This document shows positions 1-64,000 of a DNA stretch of 64,000 nt, one piece after another; within the stretch, counting starts at the first letter, position 1, and each line of letters opens with the position of its first letter. Under the pieces are notes generated by a model. That model had not been told where the DNA came from and did no database searches. It saw only the letters and a list, made by a program, of their open reading frames with translations. Both the position numbers and the translations under genes were made by a program. The stretch is taken from the NCBI GenBank assembly GCA_902580215.1, contig CACHJT010000001.1, positions 105,775-169,774 on the forward strand, written 5' to 3'. Source of the stretch: an uncultured Candidatus Actinomarina sp. GTDB taxonomy: Bacteria > Actinomycetota > Acidimicrobiia > Actinomarinales > Actinomarinaceae.

Positions 1-177
1 TTTGATGCCTCCAGCTTTACCTCTTCCTCCTACTTGAACTTGAGCCTTAACTACAACGGGATATGTTAGTCCATGATTATCAGTAATTTCAGATATGCTA
101 GATATAAAAATTGATTTGGGTGTTGGAATAGAAAAGTCTTGATAAAGTCTTTTACCTTGGTATTCAAAAAGATTCAT
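1..177 (-). CDS. sucC: Succinyl-CoA synthetase beta subunit, N-terminal fragment
   Basis: ADP-forming succinyl-CoA ligase beta chain of the TCA cycle; the gene runs off the left edge, leaving the first 59 residues. The start MNLFEYQGKRLY and the later VVVKAQVQVGGRGKAGG segment are the typical N-terminal ATP-grasp beginning of SucC, where the Gln-Val-Gly-Gly-Arg-Gly-Lys stretch is near-invariant. The ATG is at 175-177. sucD would be expected beyond the edge. Identification is firm although only a fragment is visible. Confidence 0.9.
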   Translation of the reverse strand, partial: MNLFEYQGKRLYQDFSIPTPKSIFISSISEITDNHGLTYPVVVKAQVQVGGRGKAGGIK

Positions 178-229
178 AATGTTATAACAAGAATATAGAT
201 TACAAAAAAATAAGATTTATGCTGCGTGT

Positions 230-2371
230 TTATAGAAATTTTATTGGAGCCCATTCAATGTCCAGATATTTAGTCCCTATATCGTCTGAAAATTCAACAG
301 TAATTTCATTTCCTTGAACTTCCTTTATTACCCCTTCTCCATATTTTTCATGAAGAATTTTTTGTCCAACTGATGACGAATTATTTTTTTCATCTGACTC
401 TTGAAATTCTGGAGAAAAATCTTTAGTTTGAAAATGTTCTGATCCTTCATCTAAAAATCTACTCGGTAAATTGTATGTTGTGCCACCCCATAGAGTTCTA
501 GACCAAGCATGGGATAAGTAAAGCTTTTTTTCTGCTCTAGTTACACCAACATAACAAAGTCTTCTCTCTTCTTCAATTTCAGATTGATCACCTTGTGAGC
601 TTCTCTCGTGTGGAAATAAATTTTCTTCCATTCCAGTCATAAATACATAAGGAAACTCTAAACCTTTGGCATTGTGTAAAGTCATTAATAAAACTTTATC
701 TGAATCTTTAAGTTCATCAGTTTCTGAAAAAAGTGCAATGGATTCAAGATAATCTCTCAACTTTGCATAGGGTTCATCAATCTCATCTTCATAAAGATTT
801 TCAAAATTATATGCAGAATTTAATAGCTCCTCTATGTTTTCAAGTCTCATTTGTGATTCCATTGTTCCTTCTTTAATGAGATTCATTTTATAGCCAGTTA
901 AGTCGATAATTTTTTCTATAGATTTTGATGGTCCTTCCAATGAAAATGTTTTTAAATCTAAAATTAAATTTTTGAATTCAATCAATTTATTTTTTATTCT
1001 TGGAGATATATTCTCAACCTGTTCAATGTTTTGCAACAATTCGAATATCGACATTTCATTTTTGTCGATATGATCTCGCAGCTTCTTGACACTTGACTCA
1101 CCAATCCCTCTTTTTGGAACATTGACAATCCTTTCAAAAGACACCACATCATTTTCATTTACTAGAAATTTCAAATAAGAAATTATATCTTTTATCTCTT
1201 TTCTGTCATAAAACCTAACGCTTCCAATTAGCTTGTGATTTATATTCAATTTTCTTAATTCTTCCTCAAATAATCTTGATTGACTATTTGTTCTGTAGAA
1301 AATTGCAACTTCTGCTTCTTTATCATTTTTAATAATTTCCTTAACTTCTTCAGCTACCCACCTCGATTCATCTTTTTCAGATCTGAATCTCAAAGAACTT
1401 ATTTCAAGACCATCTTCATTATCAGTCCAAAGATTTTTTTTAATTTTTCTTGGATTATTTGAAATAATTGTGTTTGCTAAATCTAATATTTTTTTTGTAG
1501 ATCTGTAATTTTTATCGAGTTGAATTATCTTGGCATTTTTAAAATCTTTTTCAAACTCAATAATATTCCTTATATCCGCACCTCTAAAAGCATAAATACT
1601 TTGATCAGAATCACCAACAACACATACATTTTGGTTGTTTGAACTCAATAGCTCAACAAGCTTATATTGAACATAATTTGTATCTTGATACTCATCTACC
1701 ATGACAAATTGAAATTTATTTGACCAATAATGTAGTATTTGATCATTTGTTTGTAAAAGTTCTACAGTTTTTATCAATAAATCATCGAAATCCATAGAGT
1801 TAGCCAAAATTAATTTCTTTTCATAACTCGAATATATTTCTGCAACTTTGACCTCAAAAAATGATTCTGCGTTTTGTAATGCCTCTCCTGGTGAAATCAT
1901 ATTATTTTTTAAATTTGAAATATGAGCTTGAAATCTTTTAGGTGAGTACTGTTTTAAATCAACATTATTTTCTGACATACAGTTTCTTACTACTTTGTTT
2001 GAATCTGATTGATCATAAATTGAAAAATTATTTCTATAACCAATTTTATCACCATGAATTCTAAGAATTTTTACACACAAGCTATGAAAAGTAGATATCC
2101 ATTTAGGAGATATTTTTAAGTTCAATAAATTACCAATACGTAATTTCATTTCCTCAGCAGCTTTGTTAGTAAATGTAATTGCTAAAATCTGCTCTATATC
2201 AACTTTGTGCTGTTCAACCAAATGAGCATATCTATGTGTTAATACTCTTGTTTTACCAGATCCTGCTCCGGCCATAATTAAGACGGGACCATTGATAGTA
2301 GTTACAGCTTCAATCTGACTTTTATTTAAAATATTTTTCCAGGTTTCAGGAATTTGAGGATCTGACGACAT
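230..2371 (-). CDS. pcrA: UvrD/PcrA-type ATP-dependent DNA helicase
   Basis: Superfamily 1A 3'-5' DNA helicase used in nucleotide excision repair and replication-fork clearance. The 713-residue protein has the Walker A motif AGAGSGKT at residues 34-41, the Walker B VDEYQDT near 225, GDSDQSIYAFRGAD just after it, and LTLHNAKGLEF-like and VGVTRAEKKL motifs in the C-terminal half. The last ~50 residues (GQKILHEKYGEGVI...) form the Tudor-like tail that binds RNA polymerase in PcrA proteins. The length is usual for the family. It lies 37 bases downstream of trpS on the same strand and may be cotranscribed. Confidence 0.95.
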   Translation of the reverse strand: MSSDPQIPETWKNILNKSQIEAVTTINGPVLIMAGAGSGKTRVLTHRYAHLVEQHKVDIEQILAITFTNKAAEEMKLRIGNLLNLKISPKWISTFHSLCVKILRIHGDKIGYRNNFSIYDQSDSNKVVRNCMSENNVDLKQYSPKRFQAHISNLKNNMISPGEALQNAESFFEVKVAEIYSSYEKKLILANSMDFDDLLIKTVELLQTNDQILHYWSNKFQFVMVDEYQDTNYVQYKLVELLSSNNQNVCVVGDSDQSIYAFRGADIRNIIEFEKDFKNAKIIQLDKNYRSTKKILDLANTIISNNPRKIKKNLWTDNEDGLEISSLRFRSEKDESRWVAEEVKEIIKNDKEAEVAIFYRTNSQSRLFEEELRKLNINHKLIGSVRFYDRKEIKDIISYLKFLVNENDVVSFERIVNVPKRGIGESSVKKLRDHIDKNEMSIFELLQNIEQVENISPRIKNKLIEFKNLILDLKTFSLEGPSKSIEKIIDLTGYKMNLIKEGTMESQMRLENIEELLNSAYNFENLYEDEIDEPYAKLRDYLESIALFSETDELKDSDKVLLMTLHNAKGLEFPYVFMTGMEENLFPHERSSQGDQSEIEEERRLCYVGVTRAEKKLYLSHAWSRTLWGGTTYNLPSRFLDEGSEHFQTKDFSPEFQESDEKNNSSSVGQKILHEKYGEGVIKEVQGNEITVEFSDDIGTKYLDIEWAPIKFL

Positions 2372-2408
2372 TAAAGAAAAGACACTACTTGCAAGAATGG
2401 AAATATTT

Positions 2409-3383
2409 TCAACTTATACCTAAAGCTTCTTCAACTTCAATGATTGTTTTTTGAGCAGAATCTTTTGCTGATTTTAAATTTGATACAACAATATCCTCTA
2501 AATTATCACTGGTTAAGTCATCAAAATTCTTTTTTATTGGGTCAAGATAGTCAATTACTGTTTCAGCAACAGCTATTTTAAATTCTCCATATTGAGAATT
2601 TTCAAATTCTTTTTCTGTTTCAGATATTTCTTTATCATTAACTGCAGCATAAATTTCAATCAAATTACTAATACCTGGTTTATTTTTAGGATCGTACCTA
2701 ACAATGTTTTCAGAATCAGTAACTGAAGATTTAAATTTTTTTAATATGTTGTCTTTTTCGTCGTTAAAGTAAATAGTTCCATTTATATCATCAGAACTTT
2801 TAGACATTTTATTTTCTGGATGCCTTAGAGACATCAAACGAGCACCTGATTTTCCACTTGTTTTTTCAGGTATTGGAAATATTTCACCATAATTTGTATT
2901 AAAACGCTCTGCTATATTTCTAGTCAATTCAAGATGTTGAGTTTGATCATCTCCTACGGGAACTTCATTAGCTTTGTGAATTAAAATATCAGAAGCCATC
3001 AAGATAGGATATGTCAATAAACCTGAATGAGTACCAAAAGAAGAAGCCTTTTCCTTAAACTGAGTCATTCGTTGTAGCTCTCCTACTTGGCAGAAATTAG
3101 ACAGTATCCAAGAAAGATAAGCGTGTTCCTGAAGATTACTTTGTGTATATATGACCGAAGTTTTAGTATTAATTCCGGAAGCTACAAGTACCTTTAAAGT
3201 ATCATTTATACTTTTTTTAAGATCATTCTTATTTGGTAGTCCTGTTAATGAATGTAGGTCAACTATACAAAAGTAATTTTTACTGTTTTCATTTGATAGC
3301 TTAACCCAATTATTAATTGCACCAAGTAAATTGCCTAGATGCACTAAGCCACTTGGTTGTATACCAGAAAAAACTGTATTCAT
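2409..3383 (-). CDS. trpS: Tryptophanyl-tRNA synthetase
   Basis: Class I aminoacyl-tRNA synthetase charging tRNA-Trp, whose gene also lies in this window at 61214-61287. The 324-residue protein has the class I signature as PSGLVHLGN (HLGN at residues 15-18) and KMSKS at 192-196, plus the GDDQTQHLELTR region conserved in TrpS. Length is normal. The ATG follows a TAGAAT hexamer after 7 bases with no Shine-Dalgarno sequence, suggesting a leaderless mRNA. It is divergent from the EamA permease gene. Confidence 0.96.
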   Translation of the reverse strand: MNTVFSGIQPSGLVHLGNLLGAINNWVKLSNENSKNYFCIVDLHSLTGLPNKNDLKKSINDTLKVLVASGINTKTSVIYTQSNLQEHAYLSWILSNFCQVGELQRMTQFKEKASSFGTHSGLLTYPILMASDILIHKANEVPVGDDQTQHLELTRNIAERFNTNYGEIFPIPEKTSGKSGARLMSLRHPENKMSKSSDDINGTIYFNDEKDNILKKFKSSVTDSENIVRYDPKNKPGISNLIEIYAAVNDKEISETEKEFENSQYGEFKIAVAETVIDYLDPIKKNFDDLTSDNLEDIVVSNLKSAKDSAQKTIIEVEEALGIS

Positions 3384-3390
3384 ATCTGCT

Positions 3391-3396
3391 ATTCTA
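3391..3396 (-). promoter_or_regulatory. -10 hexamer of trpS, leaderless
   Basis: TAGAAT on the minus strand ends 7 bases before the trpS ATG. With transcription normally starting about 7 bases after the hexamer, the mRNA would begin at or next to the start codon. No ribosome-binding site is present. No clear -35 was identified. Confidence 0.5.
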
Positions 3397-3424
3397 ATAA
3401 ACTAAATCAAATTGGAGAGTTTTT

Positions 3425-4330
3425 ATAAAATCCGAATATAAGTTATCAGCAAACGCAGGATTAATAAATATAGTAATAATTGGAATTTTATTTGGATTTC
3501 ATGGTTTGCTAAATAGAAGTTTGCTAGTAGATGGTGTAAATGAAATTTTTGTTGTTACTACAAGAATATCGCTAGTCACTTTTTTACTTACTATTTATTG
3601 TGCTAAAGAGTTCTTTTCTAAAATTAATAAAAAGTACTTTTTGAAAGGAACTTTAACTGGGTTTTTAGCAATTACTATTCCCGGGTGGACTTTTATCTAT
3701 GCTTTAAAAAGTATCTCTTCGGGTCTTCAAAGTATTTTTATTTCTACAATTCCTATGTTTACAGTCTTTTGGGTTTTTCTTGTTTATAAAGAAGAAAAAA
3801 TTACACGACTTAAAGTTATTTCAGTATTTATAGGTCTTAGTGGACTAATTTTACTTTTTGCCTCTGGAGCTACTGGTTTATCAAATGATGGAGATCTCGT
3901 AACTGGAGGATTACTAGCATTAATTGGTGTACAGGGACTTGCATTAAGCAATATTACAAATAAAAAAGACTCTCAATACATTCCTGCTAGAACTTATCTA
4001 TTAGCTCAATGGATAGCAAGCACAGCTTTTTCTTTAATTTTGTTTTTTATTCTTGGAGGGGAAGTTGAACTTTTAAATCGTTCTCAGGCCCTAAGGTTAT
4101 CTGGCTTAGTTTTTATAGACATCTTTAACTACTCTCTTTTCTTTTATACAATTAAAAGGCTTTCAGCTACGTTTACAACTCTGGTTGATTATGTTGTGCC
4201 AATAGTTGGAATTTATGTTGGCTATGTTTTTCTGGATGAAGTAATTAATAATATCTTTTTTGTAACATTATTTTTAATATTTATTTCACTTTACTTAGCA
4301 GTTAAGGATGAAGCTCGGAGTCTTGATTAA
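3425..4330 (+). CDS. EamA/DMT-family permease, non-standard start
   Basis: Drug/metabolite-transporter superfamily protein with about ten membrane helices and two EamA repeats; substrate unknown. The first ATG/GTG/TTG in frame is TTG at 3506, but that would remove the first helix. The open frame extends back to a stop at 3398, and the added residues (GLINIVIIGILFGFHGLLNR) look like the first EamA helix running into the conserved Asn. A Shine-Dalgarno GGAGAG at 3414-3419 precedes an ATA at 3425, giving about 301 residues, a normal EamA length. The start is therefore uncertain: ATA 3425 is preferred, TTG 3506 is the conservative choice. The 3' end overlaps the convergent Nudix gene by 29 bases. 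Confidence 0.75.
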   Translation: MKSEYKLSANAGLINIVIIGILFGFHGLLNRSLLVDGVNEIFVVTTRISLVTFLLTIYCAKEFFSKINKKYFLKGTLTGFLAITIPGWTFIYALKSISSGLQSIFISTIPMFTVFWVFLVYKEEKITRLKVISVFIGLSGLILLFASGATGLSNDGDLVTGGLLALIGVQGLALSNITNKKDSQYIPARTYLLAQWIASTAFSLILFFILGGEVELLNRSQALRLSGLVFIDIFNYSLFFYTIKRLSATFTTLVDYVVPIVGIYVGYVFLDEVINNIFFVTLFLIFISLYLAVKDEARSLD

Positions 4331-4853
4331 AATCTAAATCGAGATTTAATATATTTCTAATCATTTTTGCCGTTGCACCCCATAAAATTTCGTTATCAAT
4401 ATGAAAAGTCCAATCATTTGGATACAGACCTCTGTATACCCAATTTTTTTCTAACTTTAGATCATCAATTGATGCGTATAAAACTTTTTGTACTTCATCT
4501 TTGTTGAACTTTTTTGGTTTGTTTTGTAACAGGCAGAGAATAGGGTAAACTTCAAATTTGTACTCTACTGTGTCAACAGAGTCTATGTAGCCAAATGGAG
4601 TGATCAAATTATCAGATATCAATAATTCCTCCGTGGCTTCACGTACTGCGGTATGAATGATACTCGTATCATTTTTTTCTTTTTTTCCACCAGGAAACGC
4701 AATGTGTCCTTTATGTGTTGGCATATTTTCTGATCGCTTTATAAACAGAATTTCAACTTCATCAATAAATAAAACAGCTACCGATGCATAATTATTTTTT
4801 GTGTATTTAACAGAATTATCTAATTTTTTATAAATTAATCTATCTTTAAACAA
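4302..4853 (-). CDS. Nudix hydrolase, CoA pyrophosphatase type
   Basis: Probable hydrolase of CoA or CoA derivatives. The 183-residue protein carries HKGHIAFPGG at residues 47-56, resembling the signature of the CoA-specific Nudix subfamily (NudL/UPF0035), and the Nudix box GG-x14-REATEELLI with Arg71, Glu72, Glu75 and Glu76 as metal-site residues. The spacing inside the box has one or two extra residues compared with the strict consensus. It ends opposite the EamA gene and lies 1 base upstream of the YceI lipoprotein's stop, suggesting cotranscription with that gene. Substrate is inferred from the subfamily signature only. Confidence 0.8.
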   Translation of the reverse strand: MFKDRLIYKKLDNSVKYTKNNYASVAVLFIDEVEILFIKRSENMPTHKGHIAFPGGKKEKNDTSIIHTAVREATEELLISDNLITPFGYIDSVDTVEYKFEVYPILCLLQNKPKKFNKDEVQKVLYASIDDLKLEKNWVYRGLYPNDWTFHIDNEILWGATAKMIRNILNLDLDFNQDSELHP

Positions 4854-4854
4854 T

Positions 4855-5568
4855 TTATTTTTGCTTTGCGACCAATTCTACTTTTATACCTATTGGATTT
4901 AAAACTTCCCAAGCATTAAATTTTGTTGGTGCATCAAAACCAAACCAAGTAGTATCTATTTCAGTAAATCCAGATATAAAAATACTGTCACCATCGAGGT
5001 AAGCAGTAATTGAAAATGGAGTATCAAGTTCAATCTCTCTGATTGACAACTTTCCTACTATTGTATCTTCAACTTTTGAATCAAAATTTTTATTTGGTAA
5101 TACTAACTCATCAACTCTAAATATAGCTTCAGGGAAAAGAGCAGACTGGAGCCATTGGTTATTTAAAGCTTGATCTCTAATCACATTATTACTTTTTAAT
5201 GTAGAAAGATCTGCTCTAATTAATAAGTTCTTTATGTACAAGCAAGAATCAGCTTGGTCGCAATCAGATAGTGTTAATGTAAATTCACCAATAATTTCTC
5301 TTGTAGTTCCTTCAACTATGTCTAAACCTGAATTTAAAAACTGTTTTGGTGCTAAATATCCAACTAAGCTTTCTTCTTTTTCAATGACAAACCTAATATT
5401 TTCAAAAGAGTTTAATTGTACAATTTCAGTAGTAGTTGTAGATTGCACTTCGGAAGTTACTGTTGTTTCAGAAGGCTCGGTATTTGAAGTCTGTTGCTGA
5501 TCTGGTATTTCATTATTTTCACCACAAAAAGCCAATAATAAAAATAAAACAATAATACATCTCTTCAT
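4855..5568 (-). CDS. YceI-domain lipoprotein
   Basis: Predicted membrane-anchored lipoprotein: Lys-Arg start, hydrophobic core and a lipobox LLAFC with Cys15, followed by a Ser/Thr/Glu-rich linker (about residues 20-50). From about residue 60 a YceI-like lipocalin fold can be recognised (VEGTTREIIGEFTLTL, later SIREIELDTPFSITAYLDGDSIFISG). YceI domains bind polyprenoid-type lipids; whether this one does is inference. The start follows TAAAAT by 7 bases (leaderless). Divergent from plsC. Confidence 0.8.
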   Translation of the reverse strand: MKRCIIVLFLLLAFCGENNEIPDQQQTSNTEPSETTVTSEVQSTTTTEIVQLNSFENIRFVIEKEESLVGYLAPKQFLNSGLDIVEGTTREIIGEFTLTLSDCDQADSCLYIKNLLIRADLSTLKSNNVIRDQALNNQWLQSALFPEAIFRVDELVLPNKNFDSKVEDTIVGKLSIREIELDTPFSITAYLDGDSIFISGFTEIDTTWFGFDAPTKFNAWEVLNPIGIKVELVAKQK

Positions 5569-5575
5569 TCATTTA

Positions 5576-5581
5576 ATTTTA
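5576..5581 (-). promoter_or_regulatory. -10 hexamer of the YceI lipoprotein gene, leaderless
   Basis: Minus-strand TAAAAT followed by 7 bases and the ATG at 5568; no Shine-Dalgarno. It forms a compact divergent promoter pair with the plsC promoter. Confidence 0.45.
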
Positions 5582-5601
5582 ATGATATTTATTTCAATTA
5601 T

Positions 5602-5631
5602 TTGATATCGAGGCAATTCTTTTTTTAAAAT
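5602..5631 (+). promoter_or_regulatory. Promoter of plsC, leaderless
   Basis: TTGATA at 5602-5607 and TAAAAT at 5626-5631 are separated by 18 bases, a good sigma70-type promoter. Only 6 bases (5632-5637) separate the -10 from the plsC ATG, so the transcript should start at the initiation codon. Confidence 0.65.
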
Positions 5632-5637
5632 ACAATC

Positions 5638-6366
5638 ATGGAAACTAAAGTTACACTCTCTATTTTCATAAGGACATTCTTTCTATTCCCAATTTTTATG
5701 ATATTTATATTAATCCCGATAATGCTTCTAATTATCGTTGCTTCTTTTTTGCCTAATGGGAAATTAATAGCAACAAAGCTTTATGAATTTTTTGGTTGGG
5801 TCGGGCTTAAATTTGTAGGTATAAAACTTATTGTTAAAGGTGCTGAAAAAATAGATATAAATAAAAGTTATGTTGTAGTTTCAAATCATCCGTCTACTTT
5901 AGATATTTTTACACATATAACCGCTTTACCTGTCTCAATAAGGTTTCTTACAAAAACTGAGCTATTTAGGATTCCAGTGTTTGGGAGAGTATTAAAAGTT
6001 TTAGGACTACCTCGAATAGATAGAAAAAATGCCAGCGCAAATTTTGAAAAAATTAATGACTCTATATCAAAAGTTATTAATAACAAGAACTCTATCATGA
6101 TTTTTCCTGAAGGAAAAAGAAGTAACCAGAAAGATCTCCTCTCCTTTAAGAAAGGAGCTGCTTACATATCAAAAGATTTTCATCTACCTATTGTTCCAGT
6201 AGTTACTCATAATGCACATAATCTTATGAGAAAAGGAGAGGTTTGGTTGAGAAGTGGTGAAATAACTCTTGAGATATTAGACCCAATTAATAATACAGAA
6301 GAGCTAACTGTAGAAGAATTAACAACAAAAATTTATAACTTAATTGATGAGAAATTAAAAGTCTAA
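5638..6366 (+). CDS. plsC: 1-acyl-sn-glycerol-3-phosphate acyltransferase
   Basis: Membrane acyltransferase converting lysophosphatidic acid to phosphatidic acid in phospholipid synthesis. The 242-residue protein has an N-terminal hydrophobic segment (about 8-38), the catalytic NHxxxxD motif as NHPSTLD (His84, Asp89) and FPEGKRS (residues 156-162) for glycerol-phosphate binding. PRIDRKN lies between them as in PlsC. The start is fixed by the promoter, which abuts the ATG. The last 12 bases overlap the convergent FMN reductase gene. Confidence 0.9.
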   Translation: METKVTLSIFIRTFFLFPIFMIFILIPIMLLIIVASFLPNGKLIATKLYEFFGWVGLKFVGIKLIVKGAEKIDINKSYVVVSNHPSTLDIFTHITALPVSIRFLTKTELFRIPVFGRVLKVLGLPRIDRKNASANFEKINDSISKVINNKNSIMIFPEGKRSNQKDLLSFKKGAAYISKDFHLPIVPVVTHNAHNLMRKGEVWLRSGEITLEILDPINNTEELTVEELTTKIYNLIDEKLKV

Positions 6367-6900
6367 AAATCTATTTACATACTGTGTAATATTTTCAAAA
6401 ACTTTTTGATTTTCTTCAATTAAGATATCTTTTTGGTGTTCCTTATTTGTAATCAAATGAAATTCTTCAAAAACTCTTAATCCATAATTCACTAATTGCG
6501 CACTTAGAATATTAAAAGCATTTTGGGCATTTCCACCACCACCTCTAACTGATGTAATGACACCTACTGTTTTATCTTTAAAAAGTGAATTATATTTATT
6601 TTCATCGTAAGCAAGAGATAGCCAATCAAGAGTATTTTTTAGATGCGCCAAAAATCCTCCATTGTAAACTGGACTAAAAATAATAATTTTGTCTGCACTT
6701 TCTAGGGATTTTCTCATTTCCAATATCTTGTTAGGAACATCTTTTTGGTTGTTCAGCAAAAATGGAATATTTTCGTAAAGATTTTCATGAATTTCATTAG
6801 GTATAGACTTTTCATCAAGAAATTTGTTTAGCTTTTTTGCTAATTTGGTATTGTTTGAATCTTCACTAACTCCCGCGCTAAGAATTATTAATTTTGACAT
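6355..6900 (-). CDS. NADPH-dependent FMN reductase-like flavoprotein
   Basis: Flavodoxin-fold oxidoreductase of the NADPH-dependent FMN reductase/chromate reductase group, 181 residues. Typical sequence features are the N-terminal LIILSAGVSEDSNNTKLAKKL strand-loop-helix, and FSPVYNGGFLAHLKNTLDWLS, matching the family motif SPxYNxSxPxxLKNxxDW. GVITSVRGGGGNAQNA forms the third flavin loop. The acceptor is unknown. The ATG is preceded by CATACT and 6 bases, with no Shine-Dalgarno; only 28 bases separate it from the divergent csaA start. Confidence 0.8.
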   Translation of the reverse strand: MSKLIILSAGVSEDSNNTKLAKKLNKFLDEKSIPNEIHENLYENIPFLLNNQKDVPNKILEMRKSLESADKIIIFSPVYNGGFLAHLKNTLDWLSLAYDENKYNSLFKDKTVGVITSVRGGGGNAQNAFNILSAQLVNYGLRVFEEFHLITNKEHQKDILIEENQKVFENITQYVNRFLDF

Positions 6901-6906
6901 GAATTA

Positions 6907-6922
6907 AGTATGTAATTATGTT
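6907..6922. promoter_or_regulatory. Back-to-back -10 hexamers of FMN reductase and csaA genes
   Basis: On the minus strand CATACT (6907-6912) is followed by 6 bases and ATG at 6900. On the plus strand TATGTT (6917-6922) is followed by 6 bases and ATG at 6929. Both transcripts would be leaderless, and the -35 region of each would lie within the other gene's start. The symmetry is what supports the call; each hexamer alone is weak. Confidence 0.45.
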
Positions 6923-6928
6923 TGTTAT

Positions 6929-7264
6929 ATGGAAAGTGATAAATCAACTAATTTTTTTGAATTAGATATTCGTGTTGGAAAAATAATTAAAGCAGAAATT
7001 TTCGAAGAGGCTAAAAAACCAGCATACAAACTGATAATTGATTTTGGTGATTTAATTGGCACTAAAAAAACTAGTGCTCAGATAACAAACTATAAATTAG
7101 ATGATCTTCAAGAAAAGCCTTGTATAGCAGTCATAAATCTTGGAAATAAACAAATAGGACCATTTATAAGTGAGTGCTTAGTTTTAGGATCAATTGCTGA
7201 AAATGGAGATGTTTTATTACTTCAGCCATCTGATAAAGCAGAGCTTGGAGATAAGGTCTCCTAA
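6929..7264 (+). CDS. csaA: CsaA-like tRNA-binding-domain protein
   Basis: Stand-alone OB-fold tRNA-binding domain of the CsaA/MetRS C-terminal type, 111 residues, the family's usual length. FFELDIRVGKIIKAE near the N-terminus, the central KKTSAQITNYK and the end GSIAENGDVLLLQPS match CsaA. Described roles for the family are export chaperone activity and tRNA binding, so the cellular function here is not certain. The 3' end overlaps the converging selenoprotein-candidate gene by 4 bases. Confidence 0.88.
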   Translation: MESDKSTNFFELDIRVGKIIKAEIFEEAKKPAYKLIIDFGDLIGTKKTSAQITNYKLDDLQEKPCIAVINLGNKQIGPFISECLVLGSIAENGDVLLLQPSDKAELGDKVS

Positions 7265-7734
7265 CCTATCTTATTCTCGAAATACTTAGGATAAAATGTA
7301 CCGACTCTTCTTCCAAGTTTTTCACCTTCACTATTAATCAATACATACGTTGGAGTGTTGTTTAATTTATATCTTTCAATAAACTCATGATCTTTTTGCT
7401 TACTTGCATTTATAGAAACAAAATAAACATCTGGATTTTTCTTTTTAAATTCATCAACTATGAATTTTGAAGCAGTGCAACCTAGTCAATAATCTGAGTA
7501 AAACTCAATTATTGAATATTGGTAATCTGATATATTATAGGAGTCATCAACCATACTTCGTTTTGATGTATAAAAAATTAGAAATCCAAATATACCAATT
7601 ACAAATAAACTTAGAAAGTAAAGTACAGTTATAGGCTCATATGCAATAAAAATGATAGCAAGTCCGACAACCCATACTGTAGGTAAGTAAAGCAAACTAT
7701 ATCTATTTAATATTCTTAGAAACTTTTTTTTCAT
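7261..7734 (-). CDS. Candidate selenoprotein: membrane-anchored thioredoxin with UxxC active site
   Basis: The frame starts at ATG 7732-7734, meets TGA at 7486-7488 and continues open to TAG at 7261-7263; with the TGA decoded it gives 157 residues. Residues 13-31 and 35-55 are two membrane helices. SIIEFYSDY at 74-82 matches the beta strand leading into a thioredoxin active site, and the TGA (residue 83) sits at the first Cys of CxxC: U83-L-G-C86. Downstream are a helix (TASKFIVDEF), a strand (DVYFVSINA) and the cis-proline segment NNTPTYVLI (Pro128) followed by GEKLGRRVG. TGA is an ordinary stop elsewhere (infA, rpsH, cbiQ). A SECIS-like hairpin follows. Two helices and basic flanks place the domain in the cytoplasm. 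Alternatives are a nonsense mutation or a TGC-to-TGA sequencing error. Divergent from a Fur-family gene. Confidence 0.78.
7441..7472 (-). promoter_or_regulatory. Candidate bacterial SECIS element
   Basis: Just after the in-frame TGA the mRNA can form an 8-bp perfect stem AAATTCAT/ATGAATTT (7467-7460 with 7454-7447) closed by the 5-base loop AGTTG (7459-7455). A lower CTT/AAG stem (7472-7470 with 7443-7441) can extend it across a small internal loop. The loop G is its second base, and 27 bases separate it from the TGA. Bacterial SECIS models call for a small apical loop with G in the first two positions roughly 16-37 bases after UGA. The element lies wholly inside coding sequence, as in known bacterial selenoprotein genes. 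Confidence 0.65.
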
Positions 7735-7752
7735 AATTTTGCTTGTCAGACA

Positions 7753-7763
7753 TATAATATACT
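7753..7763 (+). promoter_or_regulatory. -10 region shared by Fur-family and thioredoxin genes
   Basis: TATAATATACT contains overlapping -10-like hexamers. TATACT (7758-7763) lies 5 bases before the fur-family ATG, indicating a leaderless transcript. Read on the other strand the same bases give a TATTAT-type hexamer about 19 bases before the thioredoxin ATG. -35 elements are not clear. Confidence 0.4.
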
Positions 7764-7768
7764 TGAAT

Positions 7769-8179
7769 ATGGATTTCGTTAATGAATTACAAAAAAGAGG
7801 AAAAAGAATAACCTATGCAAGAGAAGTTGTTTGCAAAATTCTTGAAACATCTGGCCACAAACACTTTACTGTTGAAGAACTGCATAAACTATCATTAAAA
7901 AAAGATAAAAATATAGATTTAGCTACTGTCTACAGAACTTTAGAACTTTTAGAGAGTATAAATTTAATTGAGCATTCACACCAAGTACATGGTTCAGGAT
8001 TATATTTTGTTAAAGATGTGCACTCAAATATACATATAGTCTGTGAACCTTGTGGAGATATTTCAGATCTTGATGTAAAAACCTCTGAACAAATAAATGA
8101 TTTAATAACAAGTAAAACAAATTTTAGAGAGATAACAAATCACTTTGTTTATTCGGGAATTTGTAAAAATTGTAAATAA
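7769..8179 (+). CDS. Fur-family metal-responsive transcription regulator
   Basis: Ferric-uptake-regulator family repressor of 136 residues. The N-terminal winged helix contains the family signature DLATVYRTLELLE (50-62). The dimerisation half has His85 and His89 (VHSNIHIVC) and two CxxC pairs, Cys92/Cys95 and Cys132/Cys135, which form the structural zinc site. The start is placed at ATG 7769, 10 codons inside the longest frame, because MDFVNELQKRGKRIT is the usual Fur start and a -10 hexamer lies just before it. It is followed by cbiQ/cbiO, so regulation of metal uptake (Zn, Co or Ni) is likely; the metal cannot be told from the sequence. Confidence 0.88.
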   Translation: MDFVNELQKRGKRITYAREVVCKILETSGHKHFTVEELHKLSLKKDKNIDLATVYRTLELLESINLIEHSHQVHGSGLYFVKDVHSNIHIVCEPCGDISDLDVKTSEQINDLITSKTNFREITNHFVYSGICKNCK

Positions 8180-8188
8180 ATCTTTTAT

Positions 8189-8203
8189 TGCAAGTAATTT
8201 GCA
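8189..8203. promoter_or_regulatory. 15-bp palindrome, candidate metal-regulator operator before cbiQ
   Basis: TGCAA-N5-TTGCA lies 15 bases before the cbiQ ATG, in the position expected for the core promoter between the Fur-family gene and the transporter module. Dyad symmetry with a short centre is typical of Fur/Zur-type operators, but the sequence does not match a standard Fur or Zur box closely. Binding by the adjacent regulator is inference. Confidence 0.4.
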
Positions 8204-8218
8204 TTAAGATATACAAAT

Positions 8219-8983
8219 ATGCAAACATCCCATTCACATCATTTAGAAACACATAGTGACTCGTATTTAGTAAAAATCAAACCGGAAATAAAATTAATTT
8301 CCTTTTTTGCAATTATTCTTTCTATTGCCTTTTTGAGTTTAGAAAACAATGTTTCTGTTGTTTTGCAAGCATTAATAGTTGCAGGATTATTAATTGTTTC
8401 AAAATTACGACTTAAAACATATTTAAAACGACTCTCAATAGATATACCCTTCATATTGTTTGCCTTATTTTTGCCGTTTGTGAGTAAAGGCAACGGAGAA
8501 ATTTTAACAAACTTTCTTAATTTCAGTATATATAAAACTGGAGTTGATGAAATGATATCAATTCTCATAAAAATAACTCTTTGTGTCACATTAGCAATTG
8601 TTCTTACTGCGACAACGTCTAATATCGAAATAATATATGGTTTACAAAAGCTTAAAGTTTCACCTTTGTTAATTTCTATATTTTCTTTCGCAATTAGATA
8701 TATTGACGTTTTCATCGACGAAGTAAAAAGAGTAAAAATATCAATGCGCTCAAGAGGTTATTCTGAAAAAGGAATAAAAACACTTAAACCCCTTGCTTTT
8801 GCGTCTGGTGCCTTATTGATTAGGGGGTATGAAAGAGGAGAAAGGGTTTATAATTCTATGATTTCTAGGGGCTTTAAAGGAACGTTAGAACTAGAGGCAC
8901 GAGAGTTTAATTCATCTAATTTAATTCTTCTAATTTCCATATTTTCAATTGTAATTTGTATTGTAGATAGGTTCGTTTTATGA
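8219..8983 (+). CDS. cbiQ: CbiQ/EcfT-type transmembrane component of an ECF transporter
   Basis: Membrane subunit coupling the ATPase to a substrate-binding protein in ECF metal or vitamin uptake. The 254-residue protein has about five helices and carries the coupling motifs near the C-terminus: MRSRGYS and a second, MISRGFKG, matching the two Ala-Arg-Gly type motifs of EcfT. The N-terminus is unusually His-rich (His5, 7, 8 and 12), suggesting a metal substrate. It overlaps cbiO by ATGA. No CbiM/CbiN-like or other substrate-binding component lies beside it. Confidence 0.85.
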   Translation: MQTSHSHHLETHSDSYLVKIKPEIKLISFFAIILSIAFLSLENNVSVVLQALIVAGLLIVSKLRLKTYLKRLSIDIPFILFALFLPFVSKGNGEILTNFLNFSIYKTGVDEMISILIKITLCVTLAIVLTATTSNIEIIYGLQKLKVSPLLISIFSFAIRYIDVFIDEVKRVKISMRSRGYSEKGIKTLKPLAFASGALLIRGYERGERVYNSMISRGFKGTLELEAREFNSSNLILLISIFSIVICIVDRFVL

Positions 8984-9726
8984 ATCAGGAATACCTCAAT
9001 GTAGATAACTTAAGTTTTGAATATCCAGATGGATTTAAAGCTCTTGAAAATATAAATCTAAGTTTATCAAAAGGTGAAAGGCTAGCTTTATTAGGCCCTA
9101 ATGGAGCAGGTAAAACTACTCTTATTCTTCATTTGAACGGGATTCTAGGTGATTTAAACGGACAAATTTCATTAAATAATAAAGATTTTTCAGAAGAAAA
9201 TATTTCAAAAATTAGAAAATCTGTAGGTTTAGTTTTCCAGGATCCTGATGATCAACTATTTATGCCAACCGTGTTAGAAGATGTCATGTTTGGACCAAAA
9301 AATTTTGGATTCAGTGATGAGTTAGTAAAGAAAAATTCAATCAACGCACTCGAACAAGTTAAGATGTTGCAGTTTAAAGATAAACCACCACACCATTTAA
9401 GCTTTGGTCAAAAAAGAAAAGTGGCAATAGCAAGTGTTCTAGCTTCAGAGCCTGAATTACTAGTTTTAGATGAACCTAGTTCAAATTTAGATCCTGCTTC
9501 TAGGAGAGAACTAATAGATATACTTAAAAATTTAGATGTATCAATTATCCTTGTTACCCATGATTTACCAATGGCGTTGGAAATTTGTAATAGAAGTGTA
9601 ATTCTAAACAACGGTAAAATTACAGCAGATGATGACACTTATAAAATTCTTAAAAACGAAAAAATTATGTCAGACAACAGGTTGGAATTACCTTTTGGAT
9701 TTGCCCTTCATCATTTAGAAGAGTGA
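8980..9726 (+). CDS. cbiO: CbiO-type ATPase component of an ECF transporter
   Basis: ATP-binding subunit driving the CbiQ partner. Of 248 residues, Walker A is GPNGAGKTT (38-46), the Q-loop VGLVFQDPDDQLF, the signature LSFGQKRKVAIAS, Walker B LLVLDEPSSNLDP and the switch His in LVTHD. FQDPDDQLF is the form typical of CbiO/EcfA. Translationally coupled to cbiQ; the 3' end overlaps the convergent hydrolase gene by 16 bases. Confidence 0.9.
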   Translation: MNQEYLNVDNLSFEYPDGFKALENINLSLSKGERLALLGPNGAGKTTLILHLNGILGDLNGQISLNNKDFSEENISKIRKSVGLVFQDPDDQLFMPTVLEDVMFGPKNFGFSDELVKKNSINALEQVKMLQFKDKPPHHLSFGQKRKVAIASVLASEPELLVLDEPSSNLDPASRRELIDILKNLDVSIILVTHDLPMALEICNRSVILNNGKITADDDTYKILKNEKIMSDNRLELPFGFALHHLEE

Positions 9727-10709
9727 AATTCTGAGGACTTAATATATTCAGCTATATTATCAATAGCCTCAAATGCTTCCTTAATTGGAAAAAAGTGCCA
9801 TGCATGCCAAAGCTTATCCCATGTTTGAAGTTGTACATTTGTATTCTTATCTCTTAATTTTTTCACAAATTCAATTGCATCATTGTACAGCAATTCATCG
9901 GAACAGACTTGAATTAAGGTATCTGGAAAATTATTAATATCTGCATAAACTGGTGACAGTATTGGGTTAGTAGTACCATACTCCCCCGCATAAAACTCTC
10001 CAACCTCAAACATTCCCTCAATAATTATTGTTACGTCTCTGTTTTTAAGAAATCTTTTGTCTTGAAACCCATCTGACAAATCAAGCCAAGGTGAGAGCAA
10101 AATAAGATTGTCAGGATTGTATACAAACCCATCATCAACCACAAGCCCTGTAGCTAGGCCTCCCCCAGCTGACTCGCCCATCCAAATGGATTGTTCGTCT
10201 TTGTGAAGGTTGTCAATAAATTCTATAGCTATCTTTGCATCTTCATGGGCAGCAGGAAAATTATGTTCTGGACTGAGCCTATATTCAAAAAAATAAGTTA
10301 CTAAATTAGATTTTTGAGAAACGATTGAAACAAAATTTTTATGGGATTTAATACTTCCTGCAAAATAACCTCCTCCATGAAAATAAACACCATACTTTCC
10401 AGTCTCTGCATTTTTTGGAGTAAATTTATAAATTTTTACTGGAGAGCCTTCTAGTTCCTCCATTAGAACTTCATCATTAAATGATAAAATTCTTTCACCT
10501 GAATTATTTAGGTTTGCTCTTGAATCAATAGCATAATTTAAGCGATCTTGAAAAGTAGGATTTTTTTTCGTTACATCGAGCCTAATTCGATCACGAACTT
10601 TTCTAAGTTTTAATATATTTACATATATTGGTGTTCTTATAAACATAGGGAGCTTAGGAATGATCTCAATTGTAAATTTTTCAAGAACTAAAGCTAAAAA
10701 ACTTGCCAT
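9711..10709 (-). CDS. HSL-type alpha/beta hydrolase (esterase/lipase)
   Basis: Hormone-sensitive-lipase family hydrolase of 332 residues. The oxyanion-hole motif is HGGGYF (His111-Gly114), the nucleophile elbow GESAGG has Ser180, and DELLYND and the C-terminal WHAWHFF supply the acid and His. FEYRLSPEHNFPAAHEDA after HGGG is diagnostic of the family. Natural substrate unknown. The start is set at ATG 10709, not the upstream TTG, because TATAAT and 6 bases precede it. Confidence 0.88.
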   Translation of the reverse strand: MASFLALVLEKFTIEIIPKLPMFIRTPIYVNILKLRKVRDRIRLDVTKKNPTFQDRLNYAIDSRANLNNSGERILSFNDEVLMEELEGSPVKIYKFTPKNAETGKYGVYFHGGGYFAGSIKSHKNFVSIVSQKSNLVTYFFEYRLSPEHNFPAAHEDAKIAIEFIDNLHKDEQSIWMGESAGGGLATGLVVDDGFVYNPDNLILLSPWLDLSDGFQDKRFLKNRDVTIIIEGMFEVGEFYAGEYGTTNPILSPVYADINNFPDTLIQVCSDELLYNDAIEFVKKLRDKNTNVQLQTWDKLWHAWHFFPIKEAFEAIDNIAEYIKSSEFHSSK

Positions 10710-10715
10710 GATTAA

Positions 10716-10721
10716 ATTATA
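10716..10721 (-). promoter_or_regulatory. -10 hexamer of the HSL-type hydrolase gene, leaderless
   Basis: A consensus TATAAT on the minus strand, then 6 bases, then the ATG at 10709. No ribosome-binding site. It pairs with the opposite promoter at 10749-10754. Confidence 0.6.
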
Positions 10722-10748
10722 CACCTTTAGTTGTGTACAAAAAAAATA

Positions 10749-10754
10749 TATAAT
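10749..10754 (+). promoter_or_regulatory. -10 hexamer of the S51-like gene, leaderless
   Basis: Consensus TATAAT, 6 bases, then ATG at 10761. No Shine-Dalgarno. The divergent hydrolase gene has the same arrangement 28 bases away on the other strand. Confidence 0.6.
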
Positions 10755-10760
10755 AGATTC

Positions 10761-11840
10761 ATGAAAAACGCTACAGGTTCACTAGCTATCTTGGGGTCCG
10801 GTGAAACAAGTCCTAACTTAGTTAGTGTACATAGAGAACTTCTCAATGGGCTAGATGATTCTTCAGATATTTTTATGATTGATTCACCCTTTGGATTTCA
10901 AGAAAATGCTGACCAATTGGTCGAAAAAATTTTAGATTTTTACAAAGTTAGTTTAAACGTTGATATGAAATTAGCTACTTACAGAAAAATTGAAGAGTTG
11001 CATTCAAAATCATTCTTTAAATCAATTAAATTATTAGAAAATGCTTCATTTATTTTTGCTGGACCTGGAAGCCCTAGCTATGCAAGCAAGCTTTGGTACG
11101 GTAATGAATTTCAACAAACTTTAAAAAATCATCTTATAAAAGGCAACAACAGTTTATTTGCAAGTGCAGCGGCCTCTACTCTCGGAGAGTATACCCTACC
11201 TGTCTACGAAATTTATAAAGTAGGCCAAGACCCTTATTGGGAAAAGGGGTTGAATATTTTAGATGTTTATGATTTATCATGTACGGTAGTTCCTCACTTT
11301 AATAATGCAGAGGGTGGAAATCATGATACAAGCTTTAGTTATGTTGGTAAAAATAGAATGAAAACTCTTTTAGATAACTCTTACTCAAACATTCTTGGTA
11401 TCGATGAACATACTGCGCTAATAATTTCTGGAAAAAAAGAAACATTCAAAGTCGTTGGATTAGGTAATGTAACTGTTATAAACAATGAAGGAACTCATGT
11501 TTTTGAAAAAGATTCTGAAGAAAGTTTGAGTACATTACAAAAACTTCTGATTTCTGACAAAAAAAGCTCTGGCGAAAAAATAGATAGTAAGGCAACTGAA
11601 GTAAATTCTGCAGATAAAGCTACTTTAAAAGAAATTGCTAATTTAGAAATTCAAATAGAGTCTAATAAAAAAAATAATGAGCGTTTTGAAATGTTAGTTG
11701 AAAATCTAATATTACTTAGATCAAAGTTAAGAAATGAAAAAAATTATGAGCTTTCTGATCAAGTTAGAGATATATTAGAATCATCTGGTTTACAAATAGA
11801 AGATTCTGAACAAGGCATTCAATGGAAAGTTACTGAATAG
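10761..11840 (+). CDS. Peptidase S51/class I GATase-like protein with CysRS-like C-terminal tail
   Basis: 359 residues in two parts. Residues 1 to about 255 resemble the peptidase S51/glutamine-amidotransferase-like fold: AILGSGETSP at the start, FIFAGPGSPSYASKLW (97-112) and FASAAASTLGEY (133-144) where such proteins carry their nucleophile region; the position of a catalytic Ser is not certain. After a low-complexity linker, residues about 280-359 (LILLRSKLRNEKNYELSDQVRDILESSGLQIEDS...GIQW) match the C-terminal tail of cysteinyl-tRNA synthetase. No CysRS catalytic core is present. Function unknown. The ATG at 10761 is chosen because a -10 hexamer sits 6 bases upstream. The end overlaps pheA by 11 bases. 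Confidence 0.7.
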   Translation: MKNATGSLAILGSGETSPNLVSVHRELLNGLDDSSDIFMIDSPFGFQENADQLVEKILDFYKVSLNVDMKLATYRKIEELHSKSFFKSIKLLENASFIFAGPGSPSYASKLWYGNEFQQTLKNHLIKGNNSLFASAAASTLGEYTLPVYEIYKVGQDPYWEKGLNILDVYDLSCTVVPHFNNAEGGNHDTSFSYVGKNRMKTLLDNSYSNILGIDEHTALIISGKKETFKVVGLGNVTVINNEGTHVFEKDSEESLSTLQKLLISDKKSSGEKIDSKATEVNSADKATLKEIANLEIQIESNKKNNERFEMLVENLILLRSKLRNEKNYELSDQVRDILESSGLQIEDSEQGIQWKVTE

Positions 11841-12651
11841 CTTTTGGATAATGCCCCAATAACTTGAATTCTTTAGAGACTTTACTTATTTTTTTCTCAA
11901 GCTCAGATTGTTTTTCCAAGTTTTCTAATTCATAATCTATATAAAATTTATACTCCCAAGGTCTTCCAAGTATTGGTCGAGATTCAAGTTTTGTAAGATT
12001 TATATCCATTTCACTAAAAATATTCAAAGACTGCAATAACGAACCCGGCTTATCATCAGATATAAGTACTGATGAAACCTTGTTTTTCATTTGTTTCTGA
12101 TCTAAATCTATGTTTCCAATTAAAAGGAATCTTGTATAATTTTCTTCATGATTTGATATATTTTTTTCTAAAATCAAAAATCTTTCATCGCTTTCAAAAT
12201 GTTCGCCAGCGATAGCAGCTGTAGTGAGTTCATTTTTTTCTAAAATTTCAAATACACTTCCCGCTGTATCAAAGACTGGAGTGATTCTGAACTTATGCTT
12301 TTGTATAAACTTGCTGCACTGCTGTAATGCCTGTGGGTGAGAAATAATATTTGTAATATTTGATATATCTGAACCAACTAAGCCAATTAAACTATGGTTA
12401 ATTCTATGTACATATTCAGCAAATATTTTTAAACCACTGTCTATTAGCTCTTCGTATGCTTCATTCACAGTACCTGCAATTGAATTTTCAACAGGTAATA
12501 ACCCAATTCCAGAATCAGATTTTACATAGGAAATTAATTCAGTAAATGTCTCCGTTGGATGATAAAGATAATCTGGATATTCTTTTTTTAAAAGTTCTTC
12601 TGAATATGAGCCAGATGAACCTTGGTAAGCAATTATTTTTTTACTGTTCAT
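11830..12651 (-). CDS. pheA: Prephenate dehydratase
   Basis: Converts prephenate to phenylpyruvate in phenylalanine synthesis. 273 residues: the PDT domain begins KKIIAYQGSSGSYSEE and contains LLPVENSIAGTVNEAYEEL and a Thr-Arg-Phe motif YTRFLLIG; a C-terminal ACT domain (KVSSVLISDDKPGSLLQSL...LTKLESRP) senses Phe, with the ESRP motif of feedback-regulated enzymes. There is no chorismate mutase domain; a separate AroH is encoded upstream. The start is ATG 12651 with GGAG 7 bases upstream; the gene overlaps the aroQ end by 11 bases. Last gene of the aro cluster. Confidence 0.95.
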   Translation of the reverse strand: MNSKKIIAYQGSSGSYSEELLKKEYPDYLYHPTETFTELISYVKSDSGIGLLPVENSIAGTVNEAYEELIDSGLKIFAEYVHRINHSLIGLVGSDISNITNIISHPQALQQCSKFIQKHKFRITPVFDTAGSVFEILEKNELTTAAIAGEHFESDERFLILEKNISNHEENYTRFLLIGNIDLDQKQMKNKVSSVLISDDKPGSLLQSLNIFSEMDINLTKLESRPILGRPWEYKFYIDYELENLEKQSELEKKISKVSKEFKLLGHYPKAIQ

Positions 12652-13078
12652 TAATATACTCCAGTGCTTCAACATATCCCTGCACACCTCTTCCAATAAT
12701 TGATTTATTACAAATATCAGAAATTAAGTTTATTTTTCTATATTGTTCTCTTTGATTTATATCTGAAATATGAACTTCAACTATTTCATTGTTTTGCGAG
12801 TAAGTCTGTAAAGCGTCTCTTATTGCAATACTTGTATGTGTGTACGCACCAGGGTTAATCACAATCCATGTATTTTCATTATTAACTAAATTTTGTATGT
12901 AATTTACAATTTCGCCTTCAACATTTGATTGAAAAAAATCAGTTTTGATTTTTAACTTTTTAGCTTCAGAATTTACTAAATTTTTTAACTCATCAAAACT
13001 TGTTGAGCCGTATTGTGTAATTTCTCTTATACCTAAAAAATTAAGATTGGGACCATTGATAACATATATATTTTTAAT
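12641..13078 (-). CDS. aroQ: 3-dehydroquinate dehydratase type II, AUU start
   Basis: Third step of the shikimate pathway. Of 145 residues, the start reads (M)KNIYVINGPNLNFLG, the textbook type II opening, with the Tyr of TQYGS in the lid, NPGAYTHTS and the HISD and GRGVQGY segments. No ATG, GTG or TTG occurs in frame before this conserved N-terminus. The best start is ATT at 13076-13078: a strong Shine-Dalgarno GAGGTG lies 7 bases upstream, and the codon overlaps the aroB stop (ATTAA). The length equals the family norm. A GTG at 12860-12862 would remove half the enzyme. Confidence 0.9.
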   Translation of the reverse strand: MKNIYVINGPNLNFLGIREITQYGSTSFDELKNLVNSEAKKLKIKTDFFQSNVEGEIVNYIQNLVNNENTWIVINPGAYTHTSIAIRDALQTYSQNNEIVEVHISDINQREQYRKINLISDICNKSIIGRGVQGYVEALEYINEQ

Positions 13079-14066
13079 TTTGAATCACCTCAATCAATTC
13101 ATCAAAACTTATACTAATTAAATTAGGTTGTGATATATCTGACAATAAAACAATATCTACAGAATCAGATTTACTTTTTTTATCATCTTTTAAAATTTCT
13201 AATAAGTAATCGATACTGTTTTCAAATTCATATGATTTCTTAAAATCAAGTTTTTCTAAATAAGATATATATAGATCAATAACCTCTTGTGGTAATCCGA
13301 AATGTTTTTTTGATAGTTCGAGTTCATAAATCATTCCTATAGCGACTGCTTCACCGTGTGATAAATTGAACTTTGAATCTTGCTCAATTAAGTGGCCTAT
13401 TGTGTGTCCGAAATTTAAATATTTCCTTTTTCCGGTTTCTAAGTAATCTTCCTTTACGATATCTTCTTTGATTTGTATTCCTTTTTTGATTGTCTTAGTA
13501 TCTATTTTGAAATTTTCTGTAGAAACCAATGTATGAAATATTTCTTTACTTCCAATTAGTCCGTGTTTTACAAGCTCAATTAATCCATCTTTATAATCAT
13601 TGTCTTTCAATGTGTTGAGAAGTTCAAAACACACAACAACACTCTTTGGCAAATTAAAAGTTCCAATCTGGTTTTTTCCATGAACATTATTAAAACCGTT
13701 TTTCCCTCCATGAGATGCATCAACCATAGCTAATAAAGTAGATGGAACTAATGTGAAGGCAACACCCCTTTTATATGTACTTGCTGCAAAAGAGCAGAGA
13801 TCGAGCATAACCCCACCTCCAATAATTACTACTTCATCTGATCTATTTAAATTTGATAAAAACATTATTTCCCAAATTTTTTCAATTGTTTCTAAATTCT
13901 TTGTTTCTTCAGAAACTTCAAGATAAACATGGCTTGCATTGAAGTTGCTATGTAATTGAAATTGCTCAAGAGCAGAATCCAAAATAATTAAGCTCTCATT
14001 TGGTAAATCTCCATTAATATGTTTGATTAATTCTTCAGTGCTGTTTAAGTAAATATTTTTAGGCAT
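13074..14066 (-). CDS. aroB: 3-dehydroquinate synthase
   Basis: NAD-dependent cyclisation of DAHP to 3-dehydroquinate. 330 residues with the NAD/substrate region GGGVMLDLCSFAASTYKRG, VPSTLLAMVDASHGGKNG and the metal-binding GHTIGHLIE...SHGEAVAIGM His motifs. Slightly shorter than E. coli AroB but complete. Overlaps the aroK end by 8 bases and carries the Shine-Dalgarno for aroQ in its last codons. Confidence 0.96.
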   Translation of the reverse strand: MPKNIYLNSTEELIKHINGDLPNESLIILDSALEQFQLHSNFNASHVYLEVSEETKNLETIEKIWEIMFLSNLNRSDEVVIIGGGVMLDLCSFAASTYKRGVAFTLVPSTLLAMVDASHGGKNGFNNVHGKNQIGTFNLPKSVVVCFELLNTLKDNDYKDGLIELVKHGLIGSKEIFHTLVSTENFKIDTKTIKKGIQIKEDIVKEDYLETGKRKYLNFGHTIGHLIEQDSKFNLSHGEAVAIGMIYELELSKKHFGLPQEVIDLYISYLEKLDFKKSYEFENSIDYLLEILKDDKKSKSDSVDIVLLSDISQPNLISISFDELIEVIQN

Positions 14067-14559
14067 TTTGAGTTTCCATTATTTCTAATACTTTACTTGT
14101 AGTATCTTTTACATTTTCATTGGAAATTTTATATTCCATCATTTCGTATCTTTTTATTCTATTTTTATATCTACTTTCAAGAACTTCTCTTCCGTTACTA
14201 ACTAGTGGCCTGTTGCTATTTTTAATTCTTTCCCAAAGACTTTCAAAGTTAAGACTTAAATAAATGGTTCGATGACTGTTAAGTAAATTCTCAAAAATAT
14301 TGTCATTTTCTATCACACCACCACCTAAAGAAATTAAATCAAATTTGTTTTGATTTGCAAAAAATTCTTTTTCTTCAATTTCCCTAAAAAAAGTCTCTCC
14401 TTTTTCTTCAAAAATATTTTCTATGTAGCCATATTTATTCTCTATACTTTCATCCAAATCAATACACTTATATTTAGTTTGTTGTTTAATGTTGTTTAAA
14501 ATCGTAGTTTTACCAACCCCCATAAACCCACATAAATAAAATGAATTATTCATTTTCAT
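14059..14559 (-). CDS. aroK: Shikimate kinase
   Basis: Phosphorylates shikimate. 166 residues; P-loop GFMGVGKTT near residue 11, the substrate Asp region CIDLDESIE, FREIEEKEF with the shikimate-binding Arg, the SLGGGV motif and the lid Arg in SNRPLV. Overlaps the aroC end by 14 bases, indicating coupling. Confidence 0.94.
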   Translation of the reverse strand: MKMNNSFYLCGFMGVGKTTILNNIKQQTKYKCIDLDESIENKYGYIENIFEEKGETFFREIEEKEFFANQNKFDLISLGGGVIENDNIFENLLNSHRTIYLSLNFESLWERIKNSNRPLVSNGREVLESRYKNRIKRYEMMEYKISNENVKDTTSKVLEIMETQNA

Positions 14560-15727
14560 ATCTCATAGACCATGTTTTATTTGCCAAATTAAAACTATCA
14601 AGAGTTATGTCTTTTATTTCATTAATTCGTTTAAAAATTACTTCTTTATTATCTCCGCCTGTATTTTCAATCAGGGAATTTAAAAGATCTATAGATATTA
14701 CACTTTCAAAAATAGGTACAGCTCTAGGGACAGCACAGGTGTCAGACCTTTCATAGGTAGTTTCTGTCACTTTCTGTGATGCCAGGTCAACACTCTTTAT
14801 GGGAGTCAAAGTTGTACTTATAGGTTTTAAATAAGAAGTTATCATAATAGGCTCTCCGGTTGACATGCCTCCCTCAAATCCACCTAAATTATTTGTAATT
14901 CGTTCAACATTTTGTTCGTTTAAAACTATTTGGTCTTGTACGGCAGTACCAAAATCTTTAGATGCCTCTATACCACTGCCAACCTCAACTGCTTTAACAC
15001 TCTGTACAGACATCATTGATGAGGCAAGTTTTGCATCTAGCTTTCTATCAAAATGAACATAGCTACCGCAACCTGCAGGAAAATTTTTTGCAATTAATGT
15101 TATAGAGCCACCTAAAGTGTCTTTTTTCTTTCTTGCCTTTAAAATTTCATTTATCATTAATTCACTTGTTTCCTTATCTGGACAGGACACTTCAGATTCA
15201 TCAACAAGTTTTTTAATTTGACCTATGTCTTCTAAATTAATATTTTCTAACTTTTGCTCACCAATAGATGAAACATAACCAACAACTTCAACTCCAAGTT
15301 GATTTAAAATTTGATGACAGATAGCTCCAATTGCACATCTAATTGCAGTTTCACGAGCACTTGCTCTTTCAAGTGAAAGCCTTATATCATCATGTTGATA
15401 CTTAAATGTCCCAACTAAGTCAGCATGTCCTGGACGAGGAACTACGAAAGGTTCTATTTCTTTATCCTTCCAATTTTTCCAATCTTTATTGATTATCTTT
15501 ATTGCTATCGGACCACCAGTTGATAAATTATTAATGACACCAGAAGTAATTAAAACCTCATCTTTTTCAATATTCATTCTTCCGCCAGAACCTAAAGATT
15601 TTTGCCTTCTAGCTAGAAACTCGTCAATATAATTTTTACTTACTTCAAAATTTGATGGAATGCCTTCTATAATTGCTGTTAATTCTGGTCCATGACTCTC
15701 ACCAGCAGTCAGATATTTAATTTTCAT
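14546..15727 (-). CDS. aroC: Chorismate synthase
   Basis: FMN-dependent last step of the common aromatic pathway. 393 residues; begins MKIKYLTAGESHGPEL, with GSGGRMNIEKD, RPGHADLVG, the long RLSLERASARETAIRCA signature and TYERSDTCAVPRAVPI near the end. Length is typical for the actinobacterial/Gram-positive type. Overlaps aroE by 11 bases. Confidence 0.97.
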   Translation of the reverse strand: MKIKYLTAGESHGPELTAIIEGIPSNFEVSKNYIDEFLARRQKSLGSGGRMNIEKDEVLITSGVINNLSTGGPIAIKIINKDWKNWKDKEIEPFVVPRPGHADLVGTFKYQHDDIRLSLERASARETAIRCAIGAICHQILNQLGVEVVGYVSSIGEQKLENINLEDIGQIKKLVDESEVSCPDKETSELMINEILKARKKKDTLGGSITLIAKNFPAGCGSYVHFDRKLDAKLASSMMSVQSVKAVEVGSGIEASKDFGTAVQDQIVLNEQNVERITNNLGGFEGGMSTGEPIMITSYLKPISTTLTPIKSVDLASQKVTETTYERSDTCAVPRAVPIFESVISIDLLNSLIENTGGDNKEVIFKRINEIKDITLDSFNLANKTWSMRYENE

Positions 15728-16511
15728 GATCTATCCTTTCTAAAATTTCCTTGTAAGCTTCGTTAAATTTTATACTTTGTCCTGTCCATATGTTAAACGA
15801 TGAAATTGCTTGAGCAATTAACATTATTGTTCCATCAATAGATGGAACATTATTAGGAAGTTCACTTGTTAATTTCTTTGATACGCCATATCCAAAGTTA
15901 TAGAACAATTCTAATTTTGAGAAATTTAGAAGACTTATTGGAAGTTTTTCGTTTTCATATGGTGGCATTCCAAGTGGCGTAGTATTTATAATGACCTCAA
16001 TATCACCAGCAATCTCATTAAGATCTGAATAAGTTAAGTCTCCATCCTTTTTATTTCTAGACACTATGTAAACCTTATTATTTTCTGATAACGTATACTG
16101 TGCAGTCTGAGCACTTCCTCCATTGCCAAGAATAAGAACATGTTTGTCATTAATATCAAAATTTAAAAATTCAAAAGTTTGATTAATACCATCCACATCT
16201 GTATTTGATAATGAAATAATATTGTCATCTACTTTTACGGTATTTACAGCTTTAATATTATCAACTGCAAATGACCTCGAAACATTTTTTAAATCTTTAG
16301 ATAAGTTATAAATATTTTCTTTATGAGGAATTGTTATGTTATATCCATCAAAATTATTATTTAAACTTTCAAAGATATCTAAAGTAAAATTTTCAATTGG
16401 TAATTTTTTATAAGTAACATCAACATTAGAAATCTCAGAGAGAGTTTGATGTATATTTGGAGAAAATGTCTTTATTAATGGCCAACCTATTATCCCTAAT
16501 CTAATTGTCAT
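15717..16511 (-). CDS. aroE: Shikimate dehydrogenase
   Basis: NADPH-dependent reduction of 3-dehydroshikimate. 264 residues from ATG 16511, chosen because GGAG lies about 6 bases upstream and TIRLGIIGWPLIKTFSP is the usual opening. SPNIHQTL holds the substrate Ser; NITIPHKE contains the catalytic Lys; GNGGSAQTA is the nucleotide-binding loop; NTTPLGMPP is the conserved C-terminal motif. Overlaps the aroA end by 11 bases. Confidence 0.94.
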   Translation of the reverse strand: MTIRLGIIGWPLIKTFSPNIHQTLSEISNVDVTYKKLPIENFTLDIFESLNNNFDGYNITIPHKENIYNLSKDLKNVSRSFAVDNIKAVNTVKVDDNIISLSNTDVDGINQTFEFLNFDINDKHVLILGNGGSAQTAQYTLSENNKVYIVSRNKKDGDLTYSDLNEIAGDIEVIINTTPLGMPPYENEKLPISLLNFSKLELFYNFGYGVSKKLTSELPNNVPSIDGTIMLIAQAISSFNIWTGQSIKFNEAYKEILERIDHEN

Positions 16512-17769
16512 AATTTGCTCCAATTTTTTCAAGATCTGAAAAAAAACTAGGGTATGAATCTGAAATACAATCTATGTTATCTGGTTTAATTCCGTCATTA
16601 ATTGCTAGGTTTGCAATTACACCAGTCATAGCTATTCTGTGGTCCTCAAAAGTTTTAATTTGTCCTGATTTGAGTTTTTGAGGACCGTTAACTTTAAATC
16701 CATCAGGGTTAACCTCTATTTCTCCACCAAGAGTTTTAATAAATTTTTCCATAGATTCTATACGGTCTGATTCTTTTAGTCTCAACTCACCTGCACCATT
16801 AACAGTAGTTATTCCCTTTGCTTGAGTTGCCAAAAGGGTAAATATTGGAAATTCATCTACCATGTCAGATACGTCTTCTTTACTAACCTTGATAGCAGAG
16901 AGATTAGATTTTGAAACATGTATATCTCCTACTGATTCATTATTTTTGACTTCTAAATTTTCGATTGATATTTTTGCGTTCATTCTCTTTAATATCTTGA
17001 GGAAACCAATTCTTCTCTCATTAAGTAAAACATCTTTGATGATTAATTTTTTACTTTTCATTAGCCCAAGTGCTATCAAAAAAGCTGCTGATGAAGGATC
17101 TCCAGGAACAATATAATCCATACTTCTAAGGCTTTGTACAGGCTCTATTGTTATAGAATTACCAAGTCTTACGGTATTTACCCCCATTAAATTTAACATT
17201 CGTTCAGTGTGATCTCTTGTTGGCAACTCTTCAGTAACAGTCGTAGGAAATTCATCATGATACAGTGATGCAAGAAGAAATCCACTTTTAACTTGTGCAC
17301 TTGGTTTATCTGAATGAATGCTTTCAAATTTATAATCTTTTGGTTCAAAATTAATTGGTAAATTACCATTGGAATCTTTTATATCAGCACCCTTTTCATT
17401 GAGCGGCTTAACTACTCTCTTCATTGGGCGCTTGATTAATTGAGAACTACCGGTTAATTCAGTGCTGAAATTTTGTTTTGACAGTAGACCTATAAGAAGC
17501 CTTGCAGTTGTACCAGAATTTACTGCATCAAGTGAATCTTTAGGTTGTTTTAAGCCACGTAACCCTACTCCGTGAATCTCAACTTCATTGTTGTTTGTTT
17601 CATTTATTTCTACACCTAATTGTCTAAAAATCTGTATCGTAGCTTTAGTATCTCCTGACAATAAAATATTTTTGATTCTTGAAACTCCAGTTGCTAAAGA
17701 GCAGAGGATTACTGCACGATGAGAAAGCGATTTGTCACCAATAATACTTAAAGAGCCTTGGATTTTCAC
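16501..17769 (-). CDS. aroA: 5-enolpyruvylshikimate-3-phosphate synthase
   Basis: Transfers enolpyruvyl from PEP to shikimate 3-phosphate. 422 residues; GDKSLSHRAVIL with the catalytic Lys, NSGTTARLLIG (the motif is LDAVNSGTTARLL), LPTRDHTERML, and the C-terminal RLKESDRI and FEDHRIAMT. The NSGTTARL form resembles the common bacterial NxGTTxR type. The ATG overlaps the stop of tyrA by one base. Confidence 0.96.
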   Translation of the reverse strand: MKIQGSLSIIGDKSLSHRAVILCSLATGVSRIKNILLSGDTKATIQIFRQLGVEINETNNNEVEIHGVGLRGLKQPKDSLDAVNSGTTARLLIGLLSKQNFSTELTGSSQLIKRPMKRVVKPLNEKGADIKDSNGNLPINFEPKDYKFESIHSDKPSAQVKSGFLLASLYHDEFPTTVTEELPTRDHTERMLNLMGVNTVRLGNSITIEPVQSLRSMDYIVPGDPSSAAFLIALGLMKSKKLIIKDVLLNERRIGFLKILKRMNAKISIENLEVKNNESVGDIHVSKSNLSAIKVSKEDVSDMVDEFPIFTLLATQAKGITTVNGAGELRLKESDRIESMEKFIKTLGGEIEVNPDGFKVNGPQKLKSGQIKTFEDHRIAMTGVIANLAINDGIKPDNIDCISDSYPSFFSDLEKIGANYDN

Positions 17770-18605
17770 TATGTGAGATCTCTTTCTCCAAATTTGTCTG
17801 CTAACGCCCTACGCCAATCAACAGTATCTGACAAATAATCTAACATAATTTTTTCGTCATTAATTTTTTGAATTTTTTCAAGTTCTGATATTAATTTATC
17901 AATTAAATCTTTGACATTGTCAACATTTGTTAAGTACATATCAGAAATCATATTTGGTGAAGTCCTAGATAGACGAGTAGCTCCATCAAAACCCCCGGAA
18001 GCTAAATTTATCAATTCGTTTAAATCTTGTTCTTTCATAGCAAGCGACACTAAGGCTGAACTTAGAATATGCGGCAAGTGACTTGTCAATGAAATTAACT
18101 CGTCGTGTTTAGTTTGATCAATCCATATGTCTTTAGATTCAATAGCTCGTACAAATTCTGAAACTAGTGCTTTGCTTTGTTCATCAGTTGACTTTGTTTC
18201 ACATAGCAAAAATGGCGCACCTTCATACATTTCGGGAGTCGGCACCCATGTACTATTATCAGCAACACCACATAATGGATGTCCACCTATTGAAGGAATG
18301 GTAGATGTATCCATTTTTTTACATATAAGCTCTTTTGTACCTCCCAGGTCAACAATAGCTTTTGTTTTCAGAGATAATGGTGAATCAAAAAAGTTGATAA
18401 TTTCATTTATAGGTGTTGCCAAAACGGTAAGATCATAATCTATTGATTCTTTATGATCCAGTGAAAGAGCACCGAGCTCTTTTGCACGCCCTACATTTTT
18501 TTCTGAAATATCAGATCCACTTACTTTAATGCCACTATTTACCAACTTGATTCCCAAATTAGTTCCCATTAAACCAAGACCAATAATATGAACTTTTTTT
18601 AGCAT
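17769..18605 (-). CDS. tyrA: Prephenate/arogenate dehydrogenase
   Basis: Oxidative decarboxylation towards tyrosine. 278 residues; Rossmann loop GLGLMG at 9-14, SDIS after the second strand, LATPINEI, and the conserved GGHPLCG...PTPEMYEGAPFLLC block; HLPHILSSAL supplies the second catalytic segment. Whether it uses prephenate or arogenate, NAD or NADP, cannot be decided. No C-terminal ACT domain, so feedback may act elsewhere. The ATG overlaps the aroF stop by one base. Confidence 0.92.
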   Translation of the reverse strand: MLKKVHIIGLGLMGTNLGIKLVNSGIKVSGSDISEKNVGRAKELGALSLDHKESIDYDLTVLATPINEIINFFDSPLSLKTKAIVDLGGTKELICKKMDTSTIPSIGGHPLCGVADNSTWVPTPEMYEGAPFLLCETKSTDEQSKALVSEFVRAIESKDIWIDQTKHDELISLTSHLPHILSSALVSLAMKEQDLNELINLASGGFDGATRLSRTSPNMISDMYLTNVDNVKDLIDKLISELEKIQKINDEKIMLDYLSDTVDWRRALADKFGERDLT

Positions 18606-19618
18606 TAAAGTGACCTTCCGACCGCCTTTGCGACAATAGATGCTTTGCTTATCAAAGTTTCTAATTCGCTAGGTAATAACGCTTGTGGGCCATCACATAA
18701 AGCTTCTTCCGGCCTTGGATGAATTTCAATTAATAACCCATCAGCCCCAGCAGCTATAGCTGCTAACGCAACTGGTTCAACTAAAGTATTATCACCTGTC
18801 GCATGACTAGGATCAGCAATTACAGGTAAATGACTGTTCTGCTTCAAAAAAGGAATAGCATTTATATCAAATGTATTCCTTGTGGCTGTCTCATATGTTC
18901 TAATCCCTCTTTCACACAACATAACATTCTCATTTCCTCTAGATAAGATGTATTCACTTGCAAGTAATAACTCATCCAATGTTGCAGACATTCCTCGTTT
19001 TAACAAAACAGGAAGCTCTGATTCACCAACAGCTTCGAGGAGTTTGAAATTCTGCATGTTTCTTGCACCAATTTGTAGAACATCTACATATTTTTCCATC
19101 ATTGATAAATGTTGCGCATCCATTATTTCACTAAAGAGAGGTAATGAAGTTATTTCGGAGGCCTCCTTTAGCATTTTTAATCCATCTTCACCCAATCCCT
19201 GGAAACTATATGGAGAAGTTCTTGGCTTGAATGCACCACCTCTCAAACCATTTGATCCTGCATCCTTTGCAGCCATTGCAGTTTCAATTGTTTGTTCCTG
19301 TGTCTCTGCACTGTCTGGGCCAGCAATAATTGCGATTTCATCACCACCAATAGTTAGGTTTTGTATTTGAATAATGGAATTTTTCTTTTTGTAGTTTTTG
19401 CTCGCAAGTTTATATGGTTTTCCTACTGGAATAACTCGACTCACATTTGGTAAAAGCTTCATCACGGCTCGGTGATCATCATTCACTTTTCCACTAACTG
19501 CCACAACACTTCTTTCAACACCGTTGATAACAAGTGGTTCATGCCCTTGCTGTATGGCTTTTTCTTTTACTTTCTCAATATCTTCATCAGTATGAGACTG
19601 CTTCATTACTACTATCAA
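18605..19618 (-). CDS. aroF: 3-deoxy-7-phosphoheptulonate synthase, TTG start
   Basis: First committed step: PEP plus erythrose 4-phosphate to DAHP. 337 residues; an N-terminal ferredoxin-like regulatory domain (1 to about 75, MIVVMKQSHTDEDIEKV) precedes the barrel, as in the Thermotoga/Bacillus-type enzyme. GLRGGAFKPRTSPYSFQG, LQIGARNMQNF, LLKRGMS, DPSHATGDN and EIHPRPEEALCDGPQAL are clear. In the usual GPCSxE motif the metal-binding Cys is Asp102 here (AGPDSAE). TTG 19618 is preferred over ATG 19606 because AGGAGG lies 4 bases upstream and the family starts MIVVM. Preceded by an attenuator. Confidence 0.95.
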   Translation of the reverse strand: MIVVMKQSHTDEDIEKVKEKAIQQGHEPLVINGVERSVVAVSGKVNDDHRAVMKLLPNVSRVIPVGKPYKLASKNYKKKNSIIQIQNLTIGGDEIAIIAGPDSAETQEQTIETAMAAKDAGSNGLRGGAFKPRTSPYSFQGLGEDGLKMLKEASEITSLPLFSEIMDAQHLSMMEKYVDVLQIGARNMQNFKLLEAVGESELPVLLKRGMSATLDELLLASEYILSRGNENVMLCERGIRTYETATRNTFDINAIPFLKQNSHLPVIADPSHATGDNTLVEPVALAAIAAGADGLLIEIHPRPEEALCDGPQALLPSELETLISKASIVAKAVGRSL

Positions 19619-19634
19619 TTTTCCTCCTCAAAAT

Positions 19635-19658
19635 AAAAAAATCGGGCTTTTGCCCGAT
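19635..19658 (-). terminator. Attenuator terminator before aroF
   Basis: On the minus strand ATCGGGC, loop AAAA and GCCCGAT form a GC-rich 7-bp stem followed by a run of six T. It ends about 5 bases before the aroF Shine-Dalgarno. The 5' arm plus loop (GGGCAA, 19655-19650) can instead pair with TTGCCC at 19682-19677, giving a mutually exclusive antiterminator. Confidence 0.75.
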
Positions 19659-19683
19659 TTCACACAACGTACTTTAGGGCAAC

Positions 19684-19728
19684 CTATATGTGCTCTCTAA
19701 AGTAAAAGTATGTGTTATTTAATTTCAT
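19684..19728 (-). CDS. Aromatic leader peptide of the aroF attenuator
   Basis: A 14-codon reading frame MKLNNTYFYFREHI with Tyr-Phe-Tyr-Phe in a row lies directly upstream of the terminator hairpin. The codons TAC TTT TAC TTT overlap the segment (ACTTTAG, 19703-19697) that can pair with CTAAAGT (19677-19671). A ribosome stalled at Tyr/Phe codons would cover that segment and favour the TTGCCC/GGGCAA antiterminator; a ribosome moving on would allow the terminator. No Shine-Dalgarno, but CATACT lies 5 bases before the ATG, so translation is probably leaderless. Confidence 0.7.
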   Translation of the reverse strand: MKLNNTYFYFREHI

Positions 19729-19733
19729 TAACA

Positions 19734-19763
19734 AGTATGTTAGCAGACTATTTAGCTTTGCAA
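19734..19763 (-). promoter_or_regulatory. Promoter of the aroF leader
   Basis: TTGCAA (19763-19758) and CATACT (19739-19734) are 18 bases apart on the minus strand. The -10 is 5 bases before the leader-peptide ATG. The promoter lies between the aroH stop and the attenuator, so aroF-pheA can be transcribed apart from aroH. Confidence 0.55.
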
Positions 19764-19771
19764 ATAAATTT

Positions 19772-20116
19772 TTATCTATCAGGTCTTAACTTTTTTGCCT
19801 CGTCTAAATAGACATGATTAATTTCTTCTAAATCTTTATTTAGGAAGATCAATATGCGAATGCACCCTGAAAGGTCACTATTTATATTTGGTGCAAGAGT
19901 ATCTATAGCAGCAATAGATGTCATTCCAAGCTCTCTAAATGCTTTTGCTGGAAAAGCTTCAGTAATATCCGAAGTTACTGTAAAAATAACAAATTCAATA
20001 TCATTTTCAGTTATTGAATTATTAATTAGAATTTCATTAATAAGTTTTTTTGAAGAAGACATGATGCTTTCTTCATTGTTTTTTACAACTGCAATTGCTC
20101 CACGTATGCTTTTCAT
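19772..20116 (-). CDS. aroH: Chorismate mutase, AroH type
   Basis: Monofunctional chorismate mutase of the trimeric Bacillus-type fold, converting chorismate to prephenate. 114 residues; KSIRGAIAVVKNNEESI at the start has the active-site Arg of the RGA motif, NSITENDIEFVIFTVTSDI and FPAKAFRELGM are conserved, and CIRILI contains the second Arg. It sits upstream of aroF and makes the cluster self-sufficient for prephenate. Separated from groEL by a terminator and from aroF by an attenuator. Confidence 0.93.
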   Translation of the reverse strand: MKSIRGAIAVVKNNEESIMSSSKKLINEILINNSITENDIEFVIFTVTSDITEAFPAKAFRELGMTSIAAIDTLAPNINSDLSGCIRILIFLNKDLEEINHVYLDEAKKLRPDR

Positions 20117-20134
20117 AATATTTGTTTACTATAT

Positions 20135-20164
20135 AAAAAGAGTGGACTGATGTCCACTCTTTTT
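20135..20164 (-). terminator. Terminator between groEL and aroH
   Basis: A 13-bp perfect stem AAAAAGAGTGGAC/GTCCACTCTTTTT with a 4-base loop, flanked by A and T runs, so it can work in both directions. It ends the groESL transcript 20 bases after the groEL stop. Confidence 0.88.
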
Positions 20165-20185
20165 TAATTCTTAGATGTAAATTAA

Positions 20186-21826
<1,641 letters not shown>

Positions 21827-22120
21827 TTACTTACTTACTTTTGCAAGAATATCTCTACTTGAAAGAATAAGATACTCTGTGCCTTCAACTTTAATTTCTG
21901 TTCCACCATATTTTGAGTAAACGACTTTGTCGCCTTTTTCAACGTCTGGTTTAATTTTTTCGCCACTATCATTTGGCTCTCCTGGACCAACTGCTACAAC
22001 TTCACCCTCTTGTGGTTTTTCTTTCGCAGTATCAGGTATATAGATCCCTGATGGGGTCTTACTGTCTTCTTCTGACAAAGGTTTTACTACAACTCTGTCT
22101 CCTAGTGGTTGAAGATTCAT
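21827..22120 (-). CDS. groES: Co-chaperonin GroES
   Basis: Heptameric lid of GroEL. 97 residues; [13 protein letters not shown] start, the mobile loop [13 protein letters not shown] and [17 protein letters not shown] end are typical. A full Shine-Dalgarno AGGAGGT lies about 7 bases before the ATG. The 82-base upstream gap carries no CIRCE inverted repeat, so HrcA control is not evident. Confidence 0.97.
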
Positions 22121-22202
22121 ATATATTTACCTCCTAAATAAATATCCACATTGTGAATTTAATACTGTCTTGTTTATATATGTAAATAAATTATTTAAAA
22201 AA

Positions 22203-23204
22203 TTAAGTAATTATTGAGCTTAAACGGACATCATCAGTATTTATGTCGTTTGTTATTAAATTATTTTGAGCAGCTACACAAATCATTGCAGCATTATCAG
22301 TAGATAATTTTGGTGTTGGTAAGTAAATATTAAGGTCATTTTTTTCTGCAAAAATATTCATTTTTTCTCTGAGTCTTGAATTAGCCATCACTCCACCACC
22401 ACCAGAAATATTTTTAACACCCGTTTCATTAACTGCTTTGACAAAATTTGATAATAATGAATCAACAATAGCCTCTTGATAAGATGCAGCAAAGTCAGCT
22501 TTTGTTACTTTGTCATTTGGATCTAGATTGTTCAAAAAATTTGTTGCGGCAGTTTTTAAGCCTGAAAATGAATAGTTATACTCATGCTTTGTTTTTGGTC
22601 GAGGAAGCTCTATTTTATTAGGATCTCCACCTTCACCTATTTTTTGAATTGCAGGACCTCCTGGAAAACCGAAACCACAAAACCTAGATAATTTATCAAA
22701 AGCTTCACCCGCTGCATCGTCTATCGTCGTACCTAATAATTGGTAATTACCCCACTCTTCTACTAGTACAATTTGTGTATGGCCACCTGAAACTAGAAGT
22801 GTCATAAATGGTGGTTTCATTGTTCTATTTTCAATTAATGGTGCTGCCAAATGTCCTACCATATGGTCAACAGTTAGAAATGGTTTATCTATGGACCAAG
22901 CTACTGACTTAGCAAAATTATATCCTACTACAAGACTTCCAACGAGACCGGGGCCATCTGTAGTTGAAACTATATCTATATCTGAAATTTGTAAATTTGC
23001 ACTATTTAAAGAAGCGTGGAAGATATTTCTTATCATCTCAGCATGTGCTCTTGATGCAACTTCAGGAACTACACCTCCAAATTTTTCATGTATATCTACT
23101 TGTGATGAAATTGTATTTACTAACAATTCGTCACCTTTTAATATCGCAATAGCTGTTTCATCACATGATGTTTCAAATCCAAGAATTATTTGGTCATCAA
23201 GCAT
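22203..23204 (-). CDS. tsaD: tRNA t6A37 threonylcarbamoyltransferase subunit TsaD
   Basis: Transfers the threonylcarbamoyl group to A37 of ANN-decoding tRNAs with TsaB and TsaE. 333 residues from ATG 23204, chosen for its GGAG at 7 bases and the canonical start QIILGFETSCDETA. The metal His pair is in HMVGHLAAP, ATP-binding in VSGGHTQ, and GGGVMANSRLR near the end. The longer frame would start inside rimI. Overlaps the rimI stop by 8 bases. Confidence 0.96.
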   Translation of the reverse strand: MLDDQIILGFETSCDETAIAILKGDELLVNTISSQVDIHEKFGGVVPEVASRAHAEMIRNIFHASLNSANLQISDIDIVSTTDGPGLVGSLVVGYNFAKSVAWSIDKPFLTVDHMVGHLAAPLIENRTMKPPFMTLLVSGGHTQIVLVEEWGNYQLLGTTIDDAAGEAFDKLSRFCGFGFPGGPAIQKIGEGGDPNKIELPRPKTKHEYNYSFSGLKTAATNFLNNLDPNDKVTKADFAASYQEAIVDSLLSNFVKAVNETGVKNISGGGGVMANSRLREKMNIFAEKNDLNIYLPTPKLSTDNAAMICVAAQNNLITNDINTDDVRLSSIIT

Positions 23205-23640
23205 AAATTTTCTCCAAGTGAAATAAGTTAGCATCTTCATTTACATAATAATTTTTTCTAATACCATACTGTTTGAATCCAAAAGACTTATACAAACTCA
23301 TAGCTATATCATTCGACTGCCTGACTTCCAATAATATTTTGTTAAAATCAGATACCTCAAAATAAGAAATTAGCTCTTGTGTAAGTTTTTTTGCAATTGA
23401 ATTATTTCTATGACTTTCCAAAACTCCAATTCCTAAAATATGAATATCAAAAAACGTTTTTTGAATTGCAAGATACCCAACAATTTGATTGTCTTGTTCA
23501 AAAACCCAATATACAAACTCTCCATTATTAATTTTGTTGTTAATCACAACACTATCCCAAGCAGTCTCAAATAAAATTTTTTCTAATTTTGCTAACTTAT
23601 CTGCTAATTCAATTGTTGATCTTTCAATTTTCTTAATCAT
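23197..23640 (-). CDS. rimI: GNAT N-acetyltransferase, RimI-like
   Basis: GCN5-related acetyltransferase of 147 residues, placed between tsaB and tsaD as ribosomal-protein-S18 alanine acetyltransferase RimI often is. GYLAIQ, HILGIGVLESHRNNSIAKKL (acetyl-CoA loop, an unusual R-N-N-S-I-A in place of R-G-x-G-x-G/A) and EVRQSNDIAMSLYKSFGFK are recognisable. The RimI assignment rests on context. Confidence 0.78.
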   Translation of the reverse strand: MIKKIERSTIELADKLAKLEKILFETAWDSVVINNKINNGEFVYWVFEQDNQIVGYLAIQKTFFDIHILGIGVLESHRNNSIAKKLTQELISYFEVSDFNKILLEVRQSNDIAMSLYKSFGFKQYGIRKNYYVNEDANLFHLEKIYA

Positions 23641-24337
23641 GGAAGTTAACCTTACCTTCTAAACTTTTTGTTGAAAAGGATACGTCTGGTTCTCGCATAT
23701 ATTCAAGCCTGACTTCGTTAAAATTTGGAAAATCATTATTTTTAAACAATTCTTTTCCAATATTAAAAATATTTTCAGACGACACATGTTCAGGAGACCC
23801 AAATTTAATATATGAATTTTTACCGAATAAATTTTCATTCAAACTGTGCCAATCACCTACTACAAGTTTTTTATCATTATCTTCTTCTAATTTAATCTTT
23901 ATGTTTTCAGCATTTAGAACCTCTGGTTCAGAATCTCTTACAACTCCACCCGGTACTGGCTTATATAAACAAAAAGCGTATTCCTCTCTCTTAATGTCAA
24001 TAATTGTACAAATTTTTCTATGACCAGTGTGTGCCGCAAAAGCTAACGCGTCTAGTCCATTTACAGGCACCAATGGGATTCCTAAGCTGCCACAAACTCC
24101 CTGTGCTACTGCTAAACCAATTCTTAGGCTTGTGTAATAACCAGGACCAATATCAAGATACACTACACTAATGTCGGACTTTTCTATTCTTGACTTCTTT
24201 GTTATTTCATCGATTGATTTCATCAATAAATTCGTAGTACCATTTTCTGATAGAACTGAGCTGGTAGAAATCAACTTATCATCGTGAATGGCTACAGAAA
24301 TATATTTGCCTGAAGTTGAAATGGATAAGCTATACAT
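23633..24337 (-). CDS. tsaB: t6A biosynthesis protein TsaB
   Basis: Non-catalytic ASKHA partner that dimerises with TsaD. 234 residues; the start YSLSISTSGKYISVAI and DIGPGYYTSLRIGLAVAQGV are characteristic, the latter matching the family's GPGSFTGLRIG motif with Tyr-Tyr in place of Ser-Phe. Overlaps both tsaE and rimI by 8 bases, indicating one operon. Confidence 0.9.
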   Translation of the reverse strand: MYSLSISTSGKYISVAIHDDKLISTSSVLSENGTTNLLMKSIDEITKKSRIEKSDISVVYLDIGPGYYTSLRIGLAVAQGVCGSLGIPLVPVNGLDALAFAAHTGHRKICTIIDIKREEYAFCLYKPVPGGVVRDSEPEVLNAENIKIKLEEDNDKKLVVGDWHSLNENLFGKNSYIKFGSPEHVSSENIFNIGKELFKNNDFPNFNEVRLEYMREPDVSFSTKSLEGKVNFHD

Positions 24338-24752
24338 TTATAAAAATCTCTCTAGTATGTTCATCAACTATGTTAATTTCAATCAAATCCATTATAGGAA
24401 TATTTGATTCAGCCATTAAATTTGCCCACTCAATTACTACTAGAGTATTTTCTTCATTTAATGGTAAATCTAAATCAATAAACTCGGACCAACTACCAAG
24501 GCGATACAAATCTACATGGAATATTTTAATTTCGCCAACTTCATAATTTTTGACAATGTTAAAAGTTGGAGAAGTGACAACATCATTGCATCCAAAGAAT
24601 TTTATAATTTTTTTTGCAATAGTAGTTTTACCTGCACCCAGAGGACCTGATAATCCAATAATCTTTGGGAGAATCAGACTTTTTAGATAACTGTCAAGAT
24701 AGCTATCTAAATCATCTTCTTTAATTAAATTACTCAACTTCAACTCTTTCAA
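24330..24752 (-). CDS. tsaE: t6A biosynthesis ATPase TsaE
   Basis: P-loop ATPase that drives the TsaBD complex. 140 residues; Walker A is GPLGAGKTT, followed by the family signature VTSPTFNIVKNYE and FHVDLYRLGSWSEF, and VVIEWANLM. Overlaps the 3' end of alr by 23 bases. Confidence 0.94.
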   Translation of the reverse strand: MKELKLSNLIKEDDLDSYLDSYLKSLILPKIIGLSGPLGAGKTTIAKKIIKFFGCNDVVTSPTFNIVKNYEVGEIKIFHVDLYRLGSWSEFIDLDLPLNEENTLVVIEWANLMAESNIPIMDLIEINIVDEHTREIFINV

Positions 24753-25809
24753 GTCTTTTAGACATGTTAGTCAAAATTTCCCACTCAATTGTTTCATTCC
24801 ATTGAGCTATGTCAGATACGGAAATATTCAATTTACCGTCCATAGAGTTGCCTAAAACGGTCACTTCATCGTCAATTTGAACATTTGCATCCGTAACATC
24901 AAATAATATTTGATCCATTGTGACCCGGCCAATTAAATTGCAAAATTGATTATTTACAATGACTTTTCCATCAGGAAATGAATTCCAAGGATACCCATCA
25001 CCATATCCAATAGGTGCAGTCGCAATAATTGAGTCTCTGGATAGTCTTTGAGCTTTTCCATAAGAAACAGCCTCACCTTTTTTTCTTACTTGTAAATTAG
25101 AAATTCTTGTCTTGATTTCCATAGTAGGTATCAGTTCGTTTTCATTTTCAACTGCTGTAATTTGAACACCGTATGCAGCAATCCCAACTCTTGCCATATT
25201 AAAAGAATTATCGAGATTGTATAAAGTTGATGCTGAGTTATCTACATGTAAAAGCATGTTAGTTGAATCTATATCTGAAATAGTCTTTTCAAATAATTCA
25301 ATTGATTTTTTAGTCTCTGTTTCATCAGTATCGGCCATAGGAAAGTGCGTACATATTCCTAAAAGATTTAAATCTGAGTCAACTATTTTTTTATATAAGT
25401 CATAAAACTTTTCTGGAGGACATCCTAATCTGTGCATTCCAGTATCAATTTTGAGATGAACGCTATATTCATCTCCTGTCTCAATCAAAGTATCAATAAA
25501 GCTCTCGTTGTATACGGTAAGGTCAATATCATTTTCCTTTATATTTTCTAACTGAATTTTTGATGGTTCAGCAAGTAATAATACCCTTGATTCTTCATAT
25601 ACTTTTTTAACTTGTATTCCTTCGTCAACAGAAGCAACAGCAAACCATTTGGTACCTGATTCTTTTGCATTTTTTACGGCCCACTCCAGACCATGGCCAT
25701 AGGCATTTGCTTTGACAACTAAACAAAGCTCTTTTCTAGATAAATTTTTAAGTACTTCTAAATTATGAAGGAAACTTTTTTTATTCAGATATATATACCC
25801 TCTATCCAT
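24730..25809 (-). CDS. alr: Alanine racemase
   Basis: PLP enzyme making D-Ala for peptidoglycan. 359 residues; the PLP-binding VVKANAYGHG has Lys33, HLKIDTGMHRLG and the C-terminal catalytic Tyr region APIGYGDGYPW with GRVTMDQ are present. Usual length. Its start overlaps a 55-residue membrane protein gene by 8 bases, and the tRNA-modification genes follow. Confidence 0.95.
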   Translation of the reverse strand: MDRGYIYLNKKSFLHNLEVLKNLSRKELCLVVKANAYGHGLEWAVKNAKESGTKWFAVASVDEGIQVKKVYEESRVLLLAEPSKIQLENIKENDIDLTVYNESFIDTLIETGDEYSVHLKIDTGMHRLGCPPEKFYDLYKKIVDSDLNLLGICTHFPMADTDETETKKSIELFEKTISDIDSTNMLLHVDNSASTLYNLDNSFNMARVGIAAYGVQITAVENENELIPTMEIKTRISNLQVRKKGEAVSYGKAQRLSRDSIIATAPIGYGDGYPWNSFPDGKVIVNNQFCNLIGRVTMDQILFDVTDANVQIDDEVTVLGNSMDGKLNISVSDIAQWNETIEWEILTNMSKRLERVEVE

Positions 25810-25969
25810 TTTTATTTTGTGGTTTTCTCCAACTAAGTGCTGCTCCTAATGCAACACCTACAGCTAACCAGGTAGGTTCGTTTGTAATAGCAAAAACTGC
25901 TACTCCTATAGCTGTACCAACACCGATCCAATTTCCAGCATTATTAGAGTTCCTTGATTTATTATTCAT
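25802..25969 (-). CDS. Small Gly/Ala-rich membrane protein, 55 residues
   Basis: Not in a known family that I recognise. ATG 25967-25969 begins 2 bases before the glmS coding end and the TAG overlaps the alr start. The product MNNKSRNSNN is followed by a Gly/Ala/Val-rich stretch (about residues 14-46) with two short hydrophobic segments around a Pro-Thr-Trp turn, ending in basic residues. Tight packing on both sides favours a real gene. It could be a small membrane hairpin; function unknown. Confidence 0.65.
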   Translation of the reverse strand: MNNKSRNSNNAGNWIGVGTAIGVAVFAITNEPTWLAVGVALGAALSWRKPQNKNG

Positions 25970-25971
25970 TT

Positions 25972-27768
25972 TTATTCCACTGTCACAGATTTAGCTAAAT
26001 TTCTTGGCTGATCAATTGACTCACCATTTAGGTTAGCAACATGATAAGCAATGAACTGGAGTGGAATTATAGATATAACTGTAGTTAGAATTTCATTACT
26101 ATCTGGAAGAGTGACATATTCGTCAGATATATTTTCTAATTTTTCTGATTGATTATCACCAATTGCTATGACATAAGCTCCTCTAGCAATAACCTCTTGT
26201 ACGTTACTAGTTGTTTTGTCCAACAAGTGATTTTGACTAGCAGTTACAATTATCGGAGTTCCGTCTTCAATTAAAGCTAAGGTTCCGTGTTTTAGTTCTC
26301 CAGCTGCCAACGCTTCCGCATGTAAGTAGGAAATCTCTTTTAATTTTAAAGCACCTTCTGCTGCAAGTGCATAATCTAGCCCTCTCCCAATAAAATAAAT
26401 ATCATTCTTTTTATAAATTTTTTCAGATATATCTTTTATTTGTTTCTCACAATCCATAGTCTCTTCAATCAATTTTGGTAGTTCGGCAATCTCATCAAAA
26501 GAAACGTCTAATTTATTTTGAGAATCCCAATGTTTAGCTAGCAGTAATTGTGCAACCAACATTCCAAGATAAGCTTTAGTTGAAGCTACACCTATTTCTG
26601 GGCCAACGTGTAAGTAAAAAACGCTGTCAGCCATTCTTGCTAACGAGCTACCCACAACATTCACTAAAGCAAGCACATGAGCACCATTTTCCTTTAAAAG
26701 CTCTGTCGCAGCAATGGTGTCCATAGTCTCACCAGATTGTGAAATTACAATGCCTAAATCGTTTTTACCAACTATTGGTTCTCTATATCTAAATTCTGAA
26801 GCAAGTTCGACACTGACTGGAACTCCTAAAACTTTTTCAAAAAGGTCTTTTCCGAATAAACCAGCATGGTAAGCAGTACCGCATGCAACTATCCAAATTT
26901 TTTCATACTTTGATGCTTCATCTTGTTTAATTGGAATCTCTTTAGAAGTTGTTTCAAGTCTTCCAGAAATGGTTCGTTCTATTACTTCTGACTGTTCAAG
27001 TATTTCCTTATACATAAAGTGGTCATACCCAAGCTTTTCAGCTTCGGAAACCTCCCAGTCTATTTCTTGAATTTCTCTTTCAATCTCGTTCAATTCTGAA
27101 TCAAACAACTTATATTGACCATTTTTAATTTCTACAAAATCTCCATTTTCCAAGAAAATCATTTTATTTGTGTGTTCTAAAATAGCTGCTGAATCAGATG
27201 CTAGAAATACTTCGTTTTCTCCAACACCTAAGACAAGGGGGCTCATTAGTCGGCCTGCAACAATTGTTCCTTCTTCTTTAGTAGTAGTTACAACAAGAGC
27301 GTATGTTCCTTCTAAAGTTTTTGCTACATCAGTTACAGTTTCCAACAATTGACCATTCCATTTTCTACTTAATTCAACTGCAACAACCTCTGTGTCAGTA
27401 TCAGATTTAAATTCAAAACCTTCTTCTAAAAGATCTTTCTTAATTTCTGCATAGTTCTCGATTATTCCATTATGAATGATTGCAAATTCTTCACTATTGT
27501 CAGAATGTGGATGAGCATTTACATCATTTGGAACTCCATGAGTTGCCCATCTTGTATGACCAATACCTATATTGCCTTTAATATTGCTATCTTTTAAATG
27601 ATTTTTTAGAACGTCGAGTTTACCTTCTTTTTTTTCAACAGTAATTTTGTTACCATCAGAAATTGCAATTCCAGCTGAATCGTATCCTCGATACTCTAAA
27701 CGTGATAAACCATTGATTAGAATTGGTAATGGTTCTTTTGGGCCTGAATATCCTACTATTCCACACAT
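25972..27768 (-). CDS. glmS: Glutamine-fructose-6-phosphate aminotransferase
   Basis: Makes glucosamine 6-phosphate, the entry to UDP-GlcNAc and peptidoglycan. 598 residues: the N-terminal glutaminase with Cys2 as nucleophile (MCGIVGYSG), HTRWATHG and HPHSDN; then two SIS domains (SQSGETMDT) and the C-terminal DQPRNLAKSVTVE. Its leader contains a glmS ribozyme, so expression is expected to fall when the product accumulates. A GGAG lies 5 bases before the ATG. Confidence 0.98.
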   Translation of the reverse strand: MCGIVGYSGPKEPLPILINGLSRLEYRGYDSAGIAISDGNKITVEKKEGKLDVLKNHLKDSNIKGNIGIGHTRWATHGVPNDVNAHPHSDNSEEFAIIHNGIIENYAEIKKDLLEEGFEFKSDTDTEVVAVELSRKWNGQLLETVTDVAKTLEGTYALVVTTTKEEGTIVAGRLMSPLVLGVGENEVFLASDSAAILEHTNKMIFLENGDFVEIKNGQYKLFDSELNEIEREIQEIDWEVSEAEKLGYDHFMYKEILEQSEVIERTISGRLETTSKEIPIKQDEASKYEKIWIVACGTAYHAGLFGKDLFEKVLGVPVSVELASEFRYREPIVGKNDLGIVISQSGETMDTIAATELLKENGAHVLALVNVVGSSLARMADSVFYLHVGPEIGVASTKAYLGMLVAQLLLAKHWDSQNKLDVSFDEIAELPKLIEETMDCEKQIKDISEKIYKKNDIYFIGRGLDYALAAEGALKLKEISYLHAEALAAGELKHGTLALIEDGTPIIVTASQNHLLDKTTSNVQEVIARGAYVIAIGDNQSEKLENISDEYVTLPDSNEILTTVISIIPLQFIAYHVANLNGESIDQPRNLAKSVTVE

Positions 27769-27799
27769 TATATCTCCATTCCAACGAGCAGGTTAAAAT

Positions 27800-27940
27800 A
27801 AAGACTGCTGTAAATTGTCTCTGTTCACAGATTTCTCTATGTTTTTAAACAATTTATTACGACTGCAGAGCCGAGTATGCATCCGCCGAATGTTTCGATA
27901 ACATACTTCCTCGTCACCTTTTTCAAGGCCTGGCGCTAAT
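27800..27940 (-). ncRNA. glmS self-cleaving ribozyme
   Basis: The minus strand upstream of glmS carries the glmS ribozyme core. AGCGCC follows the cleavage position (A 27937, G 27936), then come GTGACGAGG, TTATCGAAACATTCGGCGGATG, a CATACTCGG segment and GTCGTAA; these match the conserved catalytic core in order. The variable P4-type hairpin (ATTGT/ACAAT) follows. Glucosamine 6-phosphate acts as cofactor in the known class. The 3' limit is approximate. An 8-base inverted repeat (27783-27790 with 27941-27948) encloses the ribozyme. Confidence 0.9.
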
Positions 27941-27970
27941 TGCTCGTTATTACAATTATAAGAAACTTAT

Positions 27971-29278
27971 TTAAGTTTGTAAGAAGTTTTTAATTTTGTT
28001 GACTAAATTTTCACTGAATTTCTCAACAGATTCTTCCTCACTAGCCTCGACAAGTACTCTAAGAAGCGGTTCTGTGCCAGAATTTCTAATTAAATATCTA
28101 CCGTCTAAATTTTCTTCCTCTGACAACATCCTTGCAATATTATCTAATTCTTCTAGTTGCTTTATATCCGGCATACTGTTTAGTTCTATATTTATTAGTT
28201 TTTGCGGATATTCTTTAATATTGTCCTCACGAAATTGAGATAAAGTAGTTTTAAAAAATGATAAAGCTTTTAAAGAATATATTAAAGTAAGTAGACCATC
28301 ACCTACTGGAAGCTTGTCTGAAATTATAATATGTCCAGATTGCTCTCCACCAATAGAAGCGTTGCTTTCTAACATTGCTTCGGCAACATATTTATCTCCA
28401 ACAGCTGTTTCAATATTTTTAAAATTATTTTTTTCCATTGCAGTTTTAAATCCAAAATTAGACATAACAGTTGAAACAACAACATCATTGTTAAGTTGAT
28501 TGGTGGAGGATAAATATTTTGCAATTAATAATATCAATATATCTCCATTGCAAGTAATACCGTTTTCGTCAACCATAATGAGCCTGTCTGCATCTCCATC
28601 AAATGCAGCACCAATCTCTCCTTTTTTTAGATTTTTTATTAAATTTTCTGTATGCGTAGCTCCACTGGCTAAATTTATGTTTTCTCCATTAGGCTCGTTT
28701 GCAATCATTTTAAATTTAGAATCATTATCTTTTAATAACTCATCAACTATTTTGTAAGCAGAACCATTTGCACTATCAATAAGTAAATCAAAGTTTGTTA
28801 AATCAAAATCAAGAACCTGATTAAGAAATTCAAAATAAACTTTAAATCCCTCTTCAGATTCTTTATAACTAGTGTGTGCACTTGGTAAAGAAATATTTTC
28901 AATGTTTGCTTCAATTTCAATTTCAATTTCATCTTGAAGCTTCGAACCATTTTCATTGATTAATTTAATACCGTTATACTCGCTTGGATTATGTGAAGCT
29001 GAAATTATGATACCTAGATTATGTCCAAAAGTTTCAAGTAATATTGGCATAGATCCTGAAGGTAATACTCCATAATTAATTACTTCAATATTTTCTGAAA
29101 ATCCTTCACATATCCAATCTAAAATTTCTAAGGAAGAATCACGGGTATCTAAAATTACGGCAACAGAAGTTGGTTTTAAGATATCCTCAACAGAACAAGT
29201 AACGTTAGAAACTATTTCCTTGGTTAAATTTTTATTTGGAATACCTCGGATTCCATCGGTACCGAAATATTTCTTCAA
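27971..29278 (-). CDS. glmM: Phosphoglucosamine mutase
   Basis: Converts glucosamine 6-phosphate to the 1-phosphate, the step after GlmS. 435 residues, beginning KKYFGTDGIRG; the phosphoserine loop IISASHNPSEYNGIKL, the metal loop AFDGDADRLI, GGEQSGH and the phosphate-binding RNSGTEPLLRV are all present. It lies 8 bases after rpsI and ends at the glmS leader. Confidence 0.96.
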   Translation of the reverse strand: MKKYFGTDGIRGIPNKNLTKEIVSNVTCSVEDILKPTSVAVILDTRDSSLEILDWICEGFSENIEVINYGVLPSGSMPILLETFGHNLGIIISASHNPSEYNGIKLINENGSKLQDEIEIEIEANIENISLPSAHTSYKESEEGFKVYFEFLNQVLDFDLTNFDLLIDSANGSAYKIVDELLKDNDSKFKMIANEPNGENINLASGATHTENLIKNLKKGEIGAAFDGDADRLIMVDENGITCNGDILILLIAKYLSSTNQLNNDVVVSTVMSNFGFKTAMEKNNFKNIETAVGDKYVAEAMLESNASIGGEQSGHIIISDKLPVGDGLLTLIYSLKALSFFKTTLSQFREDNIKEYPQKLINIELNSMPDIKQLEELDNIARMLSEEENLDGRYLIRNSGTEPLLRVLVEASEEESVEKFSENLVNKIKNFLQT

Positions 29279-29286
29279 TTTGTTTT

Positions 29287-29676
29287 TTATCTCTTAGTAA
29301 ACTGTTCAGCTCTTCTAGCTTTTTTAAGACCGTATTTCTTTCGTTCGACTTTACGAGCGTCTCTTGTAAGAAGTCCTGCCTTCTTAAGCTTAGGCCTTAG
29401 TTCAGGGTCCATTTTGATTAATGCTCTGGATATTCCAAGAGCTACAGCATCTGATTGAGCAGAAAGACCACTTCCGTTTACATTGACGACCATATCAAAT
29501 TTTCCTTCAAGAGAAACCACCTTAAACGGTTTTTCTATTGTCATTTTCATTGATGGGCTTGGAAAATATTGTTCTAGATCTTTTCCATTGAACGTAAACT
29601 TACCATTTCCTTCAGTAATAGTTACTCTTGCTACAGAAGATTTTCTTCTTCCTGTTCCATAAAAATTATCAGACAT
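29287..29676 (-). CDS. rpsI: 30S ribosomal protein S9
   Basis: Small-subunit head protein whose C-terminal tail reaches the P-site tRNA. 129 residues from ATG 29676; the start overlaps the rplM stop region. GTGRRKSSVARV, LSAQSDAVALGISRAL and the end KARRAEQFTKR are typical, the TKR tail standing for the usual SKR. The longer frame would start three codons earlier at TTG. Confidence 0.96.
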   Translation of the reverse strand: MSDNFYGTGRRKSSVARVTITEGNGKFTFNGKDLEQYFPSPSMKMTIEKPFKVVSLEGKFDMVVNVNGSGLSAQSDAVALGISRALIKMDPELRPKLKKAGLLTRDARKVERKKYGLKKARRAEQFTKR

Positions 29677-30130
29677 TTTCTTCAACTTTCTTTATATTAA
29701 AAACTAGTTCTTTTGGATTTTGGCTTTGGTGAGGGTGGTTTGCATCAGGATAAATATGTAACTTCTTTAATACGGCTCTACCCAGTCGGTTTTTTGGAAG
29801 CATGCCCCATACTGCCCTTTCTATTATTTTTTCAGGCTTTCTTTGTCTTAATGAATTAAAACTTTCGGACTTAATTCCTCCAGGATAACCAGAATGAGAA
29901 TGATACATTTTTTGTTCAGGTTTTTTTGAAGTAATTGCAATCTTTCCTGCATTTATTACAACAACATGATCACCGACATCTAAATGGGGAGCATATTGTG
30001 GTTTATGCTTACCACGTAAAATTTGAGCTAATTCACTTGCTAAGCGACCAATAGGTAGTCCGGATGCATCGACTAAGTGCCATTCACGCTCAGAAGCCTC
30101 TATGCCATTAAATGTTGTTTTTGTATTCAT
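29669..30130 (-). CDS. rplM: 50S ribosomal protein L13
   Basis: Early-assembly large-subunit protein, 153 residues. WHLVDASGLPIGRLASELAQILRGKHKP and GDHVVVINAGKIAITSKK are diagnostic, as is MLPKNRLGRAVLKKLHIY. Cotranscribed with rpsI, from its own promoter in the truA-rplM gap. Confidence 0.97.
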   Translation of the reverse strand: MNTKTTFNGIEASEREWHLVDASGLPIGRLASELAQILRGKHKPQYAPHLDVGDHVVVINAGKIAITSKKPEQKMYHSHSGYPGGIKSESFNSLRQRKPEKIIERAVWGMLPKNRLGRAVLKKLHIYPDANHPHQSQNPKELVFNIKKVEENV

Positions 30131-30162
30131 TTATCAATCTTTTTGAATTGTAACGAACTACT

Positions 30163-30191
30163 AGTATAAAGTGCATTTATATTTATGAAAA
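30163..30191 (-). promoter_or_regulatory. Promoter of rplM-rpsI
   Basis: TTTTCA (30191-30186) and TATACT (30168-30163) with 17 bases between on the minus strand, in the gap after truA. The -35 is weak, the -10 good. Confidence 0.45.
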
Positions 30192-30917
30192 CTAGTATTT
30201 AACATTCCAAAGGACTAGGCCATTTGGAGGAGCTATGAAGTTTAGCCTTTCTTCTTTAGGATGAAGAAGATTTTTAGAAACTTCGTCATACGTGACTTTA
30301 TCCTCAGAATAAGCTATTTGAACACCAACTAAATTACGTACCATGTTTCTCAAAAAAGAGTTACCAGTAATTGTATACTCAAAATAATCACGCTTTTTTA
30401 CCCAGTTGCTCTTGTATATTTGTCTATTTGGGTTTTTATTTACATCATGTTTTGAAAAAGAAGAAAAATTATGTTTACCTACAAACAACTCTGCAACATA
30501 GTTTAGTTTTTTTAAATCTAATTTATTTGGATAAATATATGATTGATTGCTTAGATAAGGATATTGCTGGTTTATATCTGACACAAAATATTTATAAGTT
30601 CTCTCAAATGCGTCATACCTAGCGTGAAAGCTGTCTTTTACTGTCTTAAAAGAGTTTATAGAGATTTTGGAACCTAAAATTTTATTTAAAGAATTTATTG
30701 TTTTGTAATTTATAGCTAATTCTGTTTTTATGTTTATAACTTGAGCTTTAGCATGAACCCCTGAATCTGTTCTGCCAGAGTAATTCAATTCATATTTTTC
30801 GGTAAATATTTCTAGTGCTTTTTGGAATTCTCCTTGAACAGTTGTTTTATCTTTTTGAATTTGAAAACCGTGAAAATTAGTTCCATCATAGGAAATAATT
30901 AACTTGTAGTTTTTCAT
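30192..30917 (-). CDS. truA: tRNA pseudouridine(38-40) synthase TruA
   Basis: Modifies uridines 38-40 in the anticodon stem-loop. 241 residues; LIISYDGTNFHGFQIQ, the catalytic Asp51 in SGRTDSGVHAKAQV, and NSFLRNMVRNLVG are conserved. The ATG overlaps the end of the preceding membrane-protein gene (TAATG). Confidence 0.95.
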   Translation of the reverse strand: MKNYKLIISYDGTNFHGFQIQKDKTTVQGEFQKALEIFTEKYELNYSGRTDSGVHAKAQVINIKTELAINYKTINSLNKILGSKISINSFKTVKDSFHARYDAFERTYKYFVSDINQQYPYLSNQSYIYPNKLDLKKLNYVAELFVGKHNFSSFSKHDVNKNPNRQIYKSNWVKKRDYFEYTITGNSFLRNMVRNLVGVQIAYSEDKVTYDEVSKNLLHPKEERLNFIAPPNGLVLWNVKY

Positions 30918-31462
30918 TAAACAAAAATACGAATTGGATCAGAAAAAAATATTAAAATAGCTAAAAATGTTACAGAGGCAATACTTGATGTTCGTTTGTC
31001 AAGAAGGAAGGCCGTTGCAAGTGCTTTTGTTAATACAAAATACATCCAACCAAATATTAATAAAGTCAAAAGTTGAAATATATTTTGCGGAATTGAAATG
31101 TAATTATTAACAAAAATAATTATTCCAAAAATACCAAGAATCCCATGGGTGTAACCTGTAAAAATTAATAGGTTAGTAATTTCAATTATCGTATTAAATG
31201 CCCTTGTTAATAAAAACCATGAAGCCAGAGTTGCAAACAACCAAGCAAAAACACCATCTACTAATCCGTAAAAAACAATATCGCTAATGTTGGTTGAGCT
31301 TGCATTCAGGATAAATGGAATATAAATACTTAGAAGGCTTACCAACACTACTATAAGGGAATTTCCAGACTCATATCTATCATTACTGAATCTGATAAAT
31401 ACATCTTGATTTAATCTAATGAATTTTTGAAATTGTGACCAGATATCTTTTAAAGAATTCAA
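30917..31462 (-). CDS. Multi-pass membrane protein, Yip1-like
   Basis: 181 residues with about five hydrophobic segments (approximately 36-53, 60-83, 92-118, 126-146 and 158-176). The pattern SLKDIWSQFQKFIRLNQDVFIRF followed by a short helix bundle resembles Yip1/YIPF-like bacterial membrane proteins, but this is weak and no motif proves it. It lies between rplQ and truA, where actinobacteria sometimes carry other genes. Function unknown. Confidence 0.6.
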   Translation of the reverse strand: MNSLKDIWSQFQKFIRLNQDVFIRFSNDRYESGNSLIVVLVSLLSIYIPFILNASSTNISDIVFYGLVDGVFAWLFATLASWFLLTRAFNTIIEITNLLIFTGYTHGILGIFGIIIFVNNYISIPQNIFQLLTLLIFGWMYFVLTKALATAFLLDKRTSSIASVTFLAILIFFSDPIRIFV

Positions 31463-31464
31463 AT

Positions 31465-31815
31465 TTAAACTAGTTCTAATACAGCTAGCTCTGTGCCATC
31501 ACCTTGTCTATATGTTGTTCTTGTAATCCTAGTATATCCACCATTTCTGTCTTCATACTTTGGACCAATTTCATCAAAAAGTTTTGCAACAACAGATTTG
31601 TTTTGAATCATTTTTAACACTTGTCTTCTATCATGAAGAGTACCGCTTTTTGCTTTTGTAATTACTTTTTCTGCATAAGGCTTAACAGTTTTAGCTTTTG
31701 TAACTGTTGTTTCAATTTTTTCGTGTTCAATTAAAGCACTGATCAAATTACTAATAATTTGATCCTCATGTGAAGAAGAACCTCCAAGCCTTTTACCTTT
31801 AGTAGGTTTAGGCAT
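31465..31815 (-). CDS. rplQ: 50S ribosomal protein L17
   Basis: Large-subunit protein near the peptide exit. 116 residues; [22 protein letters not shown] is an actinobacterial-style start, and [21 protein letters not shown] and GGYTRITRT are conserved. Overlaps the rpoA end by 8 bases. Confidence 0.96.
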
Positions 31816-32767
31816 CAGCCATATCTCCTGAGTCTAGATCAGAACTTGTTGGAAGACTTAGTCCAAGCTCATCAAGCTTTGCAACCAACTCGTCCAAACT
31901 TTTTTGTCCAAAATTTGTTAAATTGAGCAGATCATCTTCTGTGTATTCAAGAATTTGTCCAACTGTAGTTATATTTTCTCTACCAAGACAATTTCTTGGT
32001 CTTTCAGATAAATCTAATGCATCAACAGATAGTGAAAGATCTGGAGAACTTCCTTCAGAAATTGTTAATTCTCCAAGTTCTAATCCAACTCCTTCATCAA
32101 TATCTGCAAAAAGCTTCCATAATTCACCAAGAGTTTTTCCTACTGATGAAATTGCTTCACTTGGCTCAATTGAACCATCAGTTTCAACATCTAAAGTTAA
32201 CTTATCATAGTCAGTAACTTGACCAACCTGTGTAGGTGAAACAGCATAGCTAACTTTTACAATTGGAGAAAAAATAGAATCAATTGGTATGAAATTTGAG
32301 TCACTTGTTTTATTTTTATCTGCCAATCTGTATCCTACTCCGTGTGCTATTGAAACTTCCATATCAAGGGTAGAACTGTCTGATAATGTACATACTTTCA
32401 AATCAGTATTTACAACTTCGACTCCAGCAGGACATTGGATTTGTGCTGCAAGAACATCACCTGGGCCTTTGGCCTTGACAGTAAGTGTATGATTTTCTTG
32501 ATCATCAACCTTTAGTACTAGTCTTTTTAAATTTAGGAGTAAGTCTAAAACATCTTCTACAACTCCCGGAATTGATGTAAATTCATGATTTACACCATCA
32601 ATTTTGATTCCAGTTACAGCTACCCCTGGAACTCTAGAAAGTAGCGCCCTTCTCATTGTGTTGCCTAAAGTAAGACCAAATCCTGGTTCTAATGGTTCGA
32701 TTACAAACTGTGTTCTGTTTTTACCAAGCTCTTCTTGGGTAATTTCTGGTCTTTGTAGCATTAACAT
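31808..32767 (-). CDS. rpoA: RNA polymerase alpha subunit
   Basis: Assembly platform of RNA polymerase with a promoter/activator-binding C-terminal domain. 319 residues; [25 protein letters not shown] is the alpha-NTD signature; the alpha-CTD has [26 protein letters not shown] with the DNA-contacting Arg/Asn/Leu. A GGAG lies 7 bases before ATG 32767. Follows rpsD in the alpha operon. Confidence 0.97.
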
Positions 32768-32788
32768 TTTATTTCTCCTCTCAAATGT

Positions 32789-33403
32789 TTACTTCGAATA
32801 AAGCTCTACTATTAACTGTTCTTCAATCTGCGAACTTGCATCACCCCTAGAAGGTTCAGCATTAATTTTTACAGATTTCTTTTTATTATCTACATCTAAC
32901 CAGCTAGGTATTACATTGTCCTGTCCAGTATCAATAGTGTGTTGGATAATAATTAAATCTTTGCTTACATCTTTAATCTCAATCACATCCCCTGGTTTTA
33001 CCTTATGTGATGGAACATCTACAAATTTACCATTTAGCTTGAAGTGCCTATGAGAAACTAACTGCCTTGCTTGAGGCCTGGTTGAAGCAAATCCAGCTCT
33101 GTAAATAACATTATCTAATCTTGATTCAAGAAGTATAAGGAGGTTTTCACCAGTGATACCAGGCATTCTTGTAGCCTCTTTATAATAGTTTCTAAATTGT
33201 TTTTCAAGAACACCATACATATATCGTACTTTTTGTTTTTCTTTTAACTGAGTTCCATAATCTGTTTCTCTAACTCTTTTTCGACCATTCTCACCTGGTG
33301 GGTATGGCCTATCCTGAAGCGCTTTATCACCTTTTCTGTTCTCAAAAACATTAAAGCCTATTCTTCTTGAAACTCTTACTCGGGGTCCTGTATACCTTGC
33401 CAT
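32789..33403 (-). CDS. rpsD: 30S ribosomal protein S4
   Basis: Primary 16S rRNA binder and assembly initiator. 204 residues; [17 protein letters not shown] opening and the S4 domain RLDNVIYRAGFASTRPQARQLVSHRHF. The N-terminal Cys4 zinc motif found in many S4 proteins is absent. Abuts rpsK, overlapping by one base. Confidence 0.97.
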   Translation of the reverse strand: MARYTGPRVRVSRRIGFNVFENRKGDKALQDRPYPPGENGRKRVRETDYGTQLKEKQKVRYMYGVLEKQFRNYYKEATRMPGITGENLLILLESRLDNVIYRAGFASTRPQARQLVSHRHFKLNGKFVDVPSHKVKPGDVIEIKDVSKDLIIIQHTIDTGQDNVIPSWLDVDNKKKSVKINAEPSRGDASSQIEEQLIVELYSK

Positions 33404-33786
33404 TATCCTCTTCTTCTCTTCTTTGGTCTGCAGCCATTATGAGGCGTTGGGGTTATGTCTTTGATTGTTCCAACATCCATACCCATGTTTTGTAAAGTTC
33501 TTACAGCGGTTTCTCTACCTGCGCCTGTACCACTAATTATTATGTCTAACTTTTGAACTCCGTACTCAGTAGCTCTTCTAACAGCTTCCTCAGCTGCTAC
33601 TTGTGCAGCATAAGGAGTAGACTTTCTAGAACCCTTAAAGCCAACAGAGCCACCAGATGTCCAAACTATAGTTTCGCCGGACGGGTTTGATATATTTATA
33701 ATCGTGTTATTAAAACTAGCTTTTATATGTGCTACTCCAGCTGGTACGTTTTTTTTGACTTTCTTTTTAGTTTTTTGATCAGCCAT
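33403..33786 (-). CDS. rpsK: 30S ribosomal protein S11
   Basis: Platform protein contacting mRNA near the E site. 127 residues; [35 protein letters not shown] block ([18 protein letters not shown]) and [17 protein letters not shown] end are diagnostic. Start overlaps the rpsM stop by one base. Confidence 0.97.
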
Positions 33787-34163
33787 TATTTCAATGCTTT
33801 CTTCTTACCAGCTATAGCGAATCTAGGACCTTTTCTTGTTCTTGCATTTGTATGGGTTCTTTGACCTCTAACAGGGAGTCCTTTTCTGTGTCTTAAACCT
33901 TGGTAAGTACCGATTTCAGTTTTTCTTCTAATATTTTGTGATACGTCTCTTCTAAGGTCACCCTCTACTCTGAAATTTGCCTCAATGTACTTTCTAATTT
34001 GTGCAACTTCATCGTTTGTAAGATTGCTGACACGTGTACTTGGATCAATGTTGAGGTCTGTGCAAATATCATCTGCTCTTTTTGCTCCGATACCATGTAT
34101 GTAACGCAGTGATGCAATAACCCTTTTTTCTCTTGGAATGTCTATGCCTGAAATACGCGCCAT
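33786..34163 (-). CDS. rpsM: 30S ribosomal protein S13
   Basis: Head protein bridging to the large subunit and P-site tRNA. 125 residues; [15 protein letters not shown], the [27 protein letters not shown] block and a Lys-rich tail are conserved. Confidence 0.97.
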
Positions 34164-34169
34164 TAAAAC

Positions 34170-34286
34170 TTAACCTTGCCTCTGCTTGTGACGAGGATTT
34201 CTTTTGTTTATTACGTAAAGCTTACCTTTTCTTCTAACGATTTGATCGTTAGGGCCTCTCTTTTTAACGCTTGATTTAACTTTCAT
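34170..34286 (-). CDS. rpmJ: 50S ribosomal protein L36, zinc-free form
   Basis: 38-residue protein starting ATG 34286, which overlaps the infA TGA (ATGA). [14 protein letters not shown] and [21 protein letters not shown] match L36. The Cys-Cys-Cys-His zinc ribbon of the common form is wholly missing, so this is the C-minus type, here at the standard locus between infA and rpsM. Confidence 0.95.
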
Positions 34287-34507
34287 TTATGTCTCCAAAT
34301 GATCCTACCTCTTGTGGGATCATATGGTGAAACTTCCATTTCAACAGTGTCCCCAGGTAAAATTCTTATGTACCTCATTCTCATTTTTCCAGACACATGA
34401 GCTAAAATTTCTGCACCGCTTTCAAGTTGTACCTTAAAAGAGGCGTTTGGCAGGGTTTCCATAACTGTTCCTTGAACTTTAATTATGTTTTTTTCTTTTT
34501 CTACCAA
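34283..34507 (-). CDS. infA: Translation initiation factor IF-1
   Basis: OB-fold factor binding the 30S A site. 74 residues; [21 protein letters not shown] and [28 protein letters not shown] are characteristic. The start is TTG 34507 with an AAGG about 6 bases upstream. TGA stop shared with the rpmJ start shows UGA is a normal stop in this genome. Confidence 0.96.
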
Positions 34508-34573
34508 AATTAGCCTTGATTATGTGACCGATTTACTAGATTAGTGCGATTTGAAACTATTACAAACACAAAA

Positions 34574-35341
34574 TTAAAATAAGTTTTCTGTAAAAACACG
34601 CGTTCCTTCCTCTGTTAATCCTATTGTATGCTCCCAATGGGCTGAATTTTGGCCATCTATTGTCTTAACTGTCCATCCGTCTTCATCTACCATCGTTTCT
34701 TCAGACCCTAAGTTAAACATAGGTTCGATACAAATAGCCATTCCTGTTTTTAACTCAAAGCCTGTATTTTTTTTACCATAATGAGGTACTTGTGGTTCTT
34801 CATGCATTTCTTGACCAATGCCGTGTCCAACATAGTTTTTTACATTACCAAGGTTTTTACGTGTTGCTATTTTGTCAATTTTATATCCAATTGTTCCTAA
34901 TTTTTGCCCGTCTTTGACTAGTTTTACTGCTTCGTTTAACGCGTGCTTGGTGGTCTCAATTAGAAACTTATCCTCACTTGAGATTTCCCCAACACCATAA
35001 GTAAATGCAGCATCAGCATGAAAACCTTCAAATGATACTCCAACATCTATAGATATTAAGTCACCTTCCTGTATGATTCTATCGTTAGGTATCCCATGAA
35101 CTATTGCGTCATTTGGCGAAGCACAAATGTAAGCAGGATAAGGATCGTGTCCAGGGGGTGCATAACCAAAAAAACTTGATTGAACATTTGAATTTTCTAT
35201 AATATTTTTAGCAATACCATCAAGGTCTTTGAGAGTCATTCCAGGTTTAGTTGAATTGTAAATTTCGTAATGTATATTTGAAACAACTTTACCTGCTTTT
35301 GCCATCTTCTCAAAATCTTCAGAAGTTTTATACGTAAGCAT
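34574..35341 (-). CDS. map: Methionine aminopeptidase type I
   Basis: Removes N-terminal Met from nascent proteins. 255 residues; metal ligands are in ISIDVGVSFEGFHADAAFTY (two Asp), GHGIGQEMHEEP (His), AICIEPMF (Glu) and HWEHTIGLTEEG (final Glu region). Lies 3 bases after adk, typical of the secY-adk-map-infA order. Confidence 0.96.
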   Translation of the reverse strand: MLTYKTSEDFEKMAKAGKVVSNIHYEIYNSTKPGMTLKDLDGIAKNIIENSNVQSSFFGYAPPGHDPYPAYICASPNDAIVHGIPNDRIIQEGDLISIDVGVSFEGFHADAAFTYGVGEISSEDKFLIETTKHALNEAVKLVKDGQKLGTIGYKIDKIATRKNLGNVKNYVGHGIGQEMHEEPQVPHYGKKNTGFELKTGMAICIEPMFNLGSEETMVDEDGWTVKTIDGQNSAHWEHTIGLTEEGTRVFTENLF

Positions 35342-35344
35342 TAA

Positions 35345-35905
35345 CTATTCAAATTCTTTCAGTATTAAGTTGTAAATATTTTCAACTTCACCAACAGCAT
35401 TTATCTTTGAAACTAAATTTCTTTGTTCATAGTATTCAATTAAAGGAGCTGTATCATTTTCATAAACTTCAAGCCTGACACTTACAGATTTTTCTGTATC
35501 ATCACTCCTGCCACTAGTTTCACCTCTATTTAAAATTCTTTTTATTAGCTCATCTCGGTCAGCTTCAAAAACGATGACTTTGGAAATTTTAAATTCTTCA
35601 CTGATTTTATCTAGACTTTTTGCTTGAGCAATTGTTCTAGGAAACCCATCAAGTATTGCTCCGTTAACACAATCATTAGAAAGAAGCCTTTCTTGCAACA
35701 TTTCAATAACCAAAGAATCTGGAACAAGTTTGCCTTCGTCAAGAAGAGTTTTTGCAATCTTGCCAAGTTCTGTTTCGTTGCTTACATGCTCACGAAGCAT
35801 GTCACCTGTTGATATGTGAGCAAGATTTTTTTCTTTAGCTATTGTTACTGCTTGAGTCCCTTTTCCAGCACCTGGTGGCCCTAGAAAGATTACTAAATTG
35901 CTCAA
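35345..35905 (-). CDS. adk: Adenylate kinase
   Basis: Interconverts ATP, ADP and AMP. 186 residues; P-loop GPPGAGKGT (9-17), STGDMLR, LDGFPRTIAQA and the short lid GETSGRSDD. The lid is the short type without a Cys4 zinc site. Start overlaps the secY stop by 4 bases. Confidence 0.96.
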   Translation of the reverse strand: MSNLVIFLGPPGAGKGTQAVTIAKEKNLAHISTGDMLREHVSNETELGKIAKTLLDEGKLVPDSLVIEMLQERLLSNDCVNGAILDGFPRTIAQAKSLDKISEEFKISKVIVFEADRDELIKRILNRGETSGRSDDTEKSVSVRLEVYENDTAPLIEYYEQRNLVSKINAVGEVENIYNLILKEFE

Positions 35906-37215
35906 TCAATGAATCCTTCATAATTTCGCATACTTAATTGGCTCTCAATTTGCTTCATAGTTTCCAAAGCTACACCAACAGTAATAAGAATTGAAATACC
36001 ACTAAATCCAAGAGGTATGTCCCATATGACAGATGCTATTGAAGGAAGGACCGCAACTGACGCTAAAAATACAGATCCCGGAAGAGTTATTCTATTAATA
36101 ATGTGTGAAAGATAGTTGGTAGTAGAAATTCCAGGTCTTACTCCGGGTATAAAGCCACCCTGTCTTCTAATCATGTCTGACTGACGAACAGGATCAAATT
36201 GAATTGTTGTATAAAAATATGTAAAGAAAATTATCAATATACCAAGAAAGAAAACATAAAACCAAGTTGTCCCTTGAGAGTTAGCTAAATTAATGTCAAT
36301 CCAATTTCTAATAGCGGCTGTAACATTGTTGTCTTGGGGTAAGGAAGTAGCTACCAAAGCAGGGAAAAACAAAATACTAGTTGCAAATATAACTGGAATA
36401 ACTCCAGCACTATTTACTTTTAATGGAATGTATGTACTTTGTCCACCCATAACTTTTCTTCCTCTAACTCGTTTTGCAAATTGTATAGGAATTCTTCTTT
36501 GACCTTGTTCTACATAAATTATTCCAACAATCATAAGTATGAACATAACCATAAGAAACACGAATTGACCTAATCTTCCTTGACCTGCTGTTACCTGGTA
36601 AGAACTTCCAAACTGTGATGGCAATTGACTTACAATACTTGCAAAAATTATTAAAGACATACCATTTCCAACACCCCTTTGAGAAATAAGCTCACCGATC
36701 CACATAATAAATGCTGTACCAGCAGTCATTGTTAAGACTATTAAACCAACTCGAGATGGTGTATAGTTTGGAATCAATGAGATTCCTCCAGTTAAACTTC
36801 CTCTAGAAAATAAGTAAGTAAGTGCTGTGGATTGTAAAAGGGCTAAAACAACTGTTATATATCTTGTCCACTGTGTAATAACTTTTCTGCCAGACTCACC
36901 CTCTTCTTGAAGCTTTTGCAATCTTGGAATTACGACAGTTAATAGCTGAAGAATAATACTGGCAGTTATGTAAGGCATTATTCCAAGAGCAAATACTGAA
37001 AAAGTCTCTAAGGCTCCCCCAGAAAATAAATTAAGCAACCCGTAAATACCAGCCTGTGACCCAGAATCTGTAAGTCTCTGTACAGCATCAAGATCTACTC
37101 CTGGTACTGGTACAGCAGCTCCCAATCTATAAACAGCAAACATGAAAAGGGTAAAAAGTATTCTTTTTCTTAAATCTGGAATTTTGAATATATATCTAAA
37201 AATAGATAGTTTCAT
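35902..37215 (-). CDS. secY: Protein translocase subunit SecY
   Basis: Ten-helix channel of the Sec translocon. 437 residues; LGAAVPVPGVD, the plug-region NLFSGGALETFSVFALGIMPYITASI, and GGFIPGVRPG with the later cytoplasmic loop contacts are conserved. SecE is encoded at 60900-61202. In the spc operon, 2 bases after rplO. Confidence 0.97.
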   Translation of the reverse strand: MKLSIFRYIFKIPDLRKRILFTLFMFAVYRLGAAVPVPGVDLDAVQRLTDSGSQAGIYGLLNLFSGGALETFSVFALGIMPYITASIILQLLTVVIPRLQKLQEEGESGRKVITQWTRYITVVLALLQSTALTYLFSRGSLTGGISLIPNYTPSRVGLIVLTMTAGTAFIMWIGELISQRGVGNGMSLIIFASIVSQLPSQFGSSYQVTAGQGRLGQFVFLMVMFILMIVGIIYVEQGQRRIPIQFAKRVRGRKVMGGQSTYIPLKVNSAGVIPVIFATSILFFPALVATSLPQDNNVTAAIRNWIDINLANSQGTTWFYVFFLGILIIFFTYFYTTIQFDPVRQSDMIRRQGGFIPGVRPGISTTNYLSHIINRITLPGSVFLASVAVLPSIASVIWDIPLGFSGISILITVGVALETMKQIESQLSMRNYEGFID

Positions 37216-37217
37216 AA

Positions 37218-37667
37218 TTACTCGTTAATAATTTCAACAGTACCGCCAGCACTCTCAATTTTGCTTTTAGCGACTTCACTTATAGCATGAATTTTCAAAT
37301 CTATTTTTTTGGTAATTTCACCATCGCCTAATATTTTTACCAAACCTTTTTTTCTAGTTAGTCCCATCTCTCTTAGGATATCAGGAGTAACTTCACCTTC
37401 TAAATTCTTTTCTTCTAATTCACTGACATTGACAACAACATATGACATTTTTGCAGCATTGCCAATACCTCTCACTTTAGGAATACGCCTATATAAAGGT
37501 ATTTGACCTCCCTCAAAATATGCTGGGACAGTTTTTCTTGCACCTGTACCCTTAGTTCCTCGACCAGCAGTTTTTCCTCTTTTACCTGATTCGCCTCTAC
37601 CTTTTCTTAATTTTTGCTTTGTAGATCCAGGTGTTGGTTTCAAATGATGAAATCTTAGTTTTTTCAT
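37218..37667 (-). CDS. rplO: 50S ribosomal protein L15
   Basis: Large-subunit assembly protein, 149 residues. RFHHLKPTPGSTKQKLRKGRGESGKRGKTAGRGTKG is the flexible basic N-terminal arm; FEGGQIPLYRRIPKVRG follows. Starts 1 base after the rpmD stop. Confidence 0.96.
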   Translation of the reverse strand: MKKLRFHHLKPTPGSTKQKLRKGRGESGKRGKTAGRGTKGTGARKTVPAYFEGGQIPLYRRIPKVRGIGNAAKMSYVVVNVSELEEKNLEGEVTPDILREMGLTRKKGLVKILGDGEITKKIDLKIHAISEVAKSKIESAGGTVEIINE

Positions 37668-37668
37668 A

Positions 37669-37848
37669 TTATTTAATCTCTTCTATTTCTACCAAATGTT
37701 CAATTTTGTGAAGCATTCCTTCAACCATTGGGTTGAGCTCTCTTTCAGTTGAAGAATTGATTTTCTTAAGACCTAAACTTCTTACTGTCTCTCGAGCTTT
37801 TGGTTTTTGACCAATTAAGCTTCTTTTTAAAGTAATTTTAACTTTCAT
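37669..37848 (-). CDS. rpmD: 50S ribosomal protein L30
   Basis: 59 residues from ATG 37848, overlapping the rpsE end by 11 bases. [21 protein letters not shown] and the LGLKKINSS motif identify L30; the C-terminus is a short acidic EIEEIK. Sits between rpsE and rplO as usual for the spc operon. Confidence 0.95.
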
Positions 37849-38389
37849 CTGCTACCTTTACTTTTTTTTCAGCTTTAGTTTTTTCATATGCCTCAACTAA
37901 ACCAGCAGGTGCGACCTCGGATGGTTTTTTTCCTCTGAGTCCAGCAACCATGTCTGGCGTTCTTTGATTTAACAAGCCATTGATTGTTGCTTTAGCAACA
38001 TTGAGATGAGTGGGTGAACCTAGGGATTTTGCGAGTATATCTTTAACTCCAGCAACTTCAAGTACCTGCCTTGCTGCACCTCCAGCAATAACTCCTGTAC
38101 CTGGAGCTGCTGGTTTTAGAAGTACTCTGGAAGATCCATGCTTTCCAATTATGGAGTGAACAATTGTTGAACCTGCCATTGGAATATCTTGAATATTCTT
38201 TTTAGCATTTTCTATGGCTTTTTGAATAGCTAGTGGAACTTCAGAACCTTTTCCATATCCAATTCCAGCCTTTCCATTCCCATCTCCAACTGCTACAAGA
38301 GCAGTAAATGCAAAATTTCTACCGCCCTTTACAACTTTGGCCACTCTATTAATGTGTATTACACTTTCTTGAAGTTCTAGCTCAGCCAT
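37838..38389 (-). CDS. rpsE: 30S ribosomal protein S5
   Basis: Accuracy protein at the mRNA entry. 183 residues; [38 protein letters not shown] and [24 protein letters not shown] block ([16 protein letters not shown]) are conserved, followed by a Lys/Ala-rich tail. The start overlaps the rplR stop by one base. Confidence 0.97.
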
Positions 38390-38736
38390 TAAAATTCAAT
38401 TCCTTTTTCTCTTATTCCATCTGCTAAAGATTTAACTCTGCCGTGATAAACATAACCACCTCTATCAAAAACTGCTTTTGAAATTTTAAGATCATTTAAC
38501 TTTTTACCCATAAGTTCCCCTACCTCTTTTGAGGTATCAACTGATAGATTTTTGGATTTAACTTCTTTTGAAAGAGTGCTAGCTGATGCTATTGTTACTT
38601 GATTTAAATCATCTATAGCCTGTACATATATGTTGTTGTTACTTTTAAAAACAGCAATACGCGGAACAGAAGCTGTCCCGTTAATTTTTTTTCTAATTCT
38701 TATTTTTCTGTGATGTCTTTTGTCTTTAACTTTCAT
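38389..38736 (-). CDS. rplR: 50S ribosomal protein L18
   Basis: 5S rRNA-binding protein of 115 residues. [37 protein letters not shown] and [26 protein letters not shown] match L18. Follows rplF by 8 bases. Confidence 0.96.
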
Positions 38737-38744
38737 AATATTTT

Positions 38745-39296
38745 TTATGCTCCAGCGGTTACTGCAGCTTTACCTGCTTTTCTTCTAACGTACTCATCTT
38801 CATACCTAATACCTTTACCCTTGTATGGCTCAGGTGGTTTTATAGCTCTAATATTTGCTGCTACCTGCCCAACAAGTGCCTTGTCTATTCCAGAAACGAT
38901 TACTGTATTTTGATCTGGGACTTCAAAATTAATACCCTCAACTTTTTTAAAAATTACAGGATGTGAAAATCCACAAAGAATCTCAATATCATTGCCCTTC
39001 AAAGTTGCTCTGTGTCCAACACCTTGTAATAGTAAAGTCTTCTTATAACCTTCCAGAACACCTTGAATATTGTTTGCAATTAAAGATCTGTATAATCCAT
39101 GAAGGCTTCTGACTTCAGCAACTTCAGAACTTCTAGAAAAATTTAAAATGTTTTCATTAATCTCATAATTTATTCTGTCGTCAACTATCTCTACTGTTAG
39201 CTCACCTTTAGGACCTTTAACAGAAATTAAATTTCCCTCGATTTTTAATTCTACTTTTTCAGGTATTTCAATTGGTTTGTTGCCAATCCTACTCAT
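38745..39296 (-). CDS. rplF: 50S ribosomal protein L6
   Basis: Protein at the base of the stalk near the sarcin-ricin loop. 183 residues from ATG 39296, whose ATGA overlaps the rpsH stop and has GAGG 7 bases upstream. SRIGNKPIEIPEKVEL and the C-terminal KPPEPYKGKGIRYEDEYVRRKAGKA are diagnostic. Confidence 0.97.
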   Translation of the reverse strand: MSRIGNKPIEIPEKVELKIEGNLISVKGPKGELTVEIVDDRINYEINENILNFSRSSEVAEVRSLHGLYRSLIANNIQGVLEGYKKTLLLQGVGHRATLKGNDIEILCGFSHPVIFKKVEGINFEVPDQNTVIVSGIDKALVGQVAANIRAIKPPEPYKGKGIRYEDEYVRRKAGKAAVTAGA

Positions 39297-39691
39297 GACC
39301 AAACCTCACAAATCAATTCTCCACCAAGTTTTCTTTTTCGAGCTTCAGAATCTGGTAATAAGCCTCTCGAAGTTGAAACTACAACAGTTCCCAACCCACC
39401 ATTATTTCTTGGGAGTGAATCAGAACCTACGTAAAGTCTTCTTCCTGGTTTGCTGAGTCTGTTTAAGCCAGCTAAAACTGGTGAACCATTTTCAGAATAT
39501 TTTAAATCTATTTCTATCTGTTTATCTGAACCATCTCCAGAAACTTTAACGTCACTAATATATCCCTCATCCTTTAAAAGTTTTGAAAGTTCTAGTTTGA
39601 ACTTTGAATGAGGTACAGAGACGGATGGCTTGCTAACCATTGATGCATTTCTTATTCTTGTAAGAAAATCTGAAATTGGATCTGAATTCAT
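39293..39691 (-). CDS. rpsH: 30S ribosomal protein S8
   Basis: Central-domain 16S binder and likely translational repressor of the spc operon in bacteria. 132 residues; DPISDFLTRIRNASMVSKPSVSVPHSKFKLELSKLL and the end GGLGTVVVSTSRGLLPDSEARKRKLGGELICEVWS are typical. TGA stop. Confidence 0.97.
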   Translation of the reverse strand: MNSDPISDFLTRIRNASMVSKPSVSVPHSKFKLELSKLLKDEGYISDVKVSGDGSDKQIEIDLKYSENGSPVLAGLNRLSKPGRRLYVGSDSLPRNNGGLGTVVVSTSRGLLPDSEARKRKLGGELICEVWS

Positions 39692-39693
39692 TC

Positions 39694-39999
39694 TTACCAG
39701 GAAGCTTTCTTAATACCAGGCAACTCACCTTTTAATGCTAAATCTCTAAATGTATTTCTTGACATTCCAAATTTTCTGAGGGTACCTCTAGGTCTACCTG
39801 TTACTTCGCATCGGTTTCGATGTCTCGTAGCAGAAGCATCCCTCGGCATTTTTGCAATCTTTTTTTGAGCTTCACGTTTCTCATCATATGAGGTATTAGG
39901 ATCTTTAATGACCTTAAGCAATTCTTGGCGTCTTTCAGCGTAGACTGAGATTGCTCTCTTCCTTTGATTGTTTTTTACTATTTTGCTCGTTTTTGCCAT
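39694..39999 (-). CDS. rpsN: 30S ribosomal protein S14, zinc-free form
   Basis: Head protein of 101 residues, the long form. [19 protein letters not shown] and the end [33 protein letters not shown] identify it. The CxxC...CxxC zinc ribbon of the short form is absent; only one Cys (NRCEVTGRP) remains. In many actinobacteria the zinc form sits at this spc position, so the exchange is of interest. Confidence 0.95.
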
Positions 40000-40001
40000 A
40001 A

Positions 40002-40547
40002 TTAATTCTCCCTAAATGGAAATCCTAGCGATTGTAATAATACATAACCTTTTTCGTTATCGTTAGCAGAAGTACAAATTGTAATGTTCATTCCTCTAAT
40101 GTCTCTAACCTTGTCATATTCAACTTCAGGAAAAACTAACTGTTCATTTAATCCAAGTGTGTAATTTCCGTTTCCATCAAACGACTTTTTATTAAAACCT
40201 CTAAAGTCACGGATTCTTGGGACAACAACTTGAACAAACCTGTCATAAAATTCCCACATTCTGTCACCTCTTAAAGTAACAGATGTACCAATTGGCATGC
40301 CTTCTCTAATTTTAAATCCAGCAATTGATTTTTTTGCTCTCCTGATTACAGGTTTTTGTCCAGAAATTGCAGTTAATTCATCAACCATAGACTCAAGCGC
40401 CCTGCCATCTGTAGCTGCTTTTCCATCACCGATGTTGATAATTATTTTTTCAAGACTTGGTATTTCATTTACATTACTCAATTGAAGATCAGACATAATC
40501 TTTTGCTTTAACTCGGTATTAAACTGCTCTTTTAATCTAGGAATCAT
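40002..40547 (-). CDS. rplE: 50S ribosomal protein L5
   Basis: 5S rRNA-binding protein. 181 residues; [45 protein letters not shown], and [34 protein letters not shown] are all conserved. Overlaps rplX by 4 bases. Confidence 0.97.
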
Positions 40548-40846
40548 ACTTCATCACCTGTCTGGGTTAGTATTCTATATTTTTTGCCATTTTTATCAAA
40601 CTTATAACCAACTCGTCCCGATTTCTTTTTTACAACTAATGCAACATTGGAGACGTTTATTGGCATACTTTTATCAATAACTCCGCCTTGCATTGTTTGA
40701 CCCTGTGGTTTTTGATGTTTTTTATTAACATTCACTCCCTCGACTAGGACAGTTCCTTTTTTTGGAAATGCTTGTAAAACTTTTCCTTCTTTTCCAGCAT
40801 CTTTTCCTGATATTACTTTTACCATGTCTCCTTTTTGGATTTTCAT
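40544..40846 (-). CDS. rplX: 50S ribosomal protein L24
   Basis: Assembly initiator of the large subunit. 100 residues; the KOW motif is KGDMVKVISGKDAGKEGKVLQ, and VEGVNVNKKHQKPQGQTMQGGVIDKSMPINVSNVALV follows. One-base overlap with rplN. Confidence 0.96.
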   Translation of the reverse strand: MKIQKGDMVKVISGKDAGKEGKVLQAFPKKGTVLVEGVNVNKKHQKPQGQTMQGGVIDKSMPINVSNVALVVKKKSGRVGYKFDKNGKKYRILTQTGDEV

Positions 40847-41214
40847 TACAAAACCTCCGGAGCTAAGGACACTATTCTCATAAACTTTTTTTCTCTTAAT
40901 TCTCTACCTACTGGTCCAAAAATTCTTGTTCCCCGAGGTTGCTCTTGTTCATTAATAATTACACATGCATTTTCGTCAAAACGTATATAAGTTCCATCTT
41001 TTCTTCTAGTTTCTTTTTTCGTTCTAACAACAACGGCTTGAACGATGTCACCTTTTTTGATTTGTCCACCTGGAATTGCGTCTTTTACTGTAGCAACAAA
41101 AGTATCACCGAGTCCAGCATATCTAATTCGAGAGCTTCCTTTAACTTTGATACAAAGTACCTCTTTTGCACCAGAGTTGTCAGCAACTTTAAGTCTAGAT
41201 TCTTTTTGAATCAT
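40846..41214 (-). CDS. rplN: 50S ribosomal protein L14
   Basis: Intersubunit-bridge protein of 122 residues. [24 protein letters not shown] and the Ala-Arg-Arg-type loop [29 protein letters not shown] are characteristic. Overlaps rpsQ by 4 bases. Confidence 0.97.
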
Positions 41215-41474
41215 CTTGCCCTCTCCACTACTTCAGTTACACGCCATTTTTTTGTTTTAGAAAATGGTTTAGTTTCCATTATTTTGACTGTGTCGCCTAC
41301 TTTTGCTTCAAAACTTTCATCATGAGCATGTAATTTTCTTGTCTTTTTAACAATTTTTTTGTATTTTGGATGAGGAAATTGAAGTTCTATTGCAACTGTT
41401 ACGGTTTTTTCACGAGCATCAGAAACAACTATTCCTGTCCTTACTTTTCTTGATGATCTTTCCATACTTTCCAT
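41211..41474 (-). CDS. rpsQ: 30S ribosomal protein S17
   Basis: OB-fold 16S binder, 87 residues. [45 protein letters not shown] and [24 protein letters not shown] match the family closely. Overlaps rpmC by one base. Confidence 0.97.
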
Positions 41475-41686
41475 TATTCAGTTACCTCATTATTTAGTTC
41501 GCTTAGTTTTTCAGTTAAAACTGTGTTTGCTTGTGCAATCTCTTTTTTAATTTTTCTAAAAACAGAAGTGTCTTCTATCTGGCTTGTTGCAAGTGCAAAT
41601 CTAGAATCCATAAGTTCTTTTTTCAAATCAACTATTTTATTTTCTAACTCTTGAACAGAAAGTTCTCTTAAATCATTAACACTCAT
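41474..41686 (-). CDS. rpmC: 50S ribosomal protein L29
   Basis: Protein at the exit tunnel near SRP and trigger-factor sites. 70 residues; two-helix hairpin [32 protein letters not shown] followed by [17 protein letters not shown]. Overlaps rplP by 4 bases. Confidence 0.95.
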
Positions 41687-42096
41687 ACGTTATCCCTCAT
41701 AACAAATTTGGTTTTCATAGGTAGCTTGTGACCAGCTTTTCTCATTGCTTCACGAGCAACATCCTCCGGCACACCGGATATTTCAAATAGTATACGACCC
41801 GGCTTAACCACTGCCACATAATACTCAACATTTCCTTTACCAGATCCCATTCTTACTTCTGCAGGTTTTTTTGTAATTGGTTTGTGAGGAAAGATATTAA
41901 TCCAAACTTTACCGCCACGTTTCATGGTTCGGGTAATAGTAATTCTTGCAGCTTCTATCTGTCTGGCAGTGACATATGAGGTTTCAACTGCTTGTAAACC
42001 AAAGTCACCAAATGAAACAACATTGCCGCCTTTTGAATTACCTTTTCGTCTTCCTCGAAAAGACTTTCTATATTTTGTTTTCTTTGGCATTAACAT
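41683..42096 (-). CDS. rplP: 50S ribosomal protein L16
   Basis: A-site region protein, 137 residues. [34 protein letters not shown] and [38 protein letters not shown] are conserved. ATG 42096 and the ATG two codons later are both possible; the second gives the usual MPKKTKYR start. Confidence 0.96.
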
Positions 42097-42100
42097 ATTT

Positions 42101-43000
42101 TTACTCTTCTTCTAAAATTGATTTTTCTTCTTCAAACTTTGCTTGAGCGTCTTCTTTAGTAATTTTTTTACCACCACCAGCTTCAACTATCTTTGATGCT
42201 TGTTCCTCATTAGCTTTTTTACCACCACCAGCTTCTAGAATTTTTGATTCTTTCTTTTCTCCAACAGCAGCTTCCGCTCTTGATTTAACTGATTTAACTC
42301 TTCCGGCTGCTGGACCACCACTTGCTAGGTTTGCTTCCGCAGATATTTTTTCTTGTCTTAGCTTGTTCGAACCAACAACATCCCCTTTATAAACCCAAAC
42401 TTTGACACCAATTGCTCCGACTGTAGTGTGTGCTGCTGCTCTTCCAAAATCTATGTCGGCACGTAATGTATGGAGAGGTACTCTTCCTTCTCTGTACCAT
42501 TCTCTTCTTCCCATTTCTGCTCCACCAAGTCTTCCGGAACATTCAACTCTGACACCTTCGGCACCAGCTTTTAATGCTGCAGTAACAGCTCTTTTCATAG
42601 CCCTTCTAAAAGCTACTCTGTTTTCTAATTGATCTGCTATTCCTCTAGCCAAAAGTTGAGCATCTAATTCTGCTTCTCTGATTTCAATAATATTTAGCTT
42701 TACTGGTTGCTTAGATAACTTTTCAATACCTTTTCTTAATCTATCTGCTTCAACACCTTTACGGCCGATTACTACTCCTGGTCTTGCTGTATGTATATCT
42801 ACAGTAAGCGTTCCGCCTTTATCTCTTCTTTCAATATCGATACGAGATACAGCAGCCTTAGGAAGCTGTTGTGATAGAAAATCTCTAATTTGATAATCTT
42901 GATTAACTAGGTCTTTGTAATCTTTGCTGTTGAACCAACGAGATTTCCAGTCGTTTACAATACCAATTCTAAATGCGTAAGGATGTGTTTTTTGACCCAT
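42101..43000 (-). CDS. rpsC: 30S ribosomal protein S3 with repeat-bearing tail
   Basis: mRNA-entry protein with helicase activity. 299 residues; [23 protein letters not shown] opening, the KH domain [21 protein letters not shown] and [31 protein letters not shown] core are standard. From about residue 215 there is a charged extension; in it the unit SKI(L/V)EAGGGKK occurs twice (about residues 251-262 and 268-279) before an acidic end. The tail is longer than in E. coli (233 residues). Confidence 0.96.
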
Positions 43001-43347
43001 TATTCACCCACACTTTCTAGCTCAATTAGTAAATGAGTTGTTCTTTTATTAATTCTTCCAGCCCTACCTCTTGCACGTGGTCTAAAACGTTTTAGTGTTG
43101 GACCTTCGTTAGCAATTGCTTTTGAAATGTAAAGTTCAGATGAATTTAAATTATAGTTTGCTTCAGCATTCGCAATAGCGCTTTCGAGAAGTTGTTTTAT
43201 TTCAGTAGCTGCTTTTCTTTTTGTAAAAGTTAATACATTTAAAGCATCTTGGACATCAAGCCCTCTAATGAGATTTAAAACAAGTCTCATTTTATAAGGA
43301 GATTGCCTTAAATATTTGCTTTGTGCTTTTACGGTTGTTTTTTCCAT
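43000..43347 (-). CDS. rplV: 50S ribosomal protein L22
   Basis: Exit-tunnel protein of 115 residues. [48 protein letters not shown] and the tip-loop [25 protein letters not shown] are diagnostic. The start overlaps the rpsS stop by one base. Confidence 0.97.
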
Positions 43348-43610
43348 TAGTTTTGTCCTGGGTGTCCTTTAAATGTTCTAGTTGGTGAAAACTCGCCAAG
43401 TTTGTGACCAACCATTGCTTCTGTTACAAATACTGGTAAATGTTGTCTTCCGTTGTGTACAGCTATTGTTAAGCCAACCATTTCAGGTACTACAGTTGAA
43501 CGACGACTCCAAGTCTTTATGACTCCCTTGTTACCTGAATTTTGAGCTTCCTCTACTTTTTTTAATAGATGCTCGTCAACAAATGGTCCTTTTCTTAAAC
43601 TTCTTGACAT
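43347..43610 (-). CDS. rpsS: 30S ribosomal protein S19
   Basis: Head protein of 87 residues. [69 protein letters not shown] are conserved throughout. Confidence 0.97.
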
Positions 43611-43612
43611 AA

Positions 43613-44446
43613 TTAGTTTCTACCCTTTTGAGATCTACGTCTCACAATTGACTTATTGCTATATTTATTTTTCTTTCTAGTCTTTTTCTCTGGTTTTCCC
43701 CATGGACTAACAGGAACACGACCTCCAGAAGATTTACCTTCTCCACCACCGAGTGGGTGGTCAACGGGGTTCATAGCAACACCTCTAGTCTGTGGCCTTA
43801 CGCCTTTCCATCTATTTCTTCCTGCTTTTCCTAATTTTGTTAATTCTGCCTCTGCATTACCGACAGTTCCGACAGTTGCTCTACAGTCCATAGGAACATT
43901 TCTCATCTCACCAGATGGAAGTCTTAATAGCGCTGTGTCGCCTTCTTTGCTCATTAACTGCACTGAAGATCCTGCAGATCGAGCCATTTTGGCTCCCCCA
44001 CCAGGTCTTAACTCTACAGCATGAACAAATGTACCAGCAGGAATGTTTCTTAGTGGAAGACAGTTTCCATCTTTTATGTCTGCTTTAGAACCAGACTCAA
44101 TAATTGAATCTACTTCAACTCCATCTGGTGCAATAATATAAGCTTTTTCACCATCAACATAATGAAGTAGTGCTATTCTTGCATTTCTGTTTGGATCATA
44201 TTCTATTCCGGCTACTCTTGCTGGAATTCCATCCTTAATTCTCTTGAAATCTATAACCCTATACTTCTGTTTATGTCCGCCGCCTCTATGACGAGATGTT
44301 ATTCGACCCTTATTATTTCTTCCACCAGATGATTTTTTAGACTGTAATAATGACTTTTCAGGCTTCTTTTTTGTAATATCTTTAAAATCTGTTGAAACTT
44401 GGCCTCTCATGCCCGGAGTAACTGGTCTAATTTTTTTTGAACCCAT
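43613..44446 (-). CDS. rplB: 50S ribosomal protein L2
   Basis: Core protein near the peptidyl-transferase centre. 277 residues; [37 protein letters not shown], and [28 protein letters not shown] with the conserved His of the catalytic-centre loop. Normal length. Confidence 0.97.
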
Positions 44447-44448
44447 AA

Positions 44449-44736
44449 TTAAACTCCAAAAGCCTCTATAGTCTCACCTTCAGAAAGTGTAACTATTGCT
44501 ATTTTTCTAGTACTTTGTTGGCCGAATACATATCCAAATCTTTTCTTCTTTCCTTTGCGGTACATTGTATTAACTCTGAGTACATTTACATCAAACATCT
44601 GCTCAACGGCTTTTTTGATTTGAGGCTTATCAGTCTTTGGGTGAACAAAAAATGTATAAGAATTTGAGTCAGCAATTCTATCATAGGATTTTTCTGAAAT
44701 AACTGGCGCAATCAAAACATCTTCAAGATATTTCAC
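44449..44736 (-). CDS. rplW: 50S ribosomal protein L23
   Basis: Exit-site dock for trigger factor and SRP. 95 residues; [45 protein letters not shown] is typical. One-base overlap with rplD. Confidence 0.96.
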
Positions 44737-45356
44737 TATTCATCCCCCAAATATTTTGAAATAGCATTTGTAGAAAAAATTGTATCGTCTGTTGATATGA
44801 TATCTATTGCAGCAACTTTACTTACAGAGACTAATTTTGAGTCTTCTAAGTTTCTAAATGACTTGAATAAAACTTCATCTTCATCAGAATAAACCAATGT
44901 AAAGCTTCTTTTAATATCAAATTCTTTTATAGCTGAGGCAGCTAATTTAGTTGATGGAGAGTCTATACCATTCCCATCAATCACAAAAACTGATTCTTCT
45001 GAAATTCTTTGAGAAATCGCCATCGCTAATGCCTTGCTTTTCATTTTTTTTGGTGTCCTGTCTTTGTATACCCTAGTTCCAGGACCATGAGCAACACCAC
45101 CACCAACAAATTGTGGGGATCTTAAAGAACCTTGACGTGCTCGCCCTGTTCCTTTTTGAGCCCAAGGTTTAGCACCAGTTCCAGAAACTTGCGCCCTTGT
45201 TTTAACCGATGCAGTATTATTTCTAAAGTTTGTTCTACTTCCTTTTACAACTTGATGTAAAAGGCCAACATTGATTTCTTCAATTGGTTCAAATTTGTAT
45301 TGTTTTTTTGAGACTTTGTTTTCTTTTGTATTTAAGGTATCTAATTTAACACTCAT
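44736..45356 (-). CDS. rplD: 50S ribosomal protein L4
   Basis: Exit-tunnel protein and, in other bacteria, autoregulator of the S10 operon. 206 residues; the loop TRAQVSGTGAKPWAQKGTGRARQGSLRSPQFVGGGVAHGP is diagnostic. Overlaps rplC by 4 bases. Confidence 0.96.
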   Translation of the reverse strand: MSVKLDTLNTKENKVSKKQYKFEPIEEINVGLLHQVVKGSRTNFRNNTASVKTRAQVSGTGAKPWAQKGTGRARQGSLRSPQFVGGGVAHGPGTRVYKDRTPKKMKSKALAMAISQRISEESVFVIDGNGIDSPSTKLAASAIKEFDIKRSFTLVYSDEDEVLFKSFRNLEDSKLVSVSKVAAIDIISTDDTIFSTNAISKYLGDE

Positions 45357-45985
45357 TGGTTAACCTTTACAGCCTTTTGAACTTTTACAATATTCCCCTT
45401 ATTGCCAGGTACTGAACCGTTTACCAATAAGTAATTTTTTTCTTCATTTAGACCAACAATGGTGACTGATTGAATTGTTGACTTTTCATTTCCCATTCTT
45501 CCAGCCATTTTTTGACCTTTAAATACATGTCCTGGATATGAAGCATTACCAATAGAACCACCTGCTCTGTGCACTTTATGAACACCGTGGCTAGCTTTTT
45601 GGCCTGAAAAATTATGTCTTTTCATTACCCCAGCAAATCCTTTTCCTTTTGAGATGCCTGAAATGTCTACTTTTTGTCCAACTTCGAAAACGTCTGAAAC
45701 TTTCACTACAGCACCAGGATCTAATTCAAAACTTTCGTCAACTTCGACTTCGAAAACAATTTCCCCTGGTTCAGAATTATATTTTTTGAAATGATTTTGG
45801 AGAGGTTTAGTAGAGTTTTTTTTGGTTCCTATTGTAAGCTGGGCTGCACTATATCCATCTACTTCGTTGTTTTTTATCTGAACTACTCTACAATCTGAAA
45901 CATCTAATACAGTAACTCCAAGGGCTTTTGAGTTCTCATCAAATATCTGAGTCATACCAACTTTTCTAGCTATTAAAGTGTTCAT
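45353..45985 (-). CDS. rplC: 50S ribosomal protein L3
   Basis: Assembly initiator reaching the peptidyl-transferase centre. 210 residues; [25 protein letters not shown] and [53 protein letters not shown] (W-finger region) are conserved. Confidence 0.97.
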
Positions 45986-46293
45986 AATTTAATCTCAACT
46001 TCAACGCCTGCTGGTAGATCGAGTCTCATAAGGGAGTCAACTGTTTTTGGAGTAGGTTCAACTATATCAATCAATCGCTTATGAATTCTCATTTCAAAAT
46101 GTTCACGAGACTTTTTATCTACGTGAGGTGACCTGATTACGCAGTATCTATGTATTTGAGTTGGTAACGGAACCGGACCTTTAACTTTGGCTTGTGTTTT
46201 TAGAACTGTTTCAGCAATTTTACGTGCAGATTCATCAACAACATAGTTGTCGTAAGCCTTAAGCTTTATTCTAATTTGTTGTCCTTTTGCCAT
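45982..46293 (-). CDS. rpsJ: 30S ribosomal protein S10
   Basis: Head protein; with NusB also a transcription antitermination factor. 103 residues; [23 protein letters not shown] and [39 protein letters not shown] are diagnostic. A GAGG lies upstream of the ATG. A strong terminator ends about 15 bases before the ATG, leaving no space for a promoter. Confidence 0.97.
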
Positions 46294-46308
46294 TTTTTCC
46301 TCAAAAAA

Positions 46309-46337
46309 AACCGGGAGTATGAATTCTACTCCCGGTT
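46309..46337 (-). terminator. Terminator between tuf and rpsJ
   Basis: An 11-bp perfect stem AACCGGGAGTA/TACTCCCGGTT with a 7-base loop on the minus strand, followed by a T run. It is placed 15 bases before the rpsJ start, so it either ends the str operon or attenuates entry into the S10 operon. Confidence 0.88.
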
Positions 46338-46345
46338 AGTTTTTA

Positions 46346-47530
46346 TTACTCGATAACTTTTGTCACCTGACCAGCTCCAACAGTCCTACCACCTTCTCTA
46401 ATTGCGAATTTCACACCCTCTTCCATTGCAATTGGAGATATGAGTTCTACAGAGATAGAAACGTTGTCACCAGGCATAACCATTTCAGTACCTTCACTAA
46501 GAGTTACTTCACCAGTAACATCAGTAGTTCTGAAATAGAATTGCGGTCTATATCCTTTAAAAAATGGATTGTGTCTTCCACCTTCTTCTTTAGTAAGAAC
46601 ATAAACTTCTGCCTCAAACTTTGTATGAGGTGTAATTGAGCCAGGTTTTGCAATAACCTGTCCTCTTTCAACATCATCTTTGTCAACTCCACGTAAGAGA
46701 AGACCGACGTTGTCACCTGCTCTACCTTCATCAAGAAGTTTTCTGAACATCTCAACACCAGTACAGACTGATTTAGATGTTTCTCTAATTCCAACAATCT
46801 CAACTTCTTCGTTTACATTAACAATACCTTGTTCAATTCTTCCTGTTACAACAGTACCTCTACCAGTAATAGAGAATACGTCTTCAACAGGCATCAAAAA
46901 CGGTTTGTCAACAATTCTTGTTGGCTCTTCTATATAAGCATCAACTTGATCCATTAATTCTTTAACAGCATTGACGCCTTCTTCTTTCCCTTCAAGAGCA
47001 GCAAGTGCTGATCCTTTAACTACAGGAACATCATCTCCTGGAAAGTCATATTCGTTTAATAATTCTCTTACTTCCATCTCTACAAGATCTAAAAGTTCAT
47101 CATCATCAACTTGATCGACTTTATTAAGGAATACTGCAATAGCTGGTACACCTACTTGCCTAGCAAGTAGAACGTGTTCTCTTGTTTGTGGCATAGGACC
47201 ATCAGCTGCAGAAACAACTAAAATTGCTCCATCAACCTGTGCCGCACCTGTAATCATGTTTTTTACATAATCTGCGTGACCAGGCATATCTACGTGAGCA
47301 TAATGTCTATTTTCAGTCTCATACTCAACGTGAGCTATCTGAATTGTGATTCCTCTTTCCCTCTCTTCAGGGGCTTTGTCAATATCTTCAAAAGCAGTAG
47401 CGTCTCCTCCACCAGCTTCCGATAAGACTTTTGTAATAGCGGCCGTCAATGTGGTTTTACCGTGGTCAATGTGTCCCATTGTACCAACGTTCACATGAGG
47501 CTTGCTACGGTCAAATTTTTCCTTTGACAT
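46346..47530 (-). CDS. tuf: Elongation factor Tu
   Basis: GTPase delivering aminoacyl-tRNA. 394 residues; P-loop GHIDHGKT (where most have GHVDHGKT), the switch [22 protein letters not shown] and SAL motifs are present; [22 protein letters not shown] opens domain 2. Last gene of the str operon. Confidence 0.98.
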
Positions 47531-47569
47531 ATTTTCTCCTTTTTTGTTAAAATTTAAACCCTTTAAGGC

Positions 47570-49657
47570 TTAAACTTCTACCTCTACTCCACGAATACTC
47601 GCAGTTATTTCTTTAGTTATGCTGTCTGGTACGTCTTCATAACTATCAAACTGCATCGTAAATGTTGCACGGCCTTGAGTTCGAGAACGCAAATCAGTTG
47701 CGTACCCAAACATTTCTGATAATGGTACTTTAGCATTGACAACCTTTGCAGATCCTCTTTGCTCCATTTCAGCTATCTTTCCTCTTCTTGAAGAAAGATC
47801 TCCGACAACATCTCCCATGAAATCTTCTGGTGTTACCACCTCTACAGTCATAACTGGTTCAAGCAATTTAACACCAGCTTTTTTTGCACCGTCTTTAAGT
47901 GCCATAGATCCAGCAATTTTAAAAGCCATTTCAGAAGAGTCAACATCGTGATAAGTTCCATCCTTAAGGGTCGCTCTTATATTTACTAATGGATATCCAG
48001 CTAAAACTCCAGTTTCCATTGCAGCTTCAACTCCTGCATTAACAGATGGTATATATTCTTTAGGTATTCTTCCACTTTTGATTAAATCTACAAATTCATA
48101 ACCATCATCTATAGGTTCTAATTCCATAATTACATGACCATATTGACCACGACCACCGCTTTGTCTTATGTATTTTGCTTCAACATCTGTTTTCTTCTTT
48201 AAAGCCTCTCGATAAGCAACTTGGGGTTTTCCAATATTTGCTTCAACTTTGAATTCCCTTTTTAATCTATCCACTAATATGTCTAGATGTAATTCTCCCA
48301 TTCCAGATATTATTGTTTGTCCGGTTTCTTCGTCAGATTGAACACGGAATGTTGGATCTTCTTCAGCTAGTTTTTGTAATCCTTCTGATAATTTTTCTTC
48401 ATCAGCTTTTGATTTTGGTTCAATTGCGACAGATATGACAGGCTCAGGAAAAGTCATTGACTCTAACTGAATTAATTGAGAGGAATCTGATAAAGTGTCT
48501 CCTGTTTTTGCATTTTTTAAACCAACACCTGCAACAATATCTCCAGCGCAAATAAAATCTATATCCTCTCGTGAATTTGAGTGCATTCTTAAAATTCTTC
48601 CTAATCTCTCTTCTTTTCCAGTTGTAGTGTTGGTTACTTTGTCACCTTTATTAAGAGTTCCTGAATAAACTCTAAAATATGTAAGCTTTCCTACATGCGG
48701 GTCACTGACTACTTTGAAAGCTAAAGCAGAAAAAGGATCTTCATCACTATGAGATCTTGAAAGCTCATTTTCTTCATCTCCAGGTTTAAAACCCGTTACA
48801 TCTTCAATGTCTAAGGGTGATGGTAAATAATCAACAACTGCATCAAGTAAGAGCTGGACTCCTTTATTTTTAAATGCGCTTCCGGCAAGAACAGGAACAA
48901 ACATACCTTCTAAAGTACCTTTTCTGATTGCTTTTTTAATATCTTCAACAGTGAGTTCTTCATCAGCAAAATATTTTTCTAACACATCATCATCTGCTTC
49001 AGCCACAACATCTAAAAGTTCTTGCCTTTTGGTGTTCGCTTCATCGAGCATGTCTTCGGGAATATCGCTAATGTCCCATTCCGAACCGTCATCTTTAGAC
49101 CATGTGTGAGATTTCATTTCTACTAAATCAATAACACCAACAAAATCTGCCTCAGAACCAATTGGAATATGGAGAACTGCTGGCTTCGCTTCTAACCTAT
49201 CTATGATTGACTGAACATCAAAATCAAAATCTGCACCAGTACGGTCTAATTTATTTACAAAACAAATCCTTGGAACATTGTATTTATCTGCCTGTCTCCA
49301 AACTGTTTCAGACTGCGGCTCAACTCCTGCTACACCATCAAATACTGCAACTGCTCCATCAAGGACTCTTAATGATCTCTCTACTTCGACAGTAAAGTCA
49401 ACGTGACCTGGGGTATCAATTATATTAATAGTATGCTTGTTCCAACTACATGTAGTTGCAGCTGAAGTAATAGTAATACCTCGTTCTTGCTCTTGCTCCA
49501 TCCAATCCATAACAGCGGCTCCATCATGGACTTCACCAATCTTATAAGTTTTACCTGTGTAATACAAGATTCTTTCAGTAAGAGTTGTTTTACCGGCATC
49601 AATATGAGCCATTATTCCAATGTTTCTTAAATTGTTTAAATCTACTTCTCTAGTCAT
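47570..49657 (-). CDS. fusA: Elongation factor G
   Basis: Translocation GTPase. 695 residues; [33 protein letters not shown] and [10 protein letters not shown] form the G domain; [19 protein letters not shown] and [14 protein letters not shown] in domains III-IV are typical. 3 bases after rpsG. Confidence 0.98.
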
Positions 49658-49660
49658 TAA

Positions 49661-50128
49661 TTACCACCTGTAGTGAGCAAAGGCTCTATTTGACTCTGCC
49701 ATTTTATGAACATCTTCTCTTTTTTTAACTGAAGCACCAGTTTTATTGCTTGCATCTAAAATTTCTCTTCCAAGTCTTTCAGACATGGTGTTTTCACCTC
49801 TTTTTCTAGAGGAATCTACCATCCAACGAATTGCTAAAGTAGTACTTCTTCTTTGAGGAACTTCCATAGGAACCTGGTAATTAGTTCCACCTACTCTTCT
49901 GGATTTTGTTTCTATTTGAGGTCTGACATTTTCAAAAGCATCTTTTAGTGTATTTAATGGATCTGAACCAGTTTGCTTTTCAACAAGCTCTAATGCTGAA
50001 TAAACAATATTGCTGGCTAAGTCTTTTTTACCGTCTAATAAAACTTGATTTATAAGTTGAGAGACCAACAAACTGTTGTAGATCGGGTCAGGTTCTGGTT
50101 TTCTTTTTAGTGATGGTCCTCTTCGCAT
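49661..50128 (-). CDS. rpsG: 30S ribosomal protein S7
   Basis: Head assembly initiator and E-site protein. 155 residues; [35 protein letters not shown] and [23 protein letters not shown] are diagnostic. In other bacteria S7 autoregulates the str operon. Confidence 0.97.
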
Positions 50129-50132
50129 TTAC

Positions 50133-50501
50133 TTAACCCTTTTTACTTCCATACCTTGATCTAGCTTGTTTTCTATCTGTCACACCCGCTGTGTCTAAAG
50201 CACCTCTAATCACTTTGTACCTCACACCAGGCAAGTCCTTAACTCTTCCACCTCTAACTAAAACTATTGAGTGTTCTTGAAGATTGTGTCCCTCTCCGGG
50301 TATGTAGGCAGTCACTTCTGTACCTGTTGAAAGCCTAACTCTACAGACTTTACGCAAAGCAGAGTTTGGTTTTTTTGGAGTTACTGTGTACACGCGAGTA
50401 CATACCCCTCTACGCTGAGGCGATCCTTTTAGTCCAGGTGTCTTTTCTTTTGACACTTTAGACTTTCTACCTTTTCTTACCAACTGTTGCGTTGTAGGCA
50501 T
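50133..50501 (-). CDS. rpsL: 30S ribosomal protein S12
   Basis: Decoding-centre protein. 122 residues; [46 protein letters not shown] and [27 protein letters not shown] are conserved, including the Lys residues tied to streptomycin response. A promoter lies in the 94-base gap after rpoC. Confidence 0.98.
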
Positions 50502-50547
50502 AGTTATTCCAATCTAAAAATTTACTTATTTGGCTTACCGAAAAAGA

Positions 50548-50576
50548 AGTATATGACGAATTTAAACTTACAACAA
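50548..50576 (-). promoter_or_regulatory. Promoter of the str operon
   Basis: TTGTTG (50576-50571) and TATACT (50553-50548), spaced by exactly 17 bases, on the minus strand in the rpoC-rpsL gap. A leader of about 40 bases would precede rpsL. Confidence 0.55.
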
Positions 50577-50595
50577 CCTTATTTTTATAAGTTTT

Positions 50596-53500
50596 TTACT
50601 CATCCTCCACTTCGTTTTCATCACCTAACATAGCTAGCCATTGTGCGGGATTTGGCAAAGCTTCGTCTTCTGAATCCTCAGAAGTTGAAGCCATAAATCC
50701 TAATTCAGAAACTTCAGGAGCATCTGGAAGAGAAGGTTTCATGCTTTGATAAGCATTGGAACCAGTTCCAGCAGGAATTAGTGTTCCAATAATAACATTC
50801 TCTTTTAAGCCTGAAAGAGAGTCATTACTTCTCTTCATTGCAGCTTCAGTGAGCACTCTTGTAGTTTCTTGGAAAGATGCAGCTGATAACCATGAGTCTG
50901 TTGCAAGGCTAGCTTTTGTGATACCCATAAGCTCAGGTCTTCCTTCAGCAGGAACTTTCCCATCTTTGACTAATTCTTGATTAGTCTTTCTAAATAAAGT
51001 TGAATCGACAAGTTCATTTGGTAAAAAGTCTGAGTTGTTAGATTTAACAATCCTCACTCTTCTTAACATTTGGCGAACTATCATTTCAACATGCTTGTCA
51101 TGAACCTCAACTCCTTGATCTCTATAAGTCTTTTGGACTTCATCGACCAAGTATTCTTGACAAGTTCTTACACCATTAATTTGTAAAACTTCTTTTGGAT
51201 CTTTAGGACCTGTTGTCAAAGACTGTCCAGCTTCAACAGTATCTCCTTGATTGATTAGCATAGTCTGTCTTCTTAAGACTAGTAATTCTACATCTTCTTT
51301 TTCATTTCCAATGATTACATTCCTGTTGCCTTCTGGTGTTACTTCTACAGATTTAACTTTTCCTTGTATCGGAGAAAGCACAGATTTACCTTTAGGAGTT
51401 CTTGCTTCAAATAATTCTACAATTCTTGGTAATCCGGATGTAATATCCAAACCTACAACACCACCTGTGTGGAAGGTTCTCATTGTTAATTGTGTTCCAG
51501 GTTCACCAATAGACTGTGCTGAAATTATTCCTACCGCTTCACCAACTTCAACTGGTTTTCCTGTTGCCAAACTAAACCCATAACATAAAGGATCCATAGA
51601 TTCTGGATTAAGAGAATTAAATGGAGTCAACACATTAACGTCTTCTACGCCAGACTTTGCTATTCCATCAAGGACTTCAGCATCTATATAAGTACCTTTA
51701 GTAAGCTTTGTGCCATTTTCCATCTCAACTACTTTTTTGTCTACCTTTATGTCTTCAGCTAAAACACGACCGTACAATGTTGAGTGGAGGTATCGACTTA
51801 ACTTTCCATCAATAACAACTTTTTTATTAGTACCGCGCCAATCAATATTCTCATCGCCTAAATCTTTAACTACAATTCCTGCAGCAACATCTACTAACCT
51901 TCTTGTTAAATAACCAGAGTCTGCAGTCCTAAGAGCTGTATCGGCGAGACCTTTTCTAGCACCGTGAGTAGAAATGAAATACTCAAGTACTGACATACCC
52001 TCTCTGAAGTTACTTTTAATTGGTCTTTCAATTATGTCACCTTTAGGATTTGCAACTAGGCCTCTCATTCCTGCTAATTGTCTTACTTGCATCATATTTC
52101 CTCGAGCACCAGATTTAACCATCATGTCTACTGGATTGAACTGTTCTGCTTCAAGCTCAGCACTCATAGCATATTGAACTTGGTCTGTAGCTTCGTTCCA
52201 TATCTCAATAATTTTTTGCTTACGCTCAGTTTCAGTAATAATGTCATCTAAAAATAATTTTTCAACCTTCTCAGCTTCTGCTTCATATTTTTCTAGTATT
52301 TGGTTTTTGCTAGGAGGTGTTTTCACATCGTTCATGGCAACAGTTAAGCCTGCTTTGGCACCAAATGTAAAGCCTACAGATTTCATTGCGTCTAAAAATA
52401 TTCTGAGTTCAGCTTTATTGTAACGCTCAATAACTTCAGAAATAATTTTTTTCATTTCTGGTTTTCTGACAGAAGCCTGAATATAAGGAAAATCAGTAGG
52501 CATAATTGAATTAAAATGTAGTCTTCCAAGCGTTGTTTTCATCAACTGATTGCCGTCTATTGGTTGATCAGTTAAAAGTTCTGAGAATCTTCCTTTTAAT
52601 TCAGAGTGCATTTCTGGACTACCAGCTAAATCTCCAACTCTTACATTAATTGGTGTTTGCAACCCAATATGACCATTTTCATAAGCAACTTGAGCTTCAT
52701 TGAAATCAACAAAATTAAACTCTGCAGTTTCTAAATCTTCATGACATTCAGTAATGTAATAAAGCCCAATAACCATATCTTGGCTTGGTGAAACAATAGG
52801 GTTTCCGGAAGCTGGGGACAAAACATTATTCGTAGATAGCATAAGAACTCTTGCTTCAGCTTGAGCTTCTGCTGAGAGTGGAACATGGACTGCCATTTGG
52901 TCTCCATCGAAATCAGCATTAAATGCTTCACAAACCAAAGGATGGACCTGAATAGCTTTTCCTTCTACAAGGATTGGTTCAAATGCCTGAATACCAAGCC
53001 TGTGTAAAGTAGGTGCTCTGTTTAAAAGTACTGGGTGTTCTTCAATTACTTCAGCTAGTACATCCCAGACTTGAGCCCTTGATCTTTCAACCATTCTTTT
53101 CGCAGATTTTATATTTTGAGCAAGCCCAAGCTCAACCAGTCTCTTCATGACGAATGGTTTGAATAACTCTAGCGCCATCATTTTAGGAAGACCGCATTGT
53201 TGAAGTTCTAAATGAGGACCAACTACAATTACAGATCTTGCTGAGTAATCAACTCTTTTACCAAGTAAGTTCTGACGAAATCTTCCCTGTTTTCCTTTAA
53301 GCATATCTGAAAGTGACTTAAGTCCACGTCCACCTGCGCCAGCAACAGCACGGCCTCTTCTACCGTTATCAAATAGCGCATCTACAGACTCTTGCAACAT
53401 TCTTTTTTCATTGCTGATAATTATGTCTGGTGCTCCAAGCTCAATAAGTTTTTTCAGCCTGTTGTTTCTGTTAATCAATCTTCTGTATAAGTCATTAAGA

Positions 53501-54510
53501 TCTGAAGTAGCAAATCTACCACCATCTAACTGAACCATAGGTCTAAGCTCAGGAGGAATAACAGGAACTACTTCAAGTATCATTGCTTCAGGAGGATTTT
53601 TTCCATCTGCAAAAGGCTTAATAACTTTCATACGTTGAATAGCTCTTTGGCGTCTTTGAGCTGATTTAGAATCTAAGTCTGTTTCTAATTTTTCCATTTC
53701 AGCTTTTAAGTCAACTAGTTGAACTAACTCTCTTACTGCTTCTGCTCCCATACCACCAGTAAAATACTCATCATATTTGTCAATCATTTCACGCCACAAT
53801 GTGTCATTTTCTATGAGGGTTTTTGGCTTAAGTGTCTTTAAAGTAGAGAATGCTTCTTCGATAACTTTAATTTCAGCATCAGACTTAGCTTTTTTTTGTT
53901 TTATTTCTTTTTCAACTTCTTTTTTTCTAATTTGGATTTCTGGCTCAGGAATTTTTGCATTCTCCATGGCTTTAATTTCAGTATCCATCTGTTTAATTCT
54001 TTTTTGTTCCCATTCTTCAAAATCTTCATTAACAATCTCTACTTCTGCAACAACTGCTTCTTCAAGCTCCGCTAAATCTTTTGTTCTCTTTTTAGAATCG
54101 ATGGAAACTACCAAATATGCTGCGAAATAAATTACTTTTTCAAGCTCTTTTGGAGACATGTCTAAGAAATAACCTAATCTACTTGGAACTCCCTTAAAGT
54201 ACCAAATGTGAGTAACTGGTGCAGCGAGTTCAATATGTCCCATTCTCTCTCTTCTAACTTCACGTCTGGTTACTTCAACACCACATCTTTCACAAACAAT
54301 TCCTCTATATCTAATTCTTTTATATCTTCCACAAGAACATTCCCAATCTTTTGTAGGTCCAAAAATTCTTTCATCAAAAAGACCGTCTTTCTCAGGCTTT
54401 AAAGTTCTGTAATTAATTGTTTCTGGTTTTTTAACTTCACCAAAGGACCAACTCCTCATTTGATCTGAGGTTGCAAGACTGATACTTAACTCATCAAAAA
54501 CTTTATCCAT
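50596..54510 (-). CDS. rpoC: RNA polymerase beta' subunit, second zinc site lost
   Basis: Catalytic subunit of RNA polymerase, 1304 residues. The first zinc site is intact (Cys58, 60, 73 and 76, [20 protein letters not shown]). The catalytic loop [12 protein letters not shown] is present. The second zinc site, formed in other bacteria by four Cys (814, 888, 895 and 898 in E. coli), keeps only Cys976 in [11 protein letters not shown]; the first Cys position reads GDENIDWRG and the next two lie in NSLNPESMD without Cys. The following [29 protein letters not shown] is normal. The start is an ATG 2 bases after rpoB. Confidence 0.98.
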
Positions 54511-54512
54511 AT

Positions 54513-57500
54513 TTATACCTCAGCCTCGTCTTGTTCTGGGCGTGTCATATCAATTCCTAAAGTTTCAGCTGTCTTGACATATTCATCGCTTATATCTTTC
54601 ATTGAAATTTCCTCACCTGCTGAAAGAATTTCAACATTCAAACATAAGCTTTGCATTTCTTTTAATAGAACTTTAAAAGACTCTGGTATGCCTGGCTCAG
54701 GAATATTATCACCCTTAACTATTGATTCATATACCTTTACCCTACCGACAGTATCATCAGATTTAATAGTAAGAAGTTCTTGAAGTGCATAGCTAGCACC
54801 ATAAGCTTCTAACGCCCAAACTTCCATTTCTCCGAATCTTTGGCCACCAAATTGAGCTTTACCACCCAATGGTTGCTGAGTAATCATAGAGTAAGGACCA
54901 GTTGATCTTGCATGAATTTTTTCATCAACTAAGTGAATAAGCTTTAATATATATGTGTATCCAACAGTAATTTTTGAATCAAAAGATTCACCAGTTCGAC
55001 CATCATATAGAGTTGCTTTACCATTTTCATCAACCATCAAATTTCCATCTCTGTTTGGATTTACATTTCTTAAAATTTCATGTATTTCATCTTCATCTGC
55101 CCCATCAAACACCGGCGTTGAGATAAGAGTTCCAGGCTTTGCACCACTAGATGCTTTTGTTTGGCCTTTGTATTCATTCCAACCCTGGTCGGCTGCCCAA
55201 CCAAGATGTGTCTCTAAAATTTGTCCCAGATTCATTCGGCTAGGAACACCTAGAGGTGAGAGCATAATATCTAGAGGTGTACCATCCTCCATATAAGGCA
55301 TGTCTTCAATTGGAAGAATTTTTGATATAACACCTTTGTTTCCGTGCCTACCTGATAGCTTGTCGCCAACTTGAATTTTTCTTTGTATTGCGACATATAC
55401 TCTTACCTTTTGATTGACGCCAGGAGGTAAGTCCGCTCCATCATCACGCTTTAAAATTTGTACATCTATAACTTTTCCTCTTTCACCATGAGGAACTCTC
55501 AAAGAGGTATCTCTAACTTCTCTTGCTTTTTCACCAAAAATAGCTCTCAAAAGTCTTTCTTCAGGTGTTAACTCGGTTTCTCCCTTTGGAGTAACTTTTC
55601 CGACAAGATAATCTCCTGGTGATACTTCGGCACCGATTCTAACAATTCCCATTTCATCTAAATCCATTAAAACTTCTTCAGCTACATTAGGAATATCTCT
55701 TGTTATTTCCTCTTCACCAAGTTTTGTATCTCGTGCTTCTATTTCATGTTCAGCTATGTGTACAGAAGTTAAGACATCTTCTTTAACAAGTCTTTCAGAT
55801 ATTACAATTGAATCTTCAAAGTTATAGCCATCCCACGGCATATATCCAACAAGTAAATTCTTACCTAGAGCTAACTCTCCACCTTGTGTGCTTGGACCGT
55901 CAGCTAATACGTCTCCTGGTTTAACTTTTGTACCAACCTTGACAAGTGGTTTTTGATTCCAACTTGTAGCCTGGTTGGATCTTTTGAATTTTAAAACTTC
56001 AAATCTATGTTTTTTATTAGTACCTTCTTCTTTTACTGAGATTTCATCACCAGATACTTCTTCAACAGTTCCAGAAATATTAGATATAAGAGCTTCTCCA
56101 GAATCTCTTGCAACATTTTCTTCCATTCCTGTACCTACATAAGGTGCTTCAGTTTTAACTAATGGAACTGCCTGTCTCTGCATGTTTGATCCCATCAATG
56201 CTCTGTTTGCATCATCATGCTCAAGAAATGGAATAAGAGCTGTAGTGACTGAACAGATTTGTTTAGGACTGACATCCATATAATCTATTTCTTTATCTGA
56301 AACGAATGCAACTTCTCCCCCATTTTGTCGAGAAAGAACTCTCTTATTTTGGAAAGTTCCATCTTCTTTTAAGGGAGCATTAGCCTGAGCAATTGTAAAA
56401 TTATCCTCTTCAGCAGCAGTTAAGTACACTGCTTTATTTGTTTTGACAACCCCATTTTCAACTTTCCAATATGGTGTCTCAATAAATCCAAATTTGTTAA
56501 CGCGACCATATGTAGCAAGGGTACCTATTAGACCAATATTTGGTCCTTCTGGTGTCTCAATAGGACACATTCTTCCATAGTGGGAAGGGTGAACGTCTCT
56601 AACTTCAAATCCTGCTCTTTCTCTTGACAAACCTCCAGGACCCAAAGCTGACAGTCTTCTTCTGTGGGTTAAACCTGCAATTGGATTTGGTTGATCCATG
56701 AACTGGCTTAATTGACTTGTACCAAAAAATTCTTTTAATGATGCTTGAATTGGACGAATGTTAATTAGTGACTGAGGTGTAATCGCTTCCGGTTCCTGGG
56801 TTGTCATTCTTTCTCTAACTACTCTTTCTAATCTACTAAGACCTACTCTTACTTGATTTTGAACTAATTCACCTACTGTTCTAATTCTTCTATTTCCAAA
56901 GTGATCAATGTCATCTAGACGAACAGGAATTTCTTTACCTTTATTGTTAATAAAGCTATCTTCACCTGCGTGTAGAGCGATGACATATTTAATTGAATCA
57001 ATCATATCTTCAATTCTTAACATTCCGTCATCTTCAGTTGTATAAGACTCAGCATCTTTTTCGCCGTATTGTCTTCCTAGCTTTTGTTCAACTTTGTATC
57101 GGCCAACTTTTGTTAAGTCATATCTTTTAGGAGTGTAAAACATTTGTTTAACCAAGTTTCTAGCAGATTCAACTGTTGCAGGTTCTCCTGGTCTTAACTT
57201 TCTATATAAATCAATAAGTGCTGCTTCTCTTGTTGTGTCAGGATCTCGTTCAATAGTGTTTCTTACGGATGGGTAATCTCCTAATAACTCTATTGCATCT
57301 TCTTTATTTTCAATTACATCAAGGGCCATCAAGAAACCAGTGATGTGTTGTCTTCTTTTTCTATCTACTCTTACACCAAGAGTGTCTCGTTTGTCTGTGT
57401 CGAATTCAAGCCATGCACCTCTTCCAGGAATCATTTTTCCAATGAAGACTTCCTTGTCAGATGTTTTATCTATTTCTTGAGAAAAATATACTCCAGGTGA

Positions 57501-57902
57501 TCTGACTAACTGACTAACAATAACTCTTTCTGTTCCATTAATAATGAAAGTTCCAGTATCTGACATGATTGGAAAATCACCAAGGAAAACTGTTTGTTGT
57601 TTTATTTGACCGGTTTCACGATCTAAAAATTGAGCAGTTACATATAAAGGTTGTGAATAAGTTGAGTCTGTTATCTTACAATCTTCAAGAGTTTTTAATG
57701 GCTCTTCGAAATAATGATTTAAGAATTCTAAAGAAAATCTACCAGAGAAATCTTCAATAGGAGAAATTTCATCTAAAATCTCTTTTAAACCCTCTTCAAT
57801 AAACCACTTGAAAGAATCTTTTTGTATAATTAATAAATCTGGAATATCTAGAACTTTAGGAATTTTTGCAAATGAAAGTCTAGAATTCTGAACAGCGGAC
57901 AA
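54513..57902 (-). CDS. rpoB: RNA polymerase beta subunit
   Basis: 1129 residues, forming the active-site channel with beta'. Conserved blocks include the rifampicin-region [66 protein letters not shown] and [15 protein letters not shown]. Two TTG codons occur together; the second (57902) is preferred because AGGAGG lies 4 bases upstream, the same spacing as at aroF. No ATG fits. Confidence 0.98.
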
Positions 57903-57944
57903 CAAGCCTCCTCAAAAATTAAATAACAGCTACCCGAAAGGTAG

Positions 57945-57973
57945 AGTATATTAGTACTTTTTATTTAAGTAAA
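57945..57973 (-). promoter_or_regulatory. Promoter of rpoBC
   Basis: TTTACT (57973-57968), 17 bases, TATACT (57950-57945) on the minus strand in the rplL-rpoB gap. A small hairpin CTACC/GGTAG just downstream lacks a T run and is probably not a terminator. Confidence 0.5.
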
Positions 57974-57988
57974 CAAATAATTAATAAA

Positions 57989-58372
57989 TTATTTGAGTTC
58001 TACAGTTGCGCCAGCGCCTTCTAAAGCTTCTTTTGCTTTATCAGCATCTTCTTTAGAAACACCAGTCAAAATGTCTGATGGAGCACCGTCTACAAGCTCT
58101 TTTGCTTCTTTTAGTCCAAGACTAGTAAGGCCTCTTACTTCCTTAATTACTTGTATTTTTTGTGATCCTGCATCAGAAAGGACTACATCATATGAATCTT
58201 TTTCTGCTGCTCCTGCATCATCTCCTCCACCAGCTGGTGCAGCAGCTACAGCAACAGGGGCTGCGGCAGTAACATCAAATTTTTCTTCAAATGCATCTAA
58301 AAACTCTTTTAGTTCTAAGACAGTCATTTCCTCAAAGACACCAAGCAACTCATCAGTTGTCATTTTTGCCAT
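57989..58372 (-). CDS. rplL: 50S ribosomal protein L7/L12
   Basis: Flexible stalk protein recruiting translational GTPases. 127 residues: N-terminal dimerisation helices ([30 protein letters not shown]), an Ala/Gly-rich hinge (about 35-56), and the C-terminal domain [28 protein letters not shown]. Confidence 0.97.
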
Positions 58373-58375
58373 TTG

Positions 58376-58969
58376 CTATTCCTCCTCTTTTTTAACTTCT
58401 TCAGAAGCTACTTCTTCTTTAACTGAATCAGCAGCTTCAGAAACTTCTTCTCCGCTTGCTTTTTTATCTACTAAAGCACTCAATGCATAGCCAGCCTTAT
58501 TGATTACAGCTTTTGCACCAGCAGCAACCTTCACCAATGGTGCATTGAAGCCACCAGCAATTTTTGCTAGAAGTACATCTCTAGGTTCAATTTCAGCTAG
58601 AACATTAAGTTGGTCTACTGTTAATGGTTCAGAATCCATCAAACCACCTTTAACTACAAAGGCTTCATTTTCTTTTGAAAATTCTTTTAGGACTTTTGCA
58701 GCTTCGACTGGGTCAGATTCAATTACTGCCACTCCTGTAGGACCAGAAAAATAATCATTTAAAGAATCTAATCCAATATTTTCTGCGGCTCTTTTAGCTA
58801 AAGACATTTTGACTACATTGAATGAGGCACCAGCATTTTTTAATTCACGCCTTAGCTTTGTTTGCTGGGTAACAGTAAGCCCTCTATACTCTGCAAGCAC
58901 TAAAGCATTTGCAGATTTGAATAAATCTTCTAAGTCTTTTACAACTTTTACTTTATCTTCTCGTACCAT
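58376..58969 (-). CDS. rplJ: 50S ribosomal protein L10
   Basis: Stalk base that holds L7/L12 dimers and represses its own operon by binding the leader. 197 residues; FKSANALVLAEYRGLTVTQQTKLRRELKNAGASFNVVKMSLAKRA is typical. After the helix that binds L12 it ends with an acidic Glu/Ser/Ala tail of about 25 residues. An L10 leader lies upstream. Confidence 0.96.
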   Translation of the reverse strand: MVREDKVKVVKDLEDLFKSANALVLAEYRGLTVTQQTKLRRELKNAGASFNVVKMSLAKRAAENIGLDSLNDYFSGPTGVAVIESDPVEAAKVLKEFSKENEAFVVKGGLMDSEPLTVDQLNVLAEIEPRDVLLAKIAGGFNAPLVKVAAGAKAVINKAGYALSALVDKKASGEEVSEAADSVKEEVASEEVKKEEE

Positions 58970-58986
58970 AAAAAAAGTCCTTCAAT

Positions 58987-59047
58987 ACCAAGGACCTGTA
59001 AACTTTACCTGCGTTAGATTTACATTTGTTTACTAACGGTCTTTGGT
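58987..59047 (-). promoter_or_regulatory. L10 leader (ribosomal protein autoregulation)
   Basis: In the 130-base rplA-rplJ gap, ACCAAAGACC (59047-59038) can pair with GGTCCTTGGT (58996-58987), closing a structure with an inner stem TAAAC/GTTTA. This is the long-range helix and AAAGAC-type start of the bacterial L10 leader that binds the L10(L12)4 complex. It ends 17 bases before rplJ. Confidence 0.75.
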
Positions 59048-59099
59048 TTTAATTGTCAGATTTAAATATAAACCATATCAAAAAATAAATGCAAATTAT

Positions 59100-59786
59100 T
59101 TATATGTTTATATCGACACTAATTGATGGACCCATAGTTGAAGACATATGTACAGTTTTTATGAATTCGCCTTTAGATGATGAAGGTTTAGCTTTTGTTA
59201 AAACAGCAATAACCTCGTCTAAATTTTCAGCTAACTTAGCTTCATCAAAAGAGACTTTTCCAATAGACAAGTGTACATTGCCTAATTTGTCATTCTTAAT
59301 TTCAACTTTTCCTTTTTTAAAGTCCTCAACTGCCTTTGCAACATTAGGAGTTACTGTACCAGTCTTTGGATTGGGCATTAACCCTTGTGGTCCTAAAATT
59401 TTACCTAACTGACCAACCTCAGCCATCATTTCAGGTGTAGAAATAACTATATCTGCATCTAGTTTTTGTTCGGATGCAACTTTAGTAGCAAGCTCTTTAC
59501 CACCCACAATTTCTGCTCCAGCTGATTCAGCTTCTGTTAAGGCTTCTCCACCAGCAAATACGGCAATTCGAACATCCTTACCAGTTCCATTTGGTAATGA
59601 GACTGTTGTTCTTATGTTCTGTTCAGCATCTTTTGGATCTATGCCTAATGAGAATGCAACATCTACTGACTCATCAAAGTTTGCAGGAGCGTTGTTTTTA
59701 CACAAGCTTATTGCTTCTGATTTTGACTGCTTTTCAGCTGGGATAGCGTCTTTAGCTGATTTGTACTTTTTGCCTATTTTTTTCAT
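59100..59786 (-). CDS. rplA: 50S ribosomal protein L1
   Basis: L1-stalk protein and translational repressor in other bacteria. 228 residues; [57 protein letters not shown] and the end [19 protein letters not shown] are diagnostic. Confidence 0.97.
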
Positions 59787-59835
59787 TTTTCCTCCTTTGG
59801 TTCAAACGACTTTTAGTCTCCCAAAAATAAGTATT

Positions 59836-60261
59836 CTAGTTTTCTACAGTTACTCCCATAGACCTTGCTGTTCCAGCAATGATAGAAATAGCTGCATCTA
59901 TATCGTTTGCATTTAAGTCTTCCATTTTTGCTTCAGCAATATTTTTAAGCTGGTCTCTTGTGATTGAAGCTACTTTTTCTTTATGTGGCTCTGGAGATCC
60001 TGAGGTTATGCCGATAGCTTTTTTAATTAAATATGAGGCGGGAGCTGTTTTTGTAACAAATGTAAAAGAGTTATCTTCATATATTGTAATTTCAACAGGA
60101 ACAGTTTCACCTTGCCTGCTAGCAGTATCATTGTTAAATGCCTGGACAAAGTCCATAATGTTAACTCCGTACTGACCCAAAGCAGAACCAACTGGAGGTG
60201 CTGGCGTAGCGCCGCCGCCGGGAATTTGAAGTTTTAATAATGCTTTAACTGGTTTTGCCAT
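59836..60261 (-). CDS. rplK: 50S ribosomal protein L11
   Basis: GTPase-centre protein binding 23S helices 43-44. 141 residues; [35 protein letters not shown] has the conserved Pro pair; [16 protein letters not shown] block and [12 protein letters not shown] end are typical. 8 bases after nusG. Confidence 0.97.
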
Positions 60262-60269
60262 ATCTTTCC

Positions 60270-60899
60270 TTAATTTTTTACTATATCTGTGAAACCCAAT
60301 TCAACAGGAGTTTCTCGTCCAAATATATTAACTAAAACTGTAACTTTTGATTGATCTAAATTAATTTCTTCAATGATTCCATTGAAGTCAGCAAAAGGCC
60401 CAGTAGTTACTCTTACAGTTTCACCAACTTCAAAATCTGGCTTAAATTTAGGTGATTCTTTCTTTACTTCTTCAACTTCGTTTGAACCTAATATTCTCTC
60501 AATTTCTCTTCTTGAAAGGGCTATTGGTCTTTTGCCAGATCCAACAAAACCAATTATTGAGGGTGTATTTCTAATTTCATACCAAGTTGTATCATCTAAG
60601 TCCATTCTTACCAAGACATATCCGGGAAAAGTTTTCTTTTCTAAATTTACTTTTTTGCCGTTCCTAATTTCTACAACTTCATCTGTAGGAATAACAACAT
60701 CGTAAACTTTGTCTTCTAAATGGAGGTTTTTTATTCTAGTTAAGATATTTGTTTTTACTTTTTTTTCATGTCCGGATTGAGCATTAAGCACAAACCATTC
60801 ACCAGGCATATCATAAGGGTGTACTTGAACTGAAGTATCTTCAATTTCTACTTCTTCAGTAGACTGATCCTCTTCAGTTGTAGCTGTATCTTCTAACAT
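60270..60899 (-). CDS. nusG: Transcription elongation factor NusG
   Basis: Universal RNA polymerase processivity factor linking to Rho or ribosomes. 209 residues: an acidic N-terminal extension of about 30 residues typical of actinobacteria, then [49 protein letters not shown], and the KOW domain [22 protein letters not shown]. Start abuts the secE stop. Confidence 0.96.
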
Positions 60900-61202
60900 T
60901 TATTCTCCGAAAGATAATAGGTTAATCAATGTATTTTTAAAACTAAAGTCCATTCCAAAAATAAAAAAAGTAAAGAAAGCGATAGTTACAACAGTGACAA
61001 TAGTAAATGAAGATAATGTCGAATAACTTGGCCAATTAACTCTTTTTAGCTCAGTCCTAACTTCTCCTAAATAATTTGTAATTCTTCTAAATCTTGAAAC
61101 TTTTTCGCCTGATTGATGCCTACCAATATTTCTATCAGCCTTTTTTGCTAAACGCTCTTCGCGTTCAGACATCCTTCTCATTTCTCTGTTCATTTCATTC
61201 AT
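60900..61202 (-). CDS. secE: Preprotein translocase subunit SecE
   Basis: Single-helix clamp of the SecYEG channel. About 100 residues from ATG 61202: a basic cytoplasmic part, the conserved amphipathic ITNYLGEVRTELKRVNWPS and one membrane helix (SSFTIVTVVTIAFFTFFIFGM). A longer frame would run into tRNA-Trp, and GAGG lies 5 bases before this ATG. Confidence 0.94.
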   Translation of the reverse strand: MNEMNREMRRMSEREERLAKKADRNIGRHQSGEKVSRFRRITNYLGEVRTELKRVNWPSYSTLSSFTIVTVVTIAFFTFFIFGMDFSFKNTLINLLSFGE

Positions 61203-61213
61203 AATTACCTCAG

Positions 61214-61287
61214 CAGGGGCGGTGAGACTCGAACTCACAACCTACGGTTTTGGAGACCGTCGCTCTGCCAATTAGAGCTACACCCCT
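61214..61287 (-). tRNA. tRNA-Trp (anticodon CCA)
   Basis: 74 bases; acceptor AGGGGTG pairs with CGCCCCT, D-arm GCTC...GAGC, anticodon stem-loop with CTCCAAA in the loop giving CCA, and T-arm TGAGTTCGAGTCTCA. Discriminator G, as expected of tRNA-Trp. It lies between anti-sigma and secE with 3 and 11 bases of spacing. Confidence 0.95.
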
Positions 61288-61290
61288 CAG

Positions 61291-61665
61291 TTATTGCTCC
61301 TTCTCTAATTTGCTAGATGAGCGCTTGCGTCCAAATATTAAAAATATAATTGATAATATTCCGAGCAATGTCAATAATATTATTTTTGTGCTCTTACTTG
61401 TAGTTGTTTTTACTTTTTTATCTAATGATGACATTACCTTCGAAGCAAAGTCTGTTGGTACTTCAACTTCTTTTTTGAATTCATTATCTAATTCCTCTTT
61501 AAAAGCTTTATATCTTTTTCCAGAGACTTGACATTTAATACACGAAGAGGCATGTGCATTGTTATCGAAACCAAAATATTGATTGCTAAGATAAGAAGAC
61601 AACATCTTATTTCTAGTTCTTTTACAAAGTATATTTGTTTTAAAGTTTGAAAAAATATCTTTCAT
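61291..61665 (-). CDS. Zinc-finger anti-sigma factor
   Basis: 124 residues. HASSCIKC (His-x3-Cys-x2-Cys) is the core of a ZAS-type anti-sigma domain, following NKMLSSYLSNQYFG, where such factors have LSAYLDGEL-like sequence. A Lys-rich linker and one membrane helix (about 95-113) follow, with a basic C-terminal tail. The start overlaps the sigma gene by 4 bases, so the pair is likely coupled. The regulated signal is unknown. Confidence 0.75.
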   Translation of the reverse strand: MKDIFSNFKTNILCKRTRNKMLSSYLSNQYFGFDNNAHASSCIKCQVSGKRYKAFKEELDNEFKKEVEVPTDFASKVMSSLDKKVKTTTSKSTKIILLTLLGILSIIFLIFGRKRSSSKLEKEQ

Positions 61666-62246
61666 CTCTCTACTTCCTCTAATATCTGTCTTAATTTTTG
61701 ATGAGCTCTATGCAATCTAACTTTTGCAGCTGTAACACTTATTCCAAGAAACTCAGCAATCTCTTTGTGTGATCTACCTTCAATGTTTTTCAACTCAACA
61801 ATTATTCTCTGATCCATTGGAATCTTATCTAAAGCACTTACTAAGACAGAAGATAGGTCTGAATTAATGGCAACTAGCTCTGGATCTTTTTTTTCGTCAA
61901 TAACAATTGGCTCATAAGTTTCCTCAATATTAAGAGTATTATGCTTCTTTGCTTTTTTTCTGAGAGTCCATGCTGTGTTAACGGTAATTCTATAAATCCA
62001 GGTACTGAATGTAGAATCTCCGCGAAACTTTTCAATTGCTTTCCATGCTCTAATAAATGACTCTTGTGCTACATCATTTGCCATTTCTCTGTTGCCGGTT
62101 AATTTGTAAGCTAATGAAAAGACTAAATCCTGATGCCTAACAACTAATTGCTCAAACGCAGATTTATCACCAAACTGTGATTTTTTGACTAACTCTGCAT
62201 TAGAGATGTCATCACTGTAGTTTTCTATATTAGAAACGTTTTTCAT
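61662..62246 (-). CDS. ECF-type RNA polymerase sigma factor
   Basis: Group 4 sigma factor of 194 residues. Region 2: SAFEQLVVRHQDLVFSLAYKLTGNREMANDVAQESFIRAWKAIEKFRGDSTFSTWIYRITVNTAW, with the usual DxxQExF-like motif. Region 4: ALDKIPMDQRIIVELKNIEGRSHKEIAEFLGISVTAAKVRLHRAHQKLRQIL. Partner of the anti-sigma gene that follows. Target genes are not known. Confidence 0.93.
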   Translation of the reverse strand: MKNVSNIENYSDDISNAELVKKSQFGDKSAFEQLVVRHQDLVFSLAYKLTGNREMANDVAQESFIRAWKAIEKFRGDSTFSTWIYRITVNTAWTLRKKAKKHNTLNIEETYEPIVIDEKKDPELVAINSDLSSVLVSALDKIPMDQRIIVELKNIEGRSHKEIAEFLGISVTAAKVRLHRAHQKLRQILEEVER

Positions 62247-62283
62247 TACCTAATGTAAGAATAATTATGAAAAAGTGATAAAT

Positions 62284-62445
62284 CTACCTTTTTTCTCTGT
62301 GAAGAGTATGCTTTCGCAACCTAGGGCTATATTTCATTAGTTCTAGCCTATCTGGTGTGTTTGTTTTATTTTTGGTAGTCACATAATTGTGATCACCAGT
62401 TTCTGTACACACCAAAGTAATTGGTGGCCTTTTGTCAGACGCCAT
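62284..62445 (-). CDS. rpmG: 50S ribosomal protein L33, zinc-free form
   Basis: 53 residues from ATG 62445; AAGGA lies about 7 bases upstream. [43 protein letters not shown] is clearly L33. Of the usual two CxxC pairs only one Cys (VCTET) is left, so no zinc site is formed. The position after the three-tRNA cluster is typical of actinobacteria. Confidence 0.95.
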
Positions 62446-62466
62446 TTTTTTCCTTTCTTACTTTTG

Positions 62467-62540
62467 TAGCGGCGGGCAGACTTGAACTGCCGACCTCACG
62501 ATTATGAGTCGTGCGCTCTTACCAACTGAGCTACGCCGCC
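62467..62540 (-). tRNA. tRNA-Met, elongator (anticodon CAT)
   Basis: 74 bases; acceptor GGCGGCG with CGCCGCT, D-arm GCTC/GAGC, anticodon stem CACGA/TCGTG with loop CTCATAA, T-arm GGCAG...CTGCC. The anticodon stem lacks the three G-C pairs of an initiator and the 1:72 pair is G-U, so it is an elongator. A lysidine-modified tRNA-Ile2 also reads CAT but the context (Thr-Met-rpmG) favours Met. Confidence 0.9.
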
Positions 62541-62562
62541 TTAAGACTTAGTTTAGCCTCTG

Positions 62563-62635
62563 AGCCCTCTTCCGGGATTGAACCGGAGACCTCTTCCTTA
62601 CCATGGAAGTGCTCTACCAACTGAGCTAAGAGGGC
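62563..62635 (-). tRNA. tRNA-Thr (anticodon GGT)
   Basis: 73 bases; acceptor GCCCTCT with AGAGGGC, D-arm GCTC/GAGC, anticodon stem CTTCC/GGAAG with loop ATGGTAA giving GGT, T-arm TCCGG...CCGGA. Cotranscribed with tRNA-Tyr and tRNA-Met. Confidence 0.95.
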
Positions 62636-62640
62636 TTTAG

Positions 62641-62722
62641 TGCCGAGAGTAGGATTCGAACCTACGAAGGCGTAGCCGGCAGATTTACAGTCTGCTCCCT
62701 TTGGCCGCTCGGGCATCTCGGC
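62641..62722 (-). tRNA. tRNA-Tyr (anticodon GTA)
   Basis: 82 bases with a long variable arm (class II): acceptor GCCGAGA with TCTCGGC, anticodon stem GCAGA/TCTGC with loop CTGTAAA giving GTA, T-arm CGTAGGTTCGAATCCTACT region. First of the three tRNAs in transcription order. Confidence 0.95.
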
Positions 62723-62801
62723 ATAACAATAAAGTCTCTATAAAGTTTAGATTATAAATAAAAATTAGTGAGATGAATTTTTAAATGATTAGGATATTTT
62801 T

Positions 62802-63779
62802 ATGGACAAAAAAATCCTCAACTTATTAAATAAGTGGAAAGAAAACAATTTAATAACAAGCTCTACCTACCAAGAAATTGTAGAATTCGAGAGCAATTCA
62901 AGCCCAACACAAAAATCAAAAGTCGCAAAAGCAATAACCTTAATTGGAAGTCTTTTTTTACTATCGGGATTACTAGGAACTCTTCCTTTAATTTGGGATA
63001 ATTTAACATACTGGGCACAACTCCTTCTTCTAGTCGTAACTACAGTTTTTTTAATATATGCGGCAAATTACAGTGAAAAGTTTGAAGATAAAAATATTTT
63101 TATTTTTAAATCATCTGAAAGGGTGTCTTCTGTACTGTTTTTAATTTCAACAATTTCTTTTGGTTCAGTAATAGTATTTTCTTTAAATATAATCAACAAC
63201 ACCACAGGATTCTCATTGTCAGAAGATATTCAGATATTAATAGTTTCATTTATGGTGTTAATTTATTCTCTCTATATGTATTCAAGAACTAAACAAATTT
63301 TTCAGCATGTAGCGCTGTTTTATTCCTCTATCTTTTTTCTTGGATCAGTAGGAAATATTATATTTCCTAATATTGAACCCTGGGCAGGTGGCTTATTCCT
63401 CATTGCAACAGGACTGATTTGGGGACTTTATACTTTTAATAAAATTTTAGGCCCTAGTTGGCTTGGCTATTTATTAGCAACTTCTACTATTTCAATTGGT
63501 TCGATAATTTTGATCGAAAATTTATTTGGAAATAATAATCTACTTAAAATAATTTTATTAATTATTGGTTCAGTAATTTTTGTGTGGGCAAGTATACAAC
63601 TTTCAGAGCAGGTAATTTTCTACATAGGTGGCTTGGGATTAGTAATTAATCTACCAAGGTTAATAACAGAATTACTTCCGGATAACATCTGGCCGCCACT
63701 TATACTTTTCTTAGTTGGTGGAGTACTTGTAGCTGTAGGTTTGTATTTAAATTCAATTAGAGAAAATCTAAAAAATTAA
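62802..63779 (+). CDS. DUF2157-like multi-pass membrane protein
   Basis: 325 residues. A soluble N-terminal segment (KKILNLLNKWKENNLITSSTYQEIVEFE) like the opening of DUF2157 proteins is followed by about nine hydrophobic helices from residue 45 to the end. No catalytic motif. The TAA overlaps the ATG of the next gene, so the two are coupled. A TAGGAT hexamer a few bases before the ATG suggests a leaderless mRNA. Function unknown. Confidence 0.7.
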   Translation: MDKKILNLLNKWKENNLITSSTYQEIVEFESNSSPTQKSKVAKAITLIGSLFLLSGLLGTLPLIWDNLTYWAQLLLLVVTTVFLIYAANYSEKFEDKNIFIFKSSERVSSVLFLISTISFGSVIVFSLNIINNTTGFSLSEDIQILIVSFMVLIYSLYMYSRTKQIFQHVALFYSSIFFLGSVGNIIFPNIEPWAGGLFLIATGLIWGLYTFNKILGPSWLGYLLATSTISIGSIILIENLFGNNNLLKIILLIIGSVIFVWASIQLSEQVIFYIGGLGLVINLPRLITELLPDNIWPPLILFLVGGVLVAVGLYLNSIRENLKN

Positions 63780-64000
63780 TGACAAGTAGGTTATTGTTAC
63801 TCGTTTCAATTTCAATACTTTTAGTTACTACTGTTGTTGTAGCTTTATTTGGAATTGTCCCATTACCTGAATATGAAACCTTTCCATCAGGTAAAGGTTT
63901 TAATGGAAAGTTAATTTATCATGTTGAGTTTCAATCGGAAAATATAATTCCTCCAGCACCTGACATCATGGATTCTTGTATTTTTTTTATAGATTTATCT
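63779..64000 (+). CDS. Membrane-anchored protein, N-terminal fragment
   Basis: Starts ATG 63779, overlapping the preceding stop by one base, and runs off the right edge after 74 codons. A membrane helix occupies about residues 4-26 (LLLLVSISILLVTTVVVALFG), then an extracytoplasmic-looking segment. In other genomes DUF2157 genes are often followed by a GDYXXLXY-domain gene; that identity is a guess because the diagnostic motif would be beyond the edge. Confidence 0.6.
   Translation, partial: MTSRLLLLVSISILLVTTVVVALFGIVPLPEYETFPSGKGFNGKLIYHVEFQSENIIPPAPDIMDSCIFFIDLS

Follow-up and report, generated by a model that had tools for sequence, protein, structure and literature searches.

A predicted selenocysteine codon in a gene for a putative membrane-anchored thioredoxin of Candidatus Actinomarina

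Can a TGA codon that occupies the place of a catalytic cysteine in a thioredoxin-like gene be part of the coding sequence rather than its end? This question is raised by a reading frame in a stretch of 64,000 nucleotides, hereafter called the window, from the genome of an uncultured Candidatus Actinomarina species. The initial annotation, which gave no strand, described an 82-codon front half ending in IIEFYSDY, a TGA codon, and a 74-codon continuation carrying NNTPTYVLI and GEKLGRRVG, and proposed that the whole might encode a membrane selenoprotein. All of these elements are present as claimed, and the frame runs along the minus strand from position 7734 to position 7261, with the TGA being the complement of positions 7486-7488. 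If this codon is read as selenocysteine (Sec), the product has 157 residues including U83 and C86, its active site reads SDY-U-LGC, and translation ends at a TAG codon at positions 7263-7261. The features of the gene are as follows.

7261 to 7734, minus strand: whole gene, 157 codons plus a TAG stop, with the TGA as codon 83 (predicted Sec)
7642 to 7701, minus strand: first predicted membrane helix, about residues 12-31 by hydropathy (helix 2-31 in the structure model)
7564 to 7635, minus strand: second predicted membrane helix, residues 34-57 by hydropathy (helix 34-57 in the structure model)
7264 to 7560, minus strand: thioredoxin-fold domain, residues 59-157
7486 to 7488, minus strand: TGA codon 83, predicted Sec replacing the first catalytic Cys
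7477 to 7479, minus strand: Cys86, predicted resolving residue, aligned to the second thioredoxin Cys and in a column that is invariant in 33 DNA rows
7448 to 7466, minus strand: predicted SECIS hairpin with a 7-bp stem and an AGUUG loop
7351 to 7353, minus strand: Pro128 of TPT, predicted cis-proline, near-invariant across 15 rows

The proposal that the TGA replaces the first cysteine of a CxxC motif (U-L-G-C) is borne out by solved thioredoxins, whose first active-site cysteine aligns to residue 83 and whose second aligns to Cys86. We take Pro128 to be the cis-proline of thioredoxins. With C put in place of U, the protein passes the cut-off of the Pfam Thioredoxin model (24.9 bits; cut-off 23.5) and scores just under that of Thioredoxin_2 (26.1 bits; cut-off 27). 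A structure model lends support to the suggested combination of two membrane helices and a thioredoxin fold, in that it predicts a helical hairpin plus a thioredoxin fold whose active site opens the first helix of the domain.

The host genome comprises 996,069 bases in 23 contigs and is 87% complete. Eight neighboring genes recur around the TGA gene in 10 of 10 loci of close relatives, a count that leaves out the gene for a Fur-family regulator; this regulator and an FMN reductase are among the neighbors. Standard gene calling would cut the thioredoxin gene in half. The open frame beyond the TGA is by itself weak evidence for a coding function, because in-frame continuations of at least 73 open codons follow 16 of the 145 window open reading frames (ORFs) of at least 60 amino acids, a number that includes the studied gene and takes in true neighboring genes and antisense frames. 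Since a continuation of this length is not rare in the window, the case for the gene rests on comparison.

Conservation of the TGA codon within the genus

Orthologues were found in 33 of the 42 genomes of the genus, including the genome under study (198 genomes searched, 35 matched). In every one of these 33 orthologues, codon 83 is an in-frame TGA, and the frame is open both before and after it. The best match per genus genome contains exactly one internal stop, which is this TGA. Random stops at this codon occur in none of the orthologues. Because all 33 orthologues keep the TGA at codon 83 with flanking open frames, chance can be excluded as its origin. The orthologues other than the window copy itself share 47-94% identity with it, and their length is 157 in 32 cases and 156 in the remaining one. 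Their terminal stops are TAA (21), TAG (11), and TGA (1).

A profile search of 395 genomes of the class, an even draw from a larger group, recovered only the same 33 genomes, with one TGA each. The two other genomes that matched in the initial search contain stop-free matches of 29-30%, and weak second matches in five genus genomes either have no stop (three) or have TAA (two). Upstream of the TGA, pN averages 0.22 and pS 0.68; downstream, the means are 0.21 for pN and 0.60 for pS, as computed from 496 pairs of which many are near saturation at synonymous sites, and from which L064, the orthologue of shifted length, was excluded. Judged from these substitution patterns, purifying selection is acting on both sides of the TGA.

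All eight genus genomes that are at least 90% complete carry the gene. It is absent from nine genomes that are 51-87% complete (G002, G006, G014, G015, G021, G023, G027, G034, and G035). The adjacent gene for a tRNA-binding (CsaA-like) protein likewise gave no match in these same nine genomes, in a search run without a positive control. Because this neighbor is unmatched too, its absence suggests that the region is missing from the assemblies (or has been lost), rather than that a single gene was lost.

Selenocysteine machinery and a predicted SECIS hairpin

The selenoprotein assignment of the initial annotation depends on the presence of selB and of selC, the gene for tRNA-Sec. Both are present in the genome, together with selA and selD. 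The tRNA-Sec scores 75.4 bits (cut-off 47), covers all 91 model positions, and has the anticodon TCA, and selA scores 381.5 bits. A selB candidate adjoins selA and scores 184.8 bits over profile positions 2-566, which is under the NCBI cut-off of 242.25; a different ORF, which lies in the window, reaches 206.7 bits against the selB profile, over positions 1-332 only. The candidate carries the SelB winged-helix domain, and its best solved relative is SelB (4zu9) over residues 3-542. The selD gene (L015:1450-2541, G000:C2) scores 372.9 bits and has an in-frame TGA at HGSG-U-ACK, such that selD itself is a predicted selenoprotein gene. Its frame closes with two consecutive TGA codons.

Another candidate selenoprotein gene in this genome is SelW-like (Rdx, PF10262; L083:1495-1731, G000:C2, about 52.2 kb). 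It reads CVVU with TGA at the Sec place, and a second TGA serves as its real stop. Both selD and this gene are of types already known to contain Sec. AhpC-TSA proteins are encoded at five places in the same genome, none of which has an internal stop.

The search for selB and selD was confined to the genome under study, and the other components were sought throughout the genus. A tRNA-Sec scores above 70 bits in 40 of the 42 genus genomes and above the cut-off in 41; that of G002 is doubtful at 48 bits, and G038 has none over the cut-off. Scores for selA exceed the cut-off in 34 of the 42. Six of the 33 genomes that carry the TGA gene are without selA over the cut-off, including G038, which also is without tRNA-Sec, and all six are 63-77% complete.

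A candidate signal for Sec insertion is formed by nucleotides +20 to +26 after the TGA pairing with +32 to +38, which places the loop 26 nt from the TGA. In a gapless alignment of 60 nt counted from the TGA (33 sequences, 28 distinct), seven pairs are standard in every row, and five of these are invariant among the 28 distinct rows. Of the two varying pairs, one alternates among U-A, U-G, and C-G and the other between A-U and G-U, and thus one of the seven pairs exhibits a two-sided compensatory change (U-A to C-G). The loop conforms to AGUUR, with AGTTG in 18 copies and AGTTA in 15. An outer eighth pair (7467 with 7447) is present in the window copy and is formed in 15 of 33.

The percentage paired, the number of cells with two-sided change, and the covariation score lie above those of all 500 shuffles, whereas 253 of the 500 reach the observed numbers of two-sided pairs and of pair types. 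Shifting the partner by 1-3 columns lowers pairing to 14-56%, a comparison to be read with the fact that the structure was itself derived from these sequences. Furthermore, no other six-codon window has a same-codon fraction as high as that of codons +6 to +11 (0.956; window mean 0.571, sd 0.105), and the ATA and GTT codons within this segment are kept in 33 of 33. The hairpin thus coincides with the gene's highest peak of synonymous constraint.

The bacterial SECIS (bSECIS) consensus given in PMC13188914 comprises a loop of 3-9 nt, a stem of 4-16 bp, a G at loop position one or two, and a distance of 16-37 nt from the UGA. The hairpin described herein, with its 5-nt loop, seven conserved pairs, G as the second loop nucleotide, and spacing of 26 nt, falls within this geometry. 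Its predicted energies of -6.3 kcal/mol (69 nt) and -6.0 kcal/mol (46 nt) do not reach the limit of -7.5 kcal/mol or lower that the same source gives for its model, a model that, according to that source, a subset of genes fails. Compared with shuffled sequences, the 69-nt segment folds worse than the mean (z +1.00) and the 46-nt segment no better (z -0.37). Because these folds are no better than those of shuffles, we do not count stability as evidence for the hairpin, and rely instead on its conservation.

In the SelW-like gene, a 6-bp hairpin is predicted to start 18 nt after the TGA and to carry an identical AGUUG loop, and this shared sequence may hint at how SelB recognizes its targets. 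The strongest hairpin predicted for selD is without an AGUUR loop. A whole-genome search for the loop pattern with up to two mismatches yielded 54 and 48 matches; the reversed control gave 64 and 61. A strict scan, in which the window was searched for a TGA followed by an AGTTR loop on a stem of 6 bp or more, returned the TGA thioredoxin gene alone, and scans with five permuted loop pairs returned 2, 2, 4, 0, and 0 matches, none flanked by open frames. Because the strict scan was designed after the gene had been seen, it speaks to specificity and not to discovery. When the loop was relaxed to AGTTN and 155,429 bases of partly overlapping loci from the same genome were scanned, nine distinct matches were obtained. 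In only two of these, the thioredoxin gene and the SelW-like gene, does the frame stay open for more than 15 codons past the TGA.

Competing readings of codon 83

Because every one of the 33 orthologues has TGA at the catalytic position and the genome contains the Sec genes, we consider it very likely, with a probability of about 95%, that the in-frame TGA encodes Sec. It is also highly probable that decoding is carried out by SelA, SelB, SelD, and tRNA-Sec of the same genome as directed by the predicted hairpin. Three other readings of the codon deserve attention.

If the code were reassigned or readthrough leaky, TGA could specify Trp or another near-cognate residue to give a W-L-G-C protein. 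This idea draws on protein databases, where searches of 5.8 billion proteins gave 44, 87, and 72 matches, all of which are, by identity, members of the TGA-thioredoxin family or pieces thereof. Among the 87 proteins of the second search, all 78 that show residue 83, predictions from short contigs, have W there (77 by pattern, plus P0073) and none has Cys; the count leaves out the nine that do not show the site, three of which end at SDY. Full-length entries such as P0003 carry W at the TGA. Most likely, this W stems from short contigs having been translated with code 4 during gene calling. Moreover, as the initial annotation observed for several neighbors, TGA is used as an ordinary stop: it terminates 15 of the 70 ORFs in the window that span 120 amino acids or more, and also the SelW-like gene and one orthologue. 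The tRNA-Trp in the window has the anticodon CCA, some copies with TGG would be expected among the 33 orthologues if Trp were the residue, and the full Sec machinery is present. Taken together, these observations make a Trp reading extremely improbable.

We give just as little credence to the TGA being a plain stop that releases an 82-residue membrane peptide, with the downstream half being a separate or decaying frame. Three database entries (P0041, P0086, and P0087) do terminate at the place of the TGA. Yet the terminal stops of the genus and of the orthologues are mostly TAA or TAG, while TGA occurs at codon 83 in every orthologue. The downstream half, on which purifying selection acts as it does on the upstream half, appears in the structure model to complete the thioredoxin fold and is constant in length. 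Entry P0041 holds the front half as an 87-amino-acid protein with the source name c-di-AMP phosphodiesterase-like protein.

Cysteine insertion at UGA by the Sec machinery has been reported for some bacteria, and partial or complete insertion of cysteine at residue 83 would create an ordinary thioredoxin CxxC site. However, the genome has selA and selD, which serve to produce the selenium form, and selD has a Sec-type TGA of its own. A lineage that uses only cysteine would also be served by a Cys codon, which is seen in none of the 33 orthologues, and we therefore regard this possibility as very unlikely.

Function and relation to known families

If, as is very likely, the TGA encodes Sec, SelB would bind the AGUUR loop and bring Sec-tRNA to the UGA codon. 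Sec83 could then act as the attacking selenolate on disulfides or oxidized thiols, with Cys86 as the resolving residue. The two N-terminal helices are predicted to form a hairpin with both ends cytosolic, and the thioredoxin domain would lie on the cytosolic side because both hairpin ends are predicted there. This topology call is weakened because, in 7 of the 33 copies, the turn between the helices contains a basic residue. One possibility is that the protein is a thiol-disulfide reductase tethered to the inner side of the membrane that serves oxidized proteins in or near the membrane, and we give such a cytosolic reductase role an even chance. When selenium is lacking, translation would be expected to halt and leave the 82-residue membrane hairpin.

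The proposed search for homologues with Cys or TGA at this site shows that the close family has TGA throughout 33 genomes, and no Cys form at residue 83 was found among 5.8 billion proteins or 395 class genomes. Cysteine at the aligned position occurs in distant thioredoxins only. Viral contigs gave 16 pattern matches, with no relatives among them. Some members of the genus also encode a separate 161-amino-acid thioredoxin-like protein with WCLEC and a lipoprotein-like start (L084, G033:C1; L085, G018:C3), whose similarity to the thioredoxin domain of the TGA gene is distant.

Of the 12 NCBIfam models matched by the protein at E up to 1, none reaches its cut-off. TrxA (TIGR01068) has the same fold and an aligned active site, but the studied protein scores 29.5 bits against it (cut-off 96.8), has membrane helices, and carries TGA at the first Cys. 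DsbD and membrane thiol-disulfide interchange proteins also join a thioredoxin-like domain to membrane helices, and there is a weak match to the C-terminal part of DsbD; however, the score is 16.7 bits (NF001419; cut-off 330), and the studied protein has only two helices, which are N-terminal, and a domain predicted to be cytosolic. The marine selenoprotein GOS_C (NF045500), as described, resembles the studied protein in its Trx-like fold and UxxC motif, and is not among the 12 matched models.

Thioredoxins in which Sec replaces the first Cys of CxxC are known, including the anonymous Trx-like families of ocean surveys (PMC13188914; GOS Trx-like 1 and 3). These share the fold, whereas the gene described herein adds two predicted N-terminal helices, has no Cys homologue that we could find, and, within the set of genomes searched, is restricted to a single genus. 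It is possible, though rather unlikely, that the family has already been catalogued without an organism as one of these groups. In the table of the GOS survey, Trx-like 1 (COG0526, UxxC) is represented by 321 sequences and Trx-like 3 (UxxC, matching cd02950 weakly) by 212 sequences from 33 samples, and fragments of the family could be present in such surveys under an anonymous Trx-like label. However, the table assigns 7,880 and 183 Cys homologues, respectively, to these two groups, which we compared with the TGA-thioredoxin family by table description only, and none was found for the latter. In the Sargasso survey, as far as its account goes, a TGA frame was kept only if it had at least two Cys homologues, and the failure of all 12 NCBIfam models to reach a cut-off also argues against prior cataloguing. 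Because the survey families have Cys homologues and none was found here, these surveys may have missed the family.

The initial annotation knew of no described selenoprotein with a two-helix thioredoxin layout. The portions of the literature consulted agree, with the anonymous ocean Trx-like families being compared by description only. What is apparently new is the combination of UxxC thioredoxin chemistry with an anchor of two predicted helices, in a family that is apparently Sec-only and that the genomes searched show in one genus. In the open-licence literature, we found no paper that links Actinomarina to selenocysteine or selenoproteins. The title of PMC7771536 describes Actinomarinales as a highly streamlined epipelagic order, and a term search of the available portion of this genome paper gave no match; PMC12008989, in the portion available, concerns selenate reduction in a sister order.

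On the basis of these comparisons, we conclude that the gene encodes a putative lineage-specific, apparently Sec-only, membrane-anchored thioredoxin. We lean toward the broader proposal that this protein is confined to Candidatus Actinomarina, small-celled and gene-poor organisms that keep the whole Sec apparatus for a handful of proteins, that no Cys version exists anywhere, and that the family is invisible both to gene calling and to searches relying on Cys homologues. If Actinomarina decodes Sec, then it requires selenium, which bears on efforts to cultivate these so far uncultured marine bacteria. A family of redox proteins that apparently never uses Cys, in genomes in which gene loss is favored, would provide a clean case for the question of why Sec is used over Cys. 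Methods that search for Sec/Cys pairs can miss Sec-only families, and synonymous constraint downstream of a conserved TGA can reveal them.

Elsewhere in the window of this marine actinobacterial genome, a glmS ribozyme is located on the minus strand at positions 27802-27948 (89.1 bits; cut-off 37).
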